Below are positions 1 to 64,000 of a DNA stretch of 64,000 nucleotides, piece after piece; position 1 is the first letter of the stretch, and each line of letters begins with the position of its first letter. A program made the translations under genes and the position numbers. Source of the DNA: Marinobacter shengliensis (GTDB taxonomy: Bacteria; Pseudomonadota; Gammaproteobacteria; Pseudomonadales; Oleiphilaceae); NCBI RefSeq assembly GCF_003007715.1, contig NZ_PXNO01000021.1:248001-312000 (forward strand). The letters are read 5' to 3'. The notes under the pieces were generated by a model. That model saw only the letters and a list, made by a program, of their open reading frames with translations, made no database searches and was not told the DNA's origin.

Positions 1-5
1 CTGTC

Positions 6-602
6 TCAGACCTCGGACTCGGTATCAGCGTAGCCATCCACCACGCCGGTCGAGAGGTAGACGTCCTTGCTGGTGAGGTTCTTGATGGCTGTCAGGAAAT
101 ACTGGATTCCGGTAATGGCGAAACCGATGGGCGCCCATATATAGATGATCCAGATAGGTATGCCCAGGGCAGGCAAAATGCGGCCACGGCTATACAGCGT
201 TTCGATGTAGCCGTAGGCGTGGTAACACAGGAAAAACATCACCACCGAAGTGAACAGGGCGATGAAGATCATCAGAACCTTTCGGCCTTTGGCGGGCAGG
301 GCGTCGTATACCGCCGACATTCGGATGTGGCGACCATGGCGGGCGGCGTAACCAATCCCGGCGAAGGTGATCAGAATGATCAGGATGCGGTTGATCTCAC
401 CAGAGAAAAACAGGCCTTCTCCGAACACAAAACGCCCGATAACGTTGGCGCAGGTGTTGATGGCCATGAGGATGACGCCGGCGGCGAGCATGACTGCCTC
501 GACCTTGGCGATCCACTCGTCGATGGTGCCCAGAAAGCCCGGTAAACCGGACTCGTAGGTACCGGTATCGTCTTCAACAACCTCCTGGGGATGTTCAGAC
601 AT
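6..602 (-). CDS. TRAP transporter small permease (DctQ family)
   Basis: This 198-residue membrane protein is the small integral subunit of a tripartite ATP-independent periplasmic (TRAP) transporter, which takes up organic acids using an ion gradient and a periplasmic binding protein. Four hydrophobic segments are visible at roughly residues 35-60, 70-85, 105-130 and 145-170, as expected for DctQ, after a polar N-terminus. It lies downstream of the binding-protein gene on the same strand, separated by a perfect hairpin. The large permease (DctM) would be expected next, beyond the left edge of the window. The substrate cannot be read from the sequence. Confidence 0.9.
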
Positions 603-677
603 GGATTCCTCTCCAGAATCATTTGCTCCCGGCCGGTAAAGACCCCGGCGGGGCGGGGGTTAAACCAGGGCCGGACA

Positions 678-706
678 TCAAAGGGTGGCACCGGGCCACC
701 CTTTGA
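678..706 (-). terminator. Perfect hairpin between dctP and dctQ (attenuator or mRNA stabiliser)
   Basis: A 12-bp perfect inverted repeat (arms 678-689 and 695-706, 5-nt loop) starts 12 nt after the binding-protein stop codon. No T-tract follows on the minus strand, so it is more likely to protect the 3' end of the dctP message or cause partial termination than to stop transcription completely. This would let the binding protein outnumber the membrane subunits. Confidence 0.6.
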
Positions 707-717
707 ATCCTGCCGTT

Positions 718-1746
718 TTACTGTCCCTGAACGGCTTCGAGGTCGGCCTTGAACTGGTCAAGCAGCTGCTGGCCACGTTCGCCGGTCATGTTGATGAAGC
801 GCTCTTCCACCTGCGGGGCGCGGGCGCGGAAGGCTTCAATCTGCTCGTCGTTCAGGCGGGTAACGGTAACCCGATCACTGGCTGCCTGGATTTTCTCCAG
901 GGCTTCATCGGCCAGGCCATCGATGTGAACGATGATTTCCTCAAAGGCGTAGTCCGCAGCATCGCGAACCAGCTTTTTGTCTTCATCAGACAGGCCGTTG
1001 TAGAAATTCTGGTTCGCCATCATGGCGGTGGTAAACCAGCCGTGGCCGGTGAATACCAGGTTCGGGGATACCTCGTACAGACCACCGGATTCAATCCAGA
1101 AAATCGGGTTTTCCTGACCCTGGATCATGTTGGTCTGCAGGGCACCGTACACTTCACCCCAGGGCAGCGGCGTGGGTGTGGCACCAAAGGCAGAATAGGT
1201 TTCCGACAACAGCGGGTTGGTCATTACCCGGATTTTCTTGTTGCGGAATTCTTCCGGTGAGGTGACTGGCTCATCTACCGTGACCACCATTTCACCCTCG
1301 GGGTACATCTTCAGAAGTTCCAGGCCCTGCTCGGAATAGAGCTCCGGGAAGTCTTCGTTGATGGCCTTGGATTCCCGGAAAAACGTGATAACCGTTTCCA
1401 TGTCGGTCGGCATCAGGTAGGGAATGAAGAAGATCTGTGCTTCGGGAATCAGGGAGCCGGTGAAGCCTGGTGACTGGTTTACGAAGTTGAGAATGCCAGC
1501 CTGGGTTTGCTCCATGATGTCATCAGACTCGCCCAGCTCGCCGAAGCGGAACACCTGGACCGTGTGGTCGGAATTCTCCTCAACGTATTCCTTGAATTTG
1601 TAGGCGTAAACGTCCTGAACATCACCCTCGTATTCTTCATGGGCATAGCGCCAGTTAGCTGCGTTTACCGAGTTTGCCGCAGTGATCGCTGCAAAGGCGA
1701 ACGCCGAAAAACCGGCCAGTTTCCTGAATTTACTTGTGTTGCTCAT
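718..1746 (-). CDS. TRAP transporter substrate-binding protein (DctP family)
   Basis: This 342-residue periplasmic solute receptor captures an organic acid and delivers it to the TRAP membrane subunits. I chose the ATG at 1746 because a GGAG ribosome site sits just upstream and the protein then opens with a normal signal peptide (basic start, hydrophobic core, cleavage after SVNA near residue 29). A further 20 residues could be read upstream but would precede the signal peptide. The C-terminal half carries the DctP-type stretch GQENPIFWIESGG. It is first in the operon with the small permease downstream. The ligand is unknown; C4-dicarboxylates are only the family's commonest substrates. Confidence 0.92.
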   Translation of the reverse strand: MSNTSKFRKLAGFSAFAFAAITAANSVNAANWRYAHEEYEGDVQDVYAYKFKEYVEENSDHTVQVFRFGELGESDDIMEQTQAGILNFVNQSPGFTGSLIPEAQIFFIPYLMPTDMETVITFFRESKAINEDFPELYSEQGLELLKMYPEGEMVVTVDEPVTSPEEFRNKKIRVMTNPLLSETYSAFGATPTPLPWGEVYGALQTNMIQGQENPIFWIESGGLYEVSPNLVFTGHGWFTTAMMANQNFYNGLSDEDKKLVRDAADYAFEEIIVHIDGLADEALEKIQAASDRVTVTRLNDEQIEAFRARAPQVEERFINMTGERGQQLLDQFKADLEAVQGQ

Positions 1747-1820
1747 CGCGCTGTCTCCGTTTGTTTTTTTGCTGAAATCCTTTGTTACATTATTAAAGAC
1801 TGGCAAAACATGAGGGTTTT

Positions 1821-1836
1821 CGCAAGGAAATGGCCA
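1821..1836 (-). promoter_or_regulatory. Candidate sigma54 promoter for the TRAP operon
   Basis: Read on the minus strand this is TGGCCATTTCCTTGCG. It has GG and GC exactly 10 nt apart, matching the -24/-12 layout TGGC-N7-TTGC. It lies 75 nt before the dctP start, and many TRAP operons are activated by DctBD through sigma54. Only eight bases are constrained, so one or two chance matches are expected in 64 kb. Confidence 0.4.
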
Positions 1837-1957
1837 AAATCAGATAATTCAGGCGACAGGTTTTATTGGTATCGCAAGTCTATGAATTTTCGATTTATTC
1901 GGTTTTCTGTCTTACTCAGGGGAGGAAAAAATTGAATTTTTGATGGCGGGCAGGTGG

Positions 1958-1987
1958 ATGACAGGCGGCCTTGTGGCCGCCTGTCAT
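1958..1987 (-). terminator. Hairpin after the HiPIP gene
   Basis: A perfect 13-bp inverted repeat with a TTGT loop begins 7 nt past the HiPIP stop codon on the minus strand. No clear T-tract follows, so its role as a terminator rests on position and stem strength. Confidence 0.6.
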
Positions 1988-1993
1988 GTTACG

Positions 1994-2317
1994 TTAACCG
2001 CCCGGTACCCAGGTGTTACACCAGCCATCGGCATTGACCAGTACATCGCTGAACTGCGGGTGGCGGCAACCGCCCCATCCCCCGGAAACTTCCCCGGCCC
2101 AAAACGCACAGTTGGAACACTTGTTTCCATCCTGATATTTCTCATGATCGCTGGTACTACCGTCGTTCACGTAGTCCAGTGCATGGCCGTCCTCCGCTTT
2201 CGGCTTTTCGGCTCGGGCTGCCGGAACGTGTGTGGCCACCCGTGCCAGTGGAACGGCAGCGACACCTAACGCGGCAGTGCGCAGGAATACCCGTCGACTT
2301 TTATTGAAATCGCTCAT
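1994..2317 (-). CDS. High-potential iron-sulfur protein (HiPIP), Tat-exported
   Basis: This 107-residue protein is a small periplasmic electron carrier holding one [4Fe-4S] cluster at high redox potential. The N-terminus has a Tat-type signal (SRRVFLRTAALG, followed by a hydrophobic stretch ending in AARA), consistent with export after cofactor insertion. The mature part has four cysteines in the HiPIP spacing: CSNC, then a Cys in GGCRH and a Cys in GWCNTW near the end. An AAAGGAG site precedes the ATG. It appears to be monocistronic, and its redox partner is not evident from the neighbours. Confidence 0.93.
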   Translation of the reverse strand: MSDFNKSRRVFLRTAALGVAAVPLARVATHVPAARAEKPKAEDGHALDYVNDGSTSDHEKYQDGNKCSNCAFWAGEVSGGWGGCRHPQFSDVLVNADGWCNTWVPGG

Positions 2318-2444
2318 TGGTAACTCCTTTCTCTCTCATCATTTATGGATTGCCCTGCCGGAACCGGGGTTCAGGCAACGGCGAGGGCAGCAGAACCACC
2401 CTACCAAAATGATTCGGTCATGCACGGCGTTTGGATGACATCGG

Positions 2445-2984
2445 TCAATGATGACGCGGGTTTAATCCGGTGTTCATGAGAAAGGCACGGAACTCATCGG
2501 CAACCCGGGTAACGCTGTGCTCCAGCCGGTGGTTGTCGGGTAACAGCAGGATTGGCAGGTTCTGCGCTTGCGCCAGTTCAATGACCGGCATAGGTGGCAC
2601 CACGTCGTCCTGCCAACCGTGGATGATCTGGGTATGCCGGGCCTGAATGCGAGGCCGGCTTTGGGGGTAATCGGGGAGGGCCAGGGCTGGCGCCAACAGG
2701 AAACAGCCCAGTACCGGTGTGTCTGCACTGGTTTGCGCACACACCCAGCCGCCCATGCTGGAACCGGCAAGAATGGTCCGGGCCGGGTCAGCACCCGCTG
2801 CCGCCATGGCATCTCGCATTTGCCCAAGGCGCTGGGCCGGGTCTTTGGTGCTACGATGATCAATGGCTTCAGCGTGGACGCCGGCGAACGACTCCGCCAC
2901 CGTTTTAAGGGCCTGGATCTTGGTACTCCCGGGGCCGCTTTCGAGCCCATGGGAAAGAAAAACGAAAGTTTCGGGTGCAGACAC
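2445..2984 (-). CDS. Alpha/beta-fold serine hydrolase (YqiA/esterase-like)
   Basis: This 179-residue cytoplasmic hydrolase has the nucleophile-elbow motif GSSMGG (about residues 74-79), an early FLSHGLES oxyanion-type strand, a late HGWQDDVVP segment that could supply the acid, and an H near DNHRLEHS as candidate base. The size and layout resemble small YqiA/UPF0227-type esterases. The start is GTG at 2984, supported by a CGGAG site eight bases upstream. The 5' end overlaps nothing real on the other strand; the peroxidase gene begins about 100 bp away, divergently. The substrate cannot be predicted. Confidence 0.8.
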   Translation of the reverse strand: MSAPETFVFLSHGLESGPGSTKIQALKTVAESFAGVHAEAIDHRSTKDPAQRLGQMRDAMAAAGADPARTILAGSSMGGWVCAQTSADTPVLGCFLLAPALALPDYPQSRPRIQARHTQIIHGWQDDVVPPMPVIELAQAQNLPILLLPDNHRLEHSVTRVADEFRAFLMNTGLNPRHH

Positions 2985-3091
2985 GGGATTTACTCCGGTG
3001 GTTGGTCAGGAACTTTGGCGTTAAGTCGGGTTATGAGCGGATTGCCACTCGCAATCGTATTCCTTCTTGTCAGCAGAACAGGAGTCTAACA

Positions 3092-3637
3092 ATGCACACG
3101 ACACGATGGCAGCGGTGGCCGCTGATCGCCCTTATGGTTGCTGCTTTGCCAGCATGGGCCGCCGAGTGCCCCGCGTTTCTCGACCATGACCAGCGCAAGC
3201 TGCACTCCAGGGATTCCGTCAACCTGTGTGACCTGGCCGCCGGCCAGCCGATGCTGGTTGTGAACACCGCAAGCCGCTGCGGTTATACCGGCCAGTTTGA
3301 GGGGCTCGAAGCGCTGCATCAGACATTCCGCGACAAGGGCCTGGTTGTGGTGGGCTTCGCCAGCGATGATTTCCGGCAGGAGGCGAGCACCGAAGAAGAA
3401 GCGGCCGAGGTTTGTTTCGTCAACTTTGGCGTCACCTTCACGATGATCGCGCCCGGGCCGGTGACCGGTACCCAGGCGAACCCGGTGTTCCGCGAGATCA
3501 ACCGTCAGAGCCAGCCGCCGCGCTGGAACTTCACCAAATACGTACTGGACCGGGACGGCAAGGTCACCGCCAGCTTCCCCAGCCGGGTTCGCCCGGACGA
3601 TCCTCAGTTAATGGAAGCCATTGAAGAGGTGCTCTGA
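3092..3637 (+). CDS. Glutathione peroxidase family protein, exported
   Basis: This 181-residue thiol peroxidase-fold protein is predicted to be periplasmic. The ATG at 3092 follows GGAG and gives a signal peptide ending at AWA. The family motif [16 protein letters not shown] holds the peroxidatic Cys, and [13 protein letters not shown] contains the conserved Trp-Asn-Phe. The usual FPCNQF stretch, which supplies the catalytic Gln in canonical members, reads FASDDF here, so the active site is atypical. Its last 34 bases overlap the 3' end of the convergent luciferase-like gene. Peroxide reduction is likely, but the reductant may not be glutathione. Confidence 0.85.
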
Positions 3638-4623
3638 TCCCGGGTTTGCGCCAGGATGTCGAGAGCATGACGGCGCTGTGCCGGGTCATAGATATCGACG
3701 GTGAACATCAGTTCGTCTACGCGGATATCCGCCAGCAGGTTATCGAGTTGGTGGCGGATATCATCGGCGTCGCCCGTCACCTGTAACGCCAGGAAATCCA
3801 GTACGCTGAGCTTCTCACCGGCATTCCACAGACCGTCCATGGATTCAACCGGCGGTTTCATCCACAAGGGCTGGCCCCGGAACAGAGACAGAATGCGCTG
3901 GTAACTGGTGGTGGCCAGAAACTTTGCCTGATCCAGTGAGTCGGCCGGAATGGCCGGAATGGCAAGCATGGCGTAGGGCCGGTCCAATTGGGGTGAGGGC
4001 TGGAAATTATCCCGGTAAACCCTCAGGGCTTCCCGGTACAGCCTTGGGGCGAAGTGCCCGGCGAAGGCATAGGGCAAGCCCCGGGCAGCTGCCAGCTGGG
4101 CGCTGAACAGGCTTGAGCCCAGAAGCCAGATGGGCACCTCGGTGCCCGCCCCGGGAATTGCCTTGACCGGTTGGTCCGGTTGCAGGGGGCCGAGCAGGCT
4201 TTGCAGGCGGGCCACATCTTCCGGGAACTGTTCTGCTCCCAGGCCTTCACGGCGCAGCGCCCTGGCCGTGATCGGGTCGGTACCCGGCGCCCGGCCAAGG
4301 CCAAGGTCAATGCGCCCCGGATAAAGACATTCCAGGGTGCCAAACTGTTCAGCCACCACCAACGGCGGGTGATTGGGCAGCATGACGCCACCAGAGCCAA
4401 CCCGAATGGTGTTGGTTCGACCAGCGATATGACCCACCAGCACAGACGTGGCGGAACTGGATATGCCCTCCATGTTGTGGTGCTCGGCCAGCCAGAACCG
4501 CTTGAAGCCCAGTGTTTCGGCATGTTGGGCGTAGGCAACACTGTTTGCCAGTGTGGTGCTCACCGAATCACCTTCGCGGACGGAGGCCAGTTCGAGCAGG
4601 GAATAATCGGGCAGGGTAGGCAT
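3604..4623 (-). CDS. Luciferase-like (LLM class, MsnO8-type) flavin-dependent oxidoreductase
   Basis: This 339-residue TIM-barrel enzyme of the bacterial luciferase superfamily probably uses reduced FMN. Family signatures include [22 protein letters not shown], then [25 protein letters not shown] and [15 protein letters not shown], here cited as separate stretches, all typical of the MsnO8 group. I chose the ATG at 4623 because GGAG precedes it and the protein then begins MPTLPDYS, as relatives do; an upstream extension has no support. It is monocistronic and ends inside the convergent peroxidase gene. The substrate is unknown, and an aldehyde or alkane role would be a guess. Confidence 0.9.
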
Positions 4624-4724
4624 AGTTCTCCGGTGGCTGTTGTAATCAATGGACAGGCAACCATGGTGATGTCGGCGGCCTATTTCAAGAATAGCGAAGA
4701 AGTATACCGGGAGGGTAGCTGAAG

Positions 4725-4752
4725 TCCGGCCAGTCGGGGGCGACTGACCGGA
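4725..4752 (-). terminator. Hairpin after the 5'-nucleotidase gene
   Basis: 12-bp arms (4725-4736 and 4741-4752) with one mismatch and a four-base loop lie 19 nt past the stop of the lipoprotein nucleotidase. No strong T-tract follows. Confidence 0.5.
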
Positions 4753-4770
4753 GGTTACCAAGGCGCTGCT

Positions 4771-6591
4771 TCAGAGGGCGGGTATATAGTTCTGGGTTGA
4801 ATATTCGTCTGCGGACGGCTTGCTCAGGGAGCCTACCTCAAGAACGTAATCGACAAACGACTGGGCATAATCCAGGAACGTATCGGTTGCCCGGCCGTCG
4901 TCAGAAACGGCGCCAAAGGTCACATAGCCATCGCGGCCGCCGGCGGTGAAGCTGTTGGTGACCACGTTCAATTCCTCGTCATCGGCCAGGGCTCGCCATT
5001 CGGCCGAATTGCGCGGGTTGACCTCAATGTTGAACAAGCGCTCGCCTTCCGGTCGGTTCATGTCCACTTCCCAGCGCAGCCCTGCCGCGTAGGGGTAGGC
5101 GCCGCTGGAGCCGCCCTCAACATGGGCAAACTCAACCGCTTCGTTCAACACCGCCCGGATTTCCGCGCCGGACATGGCCAGGTCCGTCAGGGTGTTGGCA
5201 AACGGCAGGAGCGTGTAGGCGTCGCCGATGGTGATGCTGCCAGCAAACAGGTCGGTTCGGACGCCACCACCGTTCTGGATGGCCACATCGGCGTTCTTGC
5301 TCAGGAACAGGAAGGCCTGGGCGACAAGGTTGGAGATGTCGCTGCCGCGGTTGGGGTCTTCGCCGTCGCACGTGTCATCCCCATAGGGCCGGCCGGGAAT
5401 TCTGGCCAGGCAGAGATCTTCGGTGGCGGTTCCGATTACCCGGTTGCGGAAATCATCCAGTTGGTTGGTGTAGTAGGCCAGCAGCTGTGCGGATGTCGGG
5501 TCTGGCGTTACCAGGCTGAGCTGGTCATCGGCGTCGATGGCCGCCAGGATGTCGGCGCGCTCGCTGCCCTCCGGCTCGTAGTTGTTATCTTCCGCATCTT
5601 TGAGCGTGAAGTTATCACCCAGGAGCAGGTGGGGCGTGCCTCTGCACGACGTCACTACGCCGTTTTCGTCCCAGGTAACGCTGAGTTCGCCAACCACTCG
5701 GGAATACTGCCACGCCTGGGCTACGCATACTTTGTCACCATCGGCATTGGTCAGTTCTGTTGGGTAGGGCCCTGCAGCAGACAGTCCGTAGGCATCGAAG
5801 TCTCCCAGCAGGCTGTGGGAATCACCACCGATGATGACATCCACGCCGGACAGCGACGCTGCCAGGTTCAGGTCGTTCTCGTACTGATAATGGGTCAGCA
5901 GCACGATCTTGTTGATGCCGGCCGCCTCGAGCTCGTCGATCATGGCCTGCGCCGTTTCCATCTCATCGAGGAATTCGGTGGTCTCCAGCGGGCTGGAGCT
6001 GTTGCGGGTTTTATTGGCTATGTCGATGCCGACTATGGCCACCTGCTCACCACCGATTGATTTGATGACGTAGGGCTGGATGTAGTCATCTTCGGCAGTC
6101 GGTGCCAGGGGAGTGCCAACCTGGGGCTTGACGTTGGCGGCCAGTACCGGCGTCTGACAGCTTCCGCTATCCAGCAGATCAAGGAACTTCTTCAGCCCCT
6201 CATCGCCCCGGTCGAACTCGTGGTTGCCCAGTGCAAATGCATCGAAACACACCTGGTTCATCAGTCGGGCATCGGCCTCTCCCTCAAACGACGAAAAATA
6301 CAGGGTGCCGGTGATGGCATCGCCGGCATGAAGTTTCAGGACGTTGTCCAGGGCCGCCTCACGCTCTGCGATCTTTCCGGCCACTCGTGGAAAGCCGCCA
6401 ATCGGAAAGGACGTGCTCTGCCCAGCAATCATCAGGGACTGTGAGCCCTCTTCCAGATGGGAATGATGGTCGTTGATGTGCAGGATGTTGGCGGTAAAGC
6501 TGCCGGCTTCCGGGGTGTTGTTATTGCTGTCGCTGTTGCAACCGGCCAGTGCGGCCAGGGGTAATGCAATCCATAGGGTTTTGCGGATCAT
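4771..6591 (-). CDS. Lipoprotein 5'-nucleotidase / metallophosphoesterase
   Basis: This 606-residue enzyme probably hydrolyses extracellular nucleotides to nucleosides and phosphate. The ATG at 6591 follows AAGGAG and gives a lipoprotein signal with lipobox LAGC, so the protein is anchored after export. The N-terminal metallophosphoesterase domain shows HINDHHSH, GDAITGT and GNHEFDRG metal-binding blocks. The C-terminal 5'-nucleotidase domain shows NGGGVRTDL and later a substrate-loop region. The secreted nuclease gene lies just upstream on the same strand, separated by a strong hairpin. Together they would degrade environmental DNA to usable phosphate, carbon and nitrogen. Confidence 0.93.
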   Translation of the reverse strand: MIRKTLWIALPLAALAGCNSDSNNNTPEAGSFTANILHINDHHSHLEEGSQSLMIAGQSTSFPIGGFPRVAGKIAEREAALDNVLKLHAGDAITGTLYFSSFEGEADARLMNQVCFDAFALGNHEFDRGDEGLKKFLDLLDSGSCQTPVLAANVKPQVGTPLAPTAEDDYIQPYVIKSIGGEQVAIVGIDIANKTRNSSSPLETTEFLDEMETAQAMIDELEAAGINKIVLLTHYQYENDLNLAASLSGVDVIIGGDSHSLLGDFDAYGLSAAGPYPTELTNADGDKVCVAQAWQYSRVVGELSVTWDENGVVTSCRGTPHLLLGDNFTLKDAEDNNYEPEGSERADILAAIDADDQLSLVTPDPTSAQLLAYYTNQLDDFRNRVIGTATEDLCLARIPGRPYGDDTCDGEDPNRGSDISNLVAQAFLFLSKNADVAIQNGGGVRTDLFAGSITIGDAYTLLPFANTLTDLAMSGAEIRAVLNEAVEFAHVEGGSSGAYPYAAGLRWEVDMNRPEGERLFNIEVNPRNSAEWRALADDEELNVVTNSFTAGGRDGYVTFGAVSDDGRATDTFLDYAQSFVDYVLEVGSLSKPSADEYSTQNYIPAL

Positions 6592-6674
6592 GCCTGAACT
6601 CCTTGTTGGGTGACTACAGGGAGTCTGCGTTGTTGAGGTGTCAAAGCCGTGATGATTTTGTTGCAGTTTGAAGG

Positions 6675-6706
6675 GCACAACACCTGCCCGCTGGCAGGTG
6701 TTGTGC
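6675..6706 (-). terminator. Strong hairpin after the secreted nuclease gene
   Basis: A perfect 14-bp stem (6675-6688 with 6693-6706, CGCT loop) starts 8 nt past the nuclease stop codon on the minus strand. It separates the nuclease from the downstream nucleotidase. Confidence 0.65.
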
Positions 6707-6713
6707 GACCGGA

Positions 6714-9188
6714 TTATCGGCCTCGAATGGCGTGTACGAGGGCCAGGAAGTCCTGGCCATCCACTTTGCCGTCTGCGTTGATGTCGTAGGTTGGCGCCGG
6801 GGCCTTACCGAACAGGGTTGCAAGAATAAAGCGGGCGAGGTCGCGGCCATTCACCCGGCCGTCGCCGTTCAGGTCTGCCCGGTCGGCTGCGGTGCGGGTG
6901 TCCATCTCAAGCGCCACCAGCACCGGGTCATGGTCGGAGGCGCGGTAGGGGTCCGGCGCATAGAAGCTGGCCTGTTGCTCCGGAGTCTTGAACTCGGTGT
7001 TGTAGTCCAGCGCCCGGGGTTCGTCAGCGTTGATGGTCCAGATGCTGGTGTCTTTGACCTTGCCTGCCAGTGCTTCATTGGCAAGGGCGTGATCGAGGTA
7101 ACCTGCCTGGCCGAAAAACACGTAAGAGTAAGCCTGTTCGCCTTCGTGGACGGCTACGAGATCCTGATATCCCCGTGCGTTCAGGGCGCGAATCGGATCT
7201 TCCTTGGCGTAGGCATTGAGGTCACCGATGATCAGTACATCCTGTTCGCCGGTGCCCGTGGCATCGTTAGCCAGCCAGTCCGCCAGGGCGTTGGCGGCCT
7301 GGGTTCGCTCCGGGTTCCAGCAGCCCTGGCCATCACCTTGATCAGCATTGGCGCCGTCGGCGTTACCACAGCCCTTGGATTTGAAGTGGTTAACGGCGAT
7401 GGTCAGGCCATCCTCAGATCCGATCAACCGGAAGGTTTGTGCCAGCGGCTGACGGTTCAGCTGGTTGAACGGGGCGGCGCCGATAGTGGCGGCACTGCCA
7501 ACCGTCTCAACACGGTCTGCCCGGTAAAGCAGACCTACGGCGATCGCGTCCCCGCCTAACTGCGTCAGGCCCGGGTTAACATACTGCCACTGGCTTCCCA
7601 GGGCCGCCGTCAGCTCAGCAATGGCACTGTTGTTGTCGTAGCCGTCATTCTCAATTTCCATCAAGCCGATAATGTCAGCATCCAGGGCGGTTAAGGCACT
7701 GGCGAGCTTGGCAGTCTGCCGGCTGAGCTCTTCCGCGTTGTTGGCACCGCGGGCGGTCGGGAAACCCCCGCCCATGCCGTCACCATTGAAAAAGTTCAGC
7801 ACGTTGAACGACGCTACAAGCAGGTTTCCCCGATTCTCAAGCCGTGGTTCGGTTGGTCGTGGGTTGGTTTGGCTGAAGCTGGGAGCGGTGGTTGGTTGCA
7901 ATCGCCACTCGGAGAACCGGTAATCCAGAATGCCTTGCAGGTCGTTTACCGTATCACCGGCGCGGACAGTCTGGCTGGCACTGAGCTGGGGTGACGGGTA
8001 AGGCACGATGGCGGGGTTCTGTCGATTACTGCCATCGTCCAGAATGATCCTGTCCAGGCCATTCATTTCGGCGACCAGTGCGGCATCTGGGCCTGGCAGC
8101 GCCACGTTAGTGGGAATGAAATGCCGTCCGCTACCCAGGGTCAGGCTGCCGAATCGGCCAAGATCGTAGTTGTCGTTAACCACCAGCGCCTCATTGAAGA
8201 TGACGCGCATGGATTCGAAGGCTTCCGGAGAATCCAGATCCGGCCATGGCAGGGTCAAAGACACGGGCGGGGGTAGCTCGCCGGAACCACAGAGGGTGCT
8301 GTCGATGATGTCGGTCAGTTCGGTCAGCCCCTGATATTCCAGTACCTTGCCGGCGATTCGGATTCGTTGGCCGGCCTCTACTGCAAGATTGGGAGCGAAG
8401 ACGAAAATGCCTTCGGATGTCCTCGGATCGTCATCCCGGTGCTGCAGTTCTTCTTCCATGAAAAAGCCGCCCAGTTGTCCGTCTCCGTTGAAACTGGCGG
8501 TGACGATCGCTTCAATAACCGCCGTCTGGCCAGCCAGCGGGCTCTGGTCCGTCAGGCCCTGGATTTCGGAAATACGGGTTGCCTCAGCGCCACAGGTGAG
8601 GTCTGGTGTCTCTGGCTCAAGTGGGCCATCGCTGCCGCCGGCTTTACCGAGGTCTGAAAAATCGTCCTGTGGGAAACCGTCGTAAGCGATGGCCGGGTCG
8701 TAGGTATCGAACGGATTGGTGTCTGCCACTGCACCGGCTTTTCGGCGCAGTGTGCGGTTCTGGGTTCGGGTATCCCCTGAGCCCCAGTAGCTGCCGGGGT
8801 CGAAACCGACCTGGCCGATACTGTCAGCCACGGCGCCACCCTTTAGCAACACGACGGCGTCGTCACCGTTGAACAGCCCGGCGCCGGTGGTTTGATCGGC
8901 CACGGCCAGAATCGCCGGATCTGCGCTGCTGTGGGCGAACACAAAGTTGGTGCCAGGTGCCACATTGCCGGTCAGATTGAAGGTCTGACCAGCTACGTCT
9001 GACCCGTTGAAGTAAACCTGAAGTTCCCAGGCGGCCAGATCAATGCTGGCATCGGTGGTGTTCAGTAACTCAATAGCCTTGTTGTTGCTGGAGCCTTCAA
9101 CGTATTCGCTGATAACCAGCCCCGCCTGAATTGGGCCGGCCAGAAAACCGCTGATGGCAGTGGCCAGCAGTGTATGCTTCATCGTCAT
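6714..9188 (-). CDS. ExeM/NucH-type extracellular nuclease with lamin-tail and dockerin-like domains
   Basis: This 824-residue secreted nuclease likely digests extracellular DNA. Order of parts: a signal peptide ending near IQAG; a lamin-tail domain at about 20-130 (LVISEYVEGSSNNKAIELLN); an OB-like region at about 200-330; and an endonuclease/exonuclease/phosphatase domain at about 455-760 with GLMEIENDG, IIGDLNAYAKEDP and SDHDPV catalytic blocks. The last ~55 residues hold two calcium-loop repeats, DLNGDGRVNGRD and DINADGKVDGQD, arranged like a type I dockerin. Such a tail is unusual on a marine gammaproteobacterial nuclease. The start at 9188 follows a weak CAGGGA site; an in-frame ATG at 9182 is also possible. 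Confidence 0.92.
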   Translation of the reverse strand: MTMKHTLLATAISGFLAGPIQAGLVISEYVEGSSNNKAIELLNTTDASIDLAAWELQVYFNGSDVAGQTFNLTGNVAPGTNFVFAHSSADPAILAVADQTTGAGLFNGDDAVVLLKGGAVADSIGQVGFDPGSYWGSGDTRTQNRTLRRKAGAVADTNPFDTYDPAIAYDGFPQDDFSDLGKAGGSDGPLEPETPDLTCGAEATRISEIQGLTDQSPLAGQTAVIEAIVTASFNGDGQLGGFFMEEELQHRDDDPRTSEGIFVFAPNLAVEAGQRIRIAGKVLEYQGLTELTDIIDSTLCGSGELPPPVSLTLPWPDLDSPEAFESMRVIFNEALVVNDNYDLGRFGSLTLGSGRHFIPTNVALPGPDAALVAEMNGLDRIILDDGSNRQNPAIVPYPSPQLSASQTVRAGDTVNDLQGILDYRFSEWRLQPTTAPSFSQTNPRPTEPRLENRGNLLVASFNVLNFFNGDGMGGGFPTARGANNAEELSRQTAKLASALTALDADIIGLMEIENDGYDNNSAIAELTAALGSQWQYVNPGLTQLGGDAIAVGLLYRADRVETVGSAATIGAAPFNQLNRQPLAQTFRLIGSEDGLTIAVNHFKSKGCGNADGANADQGDGQGCWNPERTQAANALADWLANDATGTGEQDVLIIGDLNAYAKEDPIRALNARGYQDLVAVHEGEQAYSYVFFGQAGYLDHALANEALAGKVKDTSIWTINADEPRALDYNTEFKTPEQQASFYAPDPYRASDHDPVLVALEMDTRTAADRADLNGDGRVNGRDLARFILATLFGKAPAPTYDINADGKVDGQDFLALVHAIRGR

Positions 9189-9408
9189 GGTTCTGTCCCT
9201 GAGTCATTGTTGGTTAGCGGGAAGTCCGCTACGGACAATCTGGCGAACATCTGTGACGATGGCGTGTGATTTGTGTGAAGGGTGTTTTGCCGGATGGTGA
9301 CATGAGTTCGGCGTGCCCGACGAACGGGACTCCAGCCCCAGGCTGTCAGTATCGAGGATTCGCGGTACAGTGAAACCGTGCTATGCGAACCGAGCAGAGG
9401 AGAAATAG

Positions 9409-10167
9409 GTGAACAATCCCAGCGATTACTATGAAAACGATACCACCCTGGCCCAGTATCTGGAGTTTCACTTTGGTGAATCCTGGCATGGCGAGGCGAA
9501 TTTCCCGAAAGAGCTGGCGGAGGCCGCCCTGGAGGCACTGAATGGCCGTGAAACCTGTCGGGCGCTGGATATCGGCTGTGCGGTGGGGCGAACCACGCTG
9601 GAACTGGCCCGCCATTTTGATCATGTCGATGGCGTCGATTTTTCCCAGACCTTTGTGAACACCTGCCGGGATGTTGTGGCCAGCGGTAGGGCCCGCTACG
9701 CCAGGCCGGAAGAGGGTGAGCTGGTCAGTTATCAGGAGCGCTCACTGGCGGCACTGGGTCTGGCAGAAGCGGCTCAACGCGTCGCTTTCCACCAGGGCGA
9801 TGCCTGCGATCTGGGGCAGGACTACCGGGATTATGATCTGGTGCTGGCGGGTAACCTGATCGACCGGTTATACAAGCCGTCCCTGTTTCTTGAAACCATC
9901 CACGAGCGGATCAATGATCTGGGTTTGCTGGTGATCGCATCACCTTACACCTGGCTGGAAGACTACACGCCGAAATCCGAGTGGGTGGGCGGTTACCTGA
10001 AAAATGGTGAGCCTTTCACCACGCTCGATGGCCTGAAGAACATGCTGGCGCCTCATTTCAGGCTGCTGGGCGAGCCCAGAAGCCTGCCGTTCGTGATCCG
10101 GGAAACCCGCAACAAATTCCAGCACAGCTTTTCCGAACTGACTATCTGGGAAAAGTTGCCGGCCTGA
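9409..10167 (+). CDS. SAM methyltransferase resembling the OvoA C-terminal (4-mercaptohistidine N1-methyltransferase) domain
   Basis: This 252-residue class I methyltransferase has the SAM-binding motif LDIGCAVGRTTLELAR near residue 45, GVDFS for the acidic loop, and the segments AGNLIDRL and SPYTWLEDYTP. The last two are hallmarks of the putative mercaptohistidine methyltransferase family that forms the C-terminal domain of ovothiol synthase OvoA. Here the domain stands alone, and no OvoA sulfoxide synthase, OvoB lyase or EgtB-like gene is in the window. It is monocistronic and followed by a clear terminator. The family match is from remembered motifs, and the substrate in this organism is inferred. 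Confidence 0.8.
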   Translation: MNNPSDYYENDTTLAQYLEFHFGESWHGEANFPKELAEAALEALNGRETCRALDIGCAVGRTTLELARHFDHVDGVDFSQTFVNTCRDVVASGRARYARPEEGELVSYQERSLAALGLAEAAQRVAFHQGDACDLGQDYRDYDLVLAGNLIDRLYKPSLFLETIHERINDLGLLVIASPYTWLEDYTPKSEWVGGYLKNGEPFTTLDGLKNMLAPHFRLLGEPRSLPFVIRETRNKFQHSFSELTIWEKLPA

Positions 10168-10260
10168 CGAGCGCTGTCACTGAACGGTCATGTTCGGGTG
10201 CTAATTTAAAGACTCATCAGGACGACACGCATTGTGTTGGTGCATCGTGTGAATACTTTG

Positions 10261-10285
10261 GCCGGGGAACTCCCCCGGCTTTTTT
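10261..10285 (+). terminator. Rho-independent terminator
   Basis: A GC-rich stem (GCCGGGG with CCCCGGC) is followed by six T residues, about 94 nt past the methyltransferase stop. The T-tract overlaps the lldR stop codon on the other strand, so lldR ends against the same structure. Confidence 0.85.
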
Positions 10286-11069
10286 ATGCCTGTTCGTCAG
10301 CGTTGTGCCGTTCCCGGCGCAAGGCCCTCTGTTTGCGCCGTTCGTTTTCCGAGTGTTCCGAGATGGTCTGCTGGACAAATTCGATGTGGTGGCCGGCAAT
10401 GGCCCGGGCATCCTCGGCCCTTCCTTCCATGATTGCCTGAAACAGCCGGGAATGCTGGTCTACCAGGCCCTGCCGGGTTTTGGCGGCTCTGGCATACATG
10501 CCGCCGATGTTGGTCACAATGTTGTTCTTGAGCATGTTGAACAGGTTACGCATGGTGTGCATCAGCACCACATTATGGCTGGCCTCGGCGATGGCCATGT
10601 GGAAGCGGGCGTCCGCTGCGCCTTCGGCTTCCAGGTTGTTGCCGGAGCTGTCGCGGTAACAGGCATCCAGTGCGGTCCAGGCTTGAGTGAGGTACTGGCG
10701 GTCAACTTCGGTGGCTCTTTGCGCTGCGTAAAAGGCACAGTCTGCTTCCAGCGTGCGGCGAAATTCCAGCAGGTCGCGATGGGCTTCCGGGTGCGTCTCC
10801 AGCAACTTGATCAGTGGGTCACTGAAACTGGCACCCAGCGTTTCGGTGACAAAGTTGCCCCCTCCCTGGCGGCTGTGGAGCAGGCCTTTGGCGGCCAGTT
10901 TCTGGATTGCTTCTCTCAACGATGGTCGGGACACACCGAATTGCTCTGCCAGCACCCGCTCCGGAGGTAACCGCTGGCCGGGTTGCAATGTGCCTTCCAG
11001 AATCATGGTTTCCAGTTGCTCAACGATGGTGTCGGCGAGGCGCCTGGGCGCCACCTGATTGATGGCCAT
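10284..11069 (-). CDS. lldR: GntR/FadR-family transcriptional regulator of lactate genes
   Basis: This 261-residue regulator has an N-terminal winged-helix GntR domain at about 1-75 (ERVLAEQFGVSRPSLREAIQKL) and a C-terminal FadR-type ligand-binding all-helical domain (FCD) at about 90-235, with His and Asp/Glu residues that would bind a metal and a small acid. It is transcribed divergently from the lactate permease. Two inverted repeats of the form TTGGT-N3-ACCAA lie in the intergenic region, one only 23 nt before its own start. This matches the LldR arrangement in E. coli, where lactate relieves repression. Confidence 0.9.
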   Translation of the reverse strand: MAINQVAPRRLADTIVEQLETMILEGTLQPGQRLPPERVLAEQFGVSRPSLREAIQKLAAKGLLHSRQGGGNFVTETLGASFSDPLIKLLETHPEAHRDLLEFRRTLEADCAFYAAQRATEVDRQYLTQAWTALDACYRDSSGNNLEAEGAADARFHMAIAEASHNVVLMHTMRNLFNMLKNNIVTNIGGMYARAAKTRQGLVDQHSRLFQAIMEGRAEDARAIAGHHIEFVQQTISEHSENERRKQRALRRERHNADEQA

Positions 11070-11091
11070 GTACGGCTCCGGTTGATAAATA

Positions 11092-11108
11092 AATTGGTCT
11101 TACCAATA
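11092..11108. promoter_or_regulatory. LldR-type operator (lldR-proximal)
   Basis: The core ATTGGT-CTT-ACCAAT is a near-perfect inverted repeat matching the known LldR half-sites, 23 nt upstream of lldR. It probably mediates autoregulation and cooperates with the second operator. Confidence 0.75.
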
Positions 11109-11229
11109 AATATTAGCCTGCTTTGTTCTTGTTTTCCCAGTAAAACCCATAGGCAATTAGACGAATGTCGAACGCCCTGCTTTTGACAGCCCAAAGGGTG
11201 TTCAAATAACGTACTTGGACAGACTTGTA

Positions 11230-11246
11230 AATTGGTATTACCAATT
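11230..11246. promoter_or_regulatory. LldR-type operator (lldP-proximal)
   Basis: AATTGGTATTACCAATT is a perfect inverted repeat 42 nt before the lactate permease start. It matches the E. coli LldR operator pattern and lies 138 bp from the first operator, centre to centre, so looping or side-by-side repression is possible. Confidence 0.85.
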
Positions 11247-11287
11247 ATCCAAAAATAGTATCCAACAACAATACTCTGGAGAAAATC

Positions 11288-12982
11288 ATGTCGTCCGGAT
11301 TGCTCGCCCTGTTGGCATTTGCCCCGATTCTGCTGGCCGGAATCCTTCTGATTGGCCTGCGTTGGCCTGCCCGCCGCGCCATGCCCGTGGTGTTCCTGGT
11401 CACTGCGCTGATCGGTTACAGCGCCTGGGATATGACCCTGAACCGTATTCTTGCCTCCACCCTGCAGGGTCTGGTGATTACCATTGGACTGCTGTGGATT
11501 ATCTTCGGCGCTATTTTACTGCTGAACACGCTGAAACATTCGGGGGCCATCACCACCATTCGGGCGGGCTTTACCAACATCACCCCGGACCGCCGTATTC
11601 AGGCGATTATCATTGTCTGGCTGTTCGGCAGCTTCATCGAAGGCGCCTCCGGCTTCGGCACGCCGGCGGCCATTGCCGCGCCTCTGCTGGTGGCTGTGGG
11701 CTTCCCGGCCATGGCGGCTGTGATGCTGGGCATGATGGTGCAGAGCACGCCGGTGTCCTTTGGTGCCGTGGGCACCCCGGTGGTGGTTGGTGTAACCACG
11801 GGTCTCGACCGTGCCACGATTACCGAGCGACTGGAGGCTCTGGGCTCCAACTGGGATGCGTACCTGCAGCTGATCACCTCGGAAGTGGCCATCACCCACG
11901 CCGTTGTCGGTGTGGTTATGCCGTTGCTGATGGTGACCATGATGACCCGCTTCTTCGGCAAGAACAAAAGCTGGAAAGAAGGGTTGGAGGTGCTGCCGTT
12001 TGCCCTGTTTGCAGGTGTTGCCTTTGTGGTTCCCTACGCGCTGACCGGTGTGATTCTGGGGCCGGAATTCCCGTCTCTGCTGGGTGGCCTGATTGGCCTG
12101 GCGATCGTGACCATGGCGGCGAAGAAGGGCTTCCTGATGCCCAAAAACGCCTGGGATTTTGCCGACCGCAAGGACTGGCCCTCGGAGTGGCTGGGCAGTA
12201 TCGAGATGAAGCTCGAAGACATCGCGGCCAAGCCCATGAGCGGTTTCCGCGCCTGGGTGCCCTATGTACTGGTGGGCGTCGTGCTGGTGCTGAGCCGGAC
12301 CGTCGACCCGATCAAACAGGCCTTCACCAGCGTTGGTGTATCGTTCTCGAATATTCTGGGTGAGGCAGGCATCAATGCCGGTGTTCAGCCTCTGTACCTG
12401 CCGGGCGGTATCCTGGTGATGGTTGTTCTGGCAACCTTCTTCATTCACCGCATGAGCGCTCGTGCCCTTGGGAATGCCGTCAAGGAATCCAGTGGTGTGC
12501 TGTTGAGCGCAGGCTTTGTTCTTCTGTTTACGGTGCCGATGGTGCGGATCCTGATCAACTCGGGCGTTAACATGTCCGATTTGCCCAGTATGCCGCTGGC
12601 CATGGCCACCTGGGCCGCCGATGCCGTGGGTGGTATCTATCCGCTGCTGGCACCGACCGTGGGTGCGCTGGGTGCCTTTCTGGCGGGTTCCAACACCGTA
12701 TCCAACATGATGTTCAGTCAGTTCCAGTTTGGTGTCGCTGAAAGCCTCGGCCTGTCCACCGCCCTGATGGTGGCGGTGCAGGCCGTGGGTGCCGCTGCCG
12801 GTAACATGGTGGCCATTCATAACGTGGTGGCCGCCTCAGCCACGGTGGGGCTGTTGGGCCGTGAAGGACAGACCCTGCGCAAGACCGTGTGGCCGACCCT
12901 ATACTACCTCTTGGCGACCGGTTTGATTGCATTGCTGGCGGCCTATGGCCTGGGTGTGATGGACCCGTTAATGGGCCGGTAA
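11288..12982 (+). CDS. lldP: L-lactate permease (LctP family)
   Basis: This 564-residue inner-membrane proton symporter imports L-lactate and related 2-hydroxy acids. It is strongly hydrophobic throughout, with about 12-14 membrane spans. It has the family stretches [20 protein letters not shown] and, near the C-terminus, [16 protein letters not shown] and [18 protein letters not shown] site precedes the ATG. It is first in an operon with the lldEFG oxidation genes and lies downstream of an LldR operator, so lactate induction is expected. Confidence 0.96.
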
Positions 12983-13042
12983 CGCTGACATAACGATGAC
13001 GGGCGGGCGGCCGGTGGCCGTATCGCCCGGAGGCAATGACTG

Positions 13043-13870
13043 ATGAGTGAGCTGTTCTACGATGCCGCCCCCAATGCCACCCGTGTGGCTCCGGAGCGCC
13101 CCAAGCCCCGGACCTACCCGGCAAAGCCGGCCGAGGTCACGCTGTTTGGCACCTGCGTGGTGGACTTGTTCTTCCCCGAGGCTGGGCTGGACGCCATCCG
13201 CCTGCTGGAACGGGAGGGTATTCGCGTACATTTTCCGCAGGCGCAGTCTTGCTGCGGCCAGCCGGCCTGGACCTCTGGTTACGTGAATGAGGCCCGGGAG
13301 GTGGCGCGGGCACAGCTCAACCTGCTGGATAACGGCATGCCGGTGGTGGTGCCCTCGGGTTCCTGTGCCGGTATGTTCCGCCAGCACTATCAGGAAGTGT
13401 TTGCCGAAGAGCCGGATACCCTCGAGCGTGTTGAAAGCCTGGCCGAGCGCACTTTCGAGCTGACCGAATTCCTGTTGCACGTCTGTAAAGTGGACTGGCA
13501 GGACCTGGGCCAGCCCACGCAGATTGCCCTGCACACCTCCTGTTCTGCCCGCCGGGAAATGAACACCCACCTGCACGCCCGGGAACTGCTGGGCAAGCTA
13601 TCCAACGTGCAGCGACTGGACCACGACCATGAAAGCGAGTGCTGTGGTTTCGGCGGCACTTTCTCGGTGCGCATGCCGGAAGTCTCCGGCGCCATGGTGC
13701 TGGACAAAACCCGTTCGCTACGGGAGTCCGGCGCGGCGGAAATGGTCACCGCCGATGGTGGCTGCCTGCTCAACATCAATGGTTCGCTGGAAAAACAGCA
13801 ACAGGCCTTCCGGGGCCGGCACCTGGCCAGCTTCCTGTGGGAGCGGGTCAGCGGTGAGGTGACGCCATGA
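13043..13870 (+). CDS. lldE: Lactate utilisation protein LldE (LutA), CCG-domain subunit
   Basis: This 275-residue subunit of the LldEFG (LutABC) L-lactate oxidation complex passes lactate electrons toward the respiratory chain. Two cysteine-rich CCG domains are visible: SCCGQPAW near residue 71 and ECCGFGG near 200. These are the type that bind an Fe-S cluster in heterodisulfide reductase-like proteins. The N-terminal 30 residues are proline-rich and look like an extension relative to short LutA proteins. The stop overlaps the next start by four bases (ATGA), indicating translational coupling. Confidence 0.93.
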   Translation: MSELFYDAAPNATRVAPERPKPRTYPAKPAEVTLFGTCVVDLFFPEAGLDAIRLLEREGIRVHFPQAQSCCGQPAWTSGYVNEAREVARAQLNLLDNGMPVVVPSGSCAGMFRQHYQEVFAEEPDTLERVESLAERTFELTEFLLHVCKVDWQDLGQPTQIALHTSCSARREMNTHLHARELLGKLSNVQRLDHDHESECCGFGGTFSVRMPEVSGAMVLDKTRSLRESGAAEMVTADGGCLLNINGSLEKQQQAFRGRHLASFLWERVSGEVTP

Positions 13871-15309
13871 GCCAGCGCATACCCATTAAGGAGCTGACCG
13901 ACAGCTTCCGTGGCCGCGCCGTGGGTGCCCTGGCGGACGACCAGCTGCGCACCAACTTCCGGGTGGCTATGGATTCGCTGATGAAAAAGCGCGCCGATGC
14001 TTTCCCGGATGAAGACGAGCGCGAAGGCTTGCGGGAACTGGGTAACCACATCAAGGCCCGGGCCCTGTCTCGGTTGCCGGATTTACTGGAGCAGCTGGAA
14101 GCCAAACTGACCGACAATGGTGTGAAGGTCCACTGGGCGGAAACCACCGAAGAAGCCAACCGGATTGTCCATTCCATCATCGAGGCAAAGAAAGGCGCTC
14201 AGGTGGTGAAGGGCAAATCCATGGTCAGCGAAGAAATGGAGATGAACGACTACCTGGCCGAGCGCAACATCGAGTGCCTGGAGTCCGATATGGGCGAATA
14301 CATTGTCCAGTTGGATGGTGAGAAGCCCTCCCACATCATCATGCCGGCCATTCACAAAAACCGCTTTCAGGTATCCAAGCTGTTCCACGACAAGCTGGGC
14401 GTGGAGGAAACCGAGGATGTGAACGAGCTGATCCAGATCGGCCGGCGCACCCTGCGCCAGAAATTCCTTGAAGCGGATGTCGGTGTCTCCGGCGTGAACT
14501 TCGCCATTGCCGAAACCGGCACCCTGCTGCTGGTGGAGAACGAGGGCAATGGCCGCATGAGTACCACTGCGCCGCCGGTGCACATTGCCGTGACCGGCAT
14601 TGAAAAGGTGGTGGAAAACCTGCGGGACGTGGTGCCTTTGTTGTCATTGCTGACCCGTTCCGCCTTGGGCCAACCCATCACCACTTACGTGAACATGATC
14701 TCCGGCCCCCGCAAGGCGGATGAGCTGGATGGCCCGGAAGAAGTCCACCTGGTGCTGCTGGATAATGGCCGCAGCGGCGCCTTTGCCGATGCCCAGTTGC
14801 GCCAGACCCTGAACTGTATCCGTTGTGGCGCCTGTATGAACCATTGCCCGGTGTATACCCGGGTGGGCGGCCATACCTACGGTGAGGTGTATCCGGGGCC
14901 GATCGGCAAGATCATTACGCCGCACATGGTGGGCCTGCACAAGGTTCCGGATCATCCCAGCGCGTCGTCATTGTGTGGTGCCTGTGGCGAAGTGTGCCCG
15001 GTGAAGATTCCGATTCCGGAAATGCTGCAGCGATTGCGGCAGGAAAACGTGAAAAGCCCGGCGGAGCAGCCGAAAGTGAAAGATGGCGGTGCCAAATACT
15101 CCCGCAAGGAGCGGGCGATCTGGCGCTTCTGGGCAAGACTGAACACGTCGCCGGTGTTCTACCGGTTGTTCCTGTGGGGCGCGACCCGCTTGCGCAAGCT
15201 GGCACCGAAAAACGTCGGCCCATGGACTGAGAACCACTCAGCACCGGTGCCGGCCCGCCGGTCGTTGCACGATCTGGCCAAAGCCCATCTGAATCAGGGG
15301 GATCGGTGA
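13867..15309 (+). CDS. lldF: Lactate utilisation iron-sulfur protein LldF (LutB)
   Basis: This 480-residue central subunit has an N-terminal LUD domain (about 70-300, including KGKSMVSEEMEMN and GVSGVNFAIAETGTLLLVEN blocks). A ferredoxin-like segment with two [4Fe-4S] motifs follows: CIRCGACMNHCPVY near residue 319 and CGACGEVCPVKIP near 369. The tail is basic and conserved in LutB. It overlaps lldE upstream by four bases and lldG downstream by four bases. No flavin-dependent LldD is present, so this operon probably provides the L-lactate dehydrogenase activity. Confidence 0.95.
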   Translation: MSQRIPIKELTDSFRGRAVGALADDQLRTNFRVAMDSLMKKRADAFPDEDEREGLRELGNHIKARALSRLPDLLEQLEAKLTDNGVKVHWAETTEEANRIVHSIIEAKKGAQVVKGKSMVSEEMEMNDYLAERNIECLESDMGEYIVQLDGEKPSHIIMPAIHKNRFQVSKLFHDKLGVEETEDVNELIQIGRRTLRQKFLEADVGVSGVNFAIAETGTLLLVENEGNGRMSTTAPPVHIAVTGIEKVVENLRDVVPLLSLLTRSALGQPITTYVNMISGPRKADELDGPEEVHLVLLDNGRSGAFADAQLRQTLNCIRCGACMNHCPVYTRVGGHTYGEVYPGPIGKIITPHMVGLHKVPDHPSASSLCGACGEVCPVKIPIPEMLQRLRQENVKSPAEQPKVKDGGAKYSRKERAIWRFWARLNTSPVFYRLFLWGATRLRKLAPKNVGPWTENHSAPVPARRSLHDLAKAHLNQGDR

Positions 15310-15980
15310 TGAGCGCTCGCAGCAATATTCTGAACAAACTTCGTGCCGGCCTGGCCGGCACCACGCCCCGGCCTGATGATTTTGACGAGGGTCTGGTTAC
15401 AACTCCCTGGCAGTACGCCGCGGAAGACCGGATTACCCGCCTGCGCACTTTGATGGAAGCGGTACACACCGAGGTTCATCAGGTCACCAGCGCCCAGTGG
15501 CCTGCCAAAGTGCAGGAATTGCTGGAGAGCCGAGGTCTGGGCAACCTGCTATATGCCCCAGGCACCGGCCATGGCAGACAGCTGGCGGTGCACTGGCAGA
15601 GGAGCTGTGCGAAAGTTCAGTTGATGGTCTACGACCGGCCCATCGAGGAATGGAAAGATGAGTTGTTCTGGAAGGTGGATGCCAGCATAACCGGTACTGT
15701 GGGCGGCATTGCAGCCACCGGGTCCCTGGTGCTCTGGCCGGACCGTCATGAACCGCGCCTGATGAGCCTGCTGCCGCCGTTGCACATAGCCCTGCTCAAG
15801 GCCAGTAAGGTGGAAGATAACCTGTACGGAATGATGCAAAAACACAACTGGTCCGCGGGTTTGCCCACGAACCTGTTGCTGGTCTCCGGCCCGTCCAAGA
15901 CTGCGGATATCGAGCAGGTGCTGGCTTACGGTGCCCATGGCCCGAAAGAGCTGGTGGTTCTCATCCTTGAGGACGCCTGA
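15306..15980 (+). CDS. lldG: Lactate utilisation protein LldG (LutC)
   Basis: This 224-residue third subunit of the LldEFG complex has the LUD domain in its C-terminal two thirds. Markers include SITGTVGGIAATGSLVLWP, LLPPLHIAL and SGPSKTADIEQVLAYGAHGP, all standard in LutC. It overlaps lldF by four bases and ends the lactate operon, nine bases from the convergent nitroreductase stop. A short hairpin (15984-16001) at the junction may separate the two transcripts. Confidence 0.93.
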   Translation: MMSARSNILNKLRAGLAGTTPRPDDFDEGLVTTPWQYAAEDRITRLRTLMEAVHTEVHQVTSAQWPAKVQELLESRGLGNLLYAPGTGHGRQLAVHWQRSCAKVQLMVYDRPIEEWKDELFWKVDASITGTVGGIAATGSLVLWPDRHEPRLMSLLPPLHIALLKASKVEDNLYGMMQKHNWSAGLPTNLLLVSGPSKTADIEQVLAYGAHGPKELVVLILEDA

Positions 15981-15988
15981 GGGCGGGG

Positions 15989-16726
15989 TTACTTGACCCC
16001 GAACCCTCGCTTGTTCAGGAACTCCTTCATGTGAGGCCGGAGCTTGCTGGTAAACAGCGGCTTCAGCTGCTCGGACCAGTTGGTGTCCTTGTTGCCGCCG
16101 GCACGCTCGCGGTAATAGCGCGCCATGGTGTCGTCGAAGCTGGCCACCAGTTGCTCGTCACTGGAATCGTTGTAGCTGTCTTCCTTGAGAATGGCTGCCA
16201 GGGGCAGGCGCGGCTTCACCTCCGGTTGCTGGTCCGGATAGCCAAGGCACAGGCCAAATACCGGATACACATGTTCCGGTAATTTGAGCAGATCGCTCAC
16301 TTCCTGCGGGTTGTTGCGAATACCGCCAATGTAGCAGATGCCCAGTCCTTCCGATTCAGCCGCTACCACCACATTCTGCGCAATCAGGGCGGTATCAATG
16401 CTGGCCACCAGAAGTTGCTCAGTCATGCCTCGAATCACCTCCGCACCGGCTTTCGCTGCCGATTCGGTCGCCCGCTTCATGTCGGCACAGAACACCAGGA
16501 AATCCGAGCAGGTCTCCACGTAGATTTGCCCGCCTGCCAGTTCTGCGAGTTTCCGACGGTTTTCCGGATTGACCACATGAATAATGGTGTAGGCCTGGAC
16601 ATGGTTGGAGGTGGCTGCGCATTGCCCGGCACGGATCAGGTCTTCAAACAGTTCCCGCGGAATCTTCTGATCCTTGAATTTCCGGATGGAGCGATGGGAT
16701 TTCAGGAGTTCGATGGTCGGATTCAT
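15989..16726 (-). CDS. NADPH-dependent oxidoreductase, nitroreductase family (NfsA/FRP-like)
   Basis: This 245-residue FMN flavoprotein probably reduces nitroaromatics, quinones or free flavin with NAD(P)H. It has the N-terminal HRSIRKFKDQKIP block, CAATSNHVQAYTII for FMN contact, and EGLGICYIGGIRN followed by GLCLGYPDQ, all as in NfsA/FRP. I chose the ATG at 16726, which opens with MNPTIELLKSHRS as relatives do; a longer upstream reading adds 34 unlikely residues. It is probably a single-gene unit preceded by a hairpin that ends the peroxidase transcript. Confidence 0.9.
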   Translation of the reverse strand: MNPTIELLKSHRSIRKFKDQKIPRELFEDLIRAGQCAATSNHVQAYTIIHVVNPENRRKLAELAGGQIYVETCSDFLVFCADMKRATESAAKAGAEVIRGMTEQLLVASIDTALIAQNVVVAAESEGLGICYIGGIRNNPQEVSDLLKLPEHVYPVFGLCLGYPDQQPEVKPRLPLAAILKEDSYNDSSDEQLVASFDDTMARYYRERAGGNKDTNWSEQLKPLFTSKLRPHMKEFLNKRGFGVK

Positions 16727-16833
16727 AGGGCCTCGTCTGCTGCAGGTAAAAACAGACGATAGCTTGCTTATCAGGATTGGCACAACAGGACAAAGGTGGG
16801 GATTTGTTCGTATGGTCCTGGTGCTCAACGAAA

Positions 16834-16855
16834 CAGCGCGCCCTGAGGCGCGCTG
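16834..16855 (-). terminator. Terminator-like hairpin after the di-heme peroxidase gene
   Basis: A perfect 9-bp GC-rich stem (CAGCGCGCC with GGCGCGCTG, four-base loop) is followed on the minus strand by TTTCGTT. It lies 26 nt past the peroxidase stop. A smaller 6-bp hairpin lies at 16863-16879. Confidence 0.65.
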
Positions 16856-16880
16856 CTAAAGACACCTGCCGGTCAGGTGA

Positions 16881-17930
16881 TCAAGGCACCATGTCGGTGG
16901 GGCGAGGTGTGGTGGCTGTGCTCGGCGGCATAATCGGGTAGCGGATTTCCGGAATGTTGCCAGTCAGGGTCTTGAGGAAGGCAACAATGGACTGGACTTC
17001 GCTGTCGTTCAGCTCTGTACCCAGCTGCGCAGTACCCATAACCGCAACCGCTTCCTCAAGGCTCCAGACGGCGCCAGAGTGGAAGTAGGGGGCTGTCAGC
17101 TCAATGTTCCGCAGCGGAGAGGCACGGAATACATATTCATCGGAGGCTGTCTGGGTGACCTCAAAGCGGCCGCGGTCGCCCTCAGGCAGAATGGCACCGC
17201 CCGGACGCTCGACCAAACCGAACGGGTAGTATTCCTGGCCACCGAGGTTCACACCGCTGTGACAAGCGGCGCAGCCTCTGTCCATGAACAGGGCCAGACC
17301 TTCCTTTTCTTTGTCATTCAGAGCGGCCGTGTTGCCACGCAGGTACTTGTCGAATTCAGAGTCTGGAGTGATCAACGTTGCCTCGAAAACTTCGATGGCT
17401 ACGGCCATGTTGTCGAATGTCACCGGATCATCCTGCCCCGGAAAGGCATCGCCGAAGCGTTCAACATACTCCGGCATGCTCTTCAGGGTAGAAACCACCC
17501 GCTCCGGAGTGCTGCTCATTTCCACGCCCGCCTGAACCGGGCCCTTGGCCTGCTCGGCAAGGTCTGCTGCCCGGCCATCCCAGAACTGCGCTGCGTTGAA
17601 CACCGCGTTGAATACCGTCGGGGAGTTCCGGGGGCCTTTCTGCCAGCCGTGACCAATGGACAGCGGCAGGTAATCATCTCCGCCTAAACCGACGTTGTGG
17701 CAGGTGTTACAGCTGATCAGATGGCTGGAAGACAGGCGCGGTTCGAAGAACAGCATCTTGCCCAGTTCCACCTTGGATTGGGTCAGCTCGTTGCCGTCGA
17801 TCACAGGTGGATATTTGGGAATCGGCTCGAAGGTGCTTCTGGCCCGGTCCAGCAGGTCATCTGCGGCGGCAGAACCCGCCATTACGCCCAGACTCAGAAT
17901 CAGGGCTTTGGTTAACGGACGTTTCATCAT
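16881..17930 (-). CDS. Di-heme cytochrome c peroxidase (CcpA/MauG family)
   Basis: This 349-residue periplasmic enzyme reduces hydrogen peroxide with electrons from small cytochromes or copper proteins. A signal peptide ends at GSAAA. Two c-type heme sites, CNTCH near residue 75 and CAACH near 222, mark the electron-relay and peroxidatic domains. FFEPRLSSSHLISC and SPLRNIELTAPYFHSGAVWSL, cited here as separate motifs, are family hallmarks. An AAGGAG site precedes the ATG at 17930. An FNR/Anr-like box about 100 bp upstream suggests induction at low oxygen, as known for Pseudomonas ccpA. Confidence 0.93.
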   Translation of the reverse strand: MMKRPLTKALILSLGVMAGSAAADDLLDRARSTFEPIPKYPPVIDGNELTQSKVELGKMLFFEPRLSSSHLISCNTCHNVGLGGDDYLPLSIGHGWQKGPRNSPTVFNAVFNAAQFWDGRAADLAEQAKGPVQAGVEMSSTPERVVSTLKSMPEYVERFGDAFPGQDDPVTFDNMAVAIEVFEATLITPDSEFDKYLRGNTAALNDKEKEGLALFMDRGCAACHSGVNLGGQEYYPFGLVERPGGAILPEGDRGRFEVTQTASDEYVFRASPLRNIELTAPYFHSGAVWSLEEAVAVMGTAQLGTELNDSEVQSIVAFLKTLTGNIPEIRYPIMPPSTATTPRPTDMVP

Positions 17931-18028
17931 GGTTCACTCTCCTTATGAGACAGGTCTGGTCTCTCTGAACCAAAGTTAACAAACGCACCGGGAACTTCAC
18001 GGAAAACCGGTCAGAGTTGGCGTCATAA

Positions 18029-18042
18029 TTGATGTCTGTCAA
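18029..18042. promoter_or_regulatory. FNR/Anr-like box
   Basis: TTGATGTCTGTCAA matches the FNR consensus TTGAT-N4-ATCAA at nine of ten defined bases. It sits 99 nt upstream of the di-heme peroxidase and 137 nt from the divergent rhodanese gene, so it could act on either one. Confidence 0.6.
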
Positions 18043-18178
18043 TTTTCACTTTTTGTCGGGGATATTCAGGGTTAGCTGCGACATTTCGCCGCTGAACGAA
18101 GCGGTTTGGCGGGTGTCAAATGATCAGTTATATCGTTATGCTCAAAGATAAAGTCCAGATCCAAAACAGGAGATTGCC

Positions 18179-18724
18179 ATGAAATCGTTACTCGTGATGT
18201 TGCTGTTCAGTTTTGTCCTGGTGACAACGGCCCAGGCAGAGGAAGCGCTGTCAGTCACGCCACAGGAAACCCACGACATGGTCCAGGAGCAGGGCGATCA
18301 GGTGTTGTTCATTGACGTGCGGGACCCGGTGGAAATCATGTTCATCGGCTTTACCGATGCGGTGGACCTGAACATTCCGTTCCAGGTGGTGGACCGCACC
18401 CGGTTCAACGAAGACAAAGCCGTCTTCGCCATGGATATCAACGAAAATTTTGTTGCCGAGGTGGATGCCGCGCTGGCTGAAAAGGGGCTGGACCGGAATG
18501 CGTTAATCATCACCATGTGTCGTTCCGGCTCTGCGCGAGGAAAGCCCAGTGCCGAGTATCTGATGGAGCGTGGATTCAGCAACGTGAAGTACGTGGACCA
18601 CGGCTTCCAGGGTGACTCTCTGAAAGAAGGCCCCCAGAAGGGCATGCGGCTGCAGAACGGTTGGCAGAACTCCGGTATGCCCTGGACCACCAAGGCAAAC
18701 CCCGAAAAAATCTATCGTCCTTGA
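18179..18724 (+). CDS. Exported rhodanese-domain protein
   Basis: This 181-residue protein is predicted to be periplasmic. A signal peptide ends at TAQA near residue 20. A single rhodanese domain follows, with the active-site loop CRSGSARGK near residue 120, so the persulfide-carrying Cys is present. LFIDVRDPVEIMFIGF is the usual CH2A-type block. It might move sulfane sulfur or act on a thiosulfate-like donor outside the cytoplasm. It converges with a periplasmic DsrE-like gene across a shared hairpin, which suggests a related sulfur role, though nothing in the sequence proves it. Confidence 0.85.
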   Translation: MKSLLVMLLFSFVLVTTAQAEEALSVTPQETHDMVQEQGDQVLFIDVRDPVEIMFIGFTDAVDLNIPFQVVDRTRFNEDKAVFAMDINENFVAEVDAALAEKGLDRNALIITMCRSGSARGKPSAEYLMERGFSNVKYVDHGFQGDSLKEGPQKGMRLQNGWQNSGMPWTTKANPEKIYRP

Positions 18725-18727
18725 TTA

Positions 18728-18757
18728 TTCGGGTGCCTGCCGCGGAAGGCACCCGAA
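18728..18757. terminator. Bidirectional hairpin between rhodanese and DsrE-like genes
   Basis: An 11-bp perfect inverted repeat with an eight-base loop lies between the two convergent stop codons and probably ends both transcripts. Confidence 0.65.
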
Positions 18758-18769
18758 GTCCTTGTCATT

Positions 18770-19222
18770 TCAGAACGTGAAGACACGCATATTGCGATTC
18801 AGCATCTGGTCGGCCATCTGCGGCGGCATGGCGACACCAACACCGTCAATCAGGTCGTCTTTGCTGTTGTCGTTGTTCGGCAAGTAGAGAGCACAAACGC
18901 TGGCGGTACCACCCGCTTTCAGCAGGCCGCGCAGCATTTGCCCAGGCGTCACGTTGCGCGGTGCCAGAGCTTCACCCTCATAGGATTTCAGGGCCAGGTC
19001 TCCGGCCTCATCACACAGCAGCACGTTAACCTTGGCGCCTTTTTCCGCCATGGTATTGGCCAGCACCATGGCCATGCCCTGGGTCTGGAGGGAGTCGCTG
19101 GACAGAATCACCAGAACTTCTTCTACGGCGCTGCCTTTGTTTCCGTGGCTGGCGGCCATCGCGTGCATCGGTGCCAGTGTCACCAGAACGGCCAGGGTGA
19201 AAAGTTTGAGAATATTGGTCAT
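18770..19222 (-). CDS. Exported DsrE/DsrF-like protein
   Basis: This 150-residue protein has a DsrE/F-like fold. The ATG at 19222 follows AGGAG and gives a signal peptide ending at AMAA. The mature part contains VLVILSSDSLQTQGMAMVLA and KVNVLLCDEAGDLAL, the typical alpha/beta repeat with a Cys, and a second Cys in SVCALYLPN. DsrE-like proteins carry or sense sulfane sulfur on cysteines; exported forms are less common. It converges on the exported rhodanese gene. The function is unproven. Confidence 0.82.
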   Translation of the reverse strand: MTNILKLFTLAVLVTLAPMHAMAASHGNKGSAVEEVLVILSSDSLQTQGMAMVLANTMAEKGAKVNVLLCDEAGDLALKSYEGEALAPRNVTPGQMLRGLLKAGGTASVCALYLPNNDNSKDDLIDGVGVAMPPQMADQMLNRNMRVFTF

Positions 19223-19320
19223 TGGTTGAGCTCCTTGAGTGAGGTTTTCACCGCTCAATATAGAGCTTCGTAGGTATAGGGTCAGTGACATTGTCACTGT
19301 CCTGCTGACTCAAACAGGGG

Positions 19321-20424
19321 TCAGCTTTCGTCAATGCTCAGCAGGTCGCTGGGCAATTGCAGGCCACCGCTGGCCAGGCGAATCTTGACTTCCAGGTTGT
19401 GCCTGGAGTTGGCGTTGCTGAGAGCCTCTTCCCGGGTAATCCTACCCGCGTTGTAGAGTTCGAGAATGGCCTGATCGAAGGTTTTCATGCCCTGTTCGCC
19501 GCCCCGAGTCATGATGTCGGCAATCCCATCTATCTCACCCTTGGAGATCAAATCCCGAATGTAGGGGCTGGCAAGCATCACTTCCACGGCCACCACCCGT
19601 TTGCCGTCTTTGCCCTTCAGCAGACGCTGGGCCACCACCGCTTTCAAGTGCATGCTCATATCCATGAACAGCTCCTTGTGGGCGTGTTCGGGAAAGAAGT
19701 TTACAATCCGGCGCATGGTATGGTCCACGTTGCTGGCGTGCAGGGTTGAGATGCACAGGTGGCCGGTTTCCGCATAGGTGAGCGCATGCTTCATGGTGTC
19801 TCGGTCGCGGATCTCGCCGATCATGATCACATCGGGCGCTTCCCGCATGGCCCGGCGCAACGCTTCGTTATAGGAGCGGGTGTCTACCCCCACCTCCCGC
19901 TGGTTAACCACACTTTTCCTGTGGTTGTGGGTGTATTCGATGGGGTCTTCCACCGTCAGAATGTGGCCAGACTGTTTGCCGTTGCGGTGGTCAATCATCG
20001 AGGCCAGGGTGGTGGATTTGCCGGAGCCGGTGGAGCCCACCACCAGTATCAATCCACGGGGTTCCATGATCAGCTCTTTCAGCACCGCTGGCAGGCCAAG
20101 ACTCTCAATGGAGGGAATGTCGTTGCGCAGATGGCGCACCACCATACTGACTTCGCCGCGCTGCCAGAACACATTCACCCGGAAGCGTCCAACCTCGTTC
20201 ACCCCGACCGCCATGTCCAGTTCCAGGTTCTTCTCGAACTCGGCCCGCTGCTTGTCGTTCATCACCGAATAGGCCAGTTGCCGGACCGCGCCAGAGGCCA
20301 GGGGGTTCTGGGTGATTGGGCCGGTTTTCCCCTCAACCTTCATCATCACCGGTGAACCGGTAGAAAATAAAAGGTCAGAGGCGCCCTTGTCGGCCATGAC
20401 TTTCAGGTAGGCGGGCAGTTCCAT
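19321..20424 (-). CDS. pilU: Type IV pilus retraction-type ATPase PilU
   Basis: This 367-residue cytoplasmic hexameric ATPase of the PilT/PilU group works with PilT in pilus depolymerisation and twitching. The ATG at 20424 follows GAGGAG. It has an N-terminal PAS-like region (LPAYLKVMADKGASDLLFSTG), Walker A GSTGSGKST near residue 128, an Asp box, Walker B MIGEIRD, and the His box TGHLCISTLHASN. The diverged C-terminus ending in LPSDLLSIDES fits PilU better than PilT. Unusually for PilU, pilT is not beside it; the neighbour is a divergent sulfatase. Confidence 0.9.
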   Translation of the reverse strand: MELPAYLKVMADKGASDLLFSTGSPVMMKVEGKTGPITQNPLASGAVRQLAYSVMNDKQRAEFEKNLELDMAVGVNEVGRFRVNVFWQRGEVSMVVRHLRNDIPSIESLGLPAVLKELIMEPRGLILVVGSTGSGKSTTLASMIDHRNGKQSGHILTVEDPIEYTHNHRKSVVNQREVGVDTRSYNEALRRAMREAPDVIMIGEIRDRDTMKHALTYAETGHLCISTLHASNVDHTMRRIVNFFPEHAHKELFMDMSMHLKAVVAQRLLKGKDGKRVVAVEVMLASPYIRDLISKGEIDGIADIMTRGGEQGMKTFDQAILELYNAGRITREEALSNANSRHNLEVKIRLASGGLQLPSDLLSIDES

Positions 20425-20613
20425 GAAGACTCCTCGTGCAAGGCGGACGAATATCACCATTATGTATTGTAGTCGGGTATTTTGCGTCTCAGAGAATGTT
20501 GCGCATTTATGACAACGCCTGCGCATACGGGATAACCCCTGCCCACAAACCCTCAGCAGAATGGTGTTGACCACACACTGGTGGCACAACAACGAACTGA
20601 TTGAGGGCATAGC

Positions 20614-22302
20614 ATGTACAAAAACAACACGCTGCTTCGTCGGTTGGGGCTGGCCATGGGGTTGGTGGCAGCGTCTACGCTGGCATCGGCCAACCAGGCT
20701 GAAAAACCCAACTTCCTGCTGATTATCGCCGATGACCTGGGCTATTCAGACATCGGCGCGTTCGGGGGCGAGATTGAAACCCCGAGCCTGGATGCCCTGG
20801 CCAATGAAGGCATCCGGATGACCAACTTCCACACCGCTCCCACCTGTTCCCCGACCCGGTCCATGCTGTTTTCCGGCACCGATAACCACCGCGCCGGTAT
20901 CGGCAACATGGCCGAGCTGCTGACGCCGGAACAGAAAGGGCAGCCAGGCTACGAGGGCCACCTGAATGATCTGGTGGTGACTCTGCCTGAGGTACTGCGG
21001 GATAACGGGTACCACACATCCACCACCGGTAAATGGCATCTTGGCCGGACTGAGGCGCTGAGCCCCAATGCGCGTGGGTTCGACGAATCCTGGGTGCTGG
21101 TGCAGGGTGGCGCCAGCCACTTTGATGATGGCCGGGCGATTATCGGTGTCGATCCGAAAGCTATCTACCTGGAGAACGGCAAGCAGGTAGAAGTGCCCAA
21201 GGGCTTCTTCTCTTCCGACTTCTACGCCGACAAGGCCATCGAGTACGTTAACGCGGCCGGCGACAAACCGTTCTTCCACGTGCTCTCGTTCACAGCACCC
21301 CATTGGCCACTGCAGGCGCCGGATTCCTACATCAAGAAATACGAGGGTCGTTACGACGAAGGCTATGAAGCCATTCGCCAGCAGCGTCTGGGCAAGATGA
21401 AAGACATGGGGCTGGTTGGGCATGAACTGGCGGCCAACGTCCCTTTTGACCAGCTGCCGACCTGGGATGAGCTGACCGATGAGCAGCGCAGGATCGAAGC
21501 CCGAAAGATGGAAATCTACGCCGCCATGGTGGACAACATGGACGAGAACATCGGCCGGGTTATCGCCCATCTGGAAAAGGCGGGCAAGCTCGACAATACC
21601 GTGGTCATGTTCATGTCCGATAACGGTGCTGACGGCAACAGCCCGGAAGTGCTGCCCCGCAACAAGGAATGGATTGCTGCTGAGTACGACAACAGCTTCG
21701 AGAACATGGGCCGTCGTGACTCTTACATCTGGTATGGCGCCCAGTGGGGACAGGTAAGTGCCACGCCCTGGCCGATGTGGAAAGGCTACCCAACCCAGGG
21801 TGGTTTTCTGGTGCCGGCTATCCTCAGCCTGCCGGGCAAAGACGCCAACGGTGAAATCAACCACGAGTTTTTCCATGTGATGGACATCATGCCAACGTTC
21901 CTGGAACTGGCGGGTATTGATGTTCCTACCAGCCCTTACAAAGGCCGGGAAGTGTTCGAGGTTCAAGGCATTTCGATGGTGCCCGGCCTGAACGGCAAGG
22001 CTCCGGAAAACCGGGTTGTTGGATGGGAACTCTATGGCCGTTCCGCGGTGCGCATGGGTGACTGGAAAATTCGACTGATGGAGCCACCTTATGGCCCGGG
22101 CGAATGGCAGCTTTTTAATCTGGCTGTTGATCCTACTGAAACCACGGACCTGGCCAGCAAGGAACCTGAAAAGCTGAAACAACTGCTGGCTGAGTGGGAC
22201 AAGTACGTCAAGCGCAATGGCGTGATCGCAGCTGACCCTGCCGACATGCGGAGAGTTGGATACAGCTTCACCACCTGCCTGTACGGCAAGTGTGTTGAGT
22301 AA
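20614..22302 (+). CDS. Arylsulfatase (sulfatase family), exported
   Basis: This 562-residue enzyme hydrolyses sulfate esters. A signal peptide ends near ASANQA. The N-terminal DDLGYSDIGAFGG block binds the metal, and CSPTRSMLFSG at about residue 80 is the sulfatase signature whose Cys becomes formylglycine. GKWHLG lies around residue 140 and FMSDNGADG near 330. Formylglycine formation needs a separate maturation enzyme, which is not in the window. The porin-like gene starts 33 nt downstream with a shared terminator, so the two probably form an operon for use of a sulfated compound. Confidence 0.93.
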   Translation: MYKNNTLLRRLGLAMGLVAASTLASANQAEKPNFLLIIADDLGYSDIGAFGGEIETPSLDALANEGIRMTNFHTAPTCSPTRSMLFSGTDNHRAGIGNMAELLTPEQKGQPGYEGHLNDLVVTLPEVLRDNGYHTSTTGKWHLGRTEALSPNARGFDESWVLVQGGASHFDDGRAIIGVDPKAIYLENGKQVEVPKGFFSSDFYADKAIEYVNAAGDKPFFHVLSFTAPHWPLQAPDSYIKKYEGRYDEGYEAIRQQRLGKMKDMGLVGHELAANVPFDQLPTWDELTDEQRRIEARKMEIYAAMVDNMDENIGRVIAHLEKAGKLDNTVVMFMSDNGADGNSPEVLPRNKEWIAAEYDNSFENMGRRDSYIWYGAQWGQVSATPWPMWKGYPTQGGFLVPAILSLPGKDANGEINHEFFHVMDIMPTFLELAGIDVPTSPYKGREVFEVQGISMVPGLNGKAPENRVVGWELYGRSAVRMGDWKIRLMEPPYGPGEWQLFNLAVDPTETTDLASKEPEKLKQLLAEWDKYVKRNGVIAADPADMRRVGYSFTTCLYGKCVE

Positions 22303-22335
22303 CCCGACCCCATGTCAGAAAACAGGAGATACGCC

Positions 22336-23364
22336 ATGAAACTGAAACAGACACTTCTTGCGGCTGCGATATGCGCAGTCGCCGCCACCCCGGCCCTCGC
22401 GGTCGAGCTGGATAAACCGAACTTCTACGGAAACCTGAATGCCGGTGCCCTGAAGATCGAAGGAAAAGACGCGGAAGCAGAAGCGTTTGAACTTGAACTC
22501 GGGGTGCAAGGCAAAGCGGCCATCGATCAAGGCCTGAACCTGAACTACGCCGTTGAGGTGGACCTTGCCTGGGCCGCCAACAGTGCCGATGACCCCACCA
22601 CCGGCCGGGACGGTGAAGCCGATGTGCATGTGAAAGAGGCCAAATTCTGGCTGCCGACCCGTTATGGCCTGTTCGTGGCGGCGCCCCGGGGTACCAGTGG
22701 CCAGTGGGTAGAAATCTACGGGCCAATCAACCACTACGAATACAACGTGTCCCGGGCGGACCCACGGCCCGATGGTATCTTCGCCCAGCCGGATCGGACC
22801 TCCGGTACCTTTGCCTATCACACCCCATGGTTTATGAAGACCAAGCTGGTGTTTGCAGCCATCACCCTGAATGACAGCAACGGCAAAGATGCCGATGGTC
22901 GCTCGGTGCGGCTGGTGCACAAGGGCGACAACCTCGGATTTGCCATCGGCACCACTCAATTGGTGCAAGAGCAACTGCCGCCGTTTGCCACGGATGATTA
23001 CCTGATCACCGCGGCTGGTCTGAGCTATCAGCTGGGTGGCCTGGCCCTGGGTGCGGTCTGGGAAAACAACCGCAATTCCCCATACCCCCTGGATCCGCAA
23101 GGCAAGGCCGATTTTGATTCCTACGGTGTCTCCGCCCAGTACATCACCGAAGGCGGTGCTGGCATAGCGGTGGGCTACAAGGAAAAGGATCACGATTACT
23201 CGGCGGCGGACAACTCCGTTTACACCCTGAAGCTCGAGCAGCGAATCACCCCTCAGGTGAAGGTATGGGCAGAAACCGGCCAATACGATAAGCCGGTTGT
23301 CAGCCCGCAAGGGGCGCTCGTGACCGATACCAACTACGCCGTTGGCTTTAACCTAACCTTCTGA
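22336..23364 (+). CDS. Porin-like outer-membrane beta-barrel protein
   Basis: This 342-residue protein has a signal peptide ending at PALA and a mature region of alternating hydrophobic and polar residues rich in Gly, Tyr and aromatic girdle residues. It ends in a phenylalanine (FNLTF), the usual signal for outer-membrane insertion. Segments such as FYGNLNAGALKIEG and ISPQVKVWAETGQYD-like repeats resemble general porins. I chose the ATG at 22336 because AGGAGATACGCC precedes it. It follows the sulfatase at 33 nt and likely admits the sulfatase substrate or product. No closer family could be recognised. Confidence 0.8.
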   Translation: MKLKQTLLAAAICAVAATPALAVELDKPNFYGNLNAGALKIEGKDAEAEAFELELGVQGKAAIDQGLNLNYAVEVDLAWAANSADDPTTGRDGEADVHVKEAKFWLPTRYGLFVAAPRGTSGQWVEIYGPINHYEYNVSRADPRPDGIFAQPDRTSGTFAYHTPWFMKTKLVFAAITLNDSNGKDADGRSVRLVHKGDNLGFAIGTTQLVQEQLPPFATDDYLITAAGLSYQLGGLALGAVWENNRNSPYPLDPQGKADFDSYGVSAQYITEGGAGIAVGYKEKDHDYSAADNSVYTLKLEQRITPQVKVWAETGQYDKPVVSPQGALVTDTNYAVGFNLTF

Positions 23365-23379
23365 CTCTGAAAGCGTCTT

Positions 23380-23424
23380 GCCCGGGGAGATTCGGCATTA
23401 AACCGAATCGAGCCGGGCCTTTTT
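23380..23424 (+). terminator. Rho-independent terminator of the sulfatase-porin operon
   Basis: A long stem (GCCCGG, GATTCGG paired with CCGAATC, CCGGGC) ends in CTTTTT. Its right arm lies inside the last eight codons of the convergent AraC-family gene, so terminator and coding sequence share bases. Confidence 0.88.
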
Positions 23425-24387
23425 ACTGACCACAACCCGGGATGCACGGCACTGCCGCAGGGTTTCCGAAGGCAGCTCGCCAAAGGCTTCGTGGTACTGG
23501 CGGGTAAAGTGGCTCAGGTGGTTGAATCCGTAGGAAAACGCCGCGTCGCCGATATTGATGTCGGGGCTGGTTCGGAGTAACTCCCGAACGCCTTTGAGTT
23601 TGTGGCACAGAATAAACTTTGCCGGCGTGGTGTGGAGGTAGGTACGAAACCCGGATTCCAGGGACCGACGGCTAGCGCCGGTGATCCGCAGCAGGTCGCA
23701 CACCGAGATGGGGTCACGAATATGCGCCAGTATCCATTCCGTTGCCAAACGAATCCGGCCAGGAAGGATCGACGGGTTTTCCAGACCCTCCCGATGCAAC
23801 TGGTTGGCAAACTGGGCCAGTAGCAAACCTTCCCACTGGGACTGAACCGCCGGGTCGATCCGCCCCAGACAGATTTCGTGTTGTTGCGCCAGGCAGGTAA
23901 TGGCGTTTCTCAACACCAGGGCGTCTTGATGATTACCGGGGATAAAGGCGTTGGTTTCCCTGAGAAAGCTGAGGTCCGGAACACCCAGGGTGTCGATCAG
24001 TTTCTGGCGCGCCAGGCTCATCACCACGGCCCGGGTGCCTTTTTCCCAGACCAGGTCTGCCTGCTTGCCCGGTGCCGTCAACACCAGGCTGTCGGCTGGC
24101 ACGTTGGTATCCAGGGATTTGCAATAGATGTTGCCGGACAGCACCAGAACCGCGTGAAAGGTCTGCTGGGTTTCGGACTGAATGTGAACCTTCTCGGACC
24201 ACATGGCGCCGAACAGCGAGCTGCTGCCCACGGGCTGTAAGGTTAGCAGGTTCTCGGCCCGGCCGCTGTGAGACAGAGGGGTAACCTCGCGGTCTTCAAT
24301 GTGGGCATTGATAAAGGCCTTTGCCTCCTCAAAATCGGGAGAGCGCACACCCACGTTGTATCGGAATGGAACCTGTTTTTCGTTCAT
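23398..24387 (-). CDS. AraC-family transcriptional regulator
   Basis: This 329-residue regulator has an N-terminal AraC-type ligand domain at about 30-200, containing HSGRAENLLTLQPVG and LVLTAPGKQADLVWE, and a C-terminal two-helix-turn-helix domain at about 225-320. In the latter, DLLRITGASRRSLESGFRTY and DAAFSYGFNHLSHFTRQYHEAFG, cited as separate motifs, are typical. Its 3' end overlaps the porin terminator. It could control the sulfatase operon or the divergent cytochrome gene, but no binding site could be identified. Confidence 0.9.
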   Translation of the reverse strand: MNEKQVPFRYNVGVRSPDFEEAKAFINAHIEDREVTPLSHSGRAENLLTLQPVGSSSLFGAMWSEKVHIQSETQQTFHAVLVLSGNIYCKSLDTNVPADSLVLTAPGKQADLVWEKGTRAVVMSLARQKLIDTLGVPDLSFLRETNAFIPGNHQDALVLRNAITCLAQQHEICLGRIDPAVQSQWEGLLLAQFANQLHREGLENPSILPGRIRLATEWILAHIRDPISVCDLLRITGASRRSLESGFRTYLHTTPAKFILCHKLKGVRELLRTSPDINIGDAAFSYGFNHLSHFTRQYHEAFGELPSETLRQCRASRVVVSKKARLDSV

Positions 24388-24573
24388 GGCGGAGTCGTTG
24401 TTTTTGTGTGTTCAGCCAACGGGATCTTAGCGATCTTTATCATAGATCAAGCAAGCGGCAGGCCACATCCCGAAAGTTGGGCCAGCCTTTGCAAGTCGTG
24501 GGCTTACAGGGGTGGTCGCAGGATATTCCGGGAATTCGGGTTTATGATCTGGTGAAATGGGTGCTGAAGTAAC

Positions 24574-26664
24574 ATGGAATTGAACGATATGATGAAGCGA
24601 GGCTGCAGGCTATTAGCCATTTGCCTGCTGGTGCTGGCCGGCGGCACGGCCGTGGCCGACCCTTCTGTTTGTGTGGATTGCCATGAAGGGGAAGTGGCCG
24701 AATGGTCCCGCTCCCAGCATGCCGTCGCCATGGCGGAAGCCAGCCCGGAGGCGGTGGCCGGTGATTTCTCCGGCGCCCGCTTTCAAGACTCAGAGCTCGC
24801 CGTTCAATTCCTGGAGAAAGACGGGCAATTTCTTATTCACACCCGGGAGGGTGACGAAAAACGCCAGTGGACCGTCCGCTACACCTTCGGGGTTTACCCG
24901 CTGCAACAGTACCTGATTGATATTGGCGATGGCCGCCTTCAGGCTTTCAACATTGCCTGGGATACCCGCAGCAAGTCCGACGGCGGTCAGCGCTGGTTCC
25001 GGTTGGATGAACCGGGGCAGAACCGGCCCGGTGATGCCATGCACTGGACCGGCATTTACCAGAACTGGAACAACCAATGCGCCGATTGCCATTCCACCGG
25101 GCTGGAGCGTCATTACGACCCGGTGGAAGACCGCTACCACACCGAGTGGCAGCACGTGGCCGTGAGTTGCACCGCGTGCCATGATGCGGCTCTGGACCAT
25201 GCCTCTGCCCAGAGTAGCGGAGACTCCCTGGCCGCCGGCGTGCAGCTGGCGGCGGTGGGGGCCTGGCTGGTGAGCGAAGGAAAACAGCCACCTCGCCTGA
25301 AAGGGGCCAAGCCTGGTTCCAAACAGGTGGCCACCTGCGGCCAGTGCCATTCCCTGCGCACCAGCCTGACGGATTCCGCCGGTGGCCAGGTACACGACCA
25401 GTTCAGCCTGAGCCGGCTGGATCAACCGCTGTATTACTCTGATGGGCGAGTCCGGGAAGAGGTATTTGTGCTGGGCTCCTTTGAACAAAGCAAGATGTTC
25501 CAGGCTGGTGTTGTCTGTAGCGACTGCCATAACCCCCATACCGGCAAGCTCAAGATTGAAGGCAACGGTGTCTGTGCCCAGTGCCACAACGCCGGTGACT
25601 ACGATACCCCGGATCACCACCATCACCCCCGCAACAGCGAGGGTGCGCAGTGCGTAAGCTGCCACATGCCCGAAGCCACGTTTATGAGAATCGATGACCG
25701 GCGGGAGCACAGTTTCATGGTGCCCCGGCCAGATGTGTCGAAGGCATCCGGCAGCCCTGATGTTTGCCTGGCGTGCCACACAGACCGGGATCGTGCCTGG
25801 TCGATGGACACCGTCGGGATCTGGTATCCGGATCTTTACCAGCCGGACACCTGGCATCACGTTCAGCAACGTAACCTGGCAGAGGTTCTGGCCTATCTGG
25901 CCGATGAGGGCGAGCCTGCCATTCGCCGGGCAACGCTGCTGGAACAGCACGGGGACGCCCTCGTGGCCCGGCACATGTCGGTGGTGGCGCGTCTGGCCCA
26001 GAGCGATCATGCGGTGATCCGCGAGAGCGCCTATCGTGTGCTCAGGCATGGCGAGACGGGCCGGGTCCGGAGCCTTGCCGAGCAGGGGTTGGCTGATGAA
26101 TCACTGGCGGTCAGGCTGGCGGCCTTTGAATCCATGGTGTGGAGCGGCAGCCTGCCGGACTCCGAACGCTGGGCCGGGGTCAAGCGGGAATACGAGCACT
26201 ATGTTGATATGCAGTCAGACCTGCCCGCGGGCAGTGTGCTGAAAGCCCGATACCTGATGGCCGGGGATTATGTCTACAAGGCTGAGCAACAACTCAAACG
26301 TGCACTGGCCAAAGACCGGGGCTATGTGCCCGCCACCATCCTGCTGACCGATATTCTCCGTTCCGGCGACCGTAACCTGGAAGCGGTCCGGGCCATTGAT
26401 CAAACCCTGGAACACAGCCCTGACGAACCCCAGCTGATTCACCTGCGGGGGCTGATCCGCATTCGCCTGCAAGACTATCCGGCGGCGCTGGCGGATCTGG
26501 AACGGGCCCATGCACTGGCGCCCGGCCAGTGGCTGTTTGGCTACCGGTACGCGGTTGCACTGTTCCAGCTGGACCAGAAGGACAAAGCCCGGCAAGTGAC
26601 CCAGGCCTTGTTGCAACAATACCCCGATAACGCGCAATTGCGGGCGCTGATGAACCACCTGTAG
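24574..26664 (+). CDS. Octaheme cytochrome c with C-terminal TPR domain
   Basis: This 696-residue exported multiheme protein has a signal peptide covering about residues 8-28; translation may start at ATG 24574 or at 24589, five codons in. Eight CXXCH heme sites are visible: CVDCH, CADCH, CTACH, CGQCH, CSDCH, CAQCH, CVSCH and CLACH. All lie in the first ~405 residues with additional histidines that could be distal ligands. After about residue 440 there is a heme-free helical region with HEAT-like and TPR-like repeats (VPATILLTDILRSG, LRGLIRIRLQDYPAAL). It is a periplasmic electron-transfer or oxidoreductase protein of unknown partner, probably single-gene. Confidence 0.88.
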   Translation: MELNDMMKRGCRLLAICLLVLAGGTAVADPSVCVDCHEGEVAEWSRSQHAVAMAEASPEAVAGDFSGARFQDSELAVQFLEKDGQFLIHTREGDEKRQWTVRYTFGVYPLQQYLIDIGDGRLQAFNIAWDTRSKSDGGQRWFRLDEPGQNRPGDAMHWTGIYQNWNNQCADCHSTGLERHYDPVEDRYHTEWQHVAVSCTACHDAALDHASAQSSGDSLAAGVQLAAVGAWLVSEGKQPPRLKGAKPGSKQVATCGQCHSLRTSLTDSAGGQVHDQFSLSRLDQPLYYSDGRVREEVFVLGSFEQSKMFQAGVVCSDCHNPHTGKLKIEGNGVCAQCHNAGDYDTPDHHHHPRNSEGAQCVSCHMPEATFMRIDDRREHSFMVPRPDVSKASGSPDVCLACHTDRDRAWSMDTVGIWYPDLYQPDTWHHVQQRNLAEVLAYLADEGEPAIRRATLLEQHGDALVARHMSVVARLAQSDHAVIRESAYRVLRHGETGRVRSLAEQGLADESLAVRLAAFESMVWSGSLPDSERWAGVKREYEHYVDMQSDLPAGSVLKARYLMAGDYVYKAEQQLKRALAKDRGYVPATILLTDILRSGDRNLEAVRAIDQTLEHSPDEPQLIHLRGLIRIRLQDYPAALADLERAHALAPGQWLFGYRYAVALFQLDQKDKARQVTQALLQQYPDNAQLRALMNHL

Positions 26665-26700
26665 GGACAACCAGAACCGGGGCTGGGGCGCTCCGTCGCC

Positions 26701-28089
26701 TCAGATCCACCCCAGCCATTTCCACCACAGGTAATCCAGCGGAAACAGAATCACGATGGTGAGGGCGGCCAGTATCAGGCACAACCGGGCGGCATGGCGC
26801 ATGGGAATGCCGGCCAGGGGCATGGCCATCATCAAGGGTACGGACTGGTAGGTGAAGATGATGGTGGAGAAGCCCAGAACCTGGGTCATCAGTACCGCTT
26901 CCAGGCTGAAACCGGTCATCTCGCTCATGGCGCCGGCCAGGGGCGTGAGCGTTGCCGGAATGCCGGCCAGGGTGGTCACCATCCCGGTCGCGGTCGCCGT
27001 CAGTGACAAGGTAAGAAAGTTGGCGAAATCCCGCCCCGGCTCCAGCGGCAGCCAGGCCAGTACATGGCTGCCCAGAATGCCGCTGATGTTCTGATGGTTG
27101 ATCAGCCCGGCAATGCCCAGCAGGCCGGCCACCACCAGAATCGAGCTGATATTCACTTTCTGGTTGAAGCTCTGGGTGGAGATCATGCCAATACCGGGCA
27201 TCAGCAGCAGGGTGGCTGCCGCCAGGCCAATCCACGCAGCCGAGATCTGGTGCCAGGTGTCGGTCAGCCAGAACCCGAGGGTCACCAGAAGGATCACCAT
27301 CAGCCGCGATTCCGTGAAATCGAACGGCCGGCTTGGGCCCGCTTGCGGAACAGGTTTCGGGCTGTCCGGGTACAACCGCACCAGCACAACCACCAGAAGG
27401 ATGGCCTTGAGGATGCCCAGCACCGGAAAGTGCAGCATCAGGTATTCCCCGAACATCGGGCTCCAGCCATGAATCTTCTCGGCAGAGCCGATCATGATCA
27501 TGTTCGGGACATTGGCGGGTAGAATGGCAAAGGTGGGCAGATGGCTGCCAAAGGCCGCCGCCAGCCCGACGGCTTTCTGGCCGTTGCTGCCAGGCTCGAA
27601 GCCACAACTGTGGGCGATGGCCAGCGCGATGGGGATAAACAGAACAATACGCCCCACCGAGGATGGCATGACAAAGCCCAGCACAATACCGATCACCACG
27701 ATGCCGGCGATCAACCGGGTATAGCTGTTATCCAGGTGGCGGGTAAACAGGTCTGACACCCGCTGGGCCAGGCCGGTTTCCGAGATGGCAATGCCGATCA
27801 CCAGCCCGGACACAATCAGCCAGCAGGCGGTTGAGGTGAGCCCAGAAAACACCACCTCGGCCGGGGCCAGTGACAACAGCATGGCCAGGGTCAGCACCAG
27901 CAGGGCAGTGACAAACTCCGGCACGGCGCCGGTGGCGAACAGCACAAGCCCGGCCATCACCAGCAAAGCTGATAGAAGTTGCGGGCCTTCAAACCAGCCC
28001 GCCACCGGGCTGAGCAGCAACCCTGTAGACAACAACGGAATCAGGGCCAGCGCGAGCCGCTGGGACCGGTTAACAGGCAGGTTGGTCAT
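26701..28089 (-). CDS. SLC13/DASS-family anion permease
   Basis: This 462-residue inner-membrane transporter has about 11-12 hydrophobic segments. Family features include PSSVGRIVLFIPIALAIA and GSHLPTFAILPANVPNM in the middle and a second SNT-like hairpin region after residue 370 (MVTTLAGIPATLTPLAG). Members carry dicarboxylates, sulfate or related anions with sodium. It converges on the octaheme cytochrome gene and lies 24 nt downstream of an ABM-domain gene and a chemoreceptor on the same strand. A substrate shared with the sulfatase or chemoreceptor is possible but unproven. Confidence 0.85.
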   Translation of the reverse strand: MTNLPVNRSQRLALALIPLLSTGLLLSPVAGWFEGPQLLSALLVMAGLVLFATGAVPEFVTALLVLTLAMLLSLAPAEVVFSGLTSTACWLIVSGLVIGIAISETGLAQRVSDLFTRHLDNSYTRLIAGIVVIGIVLGFVMPSSVGRIVLFIPIALAIAHSCGFEPGSNGQKAVGLAAAFGSHLPTFAILPANVPNMIMIGSAEKIHGWSPMFGEYLMLHFPVLGILKAILLVVVLVRLYPDSPKPVPQAGPSRPFDFTESRLMVILLVTLGFWLTDTWHQISAAWIGLAAATLLLMPGIGMISTQSFNQKVNISSILVVAGLLGIAGLINHQNISGILGSHVLAWLPLEPGRDFANFLTLSLTATATGMVTTLAGIPATLTPLAGAMSEMTGFSLEAVLMTQVLGFSTIIFTYQSVPLMMAMPLAGIPMRHAARLCLILAALTIVILFPLDYLWWKWLGWI

Positions 28090-28113
28090 TGCCGGGTAAG
28101 ATCCTTCTTGCCG

Positions 28114-28698
28114 TTAACGAACATCGTGGTTCTTTTTCGGAAACAGCCAGAAGGCAAACCAGCGGGTCATCCGTGGCATCAGCACGTAGCTCATCAGCAG
28201 CATGACCACGATGGTGACCGCCATGGTGCGCAGCAGCAGCGGGATCTGTGCCAGCAGGTCGCCAAAGAGCAGGAACACCAGGGTGACGGCGGGATACAGG
28301 GCCAGCCAGCTGACGAAGGTCATTTTCCACTTGGGTGGCGGTTTGACCGGATTCTGACCGGGCAGGGTAAACCAGGTGACAATGCCAGAGGTGACTTCCC
28401 GCTCACTGGGTTTTGCCAGCAGCGCTTCAATCTGCTCAAGCAGTTCGGCTCTTTCGGGGGAGTCTTCCCAGGCGGTCAGGGTGTCCCGGTCCCGGAACTT
28501 GAAGACAATCCGGTATTCCGGGTCATCCGGCGAGGAGGGCCGGAACATGGTGGCACCCAGATAACCCGGGAAGCTGGCGGCCCTTTCGGTCATCTGGCTG
28601 CTGAGTTGCTCAAAGGCCGATTCCTCACCTATTTTTACCCGGCGGGAAACCACCACCGTGAGGGGAGTGTGGGTGTCCTGGTTGGTGTGCGTTGTCAC
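28114..28698 (-). CDS. ABM-domain (antibiotic biosynthesis monooxygenase-like) membrane protein
   Basis: This 194-residue protein has an N-terminal ABM domain at about 12-105 ([39 protein letters not shown]), a ferredoxin-like fold seen in small cofactor-free oxygenases and heme-binding proteins. Two C-terminal membrane segments lie at about 125-180, with a basic FWLFPKK end. Fused ABM-membrane proteins of this shape are common in Proteobacteria but uncharacterised. The start overlaps the end of the chemoreceptor gene by four bases, so the two are translationally coupled. Confidence 0.82.
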
Positions 28699-30302
28699 GA
28701 TACCTTCTCCTTGAGCTGTACTTGCCGAGCATTGCTGGCGCTGGCGGGCATCAGGTGTTTGATCAGAAACTTCTGGCGGAACACATGGTGGCCAACGGAT
28801 TCACCGGCGTTTACCGTATCTGCCAGTTGGTGACAGGTCTGGCTGGCCAGCTGGTGAATGGTGTGGATCTCCTGGCTCAGCTGGCTGACGGTCTGGCTCT
28901 GCTGTTCGGTGGCGGCGGCAATCTGCTGGTTCAGGCCATCGCTTTCGTTAATGCCGGCGACAATGGCTTGAAGCGCTTCGGCGCTGGCGGACACTTGTTC
29001 AACACTGGCCGCCGACTGGCGCTTGCCTTTTTCCATGGATTCAACCACCCGGGCAGACCCTTCCTGCAGGGCGCTGATCATCTCGCGAACTTCATCGGTG
29101 GATTGCTGGGTTCGTTTGGCCAGGGATCGAACCTCGTCGGCAACCACCGCAAACCCTCGCCCGTTTTCACCGGCCCTGGCGGCTTCAATCGCCGCATTCA
29201 GCGCCAGAAGGTTGGTTTGTTCGGCGATGGCATTGATCACATCCAGTATACGCCCGATGGCCTGACTGTTCTGGTCCAGCTCCTGGACAATATCGCCGGC
29301 CTCTTCCAGTTCCCGGGCCAGGGTGCGAATACTTTCCTGTGCGGCTGCGGCGGAGCGGGCACTGTCGTCACCGGATTCCCGGTTGCGGGTGCTCAGATGG
29401 GCGGCCTGATGGGTGCTTTCGGACACCTCCCGGATGGTGGCACTGAACTCTTCCACCGAGGCCGCGACGGTACCCAAGCCGGAGAGCTGCTGTTCAGACG
29501 CTCGGGTGCTGGCCTGCAACAGTGTATTGGCCTCGCCGACATAGCCTTCGATCTGGCTGCCGCTGTCCCGTACCCGGGCGATCATCACGTTCAGCCGGGT
29601 TTCCACCAGTCGCATGGCCAGTTGGATCTTGCCGACGGTGCCGGCCTGGCCGGTGTACACCAGTTGTTTGATGGGGTGGTCTACAATGCCCTGACAGTAC
29701 CGGGACAGCGCTTGTAAGGGGCGGTTCAGCAGGAAAAGCGCCAGGCCACACAGGGCGCTGCTGAGGGTAAACAGAACGGCGAACAGTGCGGGTTGGGCCA
29801 TCAGCCCGGCTATCAACAGGGGGCTGAACAACAGCGTTGCCAGAAGCCATTGCTGAGTGGCCGGCGCCAGCCCGGGAAGCTTCAGGGCCAGTGGTTGTTT
29901 GCCCCTGGCCCGGGCCTGGTAAACCTGCTGGGTGCGCTGAACCGTGGCACCGTCCGGTACCTGATAAATGGCCTGGTATTCGACGACCCGACCGTGCTCG
30001 TCCGAGATTGGAGTGACAAAGGCATCGAGCCAGAGATCGTTGCCGCGGGCGTTGCGGTTCCGGATCATACCCATCCAGGAGTCATTCCGCCCCAGGGTTT
30101 CCCACAGATCATTCAGTGGGCCTTTGGGCATGTTCGGGTGTCGAAGCTGGCTGAACCCTTCGGCTTTCAGCGTGTCTTCATCAAAGCCGCACAGCCGGCA
30201 AAAAGCACTGCTTGCGTAGGTAATTCTGCCTTTGTCATCGGTCAGTACCAGAAGTTGATCCTGGTCCTGCGCGTTCCCTGGTAATGGTTCATATCGGGAC
30301 AT
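28695..30302 (-). CDS. PAS-domain methyl-accepting chemotaxis protein (Aer-like)
   Basis: This 535-residue chemoreceptor has a PAS domain at about 12-110 ([37 protein letters not shown]), like the energy sensor Aer. Two membrane segments follow at about 150-195, then a HAMP-like linker and a signalling domain. The hairpin tip [19 protein letters not shown] is near residue 370, with [13 protein letters not shown] after it. It probably senses redox state or a ligand through the PAS domain and controls CheA. Its ribosome site lies directly after the terminator of the DUF1329 operon. Confidence 0.92.
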
Positions 30303-30323
30303 CTTTTTTCATCCTCCGAAATG

Positions 30324-30348
30324 AAAAAGGGGCCCGCACAGCGGGCCC
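30324..30348 (-). terminator. Rho-independent terminator of the YCF48-MMPL-DUF1302-DUF1329 operon
   Basis: On the minus strand an 8-bp GC stem (GGGCCCGC with GCGGGCCC, three-base loop) is followed by CCTTTTT, 27 nt past the DUF1329 stop and just ahead of the chemoreceptor ribosome site. Confidence 0.88.
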
Positions 30349-30374
30349 AAAGGAGAGCAACTACGACTTGCCGA

Positions 30375-31706
30375 TCAGCTGCCTGTTGCGCGCATGTGTT
30401 GCACGTTGAACATTTGTGGCGGTGACATCTCCGGGTCAACCTGGCCCTTGAACTGGCCGGTGGTGCAGTGGCTGGCCTGAACATCGATCATGCTAAAGCT
30501 GTCATCGATAGACACGCCGCTGCCCTTGTTCTTGGGCAGGTGATGGTCCGGATGCGCCTGACCAATGGTGAAGGTTTTCCACATGCTGCCCTTGCGGTCA
30601 TAAGACACCGTGCGCGGGATAGTGAAGGTCTGGGCGTCCATGTAGTGAACCCGGCGCGACAGCGGGTGGCTGTCATCCACCGGCACCGATTCCACTTCGT
30701 AGACCTTGCGCAGCTGCCAGGTGATGTTTGGGAAGCAGCCACCCTGGCCGCCGAAGGCCACAACCTGGTAGCCATCGCTGTCCTGGTGGGTCTCGGTATC
30801 CAGTTCCAGGTCGTTGTGGTTGTAGAACGGCATCAGCATGTTCCGGGTGCCTTTGTAGGTCCAGTTCATGTCTGAAATTCGGCCGTTGTAGCCCTCAAAG
30901 TCCTCGATCATCAGGTCTGAGCCGAGGAAGGCATCGGTTACCTGGCCGGTGGCCAGGCGACGAACCCGGCGCTGGAAGCCCAGGTACAGCCAGGAGTTGT
31001 CGCGCTTGAGGTCATCTGCGGCGCGGTGAATCAGCAACTGGGTGTTGCGCACATCGGCCGGGTCCAGTACCTGCACGTAGATGGCACGGAACAGGTCAGA
31101 CGGGTTGGGGGTGATTTCCGGCGTCGGTTCCTGGTTTACCCGACCCTTGAAGTTCAGGAAGTGGAAGTTGAACTTGATGGTGCGCTCCAGCTTGCCGGAG
31201 TTCATGTCCCGGTACTTCCAGTAGAACGGGTAAATGGCGGCGCTGTCGCCCCAGTTGTAACCGTACTTGTAGTTCCACGCCAGCTTCTCGCCAGCGCGCG
31301 GGTCGTTGGCATCCGGCTCTTCCGGGAACGGGCGGCCGGCTTGCCAGCCGTTGATCTCACCCACCTGGTCACCCAGCGATACCTGGCCAAGGGTGGCGCG
31401 GGTGGCCTCGATGTAGCCTTCGTTCAGGCCAAAGGAGGTGGTGTCACCCACGGTGATGGAGGTCCAGCCATTCTCGATAAACGTGTAGAAGGCCGGGTCA
31501 ATCACGTCTTTGAATTCGGCCACGTTAGACTGGTCGATCACCAGGCCGGTGTTCAGGCCCTCTTTCGTGGGAACCGAATCGTTATATGGGAAAAAGGAAT
31601 TCTCAATAACGTCGTCACTGGCATGGGCCAGTGAGGCCAGCATGCCGGTGGCCAGGCCAGCGGCCAGGCACCGGGAAAGCAGCGTTGGTTTGGTTGTGGT
31701 TTTCAT
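30375..31706 (-). CDS. DUF1329 outer-membrane-associated protein
   Basis: This 443-residue exported protein has a signal peptide ending at AHAS. It matches the DUF1329 family, whose fold is related to LolA/LolB-type lipoprotein carriers. Typical parts are an N-terminal YNDSVPTKEGLNTGLVIDQSN region, YNWGDSAAIYPFYWKYRDM, and RRVRRLATGQVTDAFLGSDL, quoted separately. It is the last gene of a four-gene unit behind a sigma54 promoter and is followed by a terminator. In Proteobacteria these genes recur with MMPL and DUF1302 genes near hydrophobic-compound catabolism. The molecule handled is unknown. Confidence 0.9.
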   Translation of the reverse strand: MKTTTKPTLLSRCLAAGLATGMLASLAHASDDVIENSFFPYNDSVPTKEGLNTGLVIDQSNVAEFKDVIDPAFYTFIENGWTSITVGDTTSFGLNEGYIEATRATLGQVSLGDQVGEINGWQAGRPFPEEPDANDPRAGEKLAWNYKYGYNWGDSAAIYPFYWKYRDMNSGKLERTIKFNFHFLNFKGRVNQEPTPEITPNPSDLFRAIYVQVLDPADVRNTQLLIHRAADDLKRDNSWLYLGFQRRVRRLATGQVTDAFLGSDLMIEDFEGYNGRISDMNWTYKGTRNMLMPFYNHNDLELDTETHQDSDGYQVVAFGGQGGCFPNITWQLRKVYEVESVPVDDSHPLSRRVHYMDAQTFTIPRTVSYDRKGSMWKTFTIGQAHPDHHLPKNKGSGVSIDDSFSMIDVQASHCTTGQFKGQVDPEMSPPQMFNVQHMRATGS

Positions 31707-31724
31707 GGTTCTGTCCTCTTGTTA

Positions 31725-33668
31725 TCAGAAGCTGTAACGGGCGGTCAGCTGAATTTCGTCTTCTTTCTGGGCCATGCCGATGGGGCCAGACTGGAAACGA
31801 CCGAGGGGTTCATAGCCGGAGAGACCTGCGGATTCACCCGGTTGGTGTCCGACAACGCCCGGGGTTTGTGTGAACGGATCCCAGGGGTTGCAGGAGCGGC
31901 AGTCGTCAAACTTGCGGGCGCCCGTGCCGACCTTGAAGTTGCCGCCGGCGGTGAGCTTGAAGCGATCGGTCACCAGCCATTCAATCGACGGTGCCAGGGC
32001 GGTGGCCTGGGCACGGAAATCGTGGGCGGTGATGAGCTGGGGGCTGAGCCGGCCATTCATGTAGAAGCCCTTGATCAGAAGCGTCGCGGTCCAGTTGTGT
32101 TCCCAGTCGGGGATACCGGCCTCGCCATAGGTGCGCTGCTCACGTTCGTGATCCAGAATGTGCTGACCAAAGATCTGGCCTGAGAACAGGAACGCCTGGC
32201 TTTCGTTCAGCGCCGGGATGAAGACGTTCTTGTCTGCACCGATCACGTAACGCAGAACATCGGATTCGGAGTAGAGCCGTTCACGGAGGGTGTTGGCGAA
32301 CTCCTCACCGGAGGTATAGGCGGTTTCGACCCGGAATACGGTGTCGATGCCTTGCGAGTAGTAATCGAGGGAGCCGCCCACCAGGTTGACCCGTGGGAAG
32401 TGAATGTCGAACGCAATCAGGCTTGGCCAAACGCCGGTTTCGCCTGTGAACGCGTTCTGGGCGGGAATGCCGCCGCGGAGCGAAGGCAATTGCGACCGGT
32501 AGGTCAACGCGTTCAGCGAGAAGCCAAGATCGCCGTAGACCCCTTCCATCTTCAGACCAAGCTGGGTGTTGGACAGGCTCCAGCTGGGCATGTGCGCCTT
32601 GCGGATACCGATCTGGCCAGGGCCAAAGTCTGTTGCCAGCCCCCCGTCAGGTGTGGCGCCCGCGAAGTTGGCCACGGTGCCACCATTCTCCCAGAGGTTA
32701 TTCATGCCCCGGAAAAAGCAGCCGGCATCCAGAATCACATTTGGCTGGCCACACTGGCCAATGTCATGGGGCCGGAACTTGTCGAAGTTCCAGACCACCT
32801 GGAAGTTCAGATCATCGAACGCCAGGCCGTCGAAGACTTCGGTGGGCCCCATGCGGTAGTCGGTACGAACCATCCACATCGGAATCCGGATATCTTCCAG
32901 TTCGTCGTAGATGTTGTTGCGGGAGAAGTCGACCGGGTTGATCACATCGAGCACCCGGAACAGGTCGGTTCGGCCCCAGATCACCTGCTGTTTACCCACA
33001 CGAGTACTCAGGATATTACCGTTGGAGAAGTTAATGTCGAAATCGGCGTAGAGTTCACGGATGAAGTCGGCCCGGTCGTTGAATTCCTGGAACCTCATCT
33101 CGTTTGAATCTTTATCCAGGTAGCCCTGGATACAGCCCCGGTCGTCTTTGTCGCAGGGCCGGACGGGAACACCAAAGGCTACGCCGTTGTCCTGCCCGTG
33201 CAGGTGTTCGCCCAGTACCACCATGCCGTCGTTCGGGTTTTGGGTAGTGTCAAAGCCGAAGGTGTTTCCCGGCGGCAAGGGGATCGCGCTGGCAGGACTG
33301 CCAACACCGCTGCCATGGGGTACGGAGCCCTGGGCAAGATCCTGTAATTGAATCGGCCCGCCGGCGTTACGGCCATACTCGTCATCATTCAGATCATAAA
33401 CACCATCGTAACTACCCCGCAGGATGGCGTTGAAGCGAACGTTACTGAAGATGCCCATGTCGCCAGCGCGTTTCTGAGCCTCTAACTGAAGGGTGTTACG
33501 GAACTTGGAAAGGCCAACGCCCTCCCGCCCGTAGGTTGCGTTCTCCACGTAGCCGTTAAAGCGGGTGTCTTCCGCGGCCACGGTGGTGGTCATTGGTAGC
33601 AGCGCCAGGCTGGCCCCACCCGCCAGGGTGTAGCACCAGAATCTCAGGCCTCTTGTTTTTATTTGCAT
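31725..33668 (-). CDS. DUF1302 outer-membrane protein
   Basis: This 647-residue exported protein is probably a large outer-membrane beta-barrel. The signal peptide ends at TVAA, and the mature protein begins with an FNGYVENATYGREGVGL strand. Repeated amphipathic strands follow, and it ends in TARYSF with a terminal Phe. The internal SYDGVYDLNDDEYG and GKQQVIWGRTDLFRVLDVINP blocks are DUF1302 hallmarks. A GAGGACAAGCC ribosome site precedes the ATG. It lies 18 nt before DUF1329 and 41 nt after the MMPL gene. A channel or substrate gate is plausible but undemonstrated. Confidence 0.9.
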   Translation of the reverse strand: MQIKTRGLRFWCYTLAGGASLALLPMTTTVAAEDTRFNGYVENATYGREGVGLSKFRNTLQLEAQKRAGDMGIFSNVRFNAILRGSYDGVYDLNDDEYGRNAGGPIQLQDLAQGSVPHGSGVGSPASAIPLPPGNTFGFDTTQNPNDGMVVLGEHLHGQDNGVAFGVPVRPCDKDDRGCIQGYLDKDSNEMRFQEFNDRADFIRELYADFDINFSNGNILSTRVGKQQVIWGRTDLFRVLDVINPVDFSRNNIYDELEDIRIPMWMVRTDYRMGPTEVFDGLAFDDLNFQVVWNFDKFRPHDIGQCGQPNVILDAGCFFRGMNNLWENGGTVANFAGATPDGGLATDFGPGQIGIRKAHMPSWSLSNTQLGLKMEGVYGDLGFSLNALTYRSQLPSLRGGIPAQNAFTGETGVWPSLIAFDIHFPRVNLVGGSLDYYSQGIDTVFRVETAYTSGEEFANTLRERLYSESDVLRYVIGADKNVFIPALNESQAFLFSGQIFGQHILDHEREQRTYGEAGIPDWEHNWTATLLIKGFYMNGRLSPQLITAHDFRAQATALAPSIEWLVTDRFKLTAGGNFKVGTGARKFDDCRSCNPWDPFTQTPGVVGHQPGESAGLSGYEPLGRFQSGPIGMAQKEDEIQLTARYSF

Positions 33669-33709
33669 GGCTTGTCCTCGTTACAGGTTTTTGGGAGTTG
33701 GTACCTGGC

Positions 33710-36175
33710 TCAGGCCCGGTACGGTTCTCCTGGCACAAATCCGTCTTCCTGCTTCATGGCTGGAGCAGCAGAGGGAGTTGATTTCGGGGTTCTGTGGTCG
33801 GAATGCAGGATGCCGTCTTCATCGGCGTACACATCGGTGATGAAGCGGGGGCGGAAACTCAGCACCCAGGAAGGCACCAGCAGCATGGCGGCCAGGCCGT
33901 TGATCACGATCATCACGCACAGCAGCAACGCGGCATCGGACTGGAAGCGCAGGTCAGAGAAGATCACCCACATCACGATGCCGGCCATCAGGGTGAGGGC
34001 GGTAAAGCTGATGGCCATACCGGTGGTGGATATTGCGCGACGCACCGCCTCGCGAAGATCCTGGCACTTGGCCATTTCTTCCCGGATGCGATCCATCATG
34101 TAGATGGAGTAATCGATACCCACACCAATGCCAACGGCAATCACCGGTACCGTGTTGATATCAATGCTCAGCCCCTTGATGCCCATGTAGGCGTAGGTCA
34201 GCGTGGTGGCGAACAGCATCGACAACAGCATCATCAGCCCGGCGTGCCAGGAGGTGTAGAACAGCATCACGAAGATGAAAATCAGCAGGAACACCAGTGG
34301 CAGTACGATCACGTTGGTTTCGAACGCGGACTCGTTCATGGCGGCAGCCACACCCAGGGTGCCACCGGCGAGGCGGATGGTCAGGCCTTCCACGCTGTCG
34401 CCGTGCGCGTCAATCCACTCCTTGGCCATATGAATGGCGCGGCGGATGGTCTCGCCCTGGCGGTCCTTGTAATAGAACACCAGGTTGGCGATGCGGTCGT
34501 CGGTATCGTTGAATTCGTCCAGGGCTCCGGGAACCGGGCTGGAAGCCATGTAAGTGAACATCAATCCGCCCACGTAGCCGGCATCGTGGGGAATCTGGTA
34601 CCAGCGGGGGTCGTCGTTGTGCATCAGGCGGTTAACCTGCTTGATCAGGTCTGGCAGGCCCTTGGTGCCGCCTACTTCCGGGTCGAGCAGCATGTGAGCT
34701 TGCAGATCGGACAGTGCCGCCAGCACTTCCGGCCGCTTCAGACCGCCGTTCTCGCTGGTTTCGGCAACGATGTACAGTTCCTCGGAACCCGGAAAGCGGT
34801 CGTTAACGATTCTGGAAGAGAGGTTGTAATCGTGGTCCGGATACAGAATGGGAGAGCCCGGTTCGGAGTCACCAATCTGCACATTGGAAGACGCCAGCAA
34901 GCCACCGAGCATGGCGACCGCGGCGAACGCCAGTATCAACCGTGCCGCCCCCGGTTTGGTGACCGTACGGGAGCAGGTGGAACCAATGTGACGCAATGCG
35001 GTTTCCCGGATTTCCGGATTTTTCGGGGTGGGCAGAATGGAGAGCAGCAGCGGCACACCAATCAACACCGTGAACACCACGGTGATAGCCCACAGGGACG
35101 CGTAAATGCCCAGGTGGGTGTTCAGGGGAATCGAGCCAATGGCAATCAGGGACAGGCCGATGGCATCTGACACCACGCCCAGTGAGCCGGGGCGGAACAG
35201 GCTGTCGAAGGTGGCTTTTGCCGCCTTGGGGCCACTGCCCAGTACCAGGGTTTCGGCGTAGTAGCGCTCGACCAGCTGCACCCCGTGGCTCATGGCCCGT
35301 GCGGCGATCAAAAAGGGGATTACCAGCCCAAGGGGGTCAAGGTTGTAGCCCAGCAGGCTGATAATCCCAAGCCCCCAAATCGTTGAGACCAGAACGCCTC
35401 CAAGGGGGATGAGCACACCGTACGCTTTACGGAAATGGAAGATCAGAAGGGCCAGCATGGTCAGCACGGTGAAAATAAAGATCTGCAGGATCTGATCCAT
35501 GTAGGTATAGGCCCAGCCCACCAAGACTGGTTGGCCGGTGGCGTAGATATTGATGCCTTCGGCGGCTTCATTGGCCCGAAGCTGCTGGAGTTGAGCGAAG
35601 GTTGTTTCGTAGTCCAGCTGGCCTTCAATCAGCTGAGCTTTCACCAGGGCCATCTTCAGGTCCGGTGACACCAGGGGGCCGTAAACCCGCGGGTTGGCAG
35701 CCACATCCGCACGCATGGCTTCAAGAGCCTCCGGTGAGTACAGGCCCCGGGTGGAATCGTAGTAAGGCTCGGAGTTGATGCTGCCGACTTCCGTCAGCCA
35801 CACCTTCCGGGAATTGCGGTGGGTAACGCTGGACACCAGGTTGTGGTTGACCCCCGGCAGGCTGTCCACCGCCTGGGTAATGCGATCAATCCGCGCCAGG
35901 TTCTCGTTGGTGAAAATATCCCCCTCTTCGAACTCAACACCGACAACCAACACGTTGGCACCGCCAAAGCTGTCTTTGATGCTGTTGTGCAGCTCAATGT
36001 AGGGGTGCTGTTGCGGCAACAGGTCCGCGAAATCGGTGAAAATCTTGAGCCCCGGAATGCGCAGGGCAAACACCAGGGTGAGAATGGCAATTAACGACAA
36101 CACCTTGCGTGGATTGTTGAAGATCCACACTTCCAACAGGTGCAGCAAATGCGTGAAACGATGCAGTTGGGACAT
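33710..36175 (-). CDS. MMPL/RND-family transporter
   Basis: This 821-residue inner-membrane protein has two repeated halves, each with one leading helix, a large periplasmic loop and a bundle of five helices: 12 spans in all, as in MMPL/HpnN-type transporters. The first periplasmic loop contains FGGANVLVVGVEFEEGD, and helix regions include GVGIDYSIYMMDRIREEMA with the Asp expected in proton relay. It starts 11 nt after the YCF48-like gene. Relatives move lipids or hydrophobic molecules between inner and outer membranes; the cargo here is not known. Confidence 0.92.
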   Translation of the reverse strand: MSQLHRFTHLLHLLEVWIFNNPRKVLSLIAILTLVFALRIPGLKIFTDFADLLPQQHPYIELHNSIKDSFGGANVLVVGVEFEEGDIFTNENLARIDRITQAVDSLPGVNHNLVSSVTHRNSRKVWLTEVGSINSEPYYDSTRGLYSPEALEAMRADVAANPRVYGPLVSPDLKMALVKAQLIEGQLDYETTFAQLQQLRANEAAEGINIYATGQPVLVGWAYTYMDQILQIFIFTVLTMLALLIFHFRKAYGVLIPLGGVLVSTIWGLGIISLLGYNLDPLGLVIPFLIAARAMSHGVQLVERYYAETLVLGSGPKAAKATFDSLFRPGSLGVVSDAIGLSLIAIGSIPLNTHLGIYASLWAITVVFTVLIGVPLLLSILPTPKNPEIRETALRHIGSTCSRTVTKPGAARLILAFAAVAMLGGLLASSNVQIGDSEPGSPILYPDHDYNLSSRIVNDRFPGSEELYIVAETSENGGLKRPEVLAALSDLQAHMLLDPEVGGTKGLPDLIKQVNRLMHNDDPRWYQIPHDAGYVGGLMFTYMASSPVPGALDEFNDTDDRIANLVFYYKDRQGETIRRAIHMAKEWIDAHGDSVEGLTIRLAGGTLGVAAAMNESAFETNVIVLPLVFLLIFIFVMLFYTSWHAGLMMLLSMLFATTLTYAYMGIKGLSIDINTVPVIAVGIGVGIDYSIYMMDRIREEMAKCQDLREAVRRAISTTGMAISFTALTLMAGIVMWVIFSDLRFQSDAALLLCVMIVINGLAAMLLVPSWVLSFRPRFITDVYADEDGILHSDHRTPKSTPSAAPAMKQEDGFVPGEPYRA

Positions 36176-36186
36176 GGTGGGAATCC

Positions 36187-37179
36187 TCAGTCTTTACTGG
36201 CGGCAAGGGCCGTGGGGAGTTCAAGGTCGAAGAGCAGGCCCCGGCCACCGGCCACCAACAGGCGATGGTCTGGCAGAGCCAGCCCGGCTCTCAGGTAGAG
36301 TGGTTGGCTGGATTCCGAGATCTTTCTCCAGCCGGCATCGCCCAGTTTCAGTACCGTGGCGTTATCGGCCAGGGCGTAGACGGCACCTGCACCCGGAATG
36401 AAGCCAAACACCGGTGCGGAGGTTTCGGCCGGCACCTGATCCCAGCTCTCACCGCCGTCCGTGGTGTGATAGATGAAGCCGTTCAGGCCACCTACCCAGC
36501 CTTCAGACTCAGATGCGAAGTAACTGGCGTGAATGTAGAACTCGTCCGGAGCACGGCCGGCGATTTCCCAGTTCATGCCACTGTCGTCGCTGCGCAGAAC
36601 CAGCCCGTATTCGCCGGTGGCGATCACCTGCTCGTCACTGACAAACTGGAGATTGTTGATGATGGCGTCTTCGTAGAGGGAGGTTTCGTCCCAGCTTTCG
36701 CCTTGATCGGTGCTGAACTGAACGGTGGTAAAGCTGCCTGCGGCGAGCCAGCTACCATCGGGCCCGCAGGCCGCGGTCATCATCTGCTCCTGGCTGGGCA
36801 TGGCGTGGGCTGTCCACTCGGATGCATCGGCTGTGCCGTGCCAGATGTGGTTGTCGAAGGCCAGCGCGACAAAGGAGTTATCTGGGCACACATCCATGGC
36901 CAGGAAACTGCTGGCGGCGCCGACCGGTAGCCGCTTCCAGGTATCGCCTTGGTCATCACTGGCCAGGAGAACCCCATCATTGCCAGACACCACAATCACC
37001 TGGTGGTTGCTGGCCATGGCCTGGTAGAAATCTGTGCGTTTTGAGGATTGCTCTGAAACCGCCCTGACGGATTCGAGATTCAGCGGTGCTTCGCACCCGG
37101 TCAGGATGAGCGACGATGCGCCGACCATCGCGACAGCCACCGCCGTTTTGCGCTTCGAGCGCAGGAAAGCGTTTTGCAT
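36187..37179 (-). CDS. YCF48-like / BNR-repeat lipoprotein
   Basis: This 330-residue protein has a lipoprotein signal (lipobox LTGC) and a beta-propeller body of repeats such as DDQGDTWKRLPVG, TDQGESWDETSL, DDSGMNWEIAG and TDGGESWDQVP. These define YCF48 (photosystem II stability factor-like) and BNR proteins. I chose the ATG at 37179 because an upstream reading would start before the sigma54 promoter at 37229-37244 and lack a signal peptide. It is the first gene of the operon. Homologues in non-photosynthetic bacteria accompany MMPL transporters, perhaps as assembly factors. Confidence 0.9.
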   Translation of the reverse strand: MQNAFLRSKRKTAVAVAMVGASSLILTGCEAPLNLESVRAVSEQSSKRTDFYQAMASNHQVIVVSGNDGVLLASDDQGDTWKRLPVGAASSFLAMDVCPDNSFVALAFDNHIWHGTADASEWTAHAMPSQEQMMTAACGPDGSWLAAGSFTTVQFSTDQGESWDETSLYEDAIINNLQFVSDEQVIATGEYGLVLRSDDSGMNWEIAGRAPDEFYIHASYFASESEGWVGGLNGFIYHTTDGGESWDQVPAETSAPVFGFIPGAGAVYALADNATVLKLGDAGWRKISESSQPLYLRAGLALPDHRLLVAGGRGLLFDLELPTALAASKD

Positions 37180-37228
37180 TGTTTTGTCACCGTCTTTGTT
37201 GTTGTGAAAAGCGACTGACAATGCCATC

Positions 37229-37244
37229 AGCAACGGCTGTGCCA
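37229..37244 (-). promoter_or_regulatory. Sigma54 promoter of the YCF48-MMPL-DUF1302-DUF1329 operon
   Basis: On the minus strand this reads TGGCACAGCCGTTGCT, a full match to the -24/-12 consensus with GG and GC 10 nt apart. It is identical in all 16 bases to the promoter before dmpK. Predicted transcription starts near 37218, leaving about 40 nt of leader before the YCF48 start. Confidence 0.88.
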
Positions 37245-37336
37245 TTTGGAATGGTGATTAATTAACGCATTGAATAATATGTAAATATTTTGTTTCTAGA
37301 AGGGTTGGAGGCAAAAGCAGAGGGGGGGTGTCAGGG

Positions 37337-37366
37337 TTTGATTTTAATCAAATGATCAAGTGATCT
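37337..37366. promoter_or_regulatory. DmpR/XylR-type upstream activating element (left operon)
   Basis: This AT-rich block contains TTAATCAAATGATCAA (37344-37359), which agrees with the XylR/DmpR site TTGATCAATTGATCAA at 14 of 16 bases (consensus from memory). It also contains an overlapping TTGATT..AATCAA palindrome. It lies about 100 bp upstream of the left sigma54 promoter, a normal enhancer distance. Confidence 0.7.
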
Positions 37367-37440
37367 GGCGGGTTGTCCATTTCGTAAGGCGACGGAAAGG
37401 TGGTGCAACATCCCTGTTGCTGGATGAATCAGGTTGCTGA

Positions 37441-39144
37441 TCAGCTTTCGGCAAGAATGCCGGATTTCTTCAGGCGATAGGCCAGGGCCGGGCGGGTTAG
37501 GCCCAGGAGTCTGGCGGCTTTGGAAACGTTCTGATTGGCTTGTTCCATTGCCTGGCGCATCAGGGTTTCTTCCACTTCATCAAGGCTAATTCCGGAACCC
37601 AGAATGGTATCGGACCAGCTGCCCGTGCCGCCTTCCGGTCTGCCGGAACGCATATTGCCTTCTTCATCAATACGCTCACCGGGCTGTTTGTCCGTCGCGG
37701 GCGGAGTCACAAAGAGGGCATCCTGACTGATGGTTTCGTTGTTGTCGGTCAGTATTACGCCCCGCTCAATCACGTTTTCCAGTTCCCGGATATTGCCCGG
37801 CCAGTGGTAGCTCATGCACAGCGACAACGCCTTGTCGGACAGGCCAAGCGTGCGCTTCTCATACTGGGCATGGAACTTCTCAAGAAAGTGCCCGGCCAGC
37901 AGCGGGAGGTCTTCGATGCGATCCCTCAGGGCGGGAATCTGTACCGGGAATACATTGAGGCGATAAAACAGGTCAGCCCGGAACCGGCCTTGCTCGACTG
38001 CTTGCTCTAGGCTTTCGTTGGTCGCGGCGATCACCCGGACATTGACCTTGCGGGTACGGTTGTCGCCTACCCGCTCCAGCTCGCCCTCCTGCAGAACCCT
38101 TAACAGGGTTGCCTGGGCCCGAGGGGTCAGCTCAATCACTTCGTCCAGAAAAATCGTGCCGCCGTGGGCGCGTTCGAAGCGGCCCTCACGGGCCTGGTTG
38201 GCACCGGTATAGGCGCCTTTTTCCACCCCGAACAATTCGGCTTCAATCAGGTCTGGCGGAATGGCGGCGCAGTTGACGGCAATGAACGGGCCGTCAGCCC
38301 GCTCGCTGCGCAGGTGAACACTCTTGGCGATGACTTCCTTACCAACGCCGGTTTCACCGAGCAGCAGCACAGACACCTTGCCCTGGGCTGCCTTGTCGAT
38401 CATCTTGCACACTCTGTTATAGGAGGCCGACTGGCCGATGCCGTAGTACTGGCCCTGCTGTCGCTGCAGGGTACTGCGCAGGGAGTTCAGTTGCTCCTGC
38501 AGGTCGTAAAGCTCTTCAATGATCGGGTCTGCTTTGAAGTGGCGGGAAAATTCTTTTGCATCCGGCCATTCCTCTGCCGGTTTGCCTTCAATAATGCATT
38601 TCTCGTCGCCACAACCCCGGCAACTCACCTCCCGGAAGATGATTTCCCGCCCCATGAATGACGATGTATAGGCGCAGGCGTACCCCAGCAACACCCAGCA
38701 GGCCGGCTCGCTCATTTGACCCAGTTCGGTTTTGCAGATTTCCACTTCCCAGGAGTCAATCCATTCAAAGCGGCCATAGAAATCGCCGGTTTCCTGGTCC
38801 AGATCGATTTCCAGCGGGATCACCTTGACCATGCCTTTGAGCGAATGTAGCTGGGGGCCTGCCAGGAAAATGTCCAGCTCACTGCAATGCGGGCGAAGTT
38901 TGCGGGCCAGCTCGGCATCTTTCAGACCAGACAGATAACCCAGCCGCAGAAAGAACCCCTTGGCTCTCTCTGCGCCCATGCTGTTGACGATCTCACGGCG
39001 AAACGCACCCAGTGAGGTGAGGTTCATCAGCAGCATCCGCTGCTCGCCAAACCAGATCTTGCCTTCCGAGCTTTGGAAATGAATCTGCTCCGTCAGATCC
39101 TTGAAATCGGTGTAGTTCAGTTGTGGCTTGTAACTGACAGCCAT
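37441..39144 (-). CDS. dmpR: Sigma54-dependent phenol-responsive activator (DmpR/XylR/MopR family)
   Basis: This 567-residue activator directly senses an aromatic inducer. Parts in order: an N-terminal XylR_N sensor domain at about 15-130; a V4R domain at about 135-205 with the zinc cysteines SCRGCGDEKC; a B-linker; an AAA+ domain at about 235-460 with Walker A GETGVGKE, the sigma54-contact loop GAYTGA and Walker B GTIFLDEV; and a C-terminal Fis-type helix-turn-helix ending at LAYRLKKSG. It is transcribed away from the phenol operon and toward the envelope operon. Both have sigma54 promoters with matching upstream elements, so it probably drives both. The inducer is probably phenol or methylphenols. 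Confidence 0.94.
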   Translation of the reverse strand: MAVSYKPQLNYTDFKDLTEQIHFQSSEGKIWFGEQRMLLMNLTSLGAFRREIVNSMGAERAKGFFLRLGYLSGLKDAELARKLRPHCSELDIFLAGPQLHSLKGMVKVIPLEIDLDQETGDFYGRFEWIDSWEVEICKTELGQMSEPACWVLLGYACAYTSSFMGREIIFREVSCRGCGDEKCIIEGKPAEEWPDAKEFSRHFKADPIIEELYDLQEQLNSLRSTLQRQQGQYYGIGQSASYNRVCKMIDKAAQGKVSVLLLGETGVGKEVIAKSVHLRSERADGPFIAVNCAAIPPDLIEAELFGVEKGAYTGANQAREGRFERAHGGTIFLDEVIELTPRAQATLLRVLQEGELERVGDNRTRKVNVRVIAATNESLEQAVEQGRFRADLFYRLNVFPVQIPALRDRIEDLPLLAGHFLEKFHAQYEKRTLGLSDKALSLCMSYHWPGNIRELENVIERGVILTDNNETISQDALFVTPPATDKQPGERIDEEGNMRSGRPEGGTGSWSDTILGSGISLDEVEETLMRQAMEQANQNVSKAARLLGLTRPALAYRLKKSGILAES

Positions 39145-39201
39145 GGTCGGAGACCCCTTTTATAGTTGTAGGCGGGGAACAGCTCATTCGGAGCTCATTA
39201 A

Positions 39202-39224
39202 TTGATCATCTAACACCTGATCAA
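39202..39224. promoter_or_regulatory. Distal upstream activating element, inverted TTGATCA repeat
   Basis: Perfect inverted arms TTGATCA (39202-39208) and TGATCAA (39218-39224) are separated by nine bases, about 226 bp upstream of the phenol sigma54 promoter. The half-site matches DmpR/XylR elements, though the spacing is wider than in the classical site. It also lies close to the regulator start, so it might mediate autoregulation. Confidence 0.6.
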
Positions 39225-39311
39225 AGTCAAAAATCAACCAAATAGTAAAAAAATGGAGGTAATCGTTGAATTGGGTCTTGGTCTGAGCATTTGGTCAGAT
39301 CACCCGTGATT

Positions 39312-39327
39312 TTGATCATTTGGTGAA
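39312..39327. promoter_or_regulatory. Proximal upstream activating element
   Basis: TTGATCATTTGGTGAA agrees with the XylR/DmpR consensus at 13 of 16 bases (consensus from memory). It lies about 123 bp upstream of the phenol sigma54 promoter, the expected enhancer distance. Confidence 0.62.
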
Positions 39328-39449
39328 AAAAAGAGCCCTTCTCAAGCTGGGGGCTGGCTCGCCTTGCCCGCTCAAGGCGCTTGTATTCGCCTGAAAAAAT
39401 CCATCCAAAACAGTCTTCTAGGTCTCCTATCATGATCGTTTCCCCGAAG

Positions 39450-39465
39450 TGGCACAGCCGTTGCT
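39450..39465 (+). promoter_or_regulatory. Sigma54 promoter of the phenol operon
   Basis: TGGCACAGCCGTTGCT is a full -24/-12 promoter, identical to the one at 37229-37244 on the other strand. The predicted start near 39476 leaves about 32 nt before dmpK. Confidence 0.92.
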
Positions 39466-39507
39466 CAGTACACTGCAAGCCGACCACAAACATAAACGGG
39501 GCTCACT

Positions 39508-39768
39508 ATGACGAACCAGCCAGAAGCCAAGACCTTTAACGAAATGACCCGCTATATCCGGGTCCGCAGCGAGCCAGGTGACAAATTCGTGGAATTCGAT
39601 TTTGCGATTGGTTATCCGGAGCTGTTCGTTGAGCTTGTGCTGCCACGGGAAGCCTTCGAGATCTTCTGCAAGCACAACAACGTGGTCCATATGGATTCGG
39701 ACATGATCCGTGAGATCGACGAAGACATGATCAAGTGGCGCTTCGGCGAGCGCGGTCAGCGTTACTGA
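39508..39768 (+). CDS. dmpK: Phenol hydroxylase assembly subunit P0 (DmpK)
   Basis: This 86-residue cytoplasmic protein is the first gene of the phenol operon. DmpK is not part of the active hydroxylase but helps assemble it, probably by promoting iron insertion into the oxygenase. The sequence is acidic and has the family core TRYIRVRSEPGDKFVEFDFAIGYP, of which TRYIRVRS and FVEFDFAIGYPELFVELVLP are recognisable in two parts. Length is normal. GGGG precedes the ATG, and dmpL follows after 52 nt. Confidence 0.92.
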   Translation: MTNQPEAKTFNEMTRYIRVRSEPGDKFVEFDFAIGYPELFVELVLPREAFEIFCKHNNVVHMDSDMIREIDEDMIKWRFGERGQRY

Positions 39769-39820
39769 ACAACAGCAACACCCACGATCTGATCCACAAA
39801 AACAAAACGGAAAGGTTGAT

Positions 39821-40822
39821 ATGAGTATCGAAATCAAAACCACCTCGGTGGAACCTATTCGCCAGACATACAGCCACATCGCCCGTCGTTTTGGCGAGAA
39901 GCCGGCTACCCGTTACCAGGAAGCCAGCTACGACCTGGAAGCGAAAACCAACTTCCATTATCGCCCGCAGTGGGATGCGAACTACGAGCTCAACGACGAG
40001 CGCCGCACCGCCATCCGGATGGAAGATTGGTATGCGGTGTCTGACCCCCGCCAGTTCTACTACGGCGCCTATGTGGGCAACCGCGCCAAGATGCAGGAGC
40101 AGGCTGAAACCAGCTACGGCTTCTGTGACAAGCGCAACCTGCTGACCCGCCTGCCGGAAGAAACCCAGAAGCTGTTGCTGCGCCTGATGGTGCCCCTGCG
40201 CCATGTGGAACTGGGCGCCAACATGAACAACAGCAAGATTGCCGGCGAAGCCACCGCCACCACCGTGTCCCAGATGCACATCTATCAGGCCATGGACCGA
40301 CTGGGCATTGGCCAGTACCTGTCCCGCATCGCGTTGATGATTGATGGCAGCACCGGCACCGCCCTGGACGAATCCAAGGGTTACTGGATGGACGACGAGC
40401 TGTGGCAGCCCATGCGCAAACTGGTGGAAGACTCACTGGTGGTGCAGGACTGGTTCGAACTGACCCTGCTCCAGAACATCCTGATGGACGGCCTGATGTT
40501 CCCGCTGGTGTACCACAAGATGGACGAGTGGCTGGAAAGCCAGGGCGCCGAAGATGTTTCGATGCTCACCGAATTCATGCGCGACTGGTACAAGGACACC
40601 CTGCGCTGGACCAACGCCATGATGAAAGCCGTGGCCGGTGAAAGCGACGCCAACGTTGCACAACTCCAGCAGTGGGTCGACCACTGGGAGCCTCAGGTTT
40701 ACAGCGCGCTTAAACCCCTGGCAGAGGCCTCGGTTGGCGTTGAAGCACTGGACGAAGCCCGGGCGGAACTGTCTACCCGCCTGAAGAAAGTCGGACTGCA
40801 GAGCCGGGGAGTATCCGCATGA
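39821..40822 (+). CDS. dmpL: Phenol hydroxylase beta subunit P1 (DmpL)
   Basis: This 333-residue beta subunit of the dimeric oxygenase core (alpha-beta-gamma)2 of multicomponent phenol hydroxylase converts phenol to catechol. It is structurally related to the di-iron alpha subunit but lacks metal ligands. Visible family blocks include RPQWDANYELNDERRTAI and LRHVELGANMNNSKIAGEAT. The ATGA overlap with dmpM implies coupled translation. Length agrees with DmpL. Confidence 0.95.
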   Translation: MSIEIKTTSVEPIRQTYSHIARRFGEKPATRYQEASYDLEAKTNFHYRPQWDANYELNDERRTAIRMEDWYAVSDPRQFYYGAYVGNRAKMQEQAETSYGFCDKRNLLTRLPEETQKLLLRLMVPLRHVELGANMNNSKIAGEATATTVSQMHIYQAMDRLGIGQYLSRIALMIDGSTGTALDESKGYWMDDELWQPMRKLVEDSLVVQDWFELTLLQNILMDGLMFPLVYHKMDEWLESQGAEDVSMLTEFMRDWYKDTLRWTNAMMKAVAGESDANVAQLQQWVDHWEPQVYSALKPLAEASVGVEALDEARAELSTRLKKVGLQSRGVSA

Positions 40823-41088
40823 GCCAGCTCGTATTCATTGTATTTCAGGACAACGATAACGCCCGTTATCTGGCGGAAGCCGTGATGGAAGATAACCCTG
40901 AGGCTGAGATTCAGCACCAGCCCGCCATGATCCGGATCCAGGCTGAGAAGCGCCTGGTGATCAACCGGGAAACCATGGAAGAGAAACTGGGGCGTGACTG
41001 GGACGTTCAGGAAATGCTTATCGATGTCATCAGTATTGGCGGCAACGTCGACGAAGACGATGACCACTTCATCCTTGAGTGGAAATAA
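40819..41088 (+). CDS. dmpM: Phenol hydroxylase effector protein P2 (DmpM)
   Basis: This 89-residue MmoB/DmpM-family regulatory protein has no cofactor and binds the oxygenase to couple electron delivery to hydroxylation. The family pattern is clear: FIVFQDNDNARYLAEAVMED, then PAMIRIQAEKRLVINRETME and DVISIGGNVDEDDDHF. It overlaps dmpL by four bases and has a GGGGAG site within the end of dmpL. Length is normal. Confidence 0.95.
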   Translation: MSQLVFIVFQDNDNARYLAEAVMEDNPEAEIQHQPAMIRIQAEKRLVINRETMEEKLGRDWDVQEMLIDVISIGGNVDEDDDHFILEWK

Positions 41089-41102
41089 TCGGGAGAATGA
41101 CC

Positions 41103-42638
41103 ATGGCTGTTAAAAACAAAAAGCTGAACCTTAAAGACAAATACCAGTACCTGACCCGGGATATGGCCTGGGAGCCGACTTACCAGAAGATGGAAGACAT
41201 CTATCCGGACGAGCGGTTTGAAGGCATCAAGATTGTGGATTGGTCCCAGTGGGAAGACCCGTTCCGCCTGACCATGGACGCTTACTGGAAGTACCAGGCC
41301 GAGAAAGAGAAGAAGCTGTACGCCATCTTCGACGCCTTTGCCCAGAACAACGGCCACCAGAACATTTCCGATGCCCGTTACGTGAACGCCCTGAAACTGT
41401 TCCTCAGCGGTGTTTCCCCACTCGAGCACGCTGCCTTCCAGGGGTATGCGAAGGTTGGCCGCCAGTTCAGTGGTGCCGGTGCCCGGGTGGCCTGCCAGAT
41501 GCAGGCGATTGACGAGCTGCGTCATTCCCAGACCCAGCAGCACGCCATGAGCCACTACAACAAGCACTTCAACGGCCTGCACGATGCCCCGCACATGCAC
41601 GACCGGGTGTGGTTCCTGTCCGTTCCCAAGTCGTTCTTTGACGATGCCCGCACCGCCGGCCCGTTCGAGTTCCTGACGGCGATTTCGTTCTCGTTCGAGT
41701 ACGTGCTGACCAACCTGTTGTTCGTTCCGTTCATGTCCGGTGCCGCCTACAACGGCGACATGGCCACCGTCACTTTCGGTTTCTCCGCCCAGTCAGACGA
41801 AGCCCGCCACATGACCCTGGGCCTGGAGGTGATCAAATTCATCCTCGAGCAGCACGAAGACAACGTGCCCATCGTTCAGCGCTGGATCGACAAGTGGTTC
41901 TGGCGTGGTTTCCGCCTGCTCAGCCTGGTCAGCATGATGATGGACTACATGCTGCCGAACAAGGTGATGAGCTGGGCCGAGGCCTGGGAAGTGTATTACG
42001 AGCAGAACGGTGGTGCCCTGTTCAAGGATCTTGAGCGCTACGGCATTCGCCCGCCCAAGTACCAGGACGTGGCTAACGATGCCAAGCATCACCTGAGCCA
42101 TCAGCTGTGGACCACTTTCTATCAGTATAGCCAGGCCACCAACTTCCACACCTGGATTCCGGAGAAGCAAGAGATGGACTGGATGTCCGAGAAGTACCCG
42201 GAGTCTTTCGACAAGTATTACCGCCCGCGTTACGAGTACCTGGCGAAAGAAGCCGCCGCTGGCCATCGCTTCTACAACAACACCCTGCCGCAGCTGTGCC
42301 AGGTGTGCCAGGTACCGACGCTGTTCACCGAAATGGGCGCTCCCACCAAGCTGAGCCATCGCCAGGTGGTGCATGAGGGCGAGCGTTACCACTTCTGCTC
42401 TGAGGCCTGCTGCGAGATCTTCGAGCATGAGCCGGAGAAGTACGTCCAGGCCTGGTTGCCAGTACATCAGATCTATCAGGGCAACTGTGAAGGTGCGGAT
42501 GTGGAGACCGTGGTGCAGAAGTACTACCACATTAACATCGGCGAGGACAATTTCGAGTACCTCGGGTCTCCGGACCACAAGCACTGGATGACCATCAAGG
42601 GCCAGAAGCCTGCGGACGACAACCAGGACGCCGCCTGA
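41103..42638 (+). CDS. dmpN: Phenol hydroxylase alpha (large oxygenase) subunit P3 (DmpN)
   Basis: This 511-residue subunit carries the carboxylate-bridged di-iron centre that activates oxygen for phenol ortho-hydroxylation. Di-iron ligand motifs are visible: SPLEHAAFQGYAKVG near 105, DELRHSQTQQH near 140 and SDEARHMTLG near 235. The C-terminal part has a Cys-rich LCQVCQVPTLF segment and a YHFCSEACCEIFEHEP block, typical of a TRASH-like zinc site. I chose the ATG at 41103, since GGGAG lies seven bases before it; earlier in-frame starts overlap dmpM and lack a site. Confidence 0.96.
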   Translation: MAVKNKKLNLKDKYQYLTRDMAWEPTYQKMEDIYPDERFEGIKIVDWSQWEDPFRLTMDAYWKYQAEKEKKLYAIFDAFAQNNGHQNISDARYVNALKLFLSGVSPLEHAAFQGYAKVGRQFSGAGARVACQMQAIDELRHSQTQQHAMSHYNKHFNGLHDAPHMHDRVWFLSVPKSFFDDARTAGPFEFLTAISFSFEYVLTNLLFVPFMSGAAYNGDMATVTFGFSAQSDEARHMTLGLEVIKFILEQHEDNVPIVQRWIDKWFWRGFRLLSLVSMMMDYMLPNKVMSWAEAWEVYYEQNGGALFKDLERYGIRPPKYQDVANDAKHHLSHQLWTTFYQYSQATNFHTWIPEKQEMDWMSEKYPESFDKYYRPRYEYLAKEAAAGHRFYNNTLPQLCQVCQVPTLFTEMGAPTKLSHRQVVHEGERYHFCSEACCEIFEHEPEKYVQAWLPVHQIYQGNCEGADVETVVQKYYHINIGEDNFEYLGSPDHKHWMTIKGQKPADDNQDAA

Positions 42639-42710
42639 TATTGACTCGGGAGTTACCCGGCGGCCATTGGCGCCGGGTGACACACCCACAAAAACAACAA
42701 GGTGACCATC

Positions 42711-43070
42711 ATGAGTGTAAACGCACTTTACGATTACAAGTTTGAACCGAAAGACAAGGTTGAAAACTTCCACGGCATGCAGCTGCTGTATGTCTACTGG
42801 CCCGACCATCTGCTGTTCTGCGCACCGTTTGCGTTGCTGGTGCAGCCGGACATGACCTTCCGTGCCCTGGTGGACGACATCCTCAAGCCTGCCACGGCCG
42901 CGCATCCGGATTCCGTCAAGGCCGATTTCCTCAATGCCGAGTGGGTGCTGAACGATGAGCCGTTCACGCCCAAGGCTGACGCCAGCCTGAAAGACCAGGG
43001 CATTGATCACAAGAGCATGCTGACGGTCACCACGCCGGGCCTGAAAGGCATGGCGAACGCCGGATACTGA
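42711..43070 (+). CDS. dmpO: Phenol hydroxylase gamma subunit P4 (DmpO)
   Basis: This 119-residue small subunit completes the oxygenase core. Recognisable segments are YDYKFEPKDKVENFHGMQLL and FCAPFALLVQPDMTFRALV. The ATG at 42711, nine bases after an in-frame GTG, has AAGGTG in front and gives the usual MSVNALYDY start. dmpP follows 10 nt after the stop. Length is as in the family. Confidence 0.94.
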   Translation: MSVNALYDYKFEPKDKVENFHGMQLLYVYWPDHLLFCAPFALLVQPDMTFRALVDDILKPATAAHPDSVKADFLNAEWVLNDEPFTPKADASLKDQGIDHKSMLTVTTPGLKGMANAGY

Positions 43071-43080
43071 GGGCAGAGCG

Positions 43081-44142
43081 ATGAGTCATACCGTTACTAT
43101 CGAGCCGATTGGCGAGCAGATTGAAGTGGAAGATGGCCAGACCATTCTACAGGCGGCCCTGCGCCAGGGCGTGTGGTTGCCCTTTGCCTGCGGTCACGGC
43201 ACCTGCGCTACCTGCAAGGTTCAGGTTCTGGAAGGCGATGTTGAAATTGGCGACGCTTCCCCCTTTGCCCTGATGGATGTAGAGCGGGATGAAGGCAAGG
43301 TACTGGCCTGCTGCGCCACGGTGGAAAGTGATGTCACCATCGAAGCCGACATTGATGTCGACCCGGATTTCGAGGGTTACCCGGTGGAGGATTACGTGGC
43401 AACAGTAACGGACATTGTTGAGCTGTCGCCCACCATCAAGGGTCTGCACCTGAAACTGGACCGGCCGATGACCTTCCAGGCCGGCCAGTACATCAACATT
43501 GAAGTGCCCGGAGTTGAGGGTGCCCGTGCATTTTCCCTGGCAAACCCGCCGGGCAAACCCGATGAAGTGGAACTGCACATCCGCCTGGTGGAGGGTGGCG
43601 CTGCAACCACCTACATCCACGAACAGCTGAAAGCGGGCGATGATCTCAACCTGTCCGGCCCCTATGGGCAGTTCTTTGTGCGCAGTTCCCAGCCTGGCGA
43701 CCTGATCTTCATTGCGGGTGGTTCAGGGCTTTCCAGCCCGCAATCAATGATTCTCGACCTGTTGGAGCAGAACGACGAACGCAAGATTGTGCTGTTCCAG
43801 GGCGCCCGCAACCTGGCCGAACTGTACAACCGTGAATTGTTCGAGGCACTGGATCGCGACCACGACAACTTTACCTACGTGCCGGCCCTGAGCCAGGCCG
43901 AAGACGATGCCGACTGGCAGGGCTTCCGGGGTTACGTGCACGACGCCGCCAAGGAGCACTTTGATGGCCGGTTTTCCGGTAACAAGGCTTACCTGTGTGG
44001 CCCACCTCCGATGATTGATGCAGCGATCACCGCCCTGATGCAAGGCCGGTTGTTCGAGCGGGACATCTTCATGGAGAAATTCCTGACAGCGGCCGACGGT
44101 GCGGAAGACACCCAGCGTTCAGCCCTGTTCAAGAAGATCTGA
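43081..44142 (+). CDS. dmpP: Phenol hydroxylase reductase P5 (DmpP)
   Basis: This 353-residue flavo-iron-sulfur reductase passes NADH electrons to the oxygenase. It has an N-terminal plant-type [2Fe-2S] ferredoxin domain with CGHGTCATCKVQVLEG near residue 37 and a fourth Cys in LACCATV. An FAD domain follows with ARAFSLANPPG near 150, then a C-terminal NAD domain with FIAGGSGLSSPQSMILDL and YLCGPPPMIDA. Length and order match DmpP. Confidence 0.96.
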   Translation: MSHTVTIEPIGEQIEVEDGQTILQAALRQGVWLPFACGHGTCATCKVQVLEGDVEIGDASPFALMDVERDEGKVLACCATVESDVTIEADIDVDPDFEGYPVEDYVATVTDIVELSPTIKGLHLKLDRPMTFQAGQYINIEVPGVEGARAFSLANPPGKPDEVELHIRLVEGGAATTYIHEQLKAGDDLNLSGPYGQFFVRSSQPGDLIFIAGGSGLSSPQSMILDLLEQNDERKIVLFQGARNLAELYNRELFEALDRDHDNFTYVPALSQAEDDADWQGFRGYVHDAAKEHFDGRFSGNKAYLCGPPPMIDAAITALMQGRLFERDIFMEKFLTAADGAEDTQRSALFKKI

Positions 44143-44154
44143 CCGGGAGGCGGT

Positions 44155-44484
44155 ATGGCCGGGTTCCAGGTGTTCAACCGCACAACGGGTGACCACTTCA
44201 CCTGCCAGGAAGGCCAGAGCGTGCTCAAGGCTATGGAACAGCTGGGTATGAAGTGTGTGCCCGTGGGCTGCCGGGGCGGTGGCTGCGGCTTTTGCAAGAT
44301 CCGGGTTCTGGAGGGGGATTTCGAGTGCGGCAAGATGAGCAAGGCGCATGCCCCTCCTGAAGCCGTTGAAAAAGGGGAGGTCCTGGCTTGCCGGATCTAC
44401 CCGAGGACCGATTTGATCATCGAGTGTGTGCCTCTGCCTGAGGCGGCGCTTGCGAAGCAAACAACAACAAAACCGTTGAGGTGA
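44155..44484 (+). CDS. dmpQ: Plant-type ferredoxin (DmpQ/XylT-like)
   Basis: This 109-residue [2Fe-2S] ferredoxin reactivates catechol 2,3-dioxygenase by reducing its oxidised iron, as shown for XylT. The cluster motif [21 protein letters not shown] contains the Cys ligands, of which [10 protein letters not shown] is diagnostic for this group, with the last ligand in VLACRIYP. It lies immediately upstream of the dioxygenase gene, as in Pseudomonas dmp and xyl operons. Confidence 0.93.
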
Positions 44485-44489
44485 TTGTC

Positions 44490-45413
44490 ATGAAAAAAGG
44501 TGTAATGCGTCCCGGCCACGTTCAGATCCGGGTTCTCGATATGGGCGAAGCCGTCAAACACTACACCGAGCTGCTGGGCATGATCGAAACCGATCGTGAT
44601 GACCAGGGCCGGGTGTACCTGAAAGCCTGGACCGAGGTAGACAAGTTCTCCCTGGTACTGCGTGAGGCAGATGAGCCGGGCTGCGACTTCATGGGCTTCA
44701 AGGTGGTGGACGAAGACACCCTGGTCACCCTGGAAAAAGACCTGGTGGCCTACGGTGTTGAGGTGGAGCAGGTGCCGGCGGAAGAACTGAAGGATTGCGG
44801 CCGCCGCGTTCGTTTCACCGTGCCTTCCGGCCACGCTTTTGAACTCTATGCCGACAAGAAGTACACCGGCAAGTGGGGTGTTTCCAGCGTCAACCCGGAA
44901 GCCTGGCCTCGCGGCCTGCAAGGGATGAAGGCCGTGCGCTTCGACCATTGCCTGTTCTACGGACCGGAGCTTGCCGCCGTTTACGACATCTTCGTGAATG
45001 TTCTGGGCTTCGATCTGGCCGAACAAGTCCTGGACCCTGAGGGCACCCGGATAGCGCAGTTCCTGACCGTGTCCATGAAAGAGCACGACATTGCCTTCAT
45101 TCACCATGAAGAGAAGGGCAAGTTCCACCACGCGTCTTTCTTCCTGGAAACCTGGGAAGACGTGCTGCGGGCGGCGGACCTGATCTCCATGACCGACACC
45201 TCCATCGATATCGGCCCGACCCGTCACGGTCTGACCCACGGCAAGACCATTTACTTCTTTGACCCGTCCGGCAACCGCAACGAAGTGTTCTGTGGCGGCG
45301 ATTACTTCTACCCGGACCACAAACCAGTGACCTGGCAGGCCGAACAACTTGGTAAGGCCATTTTCTACCACGACCGGGTACTGAACGAGCGTTTCTTGAC
45401 GGTGTTGACCTGA
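44490..45413 (+). CDS. dmpB: Catechol 2,3-dioxygenase (DmpB/XylE)
   Basis: This 307-residue extradiol dioxygenase cleaves catechol to 2-hydroxymuconic semialdehyde. It is closely similar to XylE from the first residues, [17 protein letters not shown]. Iron ligands fit two histidines ([10 protein letters not shown] near 153 and [12 protein letters not shown] near 214) and the Glu in NRNEVFCGG near 265. The ATG at 44490 has GAGG ahead of it and is preferred to the in-frame GTG at 44481. It opens the lower (meta) half of the operon. Confidence 0.97.
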
Positions 45414-45459
45414 TCTGAGAACGCCCAAACAGGATTCAACTTTACAGGACTAGGCAGCA

Positions 45460-46920
45460 ATGAAAGAGATCAAACACTACATCAACGGCCAATACGTCGG
45501 CTCTGCCAACGGAAAGCTGTTTGACAACGTCAACCCGGTGAACGGCAAGGTGATTGCCAAGGTTCACGAGGCTGGCCGCGATGAAGTGGATGCGGCCGTC
45601 AAAGCGGCCAGAGCCGCTTTGAAAGGCCCTTGGGGCAAGATGACCCTGGACGAGCGCACCCGGATTCTGCACAAGGTGGCCGACGGCATTAACGACCGCT
45701 TTGACGAGTTTCTGGAGGCGGAGTGCCTGGACACCGGTAAGCCCAAGTCCATGGCCAGCCACATCGACATCCCCCGGGGTGCCGCCAACTTCAAAGTCTT
45801 CGCCGACATGGTCAAGAACGTGCCGGCGGAATCCTTTGAAATGGCCACACCTGATGGCAGCGGTGCGCTGAACTACGCCGTGCGCCGTCCCAAGGGTGTG
45901 ATTGGTGTGATCAGTCCCTGGAACCTGCCGTTGCTGCTGATGACCTGGAAAGTGGGCCCTGCATTGGCCTGTGGTAACACCGTGGTGGTCAAGCCGTCGG
46001 AAGAAACCCCGACCACCACCGCTCTGCTGGGCGAAGTGATGAAGGAAGCCGGCGTGCCGGATGGCGTGTACAACGTGGTGCACGGCTTCGGTGGCGATTC
46101 CGCCGGCGCTTTCCTCACGGCCCACCCGGACGTAGACGGCTTCACCTTCACCGGTGAAACCGGCACCGGCGAAGTGATCATGAAAGCGGCCGCCAAAGGT
46201 ATCCGGGATATCTCCCTGGAACTGGGTGGCAAGAACGCCGGCCTGGTGTTTGCCGACTGCGATATGGACAAGGCCATCGAAGGCACCATGCGTTCTGCGT
46301 TCGTCAACTGTGGCCAGGTATGCCTGGGTACTGAGCGGGTGTACGTGGAACGTTCCATCTTCGACGAGTTCGTGGCTCGCCTGAAAGCCGAAGCGGAACA
46401 ACTGCGCATTGGCCCGCCCGATGATGACAAAGCCAACTTCGGCCCGCTGGTGAGCCTGAAGCACCGCGAGAAAGTGCTGTCCTACTACCAGAAAGCGGTG
46501 GACGACGGCGCTACGGTGGTGACTGGCGGCGGTGTTCCCGATATGCCGGAAGAGTATGCCGGTGGCGCTTGGGTGCAGCCCACCATCTGGACCGGCCTTC
46601 CGGACGATTCAGCGGTAATTACCGACGAAATCTTCGGCCCCTGCTGCCACATTCGCCCGTTCGACAGCGAAGAAGAAGCGATTGAGTTGGCCAACAGCCT
46701 TCCTTACGGCCTGGCCTCTGCCATCTGGACCGAGAACGTGAGCCGTGCCCACCGTGTGGCGGGTCAGATTGAGGCGGGCATCATCTGGGTGAACAGCTGG
46801 TTCCTGCGGGACTTGCGCACACCGTTTGGTGGCAGCAAGCAGTCTGGTATTGGCCGCGAGGGCGGTGTGCACTCCCTGGAGTTCTACACCGAAATGAAGA
46901 ACGTATGCATCAAACTGTGA
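45460..46920 (+). CDS. dmpC: 2-hydroxymuconic semialdehyde dehydrogenase (DmpC/XylG)
   Basis: This 486-residue NAD-dependent aldehyde dehydrogenase oxidises 2-hydroxymuconic semialdehyde to 4-oxalocrotonate (the dehydrogenative branch). Motifs are visible: GVISPWNLPLLLMTWK, the Glu-containing LELGGKNAG, and the catalytic Cys in NCGQVCLGTERVYVE. The C-terminal FGGSKQSGIGREGG is typical. It follows dmpB by 46 nt and precedes dmpD by seven. Confidence 0.96.
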   Translation: MKEIKHYINGQYVGSANGKLFDNVNPVNGKVIAKVHEAGRDEVDAAVKAARAALKGPWGKMTLDERTRILHKVADGINDRFDEFLEAECLDTGKPKSMASHIDIPRGAANFKVFADMVKNVPAESFEMATPDGSGALNYAVRRPKGVIGVISPWNLPLLLMTWKVGPALACGNTVVVKPSEETPTTTALLGEVMKEAGVPDGVYNVVHGFGGDSAGAFLTAHPDVDGFTFTGETGTGEVIMKAAAKGIRDISLELGGKNAGLVFADCDMDKAIEGTMRSAFVNCGQVCLGTERVYVERSIFDEFVARLKAEAEQLRIGPPDDDKANFGPLVSLKHREKVLSYYQKAVDDGATVVTGGGVPDMPEEYAGGAWVQPTIWTGLPDDSAVITDEIFGPCCHIRPFDSEEEAIELANSLPYGLASAIWTENVSRAHRVAGQIEAGIIWVNSWFLRDLRTPFGGSKQSGIGREGGVHSLEFYTEMKNVCIKL

Positions 46921-46927
46921 GGTAGCC

Positions 46928-47788
46928 ATGAACGCACCTGTAGACAGCCCGGAAATCGGGCGCGAGATTACCGCCGCCGGCTACCGGACCAACCTGCATG
47001 ATCACGGCAAAGGCGGATTTCCGCTGATGATGATCCACGGCTCCGGCCCCGGCGTGACCGCCTGGGCCAACTGGCGCCTGGTGATTCCCGAGCTGGCCAA
47101 GCATCGCCGGGTGATCGCCCCGGACATGCTGGGCTTCGGCTACAGCGAACGCCCCGAAGACCAGGTCTACAACCGTGAACGCTGGGTTAAACACGCCAAC
47201 GGTGTGCTGGATGAACTGGGCCTGGAACAGGTGGACCTGGTGGGTAACTCCTTTGGTGGTGGTCTCGCTCTGGCCCTCGCTATCGAACACCCGCAACGGG
47301 TTCGCCGGCTGGTGTTGATGGGGTCTGTAGGTGTCAGCTTTTCGATCACCAAGGGTTTGGACGAAGTCTGGGGTTACCAGCCGTCACTGGACGCCATGCG
47401 TCGGTTGATGGATGTGTTTGCCTTCAATAAGGGGCTGCTGACCGACGAGCTGGCGGAAATGCGGTATCAGGCCAGCGTTCGCCCCGGCTTCCAGGAATCT
47501 TTTGCGGCCATGTTCCCGGCACCTCGCCAGCGCTGGGTGGATGGACTGGCCAGCAACGAGGACGATATCCGTGCCCTGCAACACGAAACCCTGATCATCC
47601 ACGGCCGCGAAGACGAAGTCATTCCACTGGACGCCTCCTACAAGCTGGCTGAACTGATTGACCGTGCCCAGCTGCACGTGTTCGGCCGTTGCGGCCACTG
47701 GACCCAGATTGAACACGCCGACCGGTTCGCCCGGTTGGTCAACGATTTCCTGAACGAAGCGGATCAGGCCGCTGCCGGAGACAAGTAA
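46928..47788 (+). CDS. dmpD: 2-hydroxymuconic semialdehyde hydrolase (DmpD/XylF)
   Basis: This 286-residue alpha/beta hydrolase cuts the ring-fission product by the hydrolytic branch, giving 2-oxopent-4-enoate and formate. The oxyanion region MIHGSGPGVTAWANW, nucleophile elbow GNSFGGGLAL (Ser near 107), the Asp in GREDEVIPLD and the His in CGHWTQIEH form the usual triad. The stop overlaps the next start as TAATG. Formate from this step could feed the formate dehydrogenase further right. Confidence 0.96.
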   Translation: MNAPVDSPEIGREITAAGYRTNLHDHGKGGFPLMMIHGSGPGVTAWANWRLVIPELAKHRRVIAPDMLGFGYSERPEDQVYNRERWVKHANGVLDELGLEQVDLVGNSFGGGLALALAIEHPQRVRRLVLMGSVGVSFSITKGLDEVWGYQPSLDAMRRLMDVFAFNKGLLTDELAEMRYQASVRPGFQESFAAMFPAPRQRWVDGLASNEDDIRALQHETLIIHGREDEVIPLDASYKLAELIDRAQLHVFGRCGHWTQIEHADRFARLVNDFLNEADQAAAGDK

Positions 47789-48573
47789 TGGATAAGCAGA
47801 AGATCCAGCAGTTCGGCGACGAACTCTATGAAGCCATGGTCAAGCGGGAAGCTGTTTCGCCCCTGACCAGCCGTGGCGAAGACATCAGCATTGACGACGC
47901 CTACCACATCTCACTGCGCATGCTCGAGCGCCGGCAACAGGCCGGTGCCCGGATCATCGGCAAGAAGATCGGTGTCACCAGCAAAGCGGTGATGAACATG
48001 CTGAACGTACACCAGCCGGATTTCGGTTACCTGACCGACGACATGGTGTTCAACAGCGGTGAAGTGGTGCCCATCAGCGACCGCCTGATTGCCCCACGTG
48101 CCGAAGGCGAAATCGCCTTCATCCTGAAGAAGGACCTGACCGGTCCGGGCGTGACCAACGCAGACGTGCTGGCGGCCACCGAGTGTGTGATGCCCTGTTT
48201 CGAGATTGTCGATTCCCGCATCCAGGACTGGAAGATCGCCATTCAGGACACCATCGCCGACAACGCCTCCTGTGGCCTGTTTGTGTTGGGCGACAAAGCA
48301 GTCTCTCCCCGGGATATCGATCTGGTGACCTGCGGCATGGTGGTGGAGAAGAACGGTTCCATCATCAGCACCGGCGCCGGCGCAGCGGCGTTGAGTTCCC
48401 CGGTGAACTGCGTGGCCTGGCTGGCCAACACCCTGGGCGAGTTCGGTATTTCCCTGAAGGCAGGTGAAGTCATCCTGTCGGGCTCCCTGGTACCGCTGGA
48501 GCCGGTGAAAGCCGGTGACACCATGCGTGTGGACATTGGCGGGATTGGCAGCGCGTCTGTGCGCTTTGTCTGA
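47788..48573 (+). CDS. dmpE: 2-oxopent-4-enoate hydratase (DmpE/XylJ)
   Basis: This 261-residue hydratase converts 2-hydroxypenta-2,4-dienoate to 4-hydroxy-2-oxovalerate. Family blocks: [20 protein letters not shown], the metal-binding [12 protein letters not shown], and [22 protein letters not shown] in two parts. It is a paralogue of DmpH further down the operon. Its start overlaps the dmpD stop by one base. Confidence 0.95.
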
Positions 48574-48597
48574 TCCGGCCCGAATGAGGACAAGATT

Positions 48598-49533
48598 ATG
48601 AGCAAGAAACTGAAAGCCGCCATCATCGGCTCGGGCAACATCGGCACCGACCTGATGATCAAGATCCTGCGTAACGGCCAGCACATCGAAATGGGTGCCA
48701 TGGTCGGTATCGACCCGGAATCCGACGGCCTGGCCCGCGCCAACCGCATGGGCGTAGCCACCACCCACGAAGGCGTGGACGGCCTGGTGAAGATGCCGGA
48801 ATTCGCCGACATCGACATCGTATTCGATGCCACCTCAGCTGGCGCCCACATGCACAACGAAGTGTTCCTGCGTGGCCATAAGGAAAGCCTGAAGGTCATC
48901 GACCTGACGCCGGCAGCCATCGGCCCCTACTGCGTCCCGGTGGTGAACCTGGAGCAGAATCTGAGTGAGGGCAACGTCAACATGGTCACCTGCGGTGGCC
49001 AGGCCACCATCCCGATGGTGGCGGCGGTATCTCGCGTCGCCAAGGTGCACTACGCCGAAATCGTGGCCTCGATTTCCAGTAAGTCTGCCGGCCCCGGCAC
49101 CCGCGCCAACATCGACGAGTTCACCGAAACCACCTCCAAGGCCATTGAAGTGGTCGGTGGCGCCCAGAAGGGCAAAGCCATCATCATCCTGAACCCGGCT
49201 GAACCGCCGCTGCTGATGCGCGACACCGTGTATGTGCTGTCTGAGGCCGCTGACCAGGCCGAGGTGGAAGCCTCGGTAGAAGAAATGGTGAAAGCCGTGT
49301 CGTCCTACGTACCCGGCTACCGCCTCAAGCAGAAAGTGCAGTTCGACGTAATTCCCGAAGACCAGCCCATGAACGTGCCCGGCCTGGGCCGCTTCAGTGG
49401 CCTGAAAACCTCCATCTTCCTGGAAGTGGTAGGCGCTGCTCATTACCTCCCGGCCTACGCCGGCAACCTGGACATCATGACCTCCGCCGCCCTCGGTACC
49501 GCCGAGCGCATCGCCGAATCGCTGGTCAAGTGA
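48598..49533 (+). CDS. dmpF: Acetaldehyde dehydrogenase, acylating (DmpF)
   Basis: This 311-residue NAD-dependent enzyme turns acetaldehyde to acetyl-CoA in a channelling complex with aldolase DmpG. An N-terminal Rossmann motif [14 protein letters not shown], the catalytic Cys in [11 protein letters not shown] near 129, and the C-terminal [12 protein letters not shown] are visible. It precedes dmpG by 12 nt, which fits co-assembly of the two enzymes. Confidence 0.97.
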
Positions 49534-49545
49534 GGAGACTGAATC

Positions 49546-50583
49546 ATGACCTTTAACCCTGGTAAAAAACTCTACATCTCCGACGTGACCCTGCGCGACG
49601 GCAGCCACGCCATCCGCCACCAGTACTCGATCAAGAACGTGCAAGACATCGCCCGCGCCCTGGACAAGGCCAAGGTGGATTCCATCGAAGTCGCCCACGG
49701 CGATGGCCTGCAAGGTTCCAGCTTCAACTACGGCTTCGGCGCCCACACCGACCTGGAGTGGATCGAAGCCGTGGCAGAAGTGATCGAGCATGCCCAGATC
49801 GCGACCCTGCTGCTGCCCGGCATCGGTACCGTTCACGACCTGGACAACGCCTACAAGGCGGGCGCCCGCATCGTACGCGTGGCAACTCACTGCACCGAAG
49901 CGGATGTCTCCAAACAGCATATCGAGCACGCCAGAAAGCTGGGCATGGACACCGTCGGCTTCCTGATGATGAGCCATATGCAGACCCCGCAGGGCCTGGC
50001 CGAACAGGCAAAACTGATGGAAGACTACGGCGCCACCTGCCTCTATGTGGTCGACTCCGGCGGTGCCATGAACATGAACGATATTCGTGACCGCTTCCGC
50101 GCCCTGAAAGACGTACTCAAGCCGGAAACCCAGACCGGTATCCACGCCCACCACAACCTGGCCCTGGGTGTGGCCAACTCCATGGTCGCCGTGGAAGAAG
50201 GATGTGACCGCATCGACGCCAGCCTCTCCGGCATGGGTGCCGGCGCCGGTAACGCGCCGCTGGAAGTGTGCATTGCCGCCTTCGACAAGCTGGGCTGGAA
50301 TCACGGCACCGACGTGTACGCCCTGATGGACGCGGCTGATGACATCGTGCGCCCGTTGCAGGACCGCCCGGTGCGTGTGGACCGTGAAACCCTGGCGCTG
50401 GGCTATGCCGGCGTGTACTCCAGCTTCCTGCGCCATTCCGAAGTGGCTGCACAGAAGTATGGCCTGAAGACCGTGGATATTCTCGTTGAACTGGGCAAGC
50501 GCCGAATGGTGGGTGGCCAGGAAGACATGATCGTGGACGTGGCGCTGGACCTGCTGAAGGCGCAAGAGGAGCAAAAAGCATGA
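49546..50583 (+). CDS. dmpG: 4-hydroxy-2-oxovalerate aldolase (DmpG)
   Basis: This 345-residue metal-dependent aldolase of the HMG-CoA lyase group splits 4-hydroxy-2-oxovalerate to pyruvate and acetaldehyde, which is channelled to Dmp[18 protein letters not shown] near residue 14 provides the catalytic Arg/Asp and His, and [15 protein letters not shown] supplies metal-binding His residues. The stop overlaps dmpH as ATGA. Confidence 0.97.
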
Positions 50584-51374
50584 GCAAGACCCTGAGCAAT
50601 GACCAGATGCTGGCCCTGGCCGAGCACGTAGAAAACGCCGAATTGAACGCCCACGACATCACCAAGGTCACCAACGATTACCCGGATATGACCTTTGAAG
50701 ACGCCTACGACGTGCAGTGGGAAATCCGCCGTCGCAAGGAGGCCCGTGGTAACAAGGTGGTCGGCATGAAGATGGGCCTGACCTCCTGGGCCAAGATGGC
50801 CCAGATGGGCGTGGAAACCCCCATCTACGGATTCCTGGCGGATTACTTCAGCGTGCCGGACGGCGGTGTGGTCAACACCAAGGAGCTGATCCACCCGAAA
50901 ATCGAAGCCGAGATCGCCTTTGTGACCAAGGCGCCTCTGCACGGCCCGGGTTGTCACATCGGTGACGTCCTGGCTGCCACCGACTTTGTGATTCCGGCGG
51001 TGGAAGTGATCGATTCCCGCTACGAGAACTTCAAGTTTGACCTGGTGAGCGTGGTCGCTGACAACGCTTCCTCCAGCCGGTTTATCACCGGCGGAACCAT
51101 GTCGAATATTGCCGACCTGGACCTGAAAACCCTGGGTGTTGTGGTTGAAAAGAACGGTGAGATTGTCGACGTCGGCGCCGGCGCTGCGGTCCTGGGTCAT
51201 CCCGCCTCCAGCGTGGCCATGCTGGCCAACCTGCTGGCTGAGCGCGGTGAGCACATCCCGGCCGGTACCTTCATCATGACAGGAGGCATCACCGCGGCGA
51301 TTACGGTGGAAGCCGGTGACAACATCAGCGTTCGGTACCAGGGCCTGGGAACAGTCACGGCCCGGTTCGCATAA
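50580..51374 (+). CDS. dmpH: 4-oxalocrotonate decarboxylase (DmpH)
   Basis: This 264-residue metal-dependent decarboxylase of the dehydrogenative branch yields 2-hydroxypenta-2,4-dienoate for DmpE. It is a paralogue of DmpE. Matching blocks are [36 protein letters not shown] and [20 protein letters not shown] in parts. The start overlaps dmpG by four bases. Length is normal. Confidence 0.96.
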
Positions 51375-51383
51375 GGAGGTTTT

Positions 51384-51575
51384 ATGCCCGTTGCTCAAAT
51401 CAACATTCTGGAAGGCCGTACGGACGAGCAGAAGGAGATGCTGATCCACGAGGTGACAGACGCCATTGTCCGCTCTCTCGGAGCGCCGGTTGAAAGTGTT
51501 CGTGTCATTCTCAACGAAATGCCCAAGCAACATTTCGGCATCGGCGGGCAGTCAGCAAAAAAGCTGGGGCGATAA
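51384..51575 (+). CDS. dmpI: 4-oxalocrotonate tautomerase (DmpI/XylH)
   Basis: This 63-residue tautomerase subunit of the meta pathway works as a hexamer. After removal of the initiator Met, the N-terminal Pro (MPVAQINILEGR) is the catalytic base. Two conserved Arg, in GRTDEQKEM and ESVRVIL, lie at the expected places. AAGGAGG precedes the start. It closes the classic dmp gene order. Confidence 0.96.
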   Translation: MPVAQINILEGRTDEQKEMLIHEVTDAIVRSLGAPVESVRVILNEMPKQHFGIGGQSAKKLGR

Positions 51576-51612
51576 GCCCCGGCAATTCCGCCGTCTTATT
51601 AGGAGAAGACAC

Positions 51613-52299
51613 ATGACAAAACTTCCGGTGTTATTTGTCTCCTGTGACGCTGACAGCATCCGGTCCCGGGAACAGACCTGTTCCGGGCCTGCCCGGATGA
51701 TCTGGGGCAAGCAGTACAAAAGCGTGGTGGTGATCAGCTCCCGTGCCGATCAAAAAGCCCCGGAAATCCTGCAGCTTAAAGGCCACGGAGGCACCGCTGG
51801 CAGGATAAAGGTCCTGCTCTCAGACCAGGGTTTTGAGCCGGAAGTGCATTCACGGGATGTCTCGAGCCGGCACCAGTTGTTCCGGGTGCTTCTGGCAGAG
51901 GAGCCCGGGGAGTTAACGGAGCTGATCCTTAATACCGGTATGAGTGAGCTTGAATACCGGCGAGTCGGACGTTGTCTGGAGGTGCTTCGGGAACAGGATG
52001 TCCTTTTAATCTGCCTTGATGACAAGGCCTGCCATAGAGAAGCGGACGGTATTTCCCTGCATGACCGGCATTTACGGGAGCTACTCAACGCCTGGGCACA
52101 GGATCAGCAGTGGGGGGCCGTGATGTCATTCAAGGGAGATGCTGCGGGCTCCGCCCAGAATAATCGCCTGGATGACCCGACGGTGTGCCTGCTCAATGCC
52201 GCGTTTACCCTGGGGGGCTCGCAGTTTCCCCAACGGATGTTCAGCAGTGGAATGAACAATGCGGCACAGATGCTGTCCGGATTTGGCTGGATGAGATAG
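51613..52299 (+). CDS. Degenerate DODA-type (class III extradiol dioxygenase-like) protein
   Basis: This 228-residue cytoplasmic protein is 37 nt after dmpI with an AGGAG site, so it is very likely part of the phenol operon. By eye it aligns along its length with DODA/YgiD-type dioxygenases: LPVLFVSCDADS against LPALFLGHGSP, VVVISSRAD against VVVSAHW, LEVLREQDVLLI against LAALRDEGIMLV, and DPTVCLLNAAFTLGG against the C-terminal PTPEHYLPLLYVLG. At three places where DODA enzymes have metal-ligand His, this protein has Cys, Arg and Cys. It is therefore probably catalytically inactive or repurposed. The alignment is from memory, so the family call is moderate. Confidence 0.6.
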   Translation: MTKLPVLFVSCDADSIRSREQTCSGPARMIWGKQYKSVVVISSRADQKAPEILQLKGHGGTAGRIKVLLSDQGFEPEVHSRDVSSRHQLFRVLLAEEPGELTELILNTGMSELEYRRVGRCLEVLREQDVLLICLDDKACHREADGISLHDRHLRELLNAWAQDQQWGAVMSFKGDAAGSAQNNRLDDPTVCLLNAAFTLGGSQFPQRMFSSGMNNAAQMLSGFGWMR

Positions 52300-52304
52300 C
52301 AACC

Positions 52305-52748
52305 ATGAATGACAATCAGCAATTCACACTCGTACAACCCTCGTTTTCTATGACTGAGCAAGCGTCGTTAAGCCTGCTCCAGGCTGCCGTCAACAAGGCG
52401 AGTGGGCTGGGCATCAAGGCGACGGTATCAATTGTGGATACGTCCGGGCGCCAGTTGGCGTTCATTAAAATGGCCGGGTCGTTCCTGGTGTCCTCCGAAC
52501 TGGCTCGGAAAAAAGCCACCACGGCCGCAGGTATGGGCGTTAACACGGTTGATCTGGAAAATATGCTCGCGTCGGCTCCCGCGAGAGTGCTTGAAGGCCT
52601 CACCAAGGCCGGTGAATTCACCGTGATTGGCGGCGGCGTGCCGCTGTACTGGGAAGGCGTTCTGGTAGGCGGCATTGGGGTATCTGGTGGCAGTGAAGAT
52701 GAGGACATTGAATGCGCCCTTTCTGCAGCGGAGGTCCTCGCGAGCTGA
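52305..52748 (+). CDS. GlcG/HbpS-family protein (DUF336)
   Basis: This 147-residue cytoplasmic protein is of the GlcG/HbpS (DUF336) family, whose members bind heme or other cofactors and recur in catabolic operons without an assigned reaction. Recognisable parts are AAVNKASGLGIKATVSIVDTSG, cited for its end VSIVDTSGR, RKKATTAAGMG and the glycine-rich VIGGGVPLYWEGVLVGGIGVSGG region. The ATG at 52305 is five bases after the stop of the DODA-like gene, so they are cotranscribed. It probably ends the phenol operon; no terminator was seen. Confidence 0.85.
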   Translation: MNDNQQFTLVQPSFSMTEQASLSLLQAAVNKASGLGIKATVSIVDTSGRQLAFIKMAGSFLVSSELARKKATTAAGMGVNTVDLENMLASAPARVLEGLTKAGEFTVIGGGVPLYWEGVLVGGIGVSGGSEDEDIECALSAAEVLAS

Positions 52749-52827
52749 CGGCGCTGCGGGCCTGATATACTCTGGGCTGCTGTCCCTGAACGCTCTCTGA
52801 CCAACGCCCTGACTGATCGAGGTTGCC

Positions 52828-53772
52828 GTGGTTGCTTTGAAGATTCTGATGATCGGTGCTGGTGGCATCGGAGGTTACTACGCCGCAAGGTTGGCTGACG
52901 CCGGTCACCAGGTTGTGCTGACGGCCCGTGGCGATCACCTTGAGGCATTGAGAGCAAAAGGCCTGACCGTAGATTATCAAGGGCAGGTTCTCCAGCATCG
53001 CCTCCCGGCCTGCGATCATCAGGAGCTCATTCGGGATTACCACCCGAATGATTTTGATCTGGTTGCCATTGCCCTCAAATCGACGGCGACCGGTGCCTTG
53101 ATGACGGAGCTTTCTGACTGGCTGTGTGCAGGCTCCGTTCCGGTGCTGTCTCTCCAGAATGGTATTGATAATGAACCCCTGATTGCCGAGGTGGTGGGCG
53201 AAGAACGTGTGCTCGGCGGCCTTGCGGTGCGCATTGGCGGCCACATAACCGAGCCGGGCAAGGTGTTCGCCGAAGGCGTGGCCCAGATCGTGATGGGCGC
53301 CTGGCCCATACCAAAAACTGACGACCTACGAGTGGAACTGCTCAAGACTTTGGCGTTGGCTTTTAACGAGGCGGGCATTCCCACCACCGTATCGGAAAAC
53401 ATCCGGTACGAACTCTGGCGCAAGCTGGTCATCAACAATGGAGTTAATCCGTTGTCAGCGCTCACTCATCTGGATACCCGCAGCCTGACTCATCACCCGG
53501 AGTTCGGCAAAGTGGTCTACGGCATGATGGCGGAAACGGTTAAGGCATCGGAAGCAGACGGGGTGAACCTGACACGGCAAGACCTGGATGACATGTTCGA
53601 GCTGATCAGCAACTTCAACGCCATCAAAACCTCCATGCTGGTGGACAACGAAAAAGGCCGTCCGCTGGAGCTGGACAGCATCGCCGGGGCCGTGCTGCGC
53701 CGGTGTGCGCAACTGGGTGTGGATGCGCCGTATACCTTTACTGTGAATGCCTTGCTGCGCCAGCAGCAATAG
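52828..53772 (+). CDS. panE: 2-dehydropantoate 2-reductase (PanE/ApbA family)
   Basis: This 314-residue NADPH-dependent ketopantoate reductase-like protein acts in pantothenate synthesis or on a related 2-oxo acid. The Rossmann motif ILMIGAGGIGGYYAARLADAG is at the start, and LSLQNGIDNE and the catalytic Lys in RYELWRKLVINNGVNPLSAL follow in the C-terminal domain. The start is GTG at 52828. Such genes are often paralogous, so the true substrate may differ. The next gene begins 10 nt after the stop in the same frame. Confidence 0.88.
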   Translation: MVALKILMIGAGGIGGYYAARLADAGHQVVLTARGDHLEALRAKGLTVDYQGQVLQHRLPACDHQELIRDYHPNDFDLVAIALKSTATGALMTELSDWLCAGSVPVLSLQNGIDNEPLIAEVVGEERVLGGLAVRIGGHITEPGKVFAEGVAQIVMGAWPIPKTDDLRVELLKTLALAFNEAGIPTTVSENIRYELWRKLVINNGVNPLSALTHLDTRSLTHHPEFGKVVYGMMAETVKASEADGVNLTRQDLDDMFELISNFNAIKTSMLVDNEKGRPLELDSIAGAVLRRCAQLGVDAPYTFTVNALLRQQQ

Positions 53773-53781
53773 GGCGACGTT

Positions 53782-54531
53782 ATGTTTGTCAAAACCAACA
53801 CCACCGGCTTTGCCGATGCATTAACCTGTGAGGCGGAGGGGCTGGAAAGCCTTCGCGAAGTGTTGGTGCAGGTTGGTGTGGAGCATCTGAGAATTCCGCA
53901 AGTGGCTGAGGTCGATCAGTACAAGCTGGTGATGACCCAGATCGTGTCGGTTGCTCCGGACGAAAGGGGCCAGGCCCTGCTCGGTGAGGGCCTGGCCCGA
54001 CTTCACCAGCAAGAGCGGGAACACTACGGCTGGGGCCGGGATAATTATATCGGTCTGTCACCACAGCCCAACGGGCTAACGGAATCCTGGGGGCAGTTCT
54101 TTGTCGACTATCGACTCCGGTACCAGGTCAGCCGGATTGCTGATCCGGTTATTAGAGAAAGATTTCAACGCGTTGTTGACCAAAGTAGCGCTGCGCTTAC
54201 CCGCTGGCTGGACAGTCACTGCAAGCACCCCAGCCTTCTGCATGGTGATTTGTGGCGTGGCAATGTGTTGTTCGATCACGACGGCCCCTGGCTGATTGAC
54301 CCTGCGGTCTATCAGGGTGACCGGGAAGCGGATATCGCAATGACAGAAATGTTTGGCGGCTTCGGTGCGGCCTTCTATCGCGCTTATGACAGTGTTTATC
54401 CTCGCTCGGAGGTCTATACCACCAAGCGCGAGATCTACAACCTCTACCATTACCTGAATCACTACAACCTGTTTGGTGCCGGTTATCTGGGGGGATGCGA
54501 ACGGGGTATGAAGGTAGTTGCGAGGATCTGA
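53782..54531 (+). CDS. Fructosamine kinase-like protein with short N-terminus
   Basis: This 249-residue protein belongs to the fructosamine/ketosamine-3-kinase family. HGDLWRGNVLFDHDGPWLIDPA contains the catalytic loop HGDLWRGN and the following metal-binding DPA. FFVDYRLRYQ and the Asp-rich YQGDREADIAM are also typical. It begins MFVKTN, where full-length relatives such as YniA have about 35 earlier residues forming the first strands and the glycine-containing nucleotide loop. An in-frame stop (panE TAG) lies four codons upstream, so a longer start is impossible. It may be a short subfamily or an N-terminally eroded gene. Confidence 0.82.
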   Translation: MFVKTNTTGFADALTCEAEGLESLREVLVQVGVEHLRIPQVAEVDQYKLVMTQIVSVAPDERGQALLGEGLARLHQQEREHYGWGRDNYIGLSPQPNGLTESWGQFFVDYRLRYQVSRIADPVIRERFQRVVDQSSAALTRWLDSHCKHPSLLHGDLWRGNVLFDHDGPWLIDPAVYQGDREADIAMTEMFGGFGAAFYRAYDSVYPRSEVYTTKREIYNLYHYLNHYNLFGAGYLGGCERGMKVVARI

Positions 54532-54603
54532 CCAGCAGACGCAACAACTGCGAGCAGATCAAAACGATAAGGTTCGACTACTTTTGACAACTGGAAGGTT
54601 CAA

Positions 54604-55488
54604 TTATTCCTTCGTGGGTTCGCTTGGTTCGGGCTCAGCTTTCTTGGCAGAAAAATCATTGTTCAGAAAAACCTCTGACAGAATGGCCTGCTCGATATAA
54701 CTGCGTTGCCCAGTGCGGGTGGGTAATCGGACGGTTAGGTGAATCTCTCCGGCGGCGGGAGCCTGGATAGTGACTCTGGGATCGACAGAGGGCACTTCCA
54801 GTCCTCGGGCCGTACCCACTTTGCTCATGTATTTGCGAGCGGTATCCAGGTACGACTCGCAGTGGCGGTTTGCGGCATTTAACAGGGCCTCCCGGGCCGC
54901 TGGCCAGTTGTCTTCACGTTTGAACGGCACAGTAAAAACGTGGAAATCCCAGTGGTCGGTGAAGCTCTCATTGGTGACTGGCTCCGATACAAACAACGCA
55001 TTGGGCAACACGATCATGCGCCCGGTGCGCTGATGGCTGGCCTTGCCGGGCCCAACTTCCAGCAGTGTGGTGGTCAGCAGGGTCTGGTCGATCACATCAC
55101 CCCGAAAATCCTTTACCTGAATACGATCGCCAATGCTGAATGAGCCGGCACCGCCTTTGAGAATGGAGCCGGACACACAAAGAATCAGTTCCTTGGTGGC
55201 CACCACAAACGCTACCGCGATGGCGACGATCGACAGCGCCAGGGAACGAAGCTGCTCGCCCCAGATAAAGACCAGGCCGAACACCGCCAGTAACACCAGT
55301 GCATTTCGGGAATTGACCAAGAGCCGGCCACGCAGCTCAGATGACGCCACGTTGCGCCGGATAACCCCTGCGATGACAACCCTCAGGGCAATCACACCAA
55401 GGATCAGGAGTGTGGTGCTGATTAGCAGTGGTAAGGCCGACTCCGGCAGGCTGAGGTTGTCTGGAAACCAGGCCAGGCTCTCGGGCAT
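54604..55488 (-). CDS. Mechanosensitive ion channel, MscS family
   Basis: This 294-residue inner-membrane channel opens on membrane tension to release osmolytes. Hydrophobic segments lie at about 17-40, 60-80 and 85-110. The pore-lining region and beta domain follow, with GSILKGGAGSFSIGDRIQVKDFRGDVID near 110-138 (the SFSIGDRIQV stretch is typical). The C-terminal cytoplasmic domain is short. It appears monocistronic; no function beyond osmotic protection is suggested by the neighbours. Confidence 0.9.
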   Translation of the reverse strand: MPESLAWFPDNLSLPESALPLLISTTLLILGVIALRVVIAGVIRRNVASSELRGRLLVNSRNALVLLAVFGLVFIWGEQLRSLALSIVAIAVAFVVATKELILCVSGSILKGGAGSFSIGDRIQVKDFRGDVIDQTLLTTTLLEVGPGKASHQRTGRMIVLPNALFVSEPVTNESFTDHWDFHVFTVPFKREDNWPAAREALLNAANRHCESYLDTARKYMSKVGTARGLEVPSVDPRVTIQAPAAGEIHLTVRLPTRTGQRSYIEQAILSEVFLNNDFSAKKAEPEPSEPTKE

Positions 55489-55544
55489 AGCTAGTATCCT
55501 TGGGCTATAAGCGGTTGATGGTTACCCGTGCTGAATGGTCGGGT

Positions 55545-56858
55545 TCACTCAAACGAAACCCGAGCACCCGCCAACATCAGATTCGAACGGCTACCCGCCC
55601 GCTCCATAACAGCGAGTTTGTAGGAAGCGTCCTCTTTGAACGCTTTGGCGTGTTCACTGGGGATGTCCGCTGCGGTAGGTATATCTGCCTTCAGAGGATT
55701 CACTGGCCGTCCATTCACATGCAGCTCAAAATGCAGGTGAGGGCCGGTGCTGCGCCCGGTGTTGCCAGACAGCGCAATTCTCTCACCCCGCTGAATGGAC
55801 TGCCCTTTCTTGACCAGAATCTTGTGCAGATGCAGGTAACGGGTTTTGTAAGCGTTGCCGTGGTCGATGTCGATGTACTTGCCTGCGAAAGGATGGTTAC
55901 CTACGCGCTGCACAATGCCATCGCCGGTACTGAAAATGGGGGTGCCAACGGGGGTGGCCAGATCAACGCCGTTGTGTGGGGCGATTCGCTTGGTGACCGG
56001 GTGCTTGCGGTTCGGATTGAAGTGGGAACTGACCCGGTAAGGCGTCTGGGTGGGCCAGCGGCGAAACGCGGGCAGCACACTTTTGCCGTTTTGGTCGTAG
56101 TAATTGCCGTCCTCAAACCGGAATGCGGTGTGTGTGCGGCTCCCCCGCTTCAGCGAAACCGCTTCAACCCGGGTTTTACCGGTGCTTTGATCATCGGTCA
56201 TTTCATGGCTGATGATTACGGCAAACTGGTCGCCGGCACGTAAATCCCGCCGGAAATTCAGGCGGTGTTCAAGCAACTGGTTGACCGAGGCAATCTGGTG
56301 CGCGGTGAGCCCGGCTTTTACCGCAGAAACGTAGAAGCTGCCTTCAATGGAACCTCTTAGCACTTCAGACACCCAGTGAGTGTCTGCTTCCATCCGGCGG
56401 TATTCGAACTGGTCATCGTCTGTGCGGGTGTAGAAAACGGTGCGGGCGGAATCAAGCACAAGGGCAAGCTCGGTGAACCTGTCCTGATCGTCAAAGGTCA
56501 GCCGCAGCTGGGTGCCGGGTTGCAGGGTTTCCAGGGCCAGGTATTCCACATCCGTTTCCATGATTCTGTACAGATCAGACGTGGGTGCCCCGTAGCGGCT
56601 GAAAATACTGCTCAGGGTATCGCCGGGCTGAACTTCGTGGTGCTGGGTGCGGGTATCTGAACGGGATTCGGCAAGCGTATCGGGCAGCGTCTCAACGCTG
56701 GCAGAGGGATCTGTAGGGGTAACCAGGGGCTCAACCGGAAGGGCGGGTATCTTCGCGGATGAGCTTTGTGTGGACCAGAAGCTGGCGATCAACACCATGA
56801 GCACGGTGATGCCAAGCAGCACCTTGTGAGTTGGAGTGAATGCCTGTTGCTTTGCCAT
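55545..56858 (-). CDS. M23-family peptidoglycan endopeptidase (MepM/ShyA-like)
   Basis: This 437-residue murein hydrolase is anchored by an N-terminal membrane segment at about 13-30. A LysM/OapA-like cell-wall domain (HHEVQPGDTLSSIFSRYG) lies at about 72-120, then a linker domain. The LytM domain at about 290-400 has zinc ligands in HNGVDLATPVGTP, HLHK and HLHFELHVNG. It cuts peptide crosslinks during cell-wall growth. It lies downstream of the P450 gene on the same strand but with a 130-nt gap, so it is probably a separate unit. Confidence 0.94.
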   Translation of the reverse strand: MAKQQAFTPTHKVLLGITVLMVLIASFWSTQSSSAKIPALPVEPLVTPTDPSASVETLPDTLAESRSDTRTQHHEVQPGDTLSSIFSRYGAPTSDLYRIMETDVEYLALETLQPGTQLRLTFDDQDRFTELALVLDSARTVFYTRTDDDQFEYRRMEADTHWVSEVLRGSIEGSFYVSAVKAGLTAHQIASVNQLLEHRLNFRRDLRAGDQFAVIISHEMTDDQSTGKTRVEAVSLKRGSRTHTAFRFEDGNYYDQNGKSVLPAFRRWPTQTPYRVSSHFNPNRKHPVTKRIAPHNGVDLATPVGTPIFSTGDGIVQRVGNHPFAGKYIDIDHGNAYKTRYLHLHKILVKKGQSIQRGERIALSGNTGRSTGPHLHFELHVNGRPVNPLKADIPTAADIPSEHAKAFKEDASYKLAVMERAGSRSNLMLAGARVSFE

Positions 56859-56988
56859 CGTTCAATAAACCCCGCTCGCCCTGAAACCGTTCCGACAAGC
56901 TTTAAACCTGATTGCGTACTGCACGCCCTGCGGGCCTGCTCCGAAAGCAGTTTAACAGGTGATGCCCATCCGGTGTTAACCCTCCTGG

Positions 56989-58398
56989 TCAGGGCTTGGC
57001 GGAGAGTTTTACCGTCATCGCACTGTAGCCGCGTACAAAATTGGACTGAACGTACTCGGGCTCTGCCAAAACTTCAATACGGTCAAAGCGTTTCAGTATT
57101 TCCTCCCATAAGATCCTGAGCTGCAATTCTGCCAGGCGGTTACCCATGCAGCGGTGCACGCCGAAACCGAAGGAAAGATGCTTACGCACGTTTTTCCGAT
57201 CAATAATGAACTGGTCCGGGTCTTGCTCGAAGGCCCGCTCATCCCGATTGCCCGAGGCGTACCACATAACCACCTTGTCACCCTGTTTGATGGTCTGGCC
57301 GTTGAGTGTTACGTCCTGTTTGGCCACTCGGCGCATGTAGGCCAGGGGTGTTTGCCAGCGGATGATTTCCGACACCATATTGGGAATCAGCTCGGGATTC
57401 TGTTTGAGTTTTGTGAACTCGTCCGGAAACTGGTTAAGCGCCAGCACGCCGCCGGTCATGGAATTACGGGTGGTGTCGTTGCCGCCAATGATCAGCAGCA
57501 CCATATTGCCCATAAACTCCATGGGGCGATTGATCATATCTCGGGTGTCCTCGTTGGCCAGCAGCAAGCTGATCAGATCGAATCCGGTTTCTTCGCCGGC
57601 CGCTTTCCGTGCCTCCTTTTCTCGCCACAACAACGACATCTGCTGCGCCATATCGGCGGCCGCCCGGAAAAACTCGTCACGGTTGGCGTGCCCTCCGGTG
57701 GATTCCGGGGCGCCGGAGGCCACATCCGACCAGTAAGCGAGTTTGTGACGTAGCTCGAAGGGGAAATCGAACAGGGTGGCCAGCATACGGGAAGTGAGTT
57801 CAACCGATACCCGTTGTACCCAGTCAAAGGGTTCGTCCACCGGCAGCTGGTCCAGCACATCGGCTGTGCGGCTGCGAATCAGCGCCTCCATTTGCGCCAG
57901 GTTTTTCGGTGCTACCACACCCTGCACAGCCTGGCGCTGGGCATCGTGCCTGGGTGGGTCCATGGCAATAAAGGTTTCGATTTCCAGCCCTTCAGGCTGG
58001 GGGCCAATGGAAATGATGGGCTCGGCGGAGAACAGGTCATGGCGGGTATCCACAAACATGATGTCCTCGTAGCGGGTGATCGACCAGAACGGGCCGAACG
58101 GGCTCTGTTTCTGGAAGTGCACCGGGCACTCATCCCGCAACCGCTTGAAATAGGAAACCCAGAGGCCTTGCCGGTACAGAAACGGATTGCTCAGGTCGAT
58201 GTCTTGTAACGCAAGAGTGGATACATCGGGTAATGGGACTTCATTGAACACCGGCACTTCGCGGCTCCTGCCGGTACGCTGCTTGATGCTCTGAATAGCA
58301 TGAGCGCCACGGACTTGCCAATGAACAGGAATAACCGCCGCAGCCTTATCCATAACCGGCTTCAGGGCAGGCTCAATCAGTGAATTCAGCAGGTTCAT
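56989..58398 (-). CDS. cyp153A: Cytochrome P450 alkane hydroxylase, CYP153 family
   Basis: This 469-residue soluble P450 oxidises the terminal carbon of medium-chain alkanes or fatty acids. The heme-binding loop FGFGVHRCMGNRLAELQ near residue 415 holds the axial Cys, and the I-helix LLIIGGNDTTRNSM carries the acid-threonine pair. LEIETFIAMDPPRHDAQR and MVSEIIRWQTPLAYMRRVAK are CYP153 blocks. Family resemblance to Marinobacter CYP153A is strong. The ferredoxin gene lies just upstream in the same unit. No ferredoxin reductase follows, and the next gene on the strand is a murein hydrolase. Confidence 0.95.
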   Translation of the reverse strand: MNLLNSLIEPALKPVMDKAAAVIPVHWQVRGAHAIQSIKQRTGRSREVPVFNEVPLPDVSTLALQDIDLSNPFLYRQGLWVSYFKRLRDECPVHFQKQSPFGPFWSITRYEDIMFVDTRHDLFSAEPIISIGPQPEGLEIETFIAMDPPRHDAQRQAVQGVVAPKNLAQMEALIRSRTADVLDQLPVDEPFDWVQRVSVELTSRMLATLFDFPFELRHKLAYWSDVASGAPESTGGHANRDEFFRAAADMAQQMSLLWREKEARKAAGEETGFDLISLLLANEDTRDMINRPMEFMGNMVLLIIGGNDTTRNSMTGGVLALNQFPDEFTKLKQNPELIPNMVSEIIRWQTPLAYMRRVAKQDVTLNGQTIKQGDKVVMWYASGNRDERAFEQDPDQFIIDRKNVRKHLSFGFGVHRCMGNRLAELQLRILWEEILKRFDRIEVLAEPEYVQSNFVRGYSAMTVKLSAKP

Positions 58399-58473
58399 AG
58401 GATACCTCGGTTAACACAGTTGTTTCGTTATTGCCGGCGCGGGTAAGCCGACATGCAGCAGAGTTCTTGTGGA

Positions 58474-58794
58474 TTACATCTGAAACTCGGGCAGGCGCAC
58501 GATCAGGCCATCCAGGGCCTCCGAGACGGTGATCTGACAAGACAGGCGTGAGGTATCGGCTTTTTCGGGCGTGAGACCCAGCATGCCCTGCTCATCGGCG
58601 TTGATGTTGCCGGTGGCCTGAATCCAGTCGTGATCAACAATTACATGGCAGGTGCCACAGGCGCAGGCGCCGCCACAATCCGCGTCTATTCCCGGGATGC
58701 CGTTATCAACGGCGGTCTGCATCAGCGTTTGGCCTGCGGCAATCTCGACCACATGTGCGGCACCGTTGTGTTCAATAAATGTAATCTGACCCAT
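58474..58794 (-). CDS. Adrenodoxin-type [2Fe-2S] ferredoxin of the P450 system
   Basis: This 106-residue ferredoxin delivers single electrons to the P450. Cluster ligands are in CGGACACGTCHVIVDHDW near residue 39, with the last Cys in SRLSCQITV. It lies 75 nt upstream of the CYP153 gene on the same strand and is divergent from the AraC regulator. The reductase that feeds it is not in the window. Confidence 0.94.
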   Translation of the reverse strand: MGQITFIEHNGAAHVVEIAAGQTLMQTAVDNGIPGIDADCGGACACGTCHVIVDHDWIQATGNINADEQGMLGLTPEKADTSRLSCQITVSEALDGLIVRLPEFQM

Positions 58795-58953
58795 ACGCGT
58801 TTCACCTCTGTTGTTTTTGGAGTGGTTTCAGTGGAAGCCAGATTACGATCAGCGATGTTCGGGTGGCAGGTCATTAATTGACAGCGAGGGGTCATTTAAA
58901 GACACTCAAGGTGTGCGCCGGTCTTCAGGCGCTCACTCAAGGACACAAGAATA

Positions 58954-59991
58954 ATGATGCGCGACATTGACCTGAGCCAGCCGTGTATTCCCTCCAATTA
59001 CAGCCGACTGATTGCCCGGGAGTTGGCTTTACAAACCCGCGATGTCCCGGATTTGCTGGCGATGACCCAGCTGACAGTGGATCAGTTTCTGCAGGAGGAC
59101 ACTCTGCTGACCCCGCAACAGCAATTGCAGATACTGGATAACAGTTTGCAGCTGGCTAATGACGATACCTTCGGATTGCGCCTGGGCCGGCGGCTGACGT
59201 CGCCTACCCACGGTGCCATGGGGTTTCTGGTCAACAGCAGCCCGGACCTGCTGACTGCCATTCGGGCTTTTCAGGTCTTCCTGCCAACCCGCATGAACCT
59301 GGCCCGCCTTGAGATGGCCGCCAGGGACAACTGGTTGGAGGTGACTTGCCGCTTTCATGTGGAATTGTCGGAATCACTTTTAAAGGTTCTGAGTGAGAGC
59401 TTTGCGGTGATCTTCTTTGATTGTGCGGAATTTATTGTGGGCCGACCGGTGGGGGAGGTGGTATGCGGGTTTCTGCACAAGGAGCCTGGGTACAGCCATT
59501 GCTACGCGGACTACATTCCGGGTTCGATAACGTTTGGCGCAACCTCACTCGCGCTGAACATTCCGCTCGACGTGTGCAAGGTGCCCAATGCGTCCGCCAA
59601 CCATGAGAACTACATGATGGCGCTGAAGCAGTGTGAATGCATGCTGGCGCAATTGCAGTCCGACCGTGAGAGCTGCAAATACCGGGTACAGAAAATGATG
59701 CTGTCTCATCCGCCCGGGGTGTTGACTGAAGAAGAGGCCGCCGCCGCGCTGTTTATCTGCAAGCGCACGTTGGCGAGAAGATTGAAAGCGGAAGGCGCCA
59801 GTTTTCGGCAATTGAGAGACGGCATTTTGTCGCAGCAGGCGATAGGCTATCTGCGGGACAGCTCGGTGTCCGTCGAGGCCATTGCGGAGTTGCTGAATTA
59901 TCACGACAGCGCGAATTTCCGGCGGGCATTCAAGCGGTGGTTTGGCGTTACACCGGACCAATATCGACGTCGTAGTGCATCGCAAACATGA
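58954..59991 (+). CDS. AraC-family regulator, probable activator of the CYP153 operon
   Basis: This 345-residue regulator has an N-terminal arabinose-binding-like domain of the OruR type at about 20-200 (LGRRLTSPTHGAMGFLVNSSPDL in part) and a C-terminal HTH_18 domain at about 240-340. The latter contains EEAAAALFICKRTLARRLK and the second helix-turn-helix EAIAELLNYHDSANFRRAF. It is divergently transcribed from the ferredoxin-P450 pair across about 160 bp, the arrangement seen for alkane-responsive regulators. The inducer is inferred, not shown. Confidence 0.9.
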   Translation: MMRDIDLSQPCIPSNYSRLIARELALQTRDVPDLLAMTQLTVDQFLQEDTLLTPQQQLQILDNSLQLANDDTFGLRLGRRLTSPTHGAMGFLVNSSPDLLTAIRAFQVFLPTRMNLARLEMAARDNWLEVTCRFHVELSESLLKVLSESFAVIFFDCAEFIVGRPVGEVVCGFLHKEPGYSHCYADYIPGSITFGATSLALNIPLDVCKVPNASANHENYMMALKQCECMLAQLQSDRESCKYRVQKMMLSHPPGVLTEEEAAAALFICKRTLARRLKAEGASFRQLRDGILSQQAIGYLRDSSVSVEAIAELLNYHDSANFRRAFKRWFGVTPDQYRRRSASQT

Positions 59992-60021
59992 TCTGTGGCC
60001 AGAGGTATTGGGCGCTTTGCT

Positions 60022-60270
60022 TCAGGCCAGGCAAATACGATAACGAATGACGCCGTTATCTTCTTCGTGGACCGATTCAATCTGGTGGCCGGTGATCTCG
60101 CACAGGGCCTGCAAATCGCGGCGGCCACTGACGTCATCCGCCAGGAATTCCACCCGGGTGCCACTGGGCAGCCCCTGGGTGCGTTTCTTGAAGCGCAAAA
60201 CCGGAAGCGGGCATACCAGACCGACAGCGTCGATCCGGTATACCTCTGCCTGGTCAGTCAAGGCGCACAC
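60022..60270 (-). CDS. TusA/YedF-like sulfur carrier protein
   Basis: This protein of about 82 residues has a TusA-like fold. The motif VGLVCPLPVLRFKK (Cys-Pro-Leu-Pro) marks the sulfur-carrying Cys. No ATG exists in frame, so the start must be GTG 60270 (preferred, AAGGCAG ahead), TTG 60261 or TTG 60306. The 5' end overlaps the 41-residue ORF before it, and both follow the formate dehydrogenase gamma gene. TusA-family proteins help sulfur transfer for molybdenum cofactor enzymes, which would suit a formate dehydrogenase operon. That link is inferred. Confidence 0.8.
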   Translation of the reverse strand: MCALTDQAEVYRIDAVGLVCPLPVLRFKKRTQGLPSGTRVEFLADDVSGRRDLQALCEITGHQIESVHEEDNGVIRYRICLA

Positions 60271-60379
60271 TCGTGGAACTGCCTTGTTCCGCAGAGGACC
60301 AGCCAAACTGGTTCAGTACCACGGGCGCACAAAAGGCAATGACCAGGGCCACGACAAACGCGGCTGCCATAACTTTCAT
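60254..60379 (-). CDS. Small membrane protein of 41 residues coupled to formate dehydrogenase gamma
   Basis: The ATG at 60379 overlaps the gamma-subunit stop as ATGA and is preceded by a strong AAAGGGGG site, so the ORF is very likely translated. The product begins MKVMAAAFVVALVIAFCAPV, a hydrophobic segment of about 20 residues forming either one membrane span or a signal peptide, followed by a short polar tail ending SVRLD. I do not recognise a family. Position implies a role in, or attachment to, the membrane-bound formate dehydrogenase. It may simply be too short for gene callers. Confidence 0.65.
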   Translation of the reverse strand: MKVMAAAFVVALVIAFCAPVVLNQFGWSSAEQGSSTSVRLD

Positions 60380-61548
60380 GATGAACCCCCTTTGCCTTGT
60401 TTCGCCTCAACCTCTTCTACCCACAGGTCGTGATGCTGGCGGGCCCATTCGCGGTCAACCTGGCCGTTGCCCATGGCATCAAACGCGCCTTCCATACCGA
60501 CAGAGCCGATGTAGATGTGGGCGATGATGGCCACCATCATGGCGAACGCAACGATAGAGTGCCAGATGTTGGCGTACTGCATCTCTTCATGGGGCGTCAG
60601 CGCAGTCGGGAAGTCGGTACCGATAACACTGTTAATAACGCTGAAGGTGCCAGCGAACATGGGCATTTCAAACGGGAACAGCAGCGACAGGCCCGACAGG
60701 GACACCGAGACGCCCAGCAGCATCACCGTCCAGAAAATGATCTTCTGGCCGGCATTGAACTTCTTGGAGGAGGGGTGGGACTTGGTGAAGATGCCACCGC
60801 CCGCCTTGATCCACTGCCAGTCGAGCTTGTTGGGTATGTTGTGCGCGACCCACATGACGAAGGTCATGACCAGGCCCAGCATAAAGGCCCAGGCGACATT
60901 ATTGTGCAACCACTTGGAACCCACGGCGAGGGTTGAATAGGCCTCGTGCCCAATCACGGGAATCAGGAAACTTCGCCCCATCAGCGTGATCAGGCCGGTC
61001 AGCGCCAGGGCGATAAACGACCCCGCCAATAACCAGTGGCCAAAGCGCTCGATGGCTTTGAATCGTTCGATCTTGGTGCCGGAAGGGCCGCCATCGATCA
61101 TGATTTTGCCGCGAACAAAGTAGAACACTACCAGCAGCAGAATGATGCCCAGAAGGGCGCCACCGCCGTAAGTGATCATGGGGCCTTCCCGGAGCTTGTA
61201 CCAGGGCATGCCGCCGTCCTGAATCAGCACATCAGCCCCCGGGCCCCTGGCCTGGGTTTTGATATCGCTCTGGTTGTAGCGGATGCCCCGCCAGACATCG
61301 GAGTCTGACACGCCGCCCCGGGTGCCCAGTTGCTCCGTGATCGGTTTGGCGTTGGCCGGGTTGCCGAGGTTTTCAGAACGGAACGACTCGTCCATTTTCA
61401 GCTGTTGCTGGCGAGCCATGATATCTTCGAGGGTTTGCGCGCCCCCGGTCGCGGTTCGATCAACCGCCGGGGCATCGCTTGCCCAGGCAGGATTAAAAAG
61501 CAGTGTCGCCATTGCAAGCAGGGCGGCACCCAATAGTTTTCGGTTCAT
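60376..61548 (-). CDS. Formate dehydrogenase gamma subunit (cytochrome b556)
   Basis: This 390-residue membrane subunit carries b-type heme and passes electrons from formate to quinone. It has an N-terminal signal-like segment ending at AWA and an extra periplasmic region of about 90 residues. One membrane span follows at about 130-150, then the four-helix cytochrome b561-type domain at about 175-360 with FKAIERFGHWLLAGSFIALALTG (first heme His) and IAHIYIGSVGMEGAFDAM near the end. It is third in the fdh operon. Length is at the large end for the family because of the N-terminal extension. Confidence 0.92.
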   Translation of the reverse strand: MNRKLLGAALLAMATLLFNPAWASDAPAVDRTATGGAQTLEDIMARQQQLKMDESFRSENLGNPANAKPITEQLGTRGGVSDSDVWRGIRYNQSDIKTQARGPGADVLIQDGGMPWYKLREGPMITYGGGALLGIILLLVVFYFVRGKIMIDGGPSGTKIERFKAIERFGHWLLAGSFIALALTGLITLMGRSFLIPVIGHEAYSTLAVGSKWLHNNVAWAFMLGLVMTFVMWVAHNIPNKLDWQWIKAGGGIFTKSHPSSKKFNAGQKIIFWTVMLLGVSVSLSGLSLLFPFEMPMFAGTFSVINSVIGTDFPTALTPHEEMQYANIWHSIVAFAMMVAIIAHIYIGSVGMEGAFDAMGNGQVDREWARQHHDLWVEEVEAKQGKGGSS

Positions 61549-61633
61549 GAGAGCGCTCCAGCGGAATGAACAAAAAGAATAAGTTATCCCGATCGATTCC
61601 GGAGCCCTGAGGCTCCGGAATCCACGGGTGAGC

Positions 61634-62242
61634 TTAAGCGCCCTTCTTCTCGTAAGCTGTGCCCCATCCCCAGGCGCCGGAACCGAAACCGCGGTTCACC
61701 ACTCGCTGGCGATAGATGTCCGAAACCGTGTTGCCATCACCGGCCAACAGGGCTTTGGTTGAGCACATTTCCGCACAGAGCGGCAACTTGCCCTCTGCAA
61801 TACGGTTGCGACCGTATTTGTTGAACTCCGTTGTTGAATGGTCTTCCTCAGGACCACCTGCACAGAACGTACACTTGTCCATCTTGCCCCGGCTGCCAAA
61901 GTTACCCGCCTGGGGGAACTGGGGCGCGCCGAAGGGGCAGGCGTAAAAGCAGTAGCCACACCCGATGCACAGGTCTTTGGAGTGCAGCACGATGCCGTCC
62001 GCCGTCTGGTAGAAGCAGTCGGTTGGGCAAACGGCCATACACGGCGCGTCTGAACAGTGCATGCAAGCTACCGAGATGGAACGCTCGCCTGGCTTGCCAT
62101 CCTCGATGGTGACCACGCGGCGGCGGTTGATGCCCCAGGGGACTTCGTGCTCGTTCTTACAGGCTGTCACGCAAGCATTACATTCGATGCAGCGCTCGGC
62201 GTCACAAAGGAATTTTGCTCTTGCTTGTCCTTCAAGTGCCAT
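61634..62242 (-). CDS. fdh3B: Formate dehydrogenase FDH3 beta subunit (four [4Fe-4S] clusters)
   Basis: This 202-residue ferredoxin-like subunit has 16 cysteines arranged for four cubane clusters: CIECNACVTACKNEH, CMHCSDAPCMAVCP, CIGCGYCFYACPFG, and the CTFC plus CAEMC pair. It links the molybdopterin alpha subunit to the membrane gamma subunit. It lies 15 nt after the alpha gene and 85 nt before the gamma gene. Length matches the FDH3 type rather than the longer FdnH type. Confidence 0.94.
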   Translation of the reverse strand: MALEGQARAKFLCDAERCIECNACVTACKNEHEVPWGINRRRVVTIEDGKPGERSISVACMHCSDAPCMAVCPTDCFYQTADGIVLHSKDLCIGCGYCFYACPFGAPQFPQAGNFGSRGKMDKCTFCAGGPEEDHSTTEFNKYGRNRIAEGKLPLCAEMCSTKALLAGDGNTVSDIYRQRVVNRGFGSGAWGWGTAYEKKGA

Positions 62243-62257
62243 GGTCTACACCTCTTG

Positions 62258-64000
62258 TTATGCTGGTTCGATGGCACACAGGGTGCACTTGGTCTCTTGC
62301 ATCTGCGTGACCGAGTCGTACCCGTATGTCTGAACGGTGTTTGTGGATTCACCCAACACGATCGGATCGGCACCCTCAGGGTATTTATGCCGACGATCCT
62401 CGCCTTGCAGGTGACCGCCGAAGTGGAACGGCATGAAGGCCACGCCTTCGCCAACCCTTTCGGTAACCATTGCTTTTACCTTGATGCGCGCGCCCTCCGG
62501 GCCAGACACCCAGACATCCCTGCCATCGCGAATGTTCAAGTTATTGGCGTCGCGTGGATTCACCTCTATGAACATGTCTTGCTGGAGTTCTGCCAGCCAG
62601 GGGTTTGACCGGGTTTCGTCGCCGCCACCTTCGTATTCCACCAGTCGGCCAGAAGTCAGAATGATGGGGAAGTCCTTGCTGAAGTCGTTCTTCTGAATCG
62701 ACTCGTACATGGTCGGCACACGCCAGAAGGTCTTGTCGGCGTAAGTCGGGTAGTCTTCCACCAGGTCGCGACGGTTGGTGTAAAGCGGTTCGCGGTGCAG
62801 TGGCACCGGGTCCGGGAAGTTCCAGACAATGGCGCGGGCCTTGGCGTTACCGAAGGGTGCGCACTCGTGCTTGATCGCCACACGCTGGATACCGCCAGAC
62901 AGATCGGTTTTCCAGTTGGCTTCCGGTCCGCCAACCGCGTCGATGGCCGCACGCTCTTCGGCAGTTAGATCGCCGTCCCAGCCAAGGTCCATCAGCATCT
63001 GCATGGTGAATTCCGGGTAGCCGTCCTTGATTTCCGAATCCTTGGAGTAAACCCCTTCAGCCAGCAGGTTCTCACCGTTACGCTCAACACCAAATCGGGC
63101 CCGGAAGGTCAGGCCGCCCTTGGATACCGGCAACGACATATCGTACAGGTTGGCGGTGCCCGGATGGTTCATCTCCGGGGTACCCCAGCACGGCCATGGC
63201 AAACCATAGTAATCACCATCGCAGGGCCCACCCACTGCGCGCAGGGTGGTTTTGTCAAAGTGATGTTGATTGGCCATATGCAGCTTGAGCCGCTCAGGAG
63301 ACTGGCCGGTATACCCGATGGTCCACATGCCACGGTTGAACTCGCGGGTGATGTCTTCAATTACCGGCTCGTCGCCTTCAATGGCGATGTTGCGGAACAT
63401 ACGATCAGTGAAGCCAAACTTGTCCGCAAACAGTTTGATGATTTCATGATCCACCTTGGAGTCGAACAGCGGCTCCATCACTTTCTCACGCCATTGCAAT
63501 GAACGGTTGGAGGCGGTGACCGAACCCGTCGTTTCGAACTGCGTGGTTGTCGGCAGCAGGTAGGCGCCGTCTGTCCGGTCATGCAATACGGCAGACACGG
63601 TCGGGAAAGGATCCACCACAACCAGCAGGTCGAGTTTCTCCATGGCTTCCTTCATTTCCAGCATACGGGTCTGTGAGTTGGGTGCGTGGCCCCACAACAC
63701 CATGGCTCGGGTGTTGTCCGGTTGTTCCAGGTTCTCCTTTGCTTCCAGAACGCCGTCAATCCAGCGAGACACTGGAATGCCTTTTTCATACATCATGGCG
63801 CGGGATTTTCCGTCTTTGTCCCAGGTGGCAAAACGACCTTTCAGCCAGTCCAGGTCCTCTTCCCAGACCCGCGCCCAGTGTGCCCAGGAACCGGCGGCAA
63901 CGCCGTAATAGCCTGGCAGACTGTCGGCGACTACGCCGAAGTCGGTAGCGCCCTGCACGTTGTCGTGGCCACGGAAGATATTGGTGCCGCCACCGGTAAC
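62258..64000 (-). CDS. Formate dehydrogenase alpha (molybdopterin) subunit, partial
   Basis: The C-terminal 580 residues of the catalytic subunit are present; the reading frame runs through the right edge of the window, so the N-terminus, the [4Fe-4S] site and the active-site Cys or Sec lie outside. The visible part starts GGGTNIFRGHDNVQGATDFG and includes VLWGHAPNSQTRMLEMKEAM, VDPFPTVSA and the C-terminal molybdopterin dinucleotide-binding domain (PIILTSGRLVEYEGGGDETRS, VEVNPRDANNLNIRDG in part). It ends in a CTLCAIEPA tail. It oxidises formate to carbon dioxide. Confidence 0.95.
   Translation of the reverse strand, partial: VTGGGTNIFRGHDNVQGATDFGVVADSLPGYYGVAAGSWAHWARVWEEDLDWLKGRFATWDKDGKSRAMMYEKGIPVSRWIDGVLEAKENLEQPDNTRAMVLWGHAPNSQTRMLEMKEAMEKLDLLVVVDPFPTVSAVLHDRTDGAYLLPTTTQFETTGSVTASNRSLQWREKVMEPLFDSKVDHEIIKLFADKFGFTDRMFRNIAIEGDEPVIEDITREFNRGMWTIGYTGQSPERLKLHMANQHHFDKTTLRAVGGPCDGDYYGLPWPCWGTPEMNHPGTANLYDMSLPVSKGGLTFRARFGVERNGENLLAEGVYSKDSEIKDGYPEFTMQMLMDLGWDGDLTAEERAAIDAVGGPEANWKTDLSGGIQRVAIKHECAPFGNAKARAIVWNFPDPVPLHREPLYTNRRDLVEDYPTYADKTFWRVPTMYESIQKNDFSKDFPIILTSGRLVEYEGGGDETRSNPWLAELQQDMFIEVNPRDANNLNIRDGRDVWVSGPEGARIKVKAMVTERVGEGVAFMPFHFGGHLQGEDRRHKYPEGADPIVLGESTNTVQTYGYDSVTQMQETKCTLCAIEPA

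Follow-up and report, generated by a model that had tools for sequence, protein, structure and literature searches.

The closest described counterparts of the small protein studied here are CydX of cytochrome bd and CioY: like it, they are short single-helix membrane proteins whose genes lie beside those of a respiratory membrane enzyme, although their enzyme is an oxidase and ours a formate dehydrogenase. For Campylobacter jejuni CioY, the relevant parts of the published report describe modelling that strongly supports its placement on CioA as that of CydX on CydA, and reciprocal co-immunoprecipitation was performed (PMC11955535).

Among formate dehydrogenases, the gamma subunit of our locus shares a homologous core with that of Escherichia coli formate dehydrogenase-N (FdnGHI, 1kqf; phmmer E 2e-17), with a Foldseek E-value of 1.6e-9 against 1kqf_C, and 1kqf was the only PDB match to this gamma at E below 0.001. 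No small fourth subunit is known in E. coli FdnGHI, where a C-terminal helix of FdnH anchors the beta subunit. The alpha and beta subunits match those of Shewanella oneidensis FdhAB (9VAP) at E-values of 1e-246 and 2e-98, and 9VAP was the sole FDH3-type structure among the PDB matches. In the parts of its report used here, the structure is called SoFdhAB after FdhA and FdhB, and the enzyme is reported to tolerate oxygen fully and to be of interest for CO2/formate chemistry (PMC13397495).

The window, by which we mean the whole 64,000-nucleotide stretch of Marinobacter shengliensis DNA analysed, ends within an operon that its profile matches identify as that of an FDH3-type formate dehydrogenase. 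Judging from their subunits, such enzymes presumably perform respiratory formate oxidation. The relevant features are the following:

60022..60261, minus strand: gene of a TusA-like sulfurtransferase that contains a CPLP stretch (Pfam TusA; TTG start at 60261)
60254..60379, minus strand: gene of the predicted 41-residue membrane protein (ATG 60377-60379, stop 60254-60256)
60376..61548, minus strand: FDH3-type gamma subunit FdhC with a cytochrome b561 domain (Pfam/NCBIfam match)
60386..60393, minus strand: ribosome-binding sequence AAAGGGGG, six bases upstream of the ATG and within the gamma gene's 3' end
61634..62242, minus strand: FDH3 beta subunit, 4Fe-4S (NF038355)
62258..64000, minus strand: FDH3 alpha subunit, molybdopterin (continues past the window end)

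The small frame (MKVMAAAFVVALVIAFCAPVVLNQFGWSSAEQGSSTSVRLD) had been proposed in a preliminary description that named no strand; it lies on the minus strand with exactly the bounds and the 41 residues given there. The translational signals claimed for it also held up. The bases ATGA are common to the gamma stop codon (TGA, 60376-60378) and the ATG of the small frame, the ribosome site stands six bases ahead of the ATG, and the 3' end overlaps the TusA-like gene by 8 bases with the TTG start at 60261, and by more with an earlier start, an in-frame TTG being present at 60306. A purine-rich site ahead of the start was found in most of 60 relatives (upstream 21 bases, 60 of 77 loci). No RNA family from Rfam was detected in 59990-61700.

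Both neighboring subunits exceeded their curated cut-offs, the gamma with 136.8 bits against TIGR01583 (formate dehydrogenase gamma; cut-off 115.85) and the beta with 347.3 bits against NF038355 (FDH3_beta; cut-off 240). The gamma begins with a signal-like helix, a segment of about 100 residues and an extra hydrophobic helix at residues 124-142, followed by the cytochrome b561 domain. Since AlphaFold modelled this gamma with medium quality (mean pLDDT 64.6, residues 19-123 below 50), we build no claim on the extra N-terminal segment. A hydropathy scan found no hydrophobic helix in the beta subunit, whose best stretch of similarity to FdnH covers residues 85-164 of the 294-residue 1kqf_B. On the other side, Marinobacter-type loci have the TusA-like gene with its CPLP stretch as the last gene of the FDH3 operon; the TusA-like product could supply sulfur for formate dehydrogenase maturation, which we offer as an idea only. 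Genes for a P450, a 2Fe-2S ferredoxin and an AraC-type regulator adjoin the operon (window 56989-59991).

Substitution patterns leave us nearly certain that the small frame is a genuine gene under purifying selection. Among 40 Marinobacter-type copies (the window and 39 of the 40 loci L031-L070 with a match), the pooled pN/pS was 0.25 (pS 0.558, pN 0.141), and differences at codon positions 1, 2 and 3 numbered 5338, 4226 and 13431. The start codon was ATG in 14 of these copies and GTG in 26. Across 79 copies, in which the sense frame is open by construction, the alternative forward frames were open in 0 and 12 copies and the reverse frames in 42, 35 and 9.

To follow the frame in relatives, we fetched loci by the gamma subunit, taking the best 80 of at least 582 confirmed relatives in GTDB genomes; among the matches listed, the closest named relatives were from Marinobacter, with 92% identity. 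The preliminary description had named non-conservation of the frame as one ground for refutation, and the frame was present at 79 of the 80 loci, in one of them disrupted (L100, in a metagenome assembly); the 80th locus (L066) ends inside the gamma gene. A profile of the small protein matched 109 of 110 loci; since 30 of the 110 had entered the set through the small protein, 79/80 is the fair figure. Two contigs labelled Rhodopirellula (MED697; L058) and Halomonas (SAT58; L062) carry Marinobacter-like formate dehydrogenase loci and are perhaps mis-binned metagenome contigs.

We then asked how the gene is distributed across whole genomes. Within the genus, the small gene (E below 1e-10) and the FDH3 beta gene each occurred in 39 of 61 genomes, and the 39 were identical; 15 further matches at E 0.1 to 1, in frames of 136 codons or more, were rejected as background. 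In a phylum-wide sample of 398 genomes, 61 of which have FDH3 beta, a first profile (A1) identified 17 genomes at E up to 1e-4, every one of them with FDH3 beta, and eight further genomes at E 1e-4 to 0.01, four with FDH3 (G354, G398, G217, G095) and four without. The FDH3 surroundings were read in 38 of the 61 genomes (40 loci), and related small proteins were found in Rhizobiales-like genomes, some of them longer and many with a tail resembling A-R-V-G-D-P-G.

These proteins and the 41-residue type, whose tail ends in V-R-L-D, appear to form one family. Aligned with hhalign, the two profiles (A3, 53 sequences; A5, 12 sequences) matched with a probability of 97.2 and an E-value of 3e-11 over 44 columns, with Arg39 aligned; some members were weak by single-sequence profile search (E 0.03 for L189 and 0.4 for L193). 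Both groups are encoded near FDH3, within 14.2 kb of beta in 30 of 30 genomes, part of the seeds for this co-location test having been taken from such regions.

A joint profile (A2), partly seeded from FDH3 neighborhoods and thus able to miss distant relatives elsewhere, matched 30 of the 398 genomes at E below 0.001, each of which has FDH3. Because of this seeding, the informative part of the result is that no match at E below 0.001 was found in the 337 genomes without FDH3 beta. At the same threshold, 31 of the 61 FDH3 genomes had no match, the gene being absent from FDH3 lineages that have other types of gamma. Eleven more genomes at E 0.001-0.01, among which only G387 has FDH3, were rejected as background, since their matches were partial and the frames that hold them ranged from 58 to 727 codons. 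In all 30 carriers the small gene lies on the contig of FDH3 beta, within 14.2 kb: downstream on the same strand by up to 1.6 kb, leaving space for the gamma only, in 11 genomes and by 2.2-5.1 kb in 12, on the opposite strand in 6, and upstream on the same strand in 1.

A denser sample of 149 genomes from a Rhodobacteraceae-like family gave the same pattern: 63 genomes have the small protein (E up to 1e-4), 75 have FDH3 beta, and all 63 fall within the 75. By a reading of two tables, 61 of the 63 carriers have the gene on the beta contig, with a gap to beta of 1.2-4.6 kb in 58 of the 61 and the other three measured in the phylum-wide sample; the two without beta on the same contig are G514, discussed below, and G551, where the gamma and the small gene occupy a 5.4-kb contig of a fragmented assembly. 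The frames of the matches reach 371 codons in a frame-length screen for fusion to the gamma, for which L237 alone was inspected individually. Hypergeometric values computed for the co-occurrence of the small gene with FDH3 take no account of kinship among the genomes or of linkage within the operon, and serve as description only. Linkage of the small gene to FDH3 was thus exclusive in the genomes searched, and we regard it as near certain. The preliminary description had tied the small membrane protein to formate dehydrogenase, and with the frame conserved at 79/80 loci and its presence matching FDH3 genome by genome, a partnership with the enzyme is well supported on comparative grounds.

To resolve which subunit the gene follows, we inferred a tree of 67 gamma sequences, 25 from the 80 fetched loci and 42 from the FDH3 regions read, labelling the small gene as present when it lay in the locus (with the exception of L197, where it is 14 kb off on the same contig). 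One gamma clade, with support of 100/99, contains all 39 carrier rows and one of the 28 non-carrier rows, while the other 27 non-carriers fall outside it. The sole absence inside the clade (L190) is the second FDH3 copy in G257, a genome in which the gene accompanies the other copy. The carrier clade and two sequences (L194/L195) meet on long branches, which is a caveat to the tree.

The genome G514 separates the subunits. On one of its contigs (C51) the small gene accompanies the gamma and a WD40/cytochrome c gene, and neither alpha nor beta was matched within 14 kb; alpha and beta are on another (C12), where 14 kb gave no match to gamma. Twelve FDH3 genomes in the Rhodobacteraceae-like family gave no match in the family-wide search; of these, eight have gammas only 33-38% identical to that of the window, and in one the gamma matches over part of its length at 43%. 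In another of the 12 (G506), the region encodes a divergent small protein (E 1.4e-5). Near the gammas of G511 (54% identical) and G557 (46%) no small gene match was found, and these two genomes seem truly to be without the gene there. The tree, G514 and the gamma identities of the non-carriers together argue that the small gene tracks a type of gamma, with rare losses, and its absence beside related gammas in L190, G511 and G557 indicates that it is not indispensable everywhere. The FDH3 gammas of marine gammaproteobacteria, including Marinobacter, sit among alphaproteobacterial ones in the tree, and this mixed placement suggests that the operon may have moved between the classes together with the small gene.

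The protein itself has one hydrophobic helix. The hydrophobic N-terminus noted in the preliminary description appears in the hydropathy scan as a peak at residues 3-21 (KD19 2.77), and AlphaFold2 predicted a helix at residues 2-25, with pLDDT about 90 over residues 1-20 and a low-confidence tail (block means 52-66). The C-terminal tail is conserved, with the pattern G-[WFY]-S ... V-R-L-D. Across 53 sequences, M1 and R39 never vary, and conservation reaches 90% or more at K2, F8, A18, L22, G26, S28, V38 and L40. With weighting, six positions of the helix stand out, A7, F8, I14, A15, A18 and L22, and their spacing is helical; the periodicity of conservation gave permutation p-values of 0.016, 0.025 and 0.06 for three window choices, with best angles of 100, 100 and 80 degrees. 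This weak signal is suggestive of a single conserved helix face (A7/F8, I14/A15, A18, L22). As position 2 is positively charged, the protein is predicted to be oriented N-in/C-out, with the short tail in the periplasm.

Family searches returned no named relative. At E up to 1, the 41-mer matched no family in Pfam or NCBIfam. All matches of five related small proteins to these databases fell below the curated cut-offs, and the unrelated families concerned were rejected. Profile searches of the PDB gave no credible match, with best E-values of 3 (A1) and 0.45 (A2) for partial helix matches. The tblastn search of the 41-mer against the PLSDB plasmids found nothing, although the gamma search shows homologues there, the 41-mer being too short and divergent. 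RefSeq lists homologues as "hypothetical protein" in the four Roseobacteraceae plasmid records that we opened among 68 found, and all four match the family profile at E 2e-17 or better. The description of the gene as overlooked was therefore partly right: it belongs to no named family, but some homologues are annotated, without a name. No account of the small protein was recognized among the literature matches listed, in a search that covered few subscription journals and no bioRxiv preprints. A profile of the protein can serve as a search tool for genes annotated merely as hypothetical.

What kind of partner is it? A single hydrophobic helix encoded beside a cytochrome b subunit is the arrangement of the CydX kind, and we regard the proteins as a new family of a known kind, the small single-helix partners of respiratory complexes. 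Homology to CydX was not found, since Pfam gave nothing for the 41-residue protein at E up to 1. Nor did Pfam or NCBIfam, at the same limit, give a family match that would make it an FdnH-type anchor on a separate chain; the helix of FdnH has the orientation opposite to the N-in one predicted here. The best reading is by analogy that the small protein works like CydX of cytochrome bd, in putative contact with the gamma. One helix face (A7/F8, I14/A15, A18, L22) would pack against the cytochrome b gamma, the tail (G-[WFY]-S ... V-R-L-D) would lie at the periplasmic gamma/beta junction, and the protein at this junction would assemble or stabilize the complex, as CydX does for cytochrome bd. An accessory subunit fits the conservation of the helix with the gamma type and the invariant arginine in the short tail.

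We thus consider it probable that this is a real single-span inner-membrane protein that belongs to the FDH3 membrane module and helps to assemble or stabilize the complex; we infer membership of the complex, contact with the gamma and the stabilizing role from the comparative evidence. A more specific proposal, which we hold tentatively and at slightly less than even chances, is that the enzymes of a whole FDH3 clade, present in both alphaproteobacteria and marine gammaproteobacteria, consist of four subunits, and that the fourth, of about 41 residues, moves with the gamma and secures its contact with the periplasmic FdhAB, the beta having no membrane helix. FDH3-type enzymes were found here in many marine bacteria. 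If the protein is a true subunit, leaving it out of preparations or expression constructs of this clade may yield an incomplete enzyme, and a structure that is membrane-complete should contain it.

In the main rival reading the protein serves FDH3 as a dedicated factor for membrane assembly or maturation and stays outside the finished enzyme, for example by bringing haem into the gamma or docking the Tat-exported FdhAB. Genomic linkage would be equal for such a factor and for a subunit, and the gene at times lies kilobases off or on the opposite strand (6 of 30), as fits accessory genes better than subunit genes; four plasmid FDH3 clusters also contain accessory genes of the DUF3305, DUF3306 and TorD families. 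Set against this, the small gene often stands right behind the gamma, in G514 it is with the gamma and away from alpha and beta, and the protein has no maturation domain recognizable by Pfam or NCBIfam. We judge an assembly factor unlikely, at about one chance in four.

Considerably less probable is some other role in the FDH3 cluster, such as linking the enzyme to an adjacent c-type cytochrome or other electron carrier, or regulating it. Several alphaproteobacterial loci have a c-type cytochrome gene between the gamma and the small gene (L102:5131-6441; L204, L205, L236), the two scanned (L102 and L236) being WD40-repeat/cytochrome c fusions, and in G514 the cytochrome gene stays with the gamma and the small gene. 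Against this, the small gene follows the gamma directly, with no cytochrome gene intervening, at Marinobacter-type loci and in two of the four plasmid records.

We find it very improbable that translation of the frame matters and its product does not, ribosomes being carried from the gamma to the TusA-like gene. In the window the ATGA overlap upstream and the TTGACTGA overlap downstream would suit such coupling, but the amino-acid sequence is under selection, a sigma-54-type regulator replaces TusA after the small gene in all five alphaproteobacterial loci opened for content, and the gene is inverted or kilobases off in several genomes; a gene that survives relocation, inversion and the absence of TusA fits a coupling function poorly. 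That the frame is open by chance within conserved DNA, as its shortness and its lack of a Pfam or NCBIfam entry might suggest, is in effect refuted by the pN/pS of 0.25, the excess of third-position changes and the distant homologues at differing genomic positions in alpha- and gammaproteobacteria.

Some other FDH3 loci have other genes behind the gamma. In two families without the small protein (f11/f20; L169, L172, L174, L176, L181, L183), a secreted-looking protein of 95-131 residues with a K-L-P-like mature start is encoded directly behind the gamma; the first 110 residues of that in L169 had no Pfam match. In a further family (f4), the gamma is followed by DUF1244, called by Pfam for L164 (E 1e-34) and by resemblance for L166, L167 and L168.
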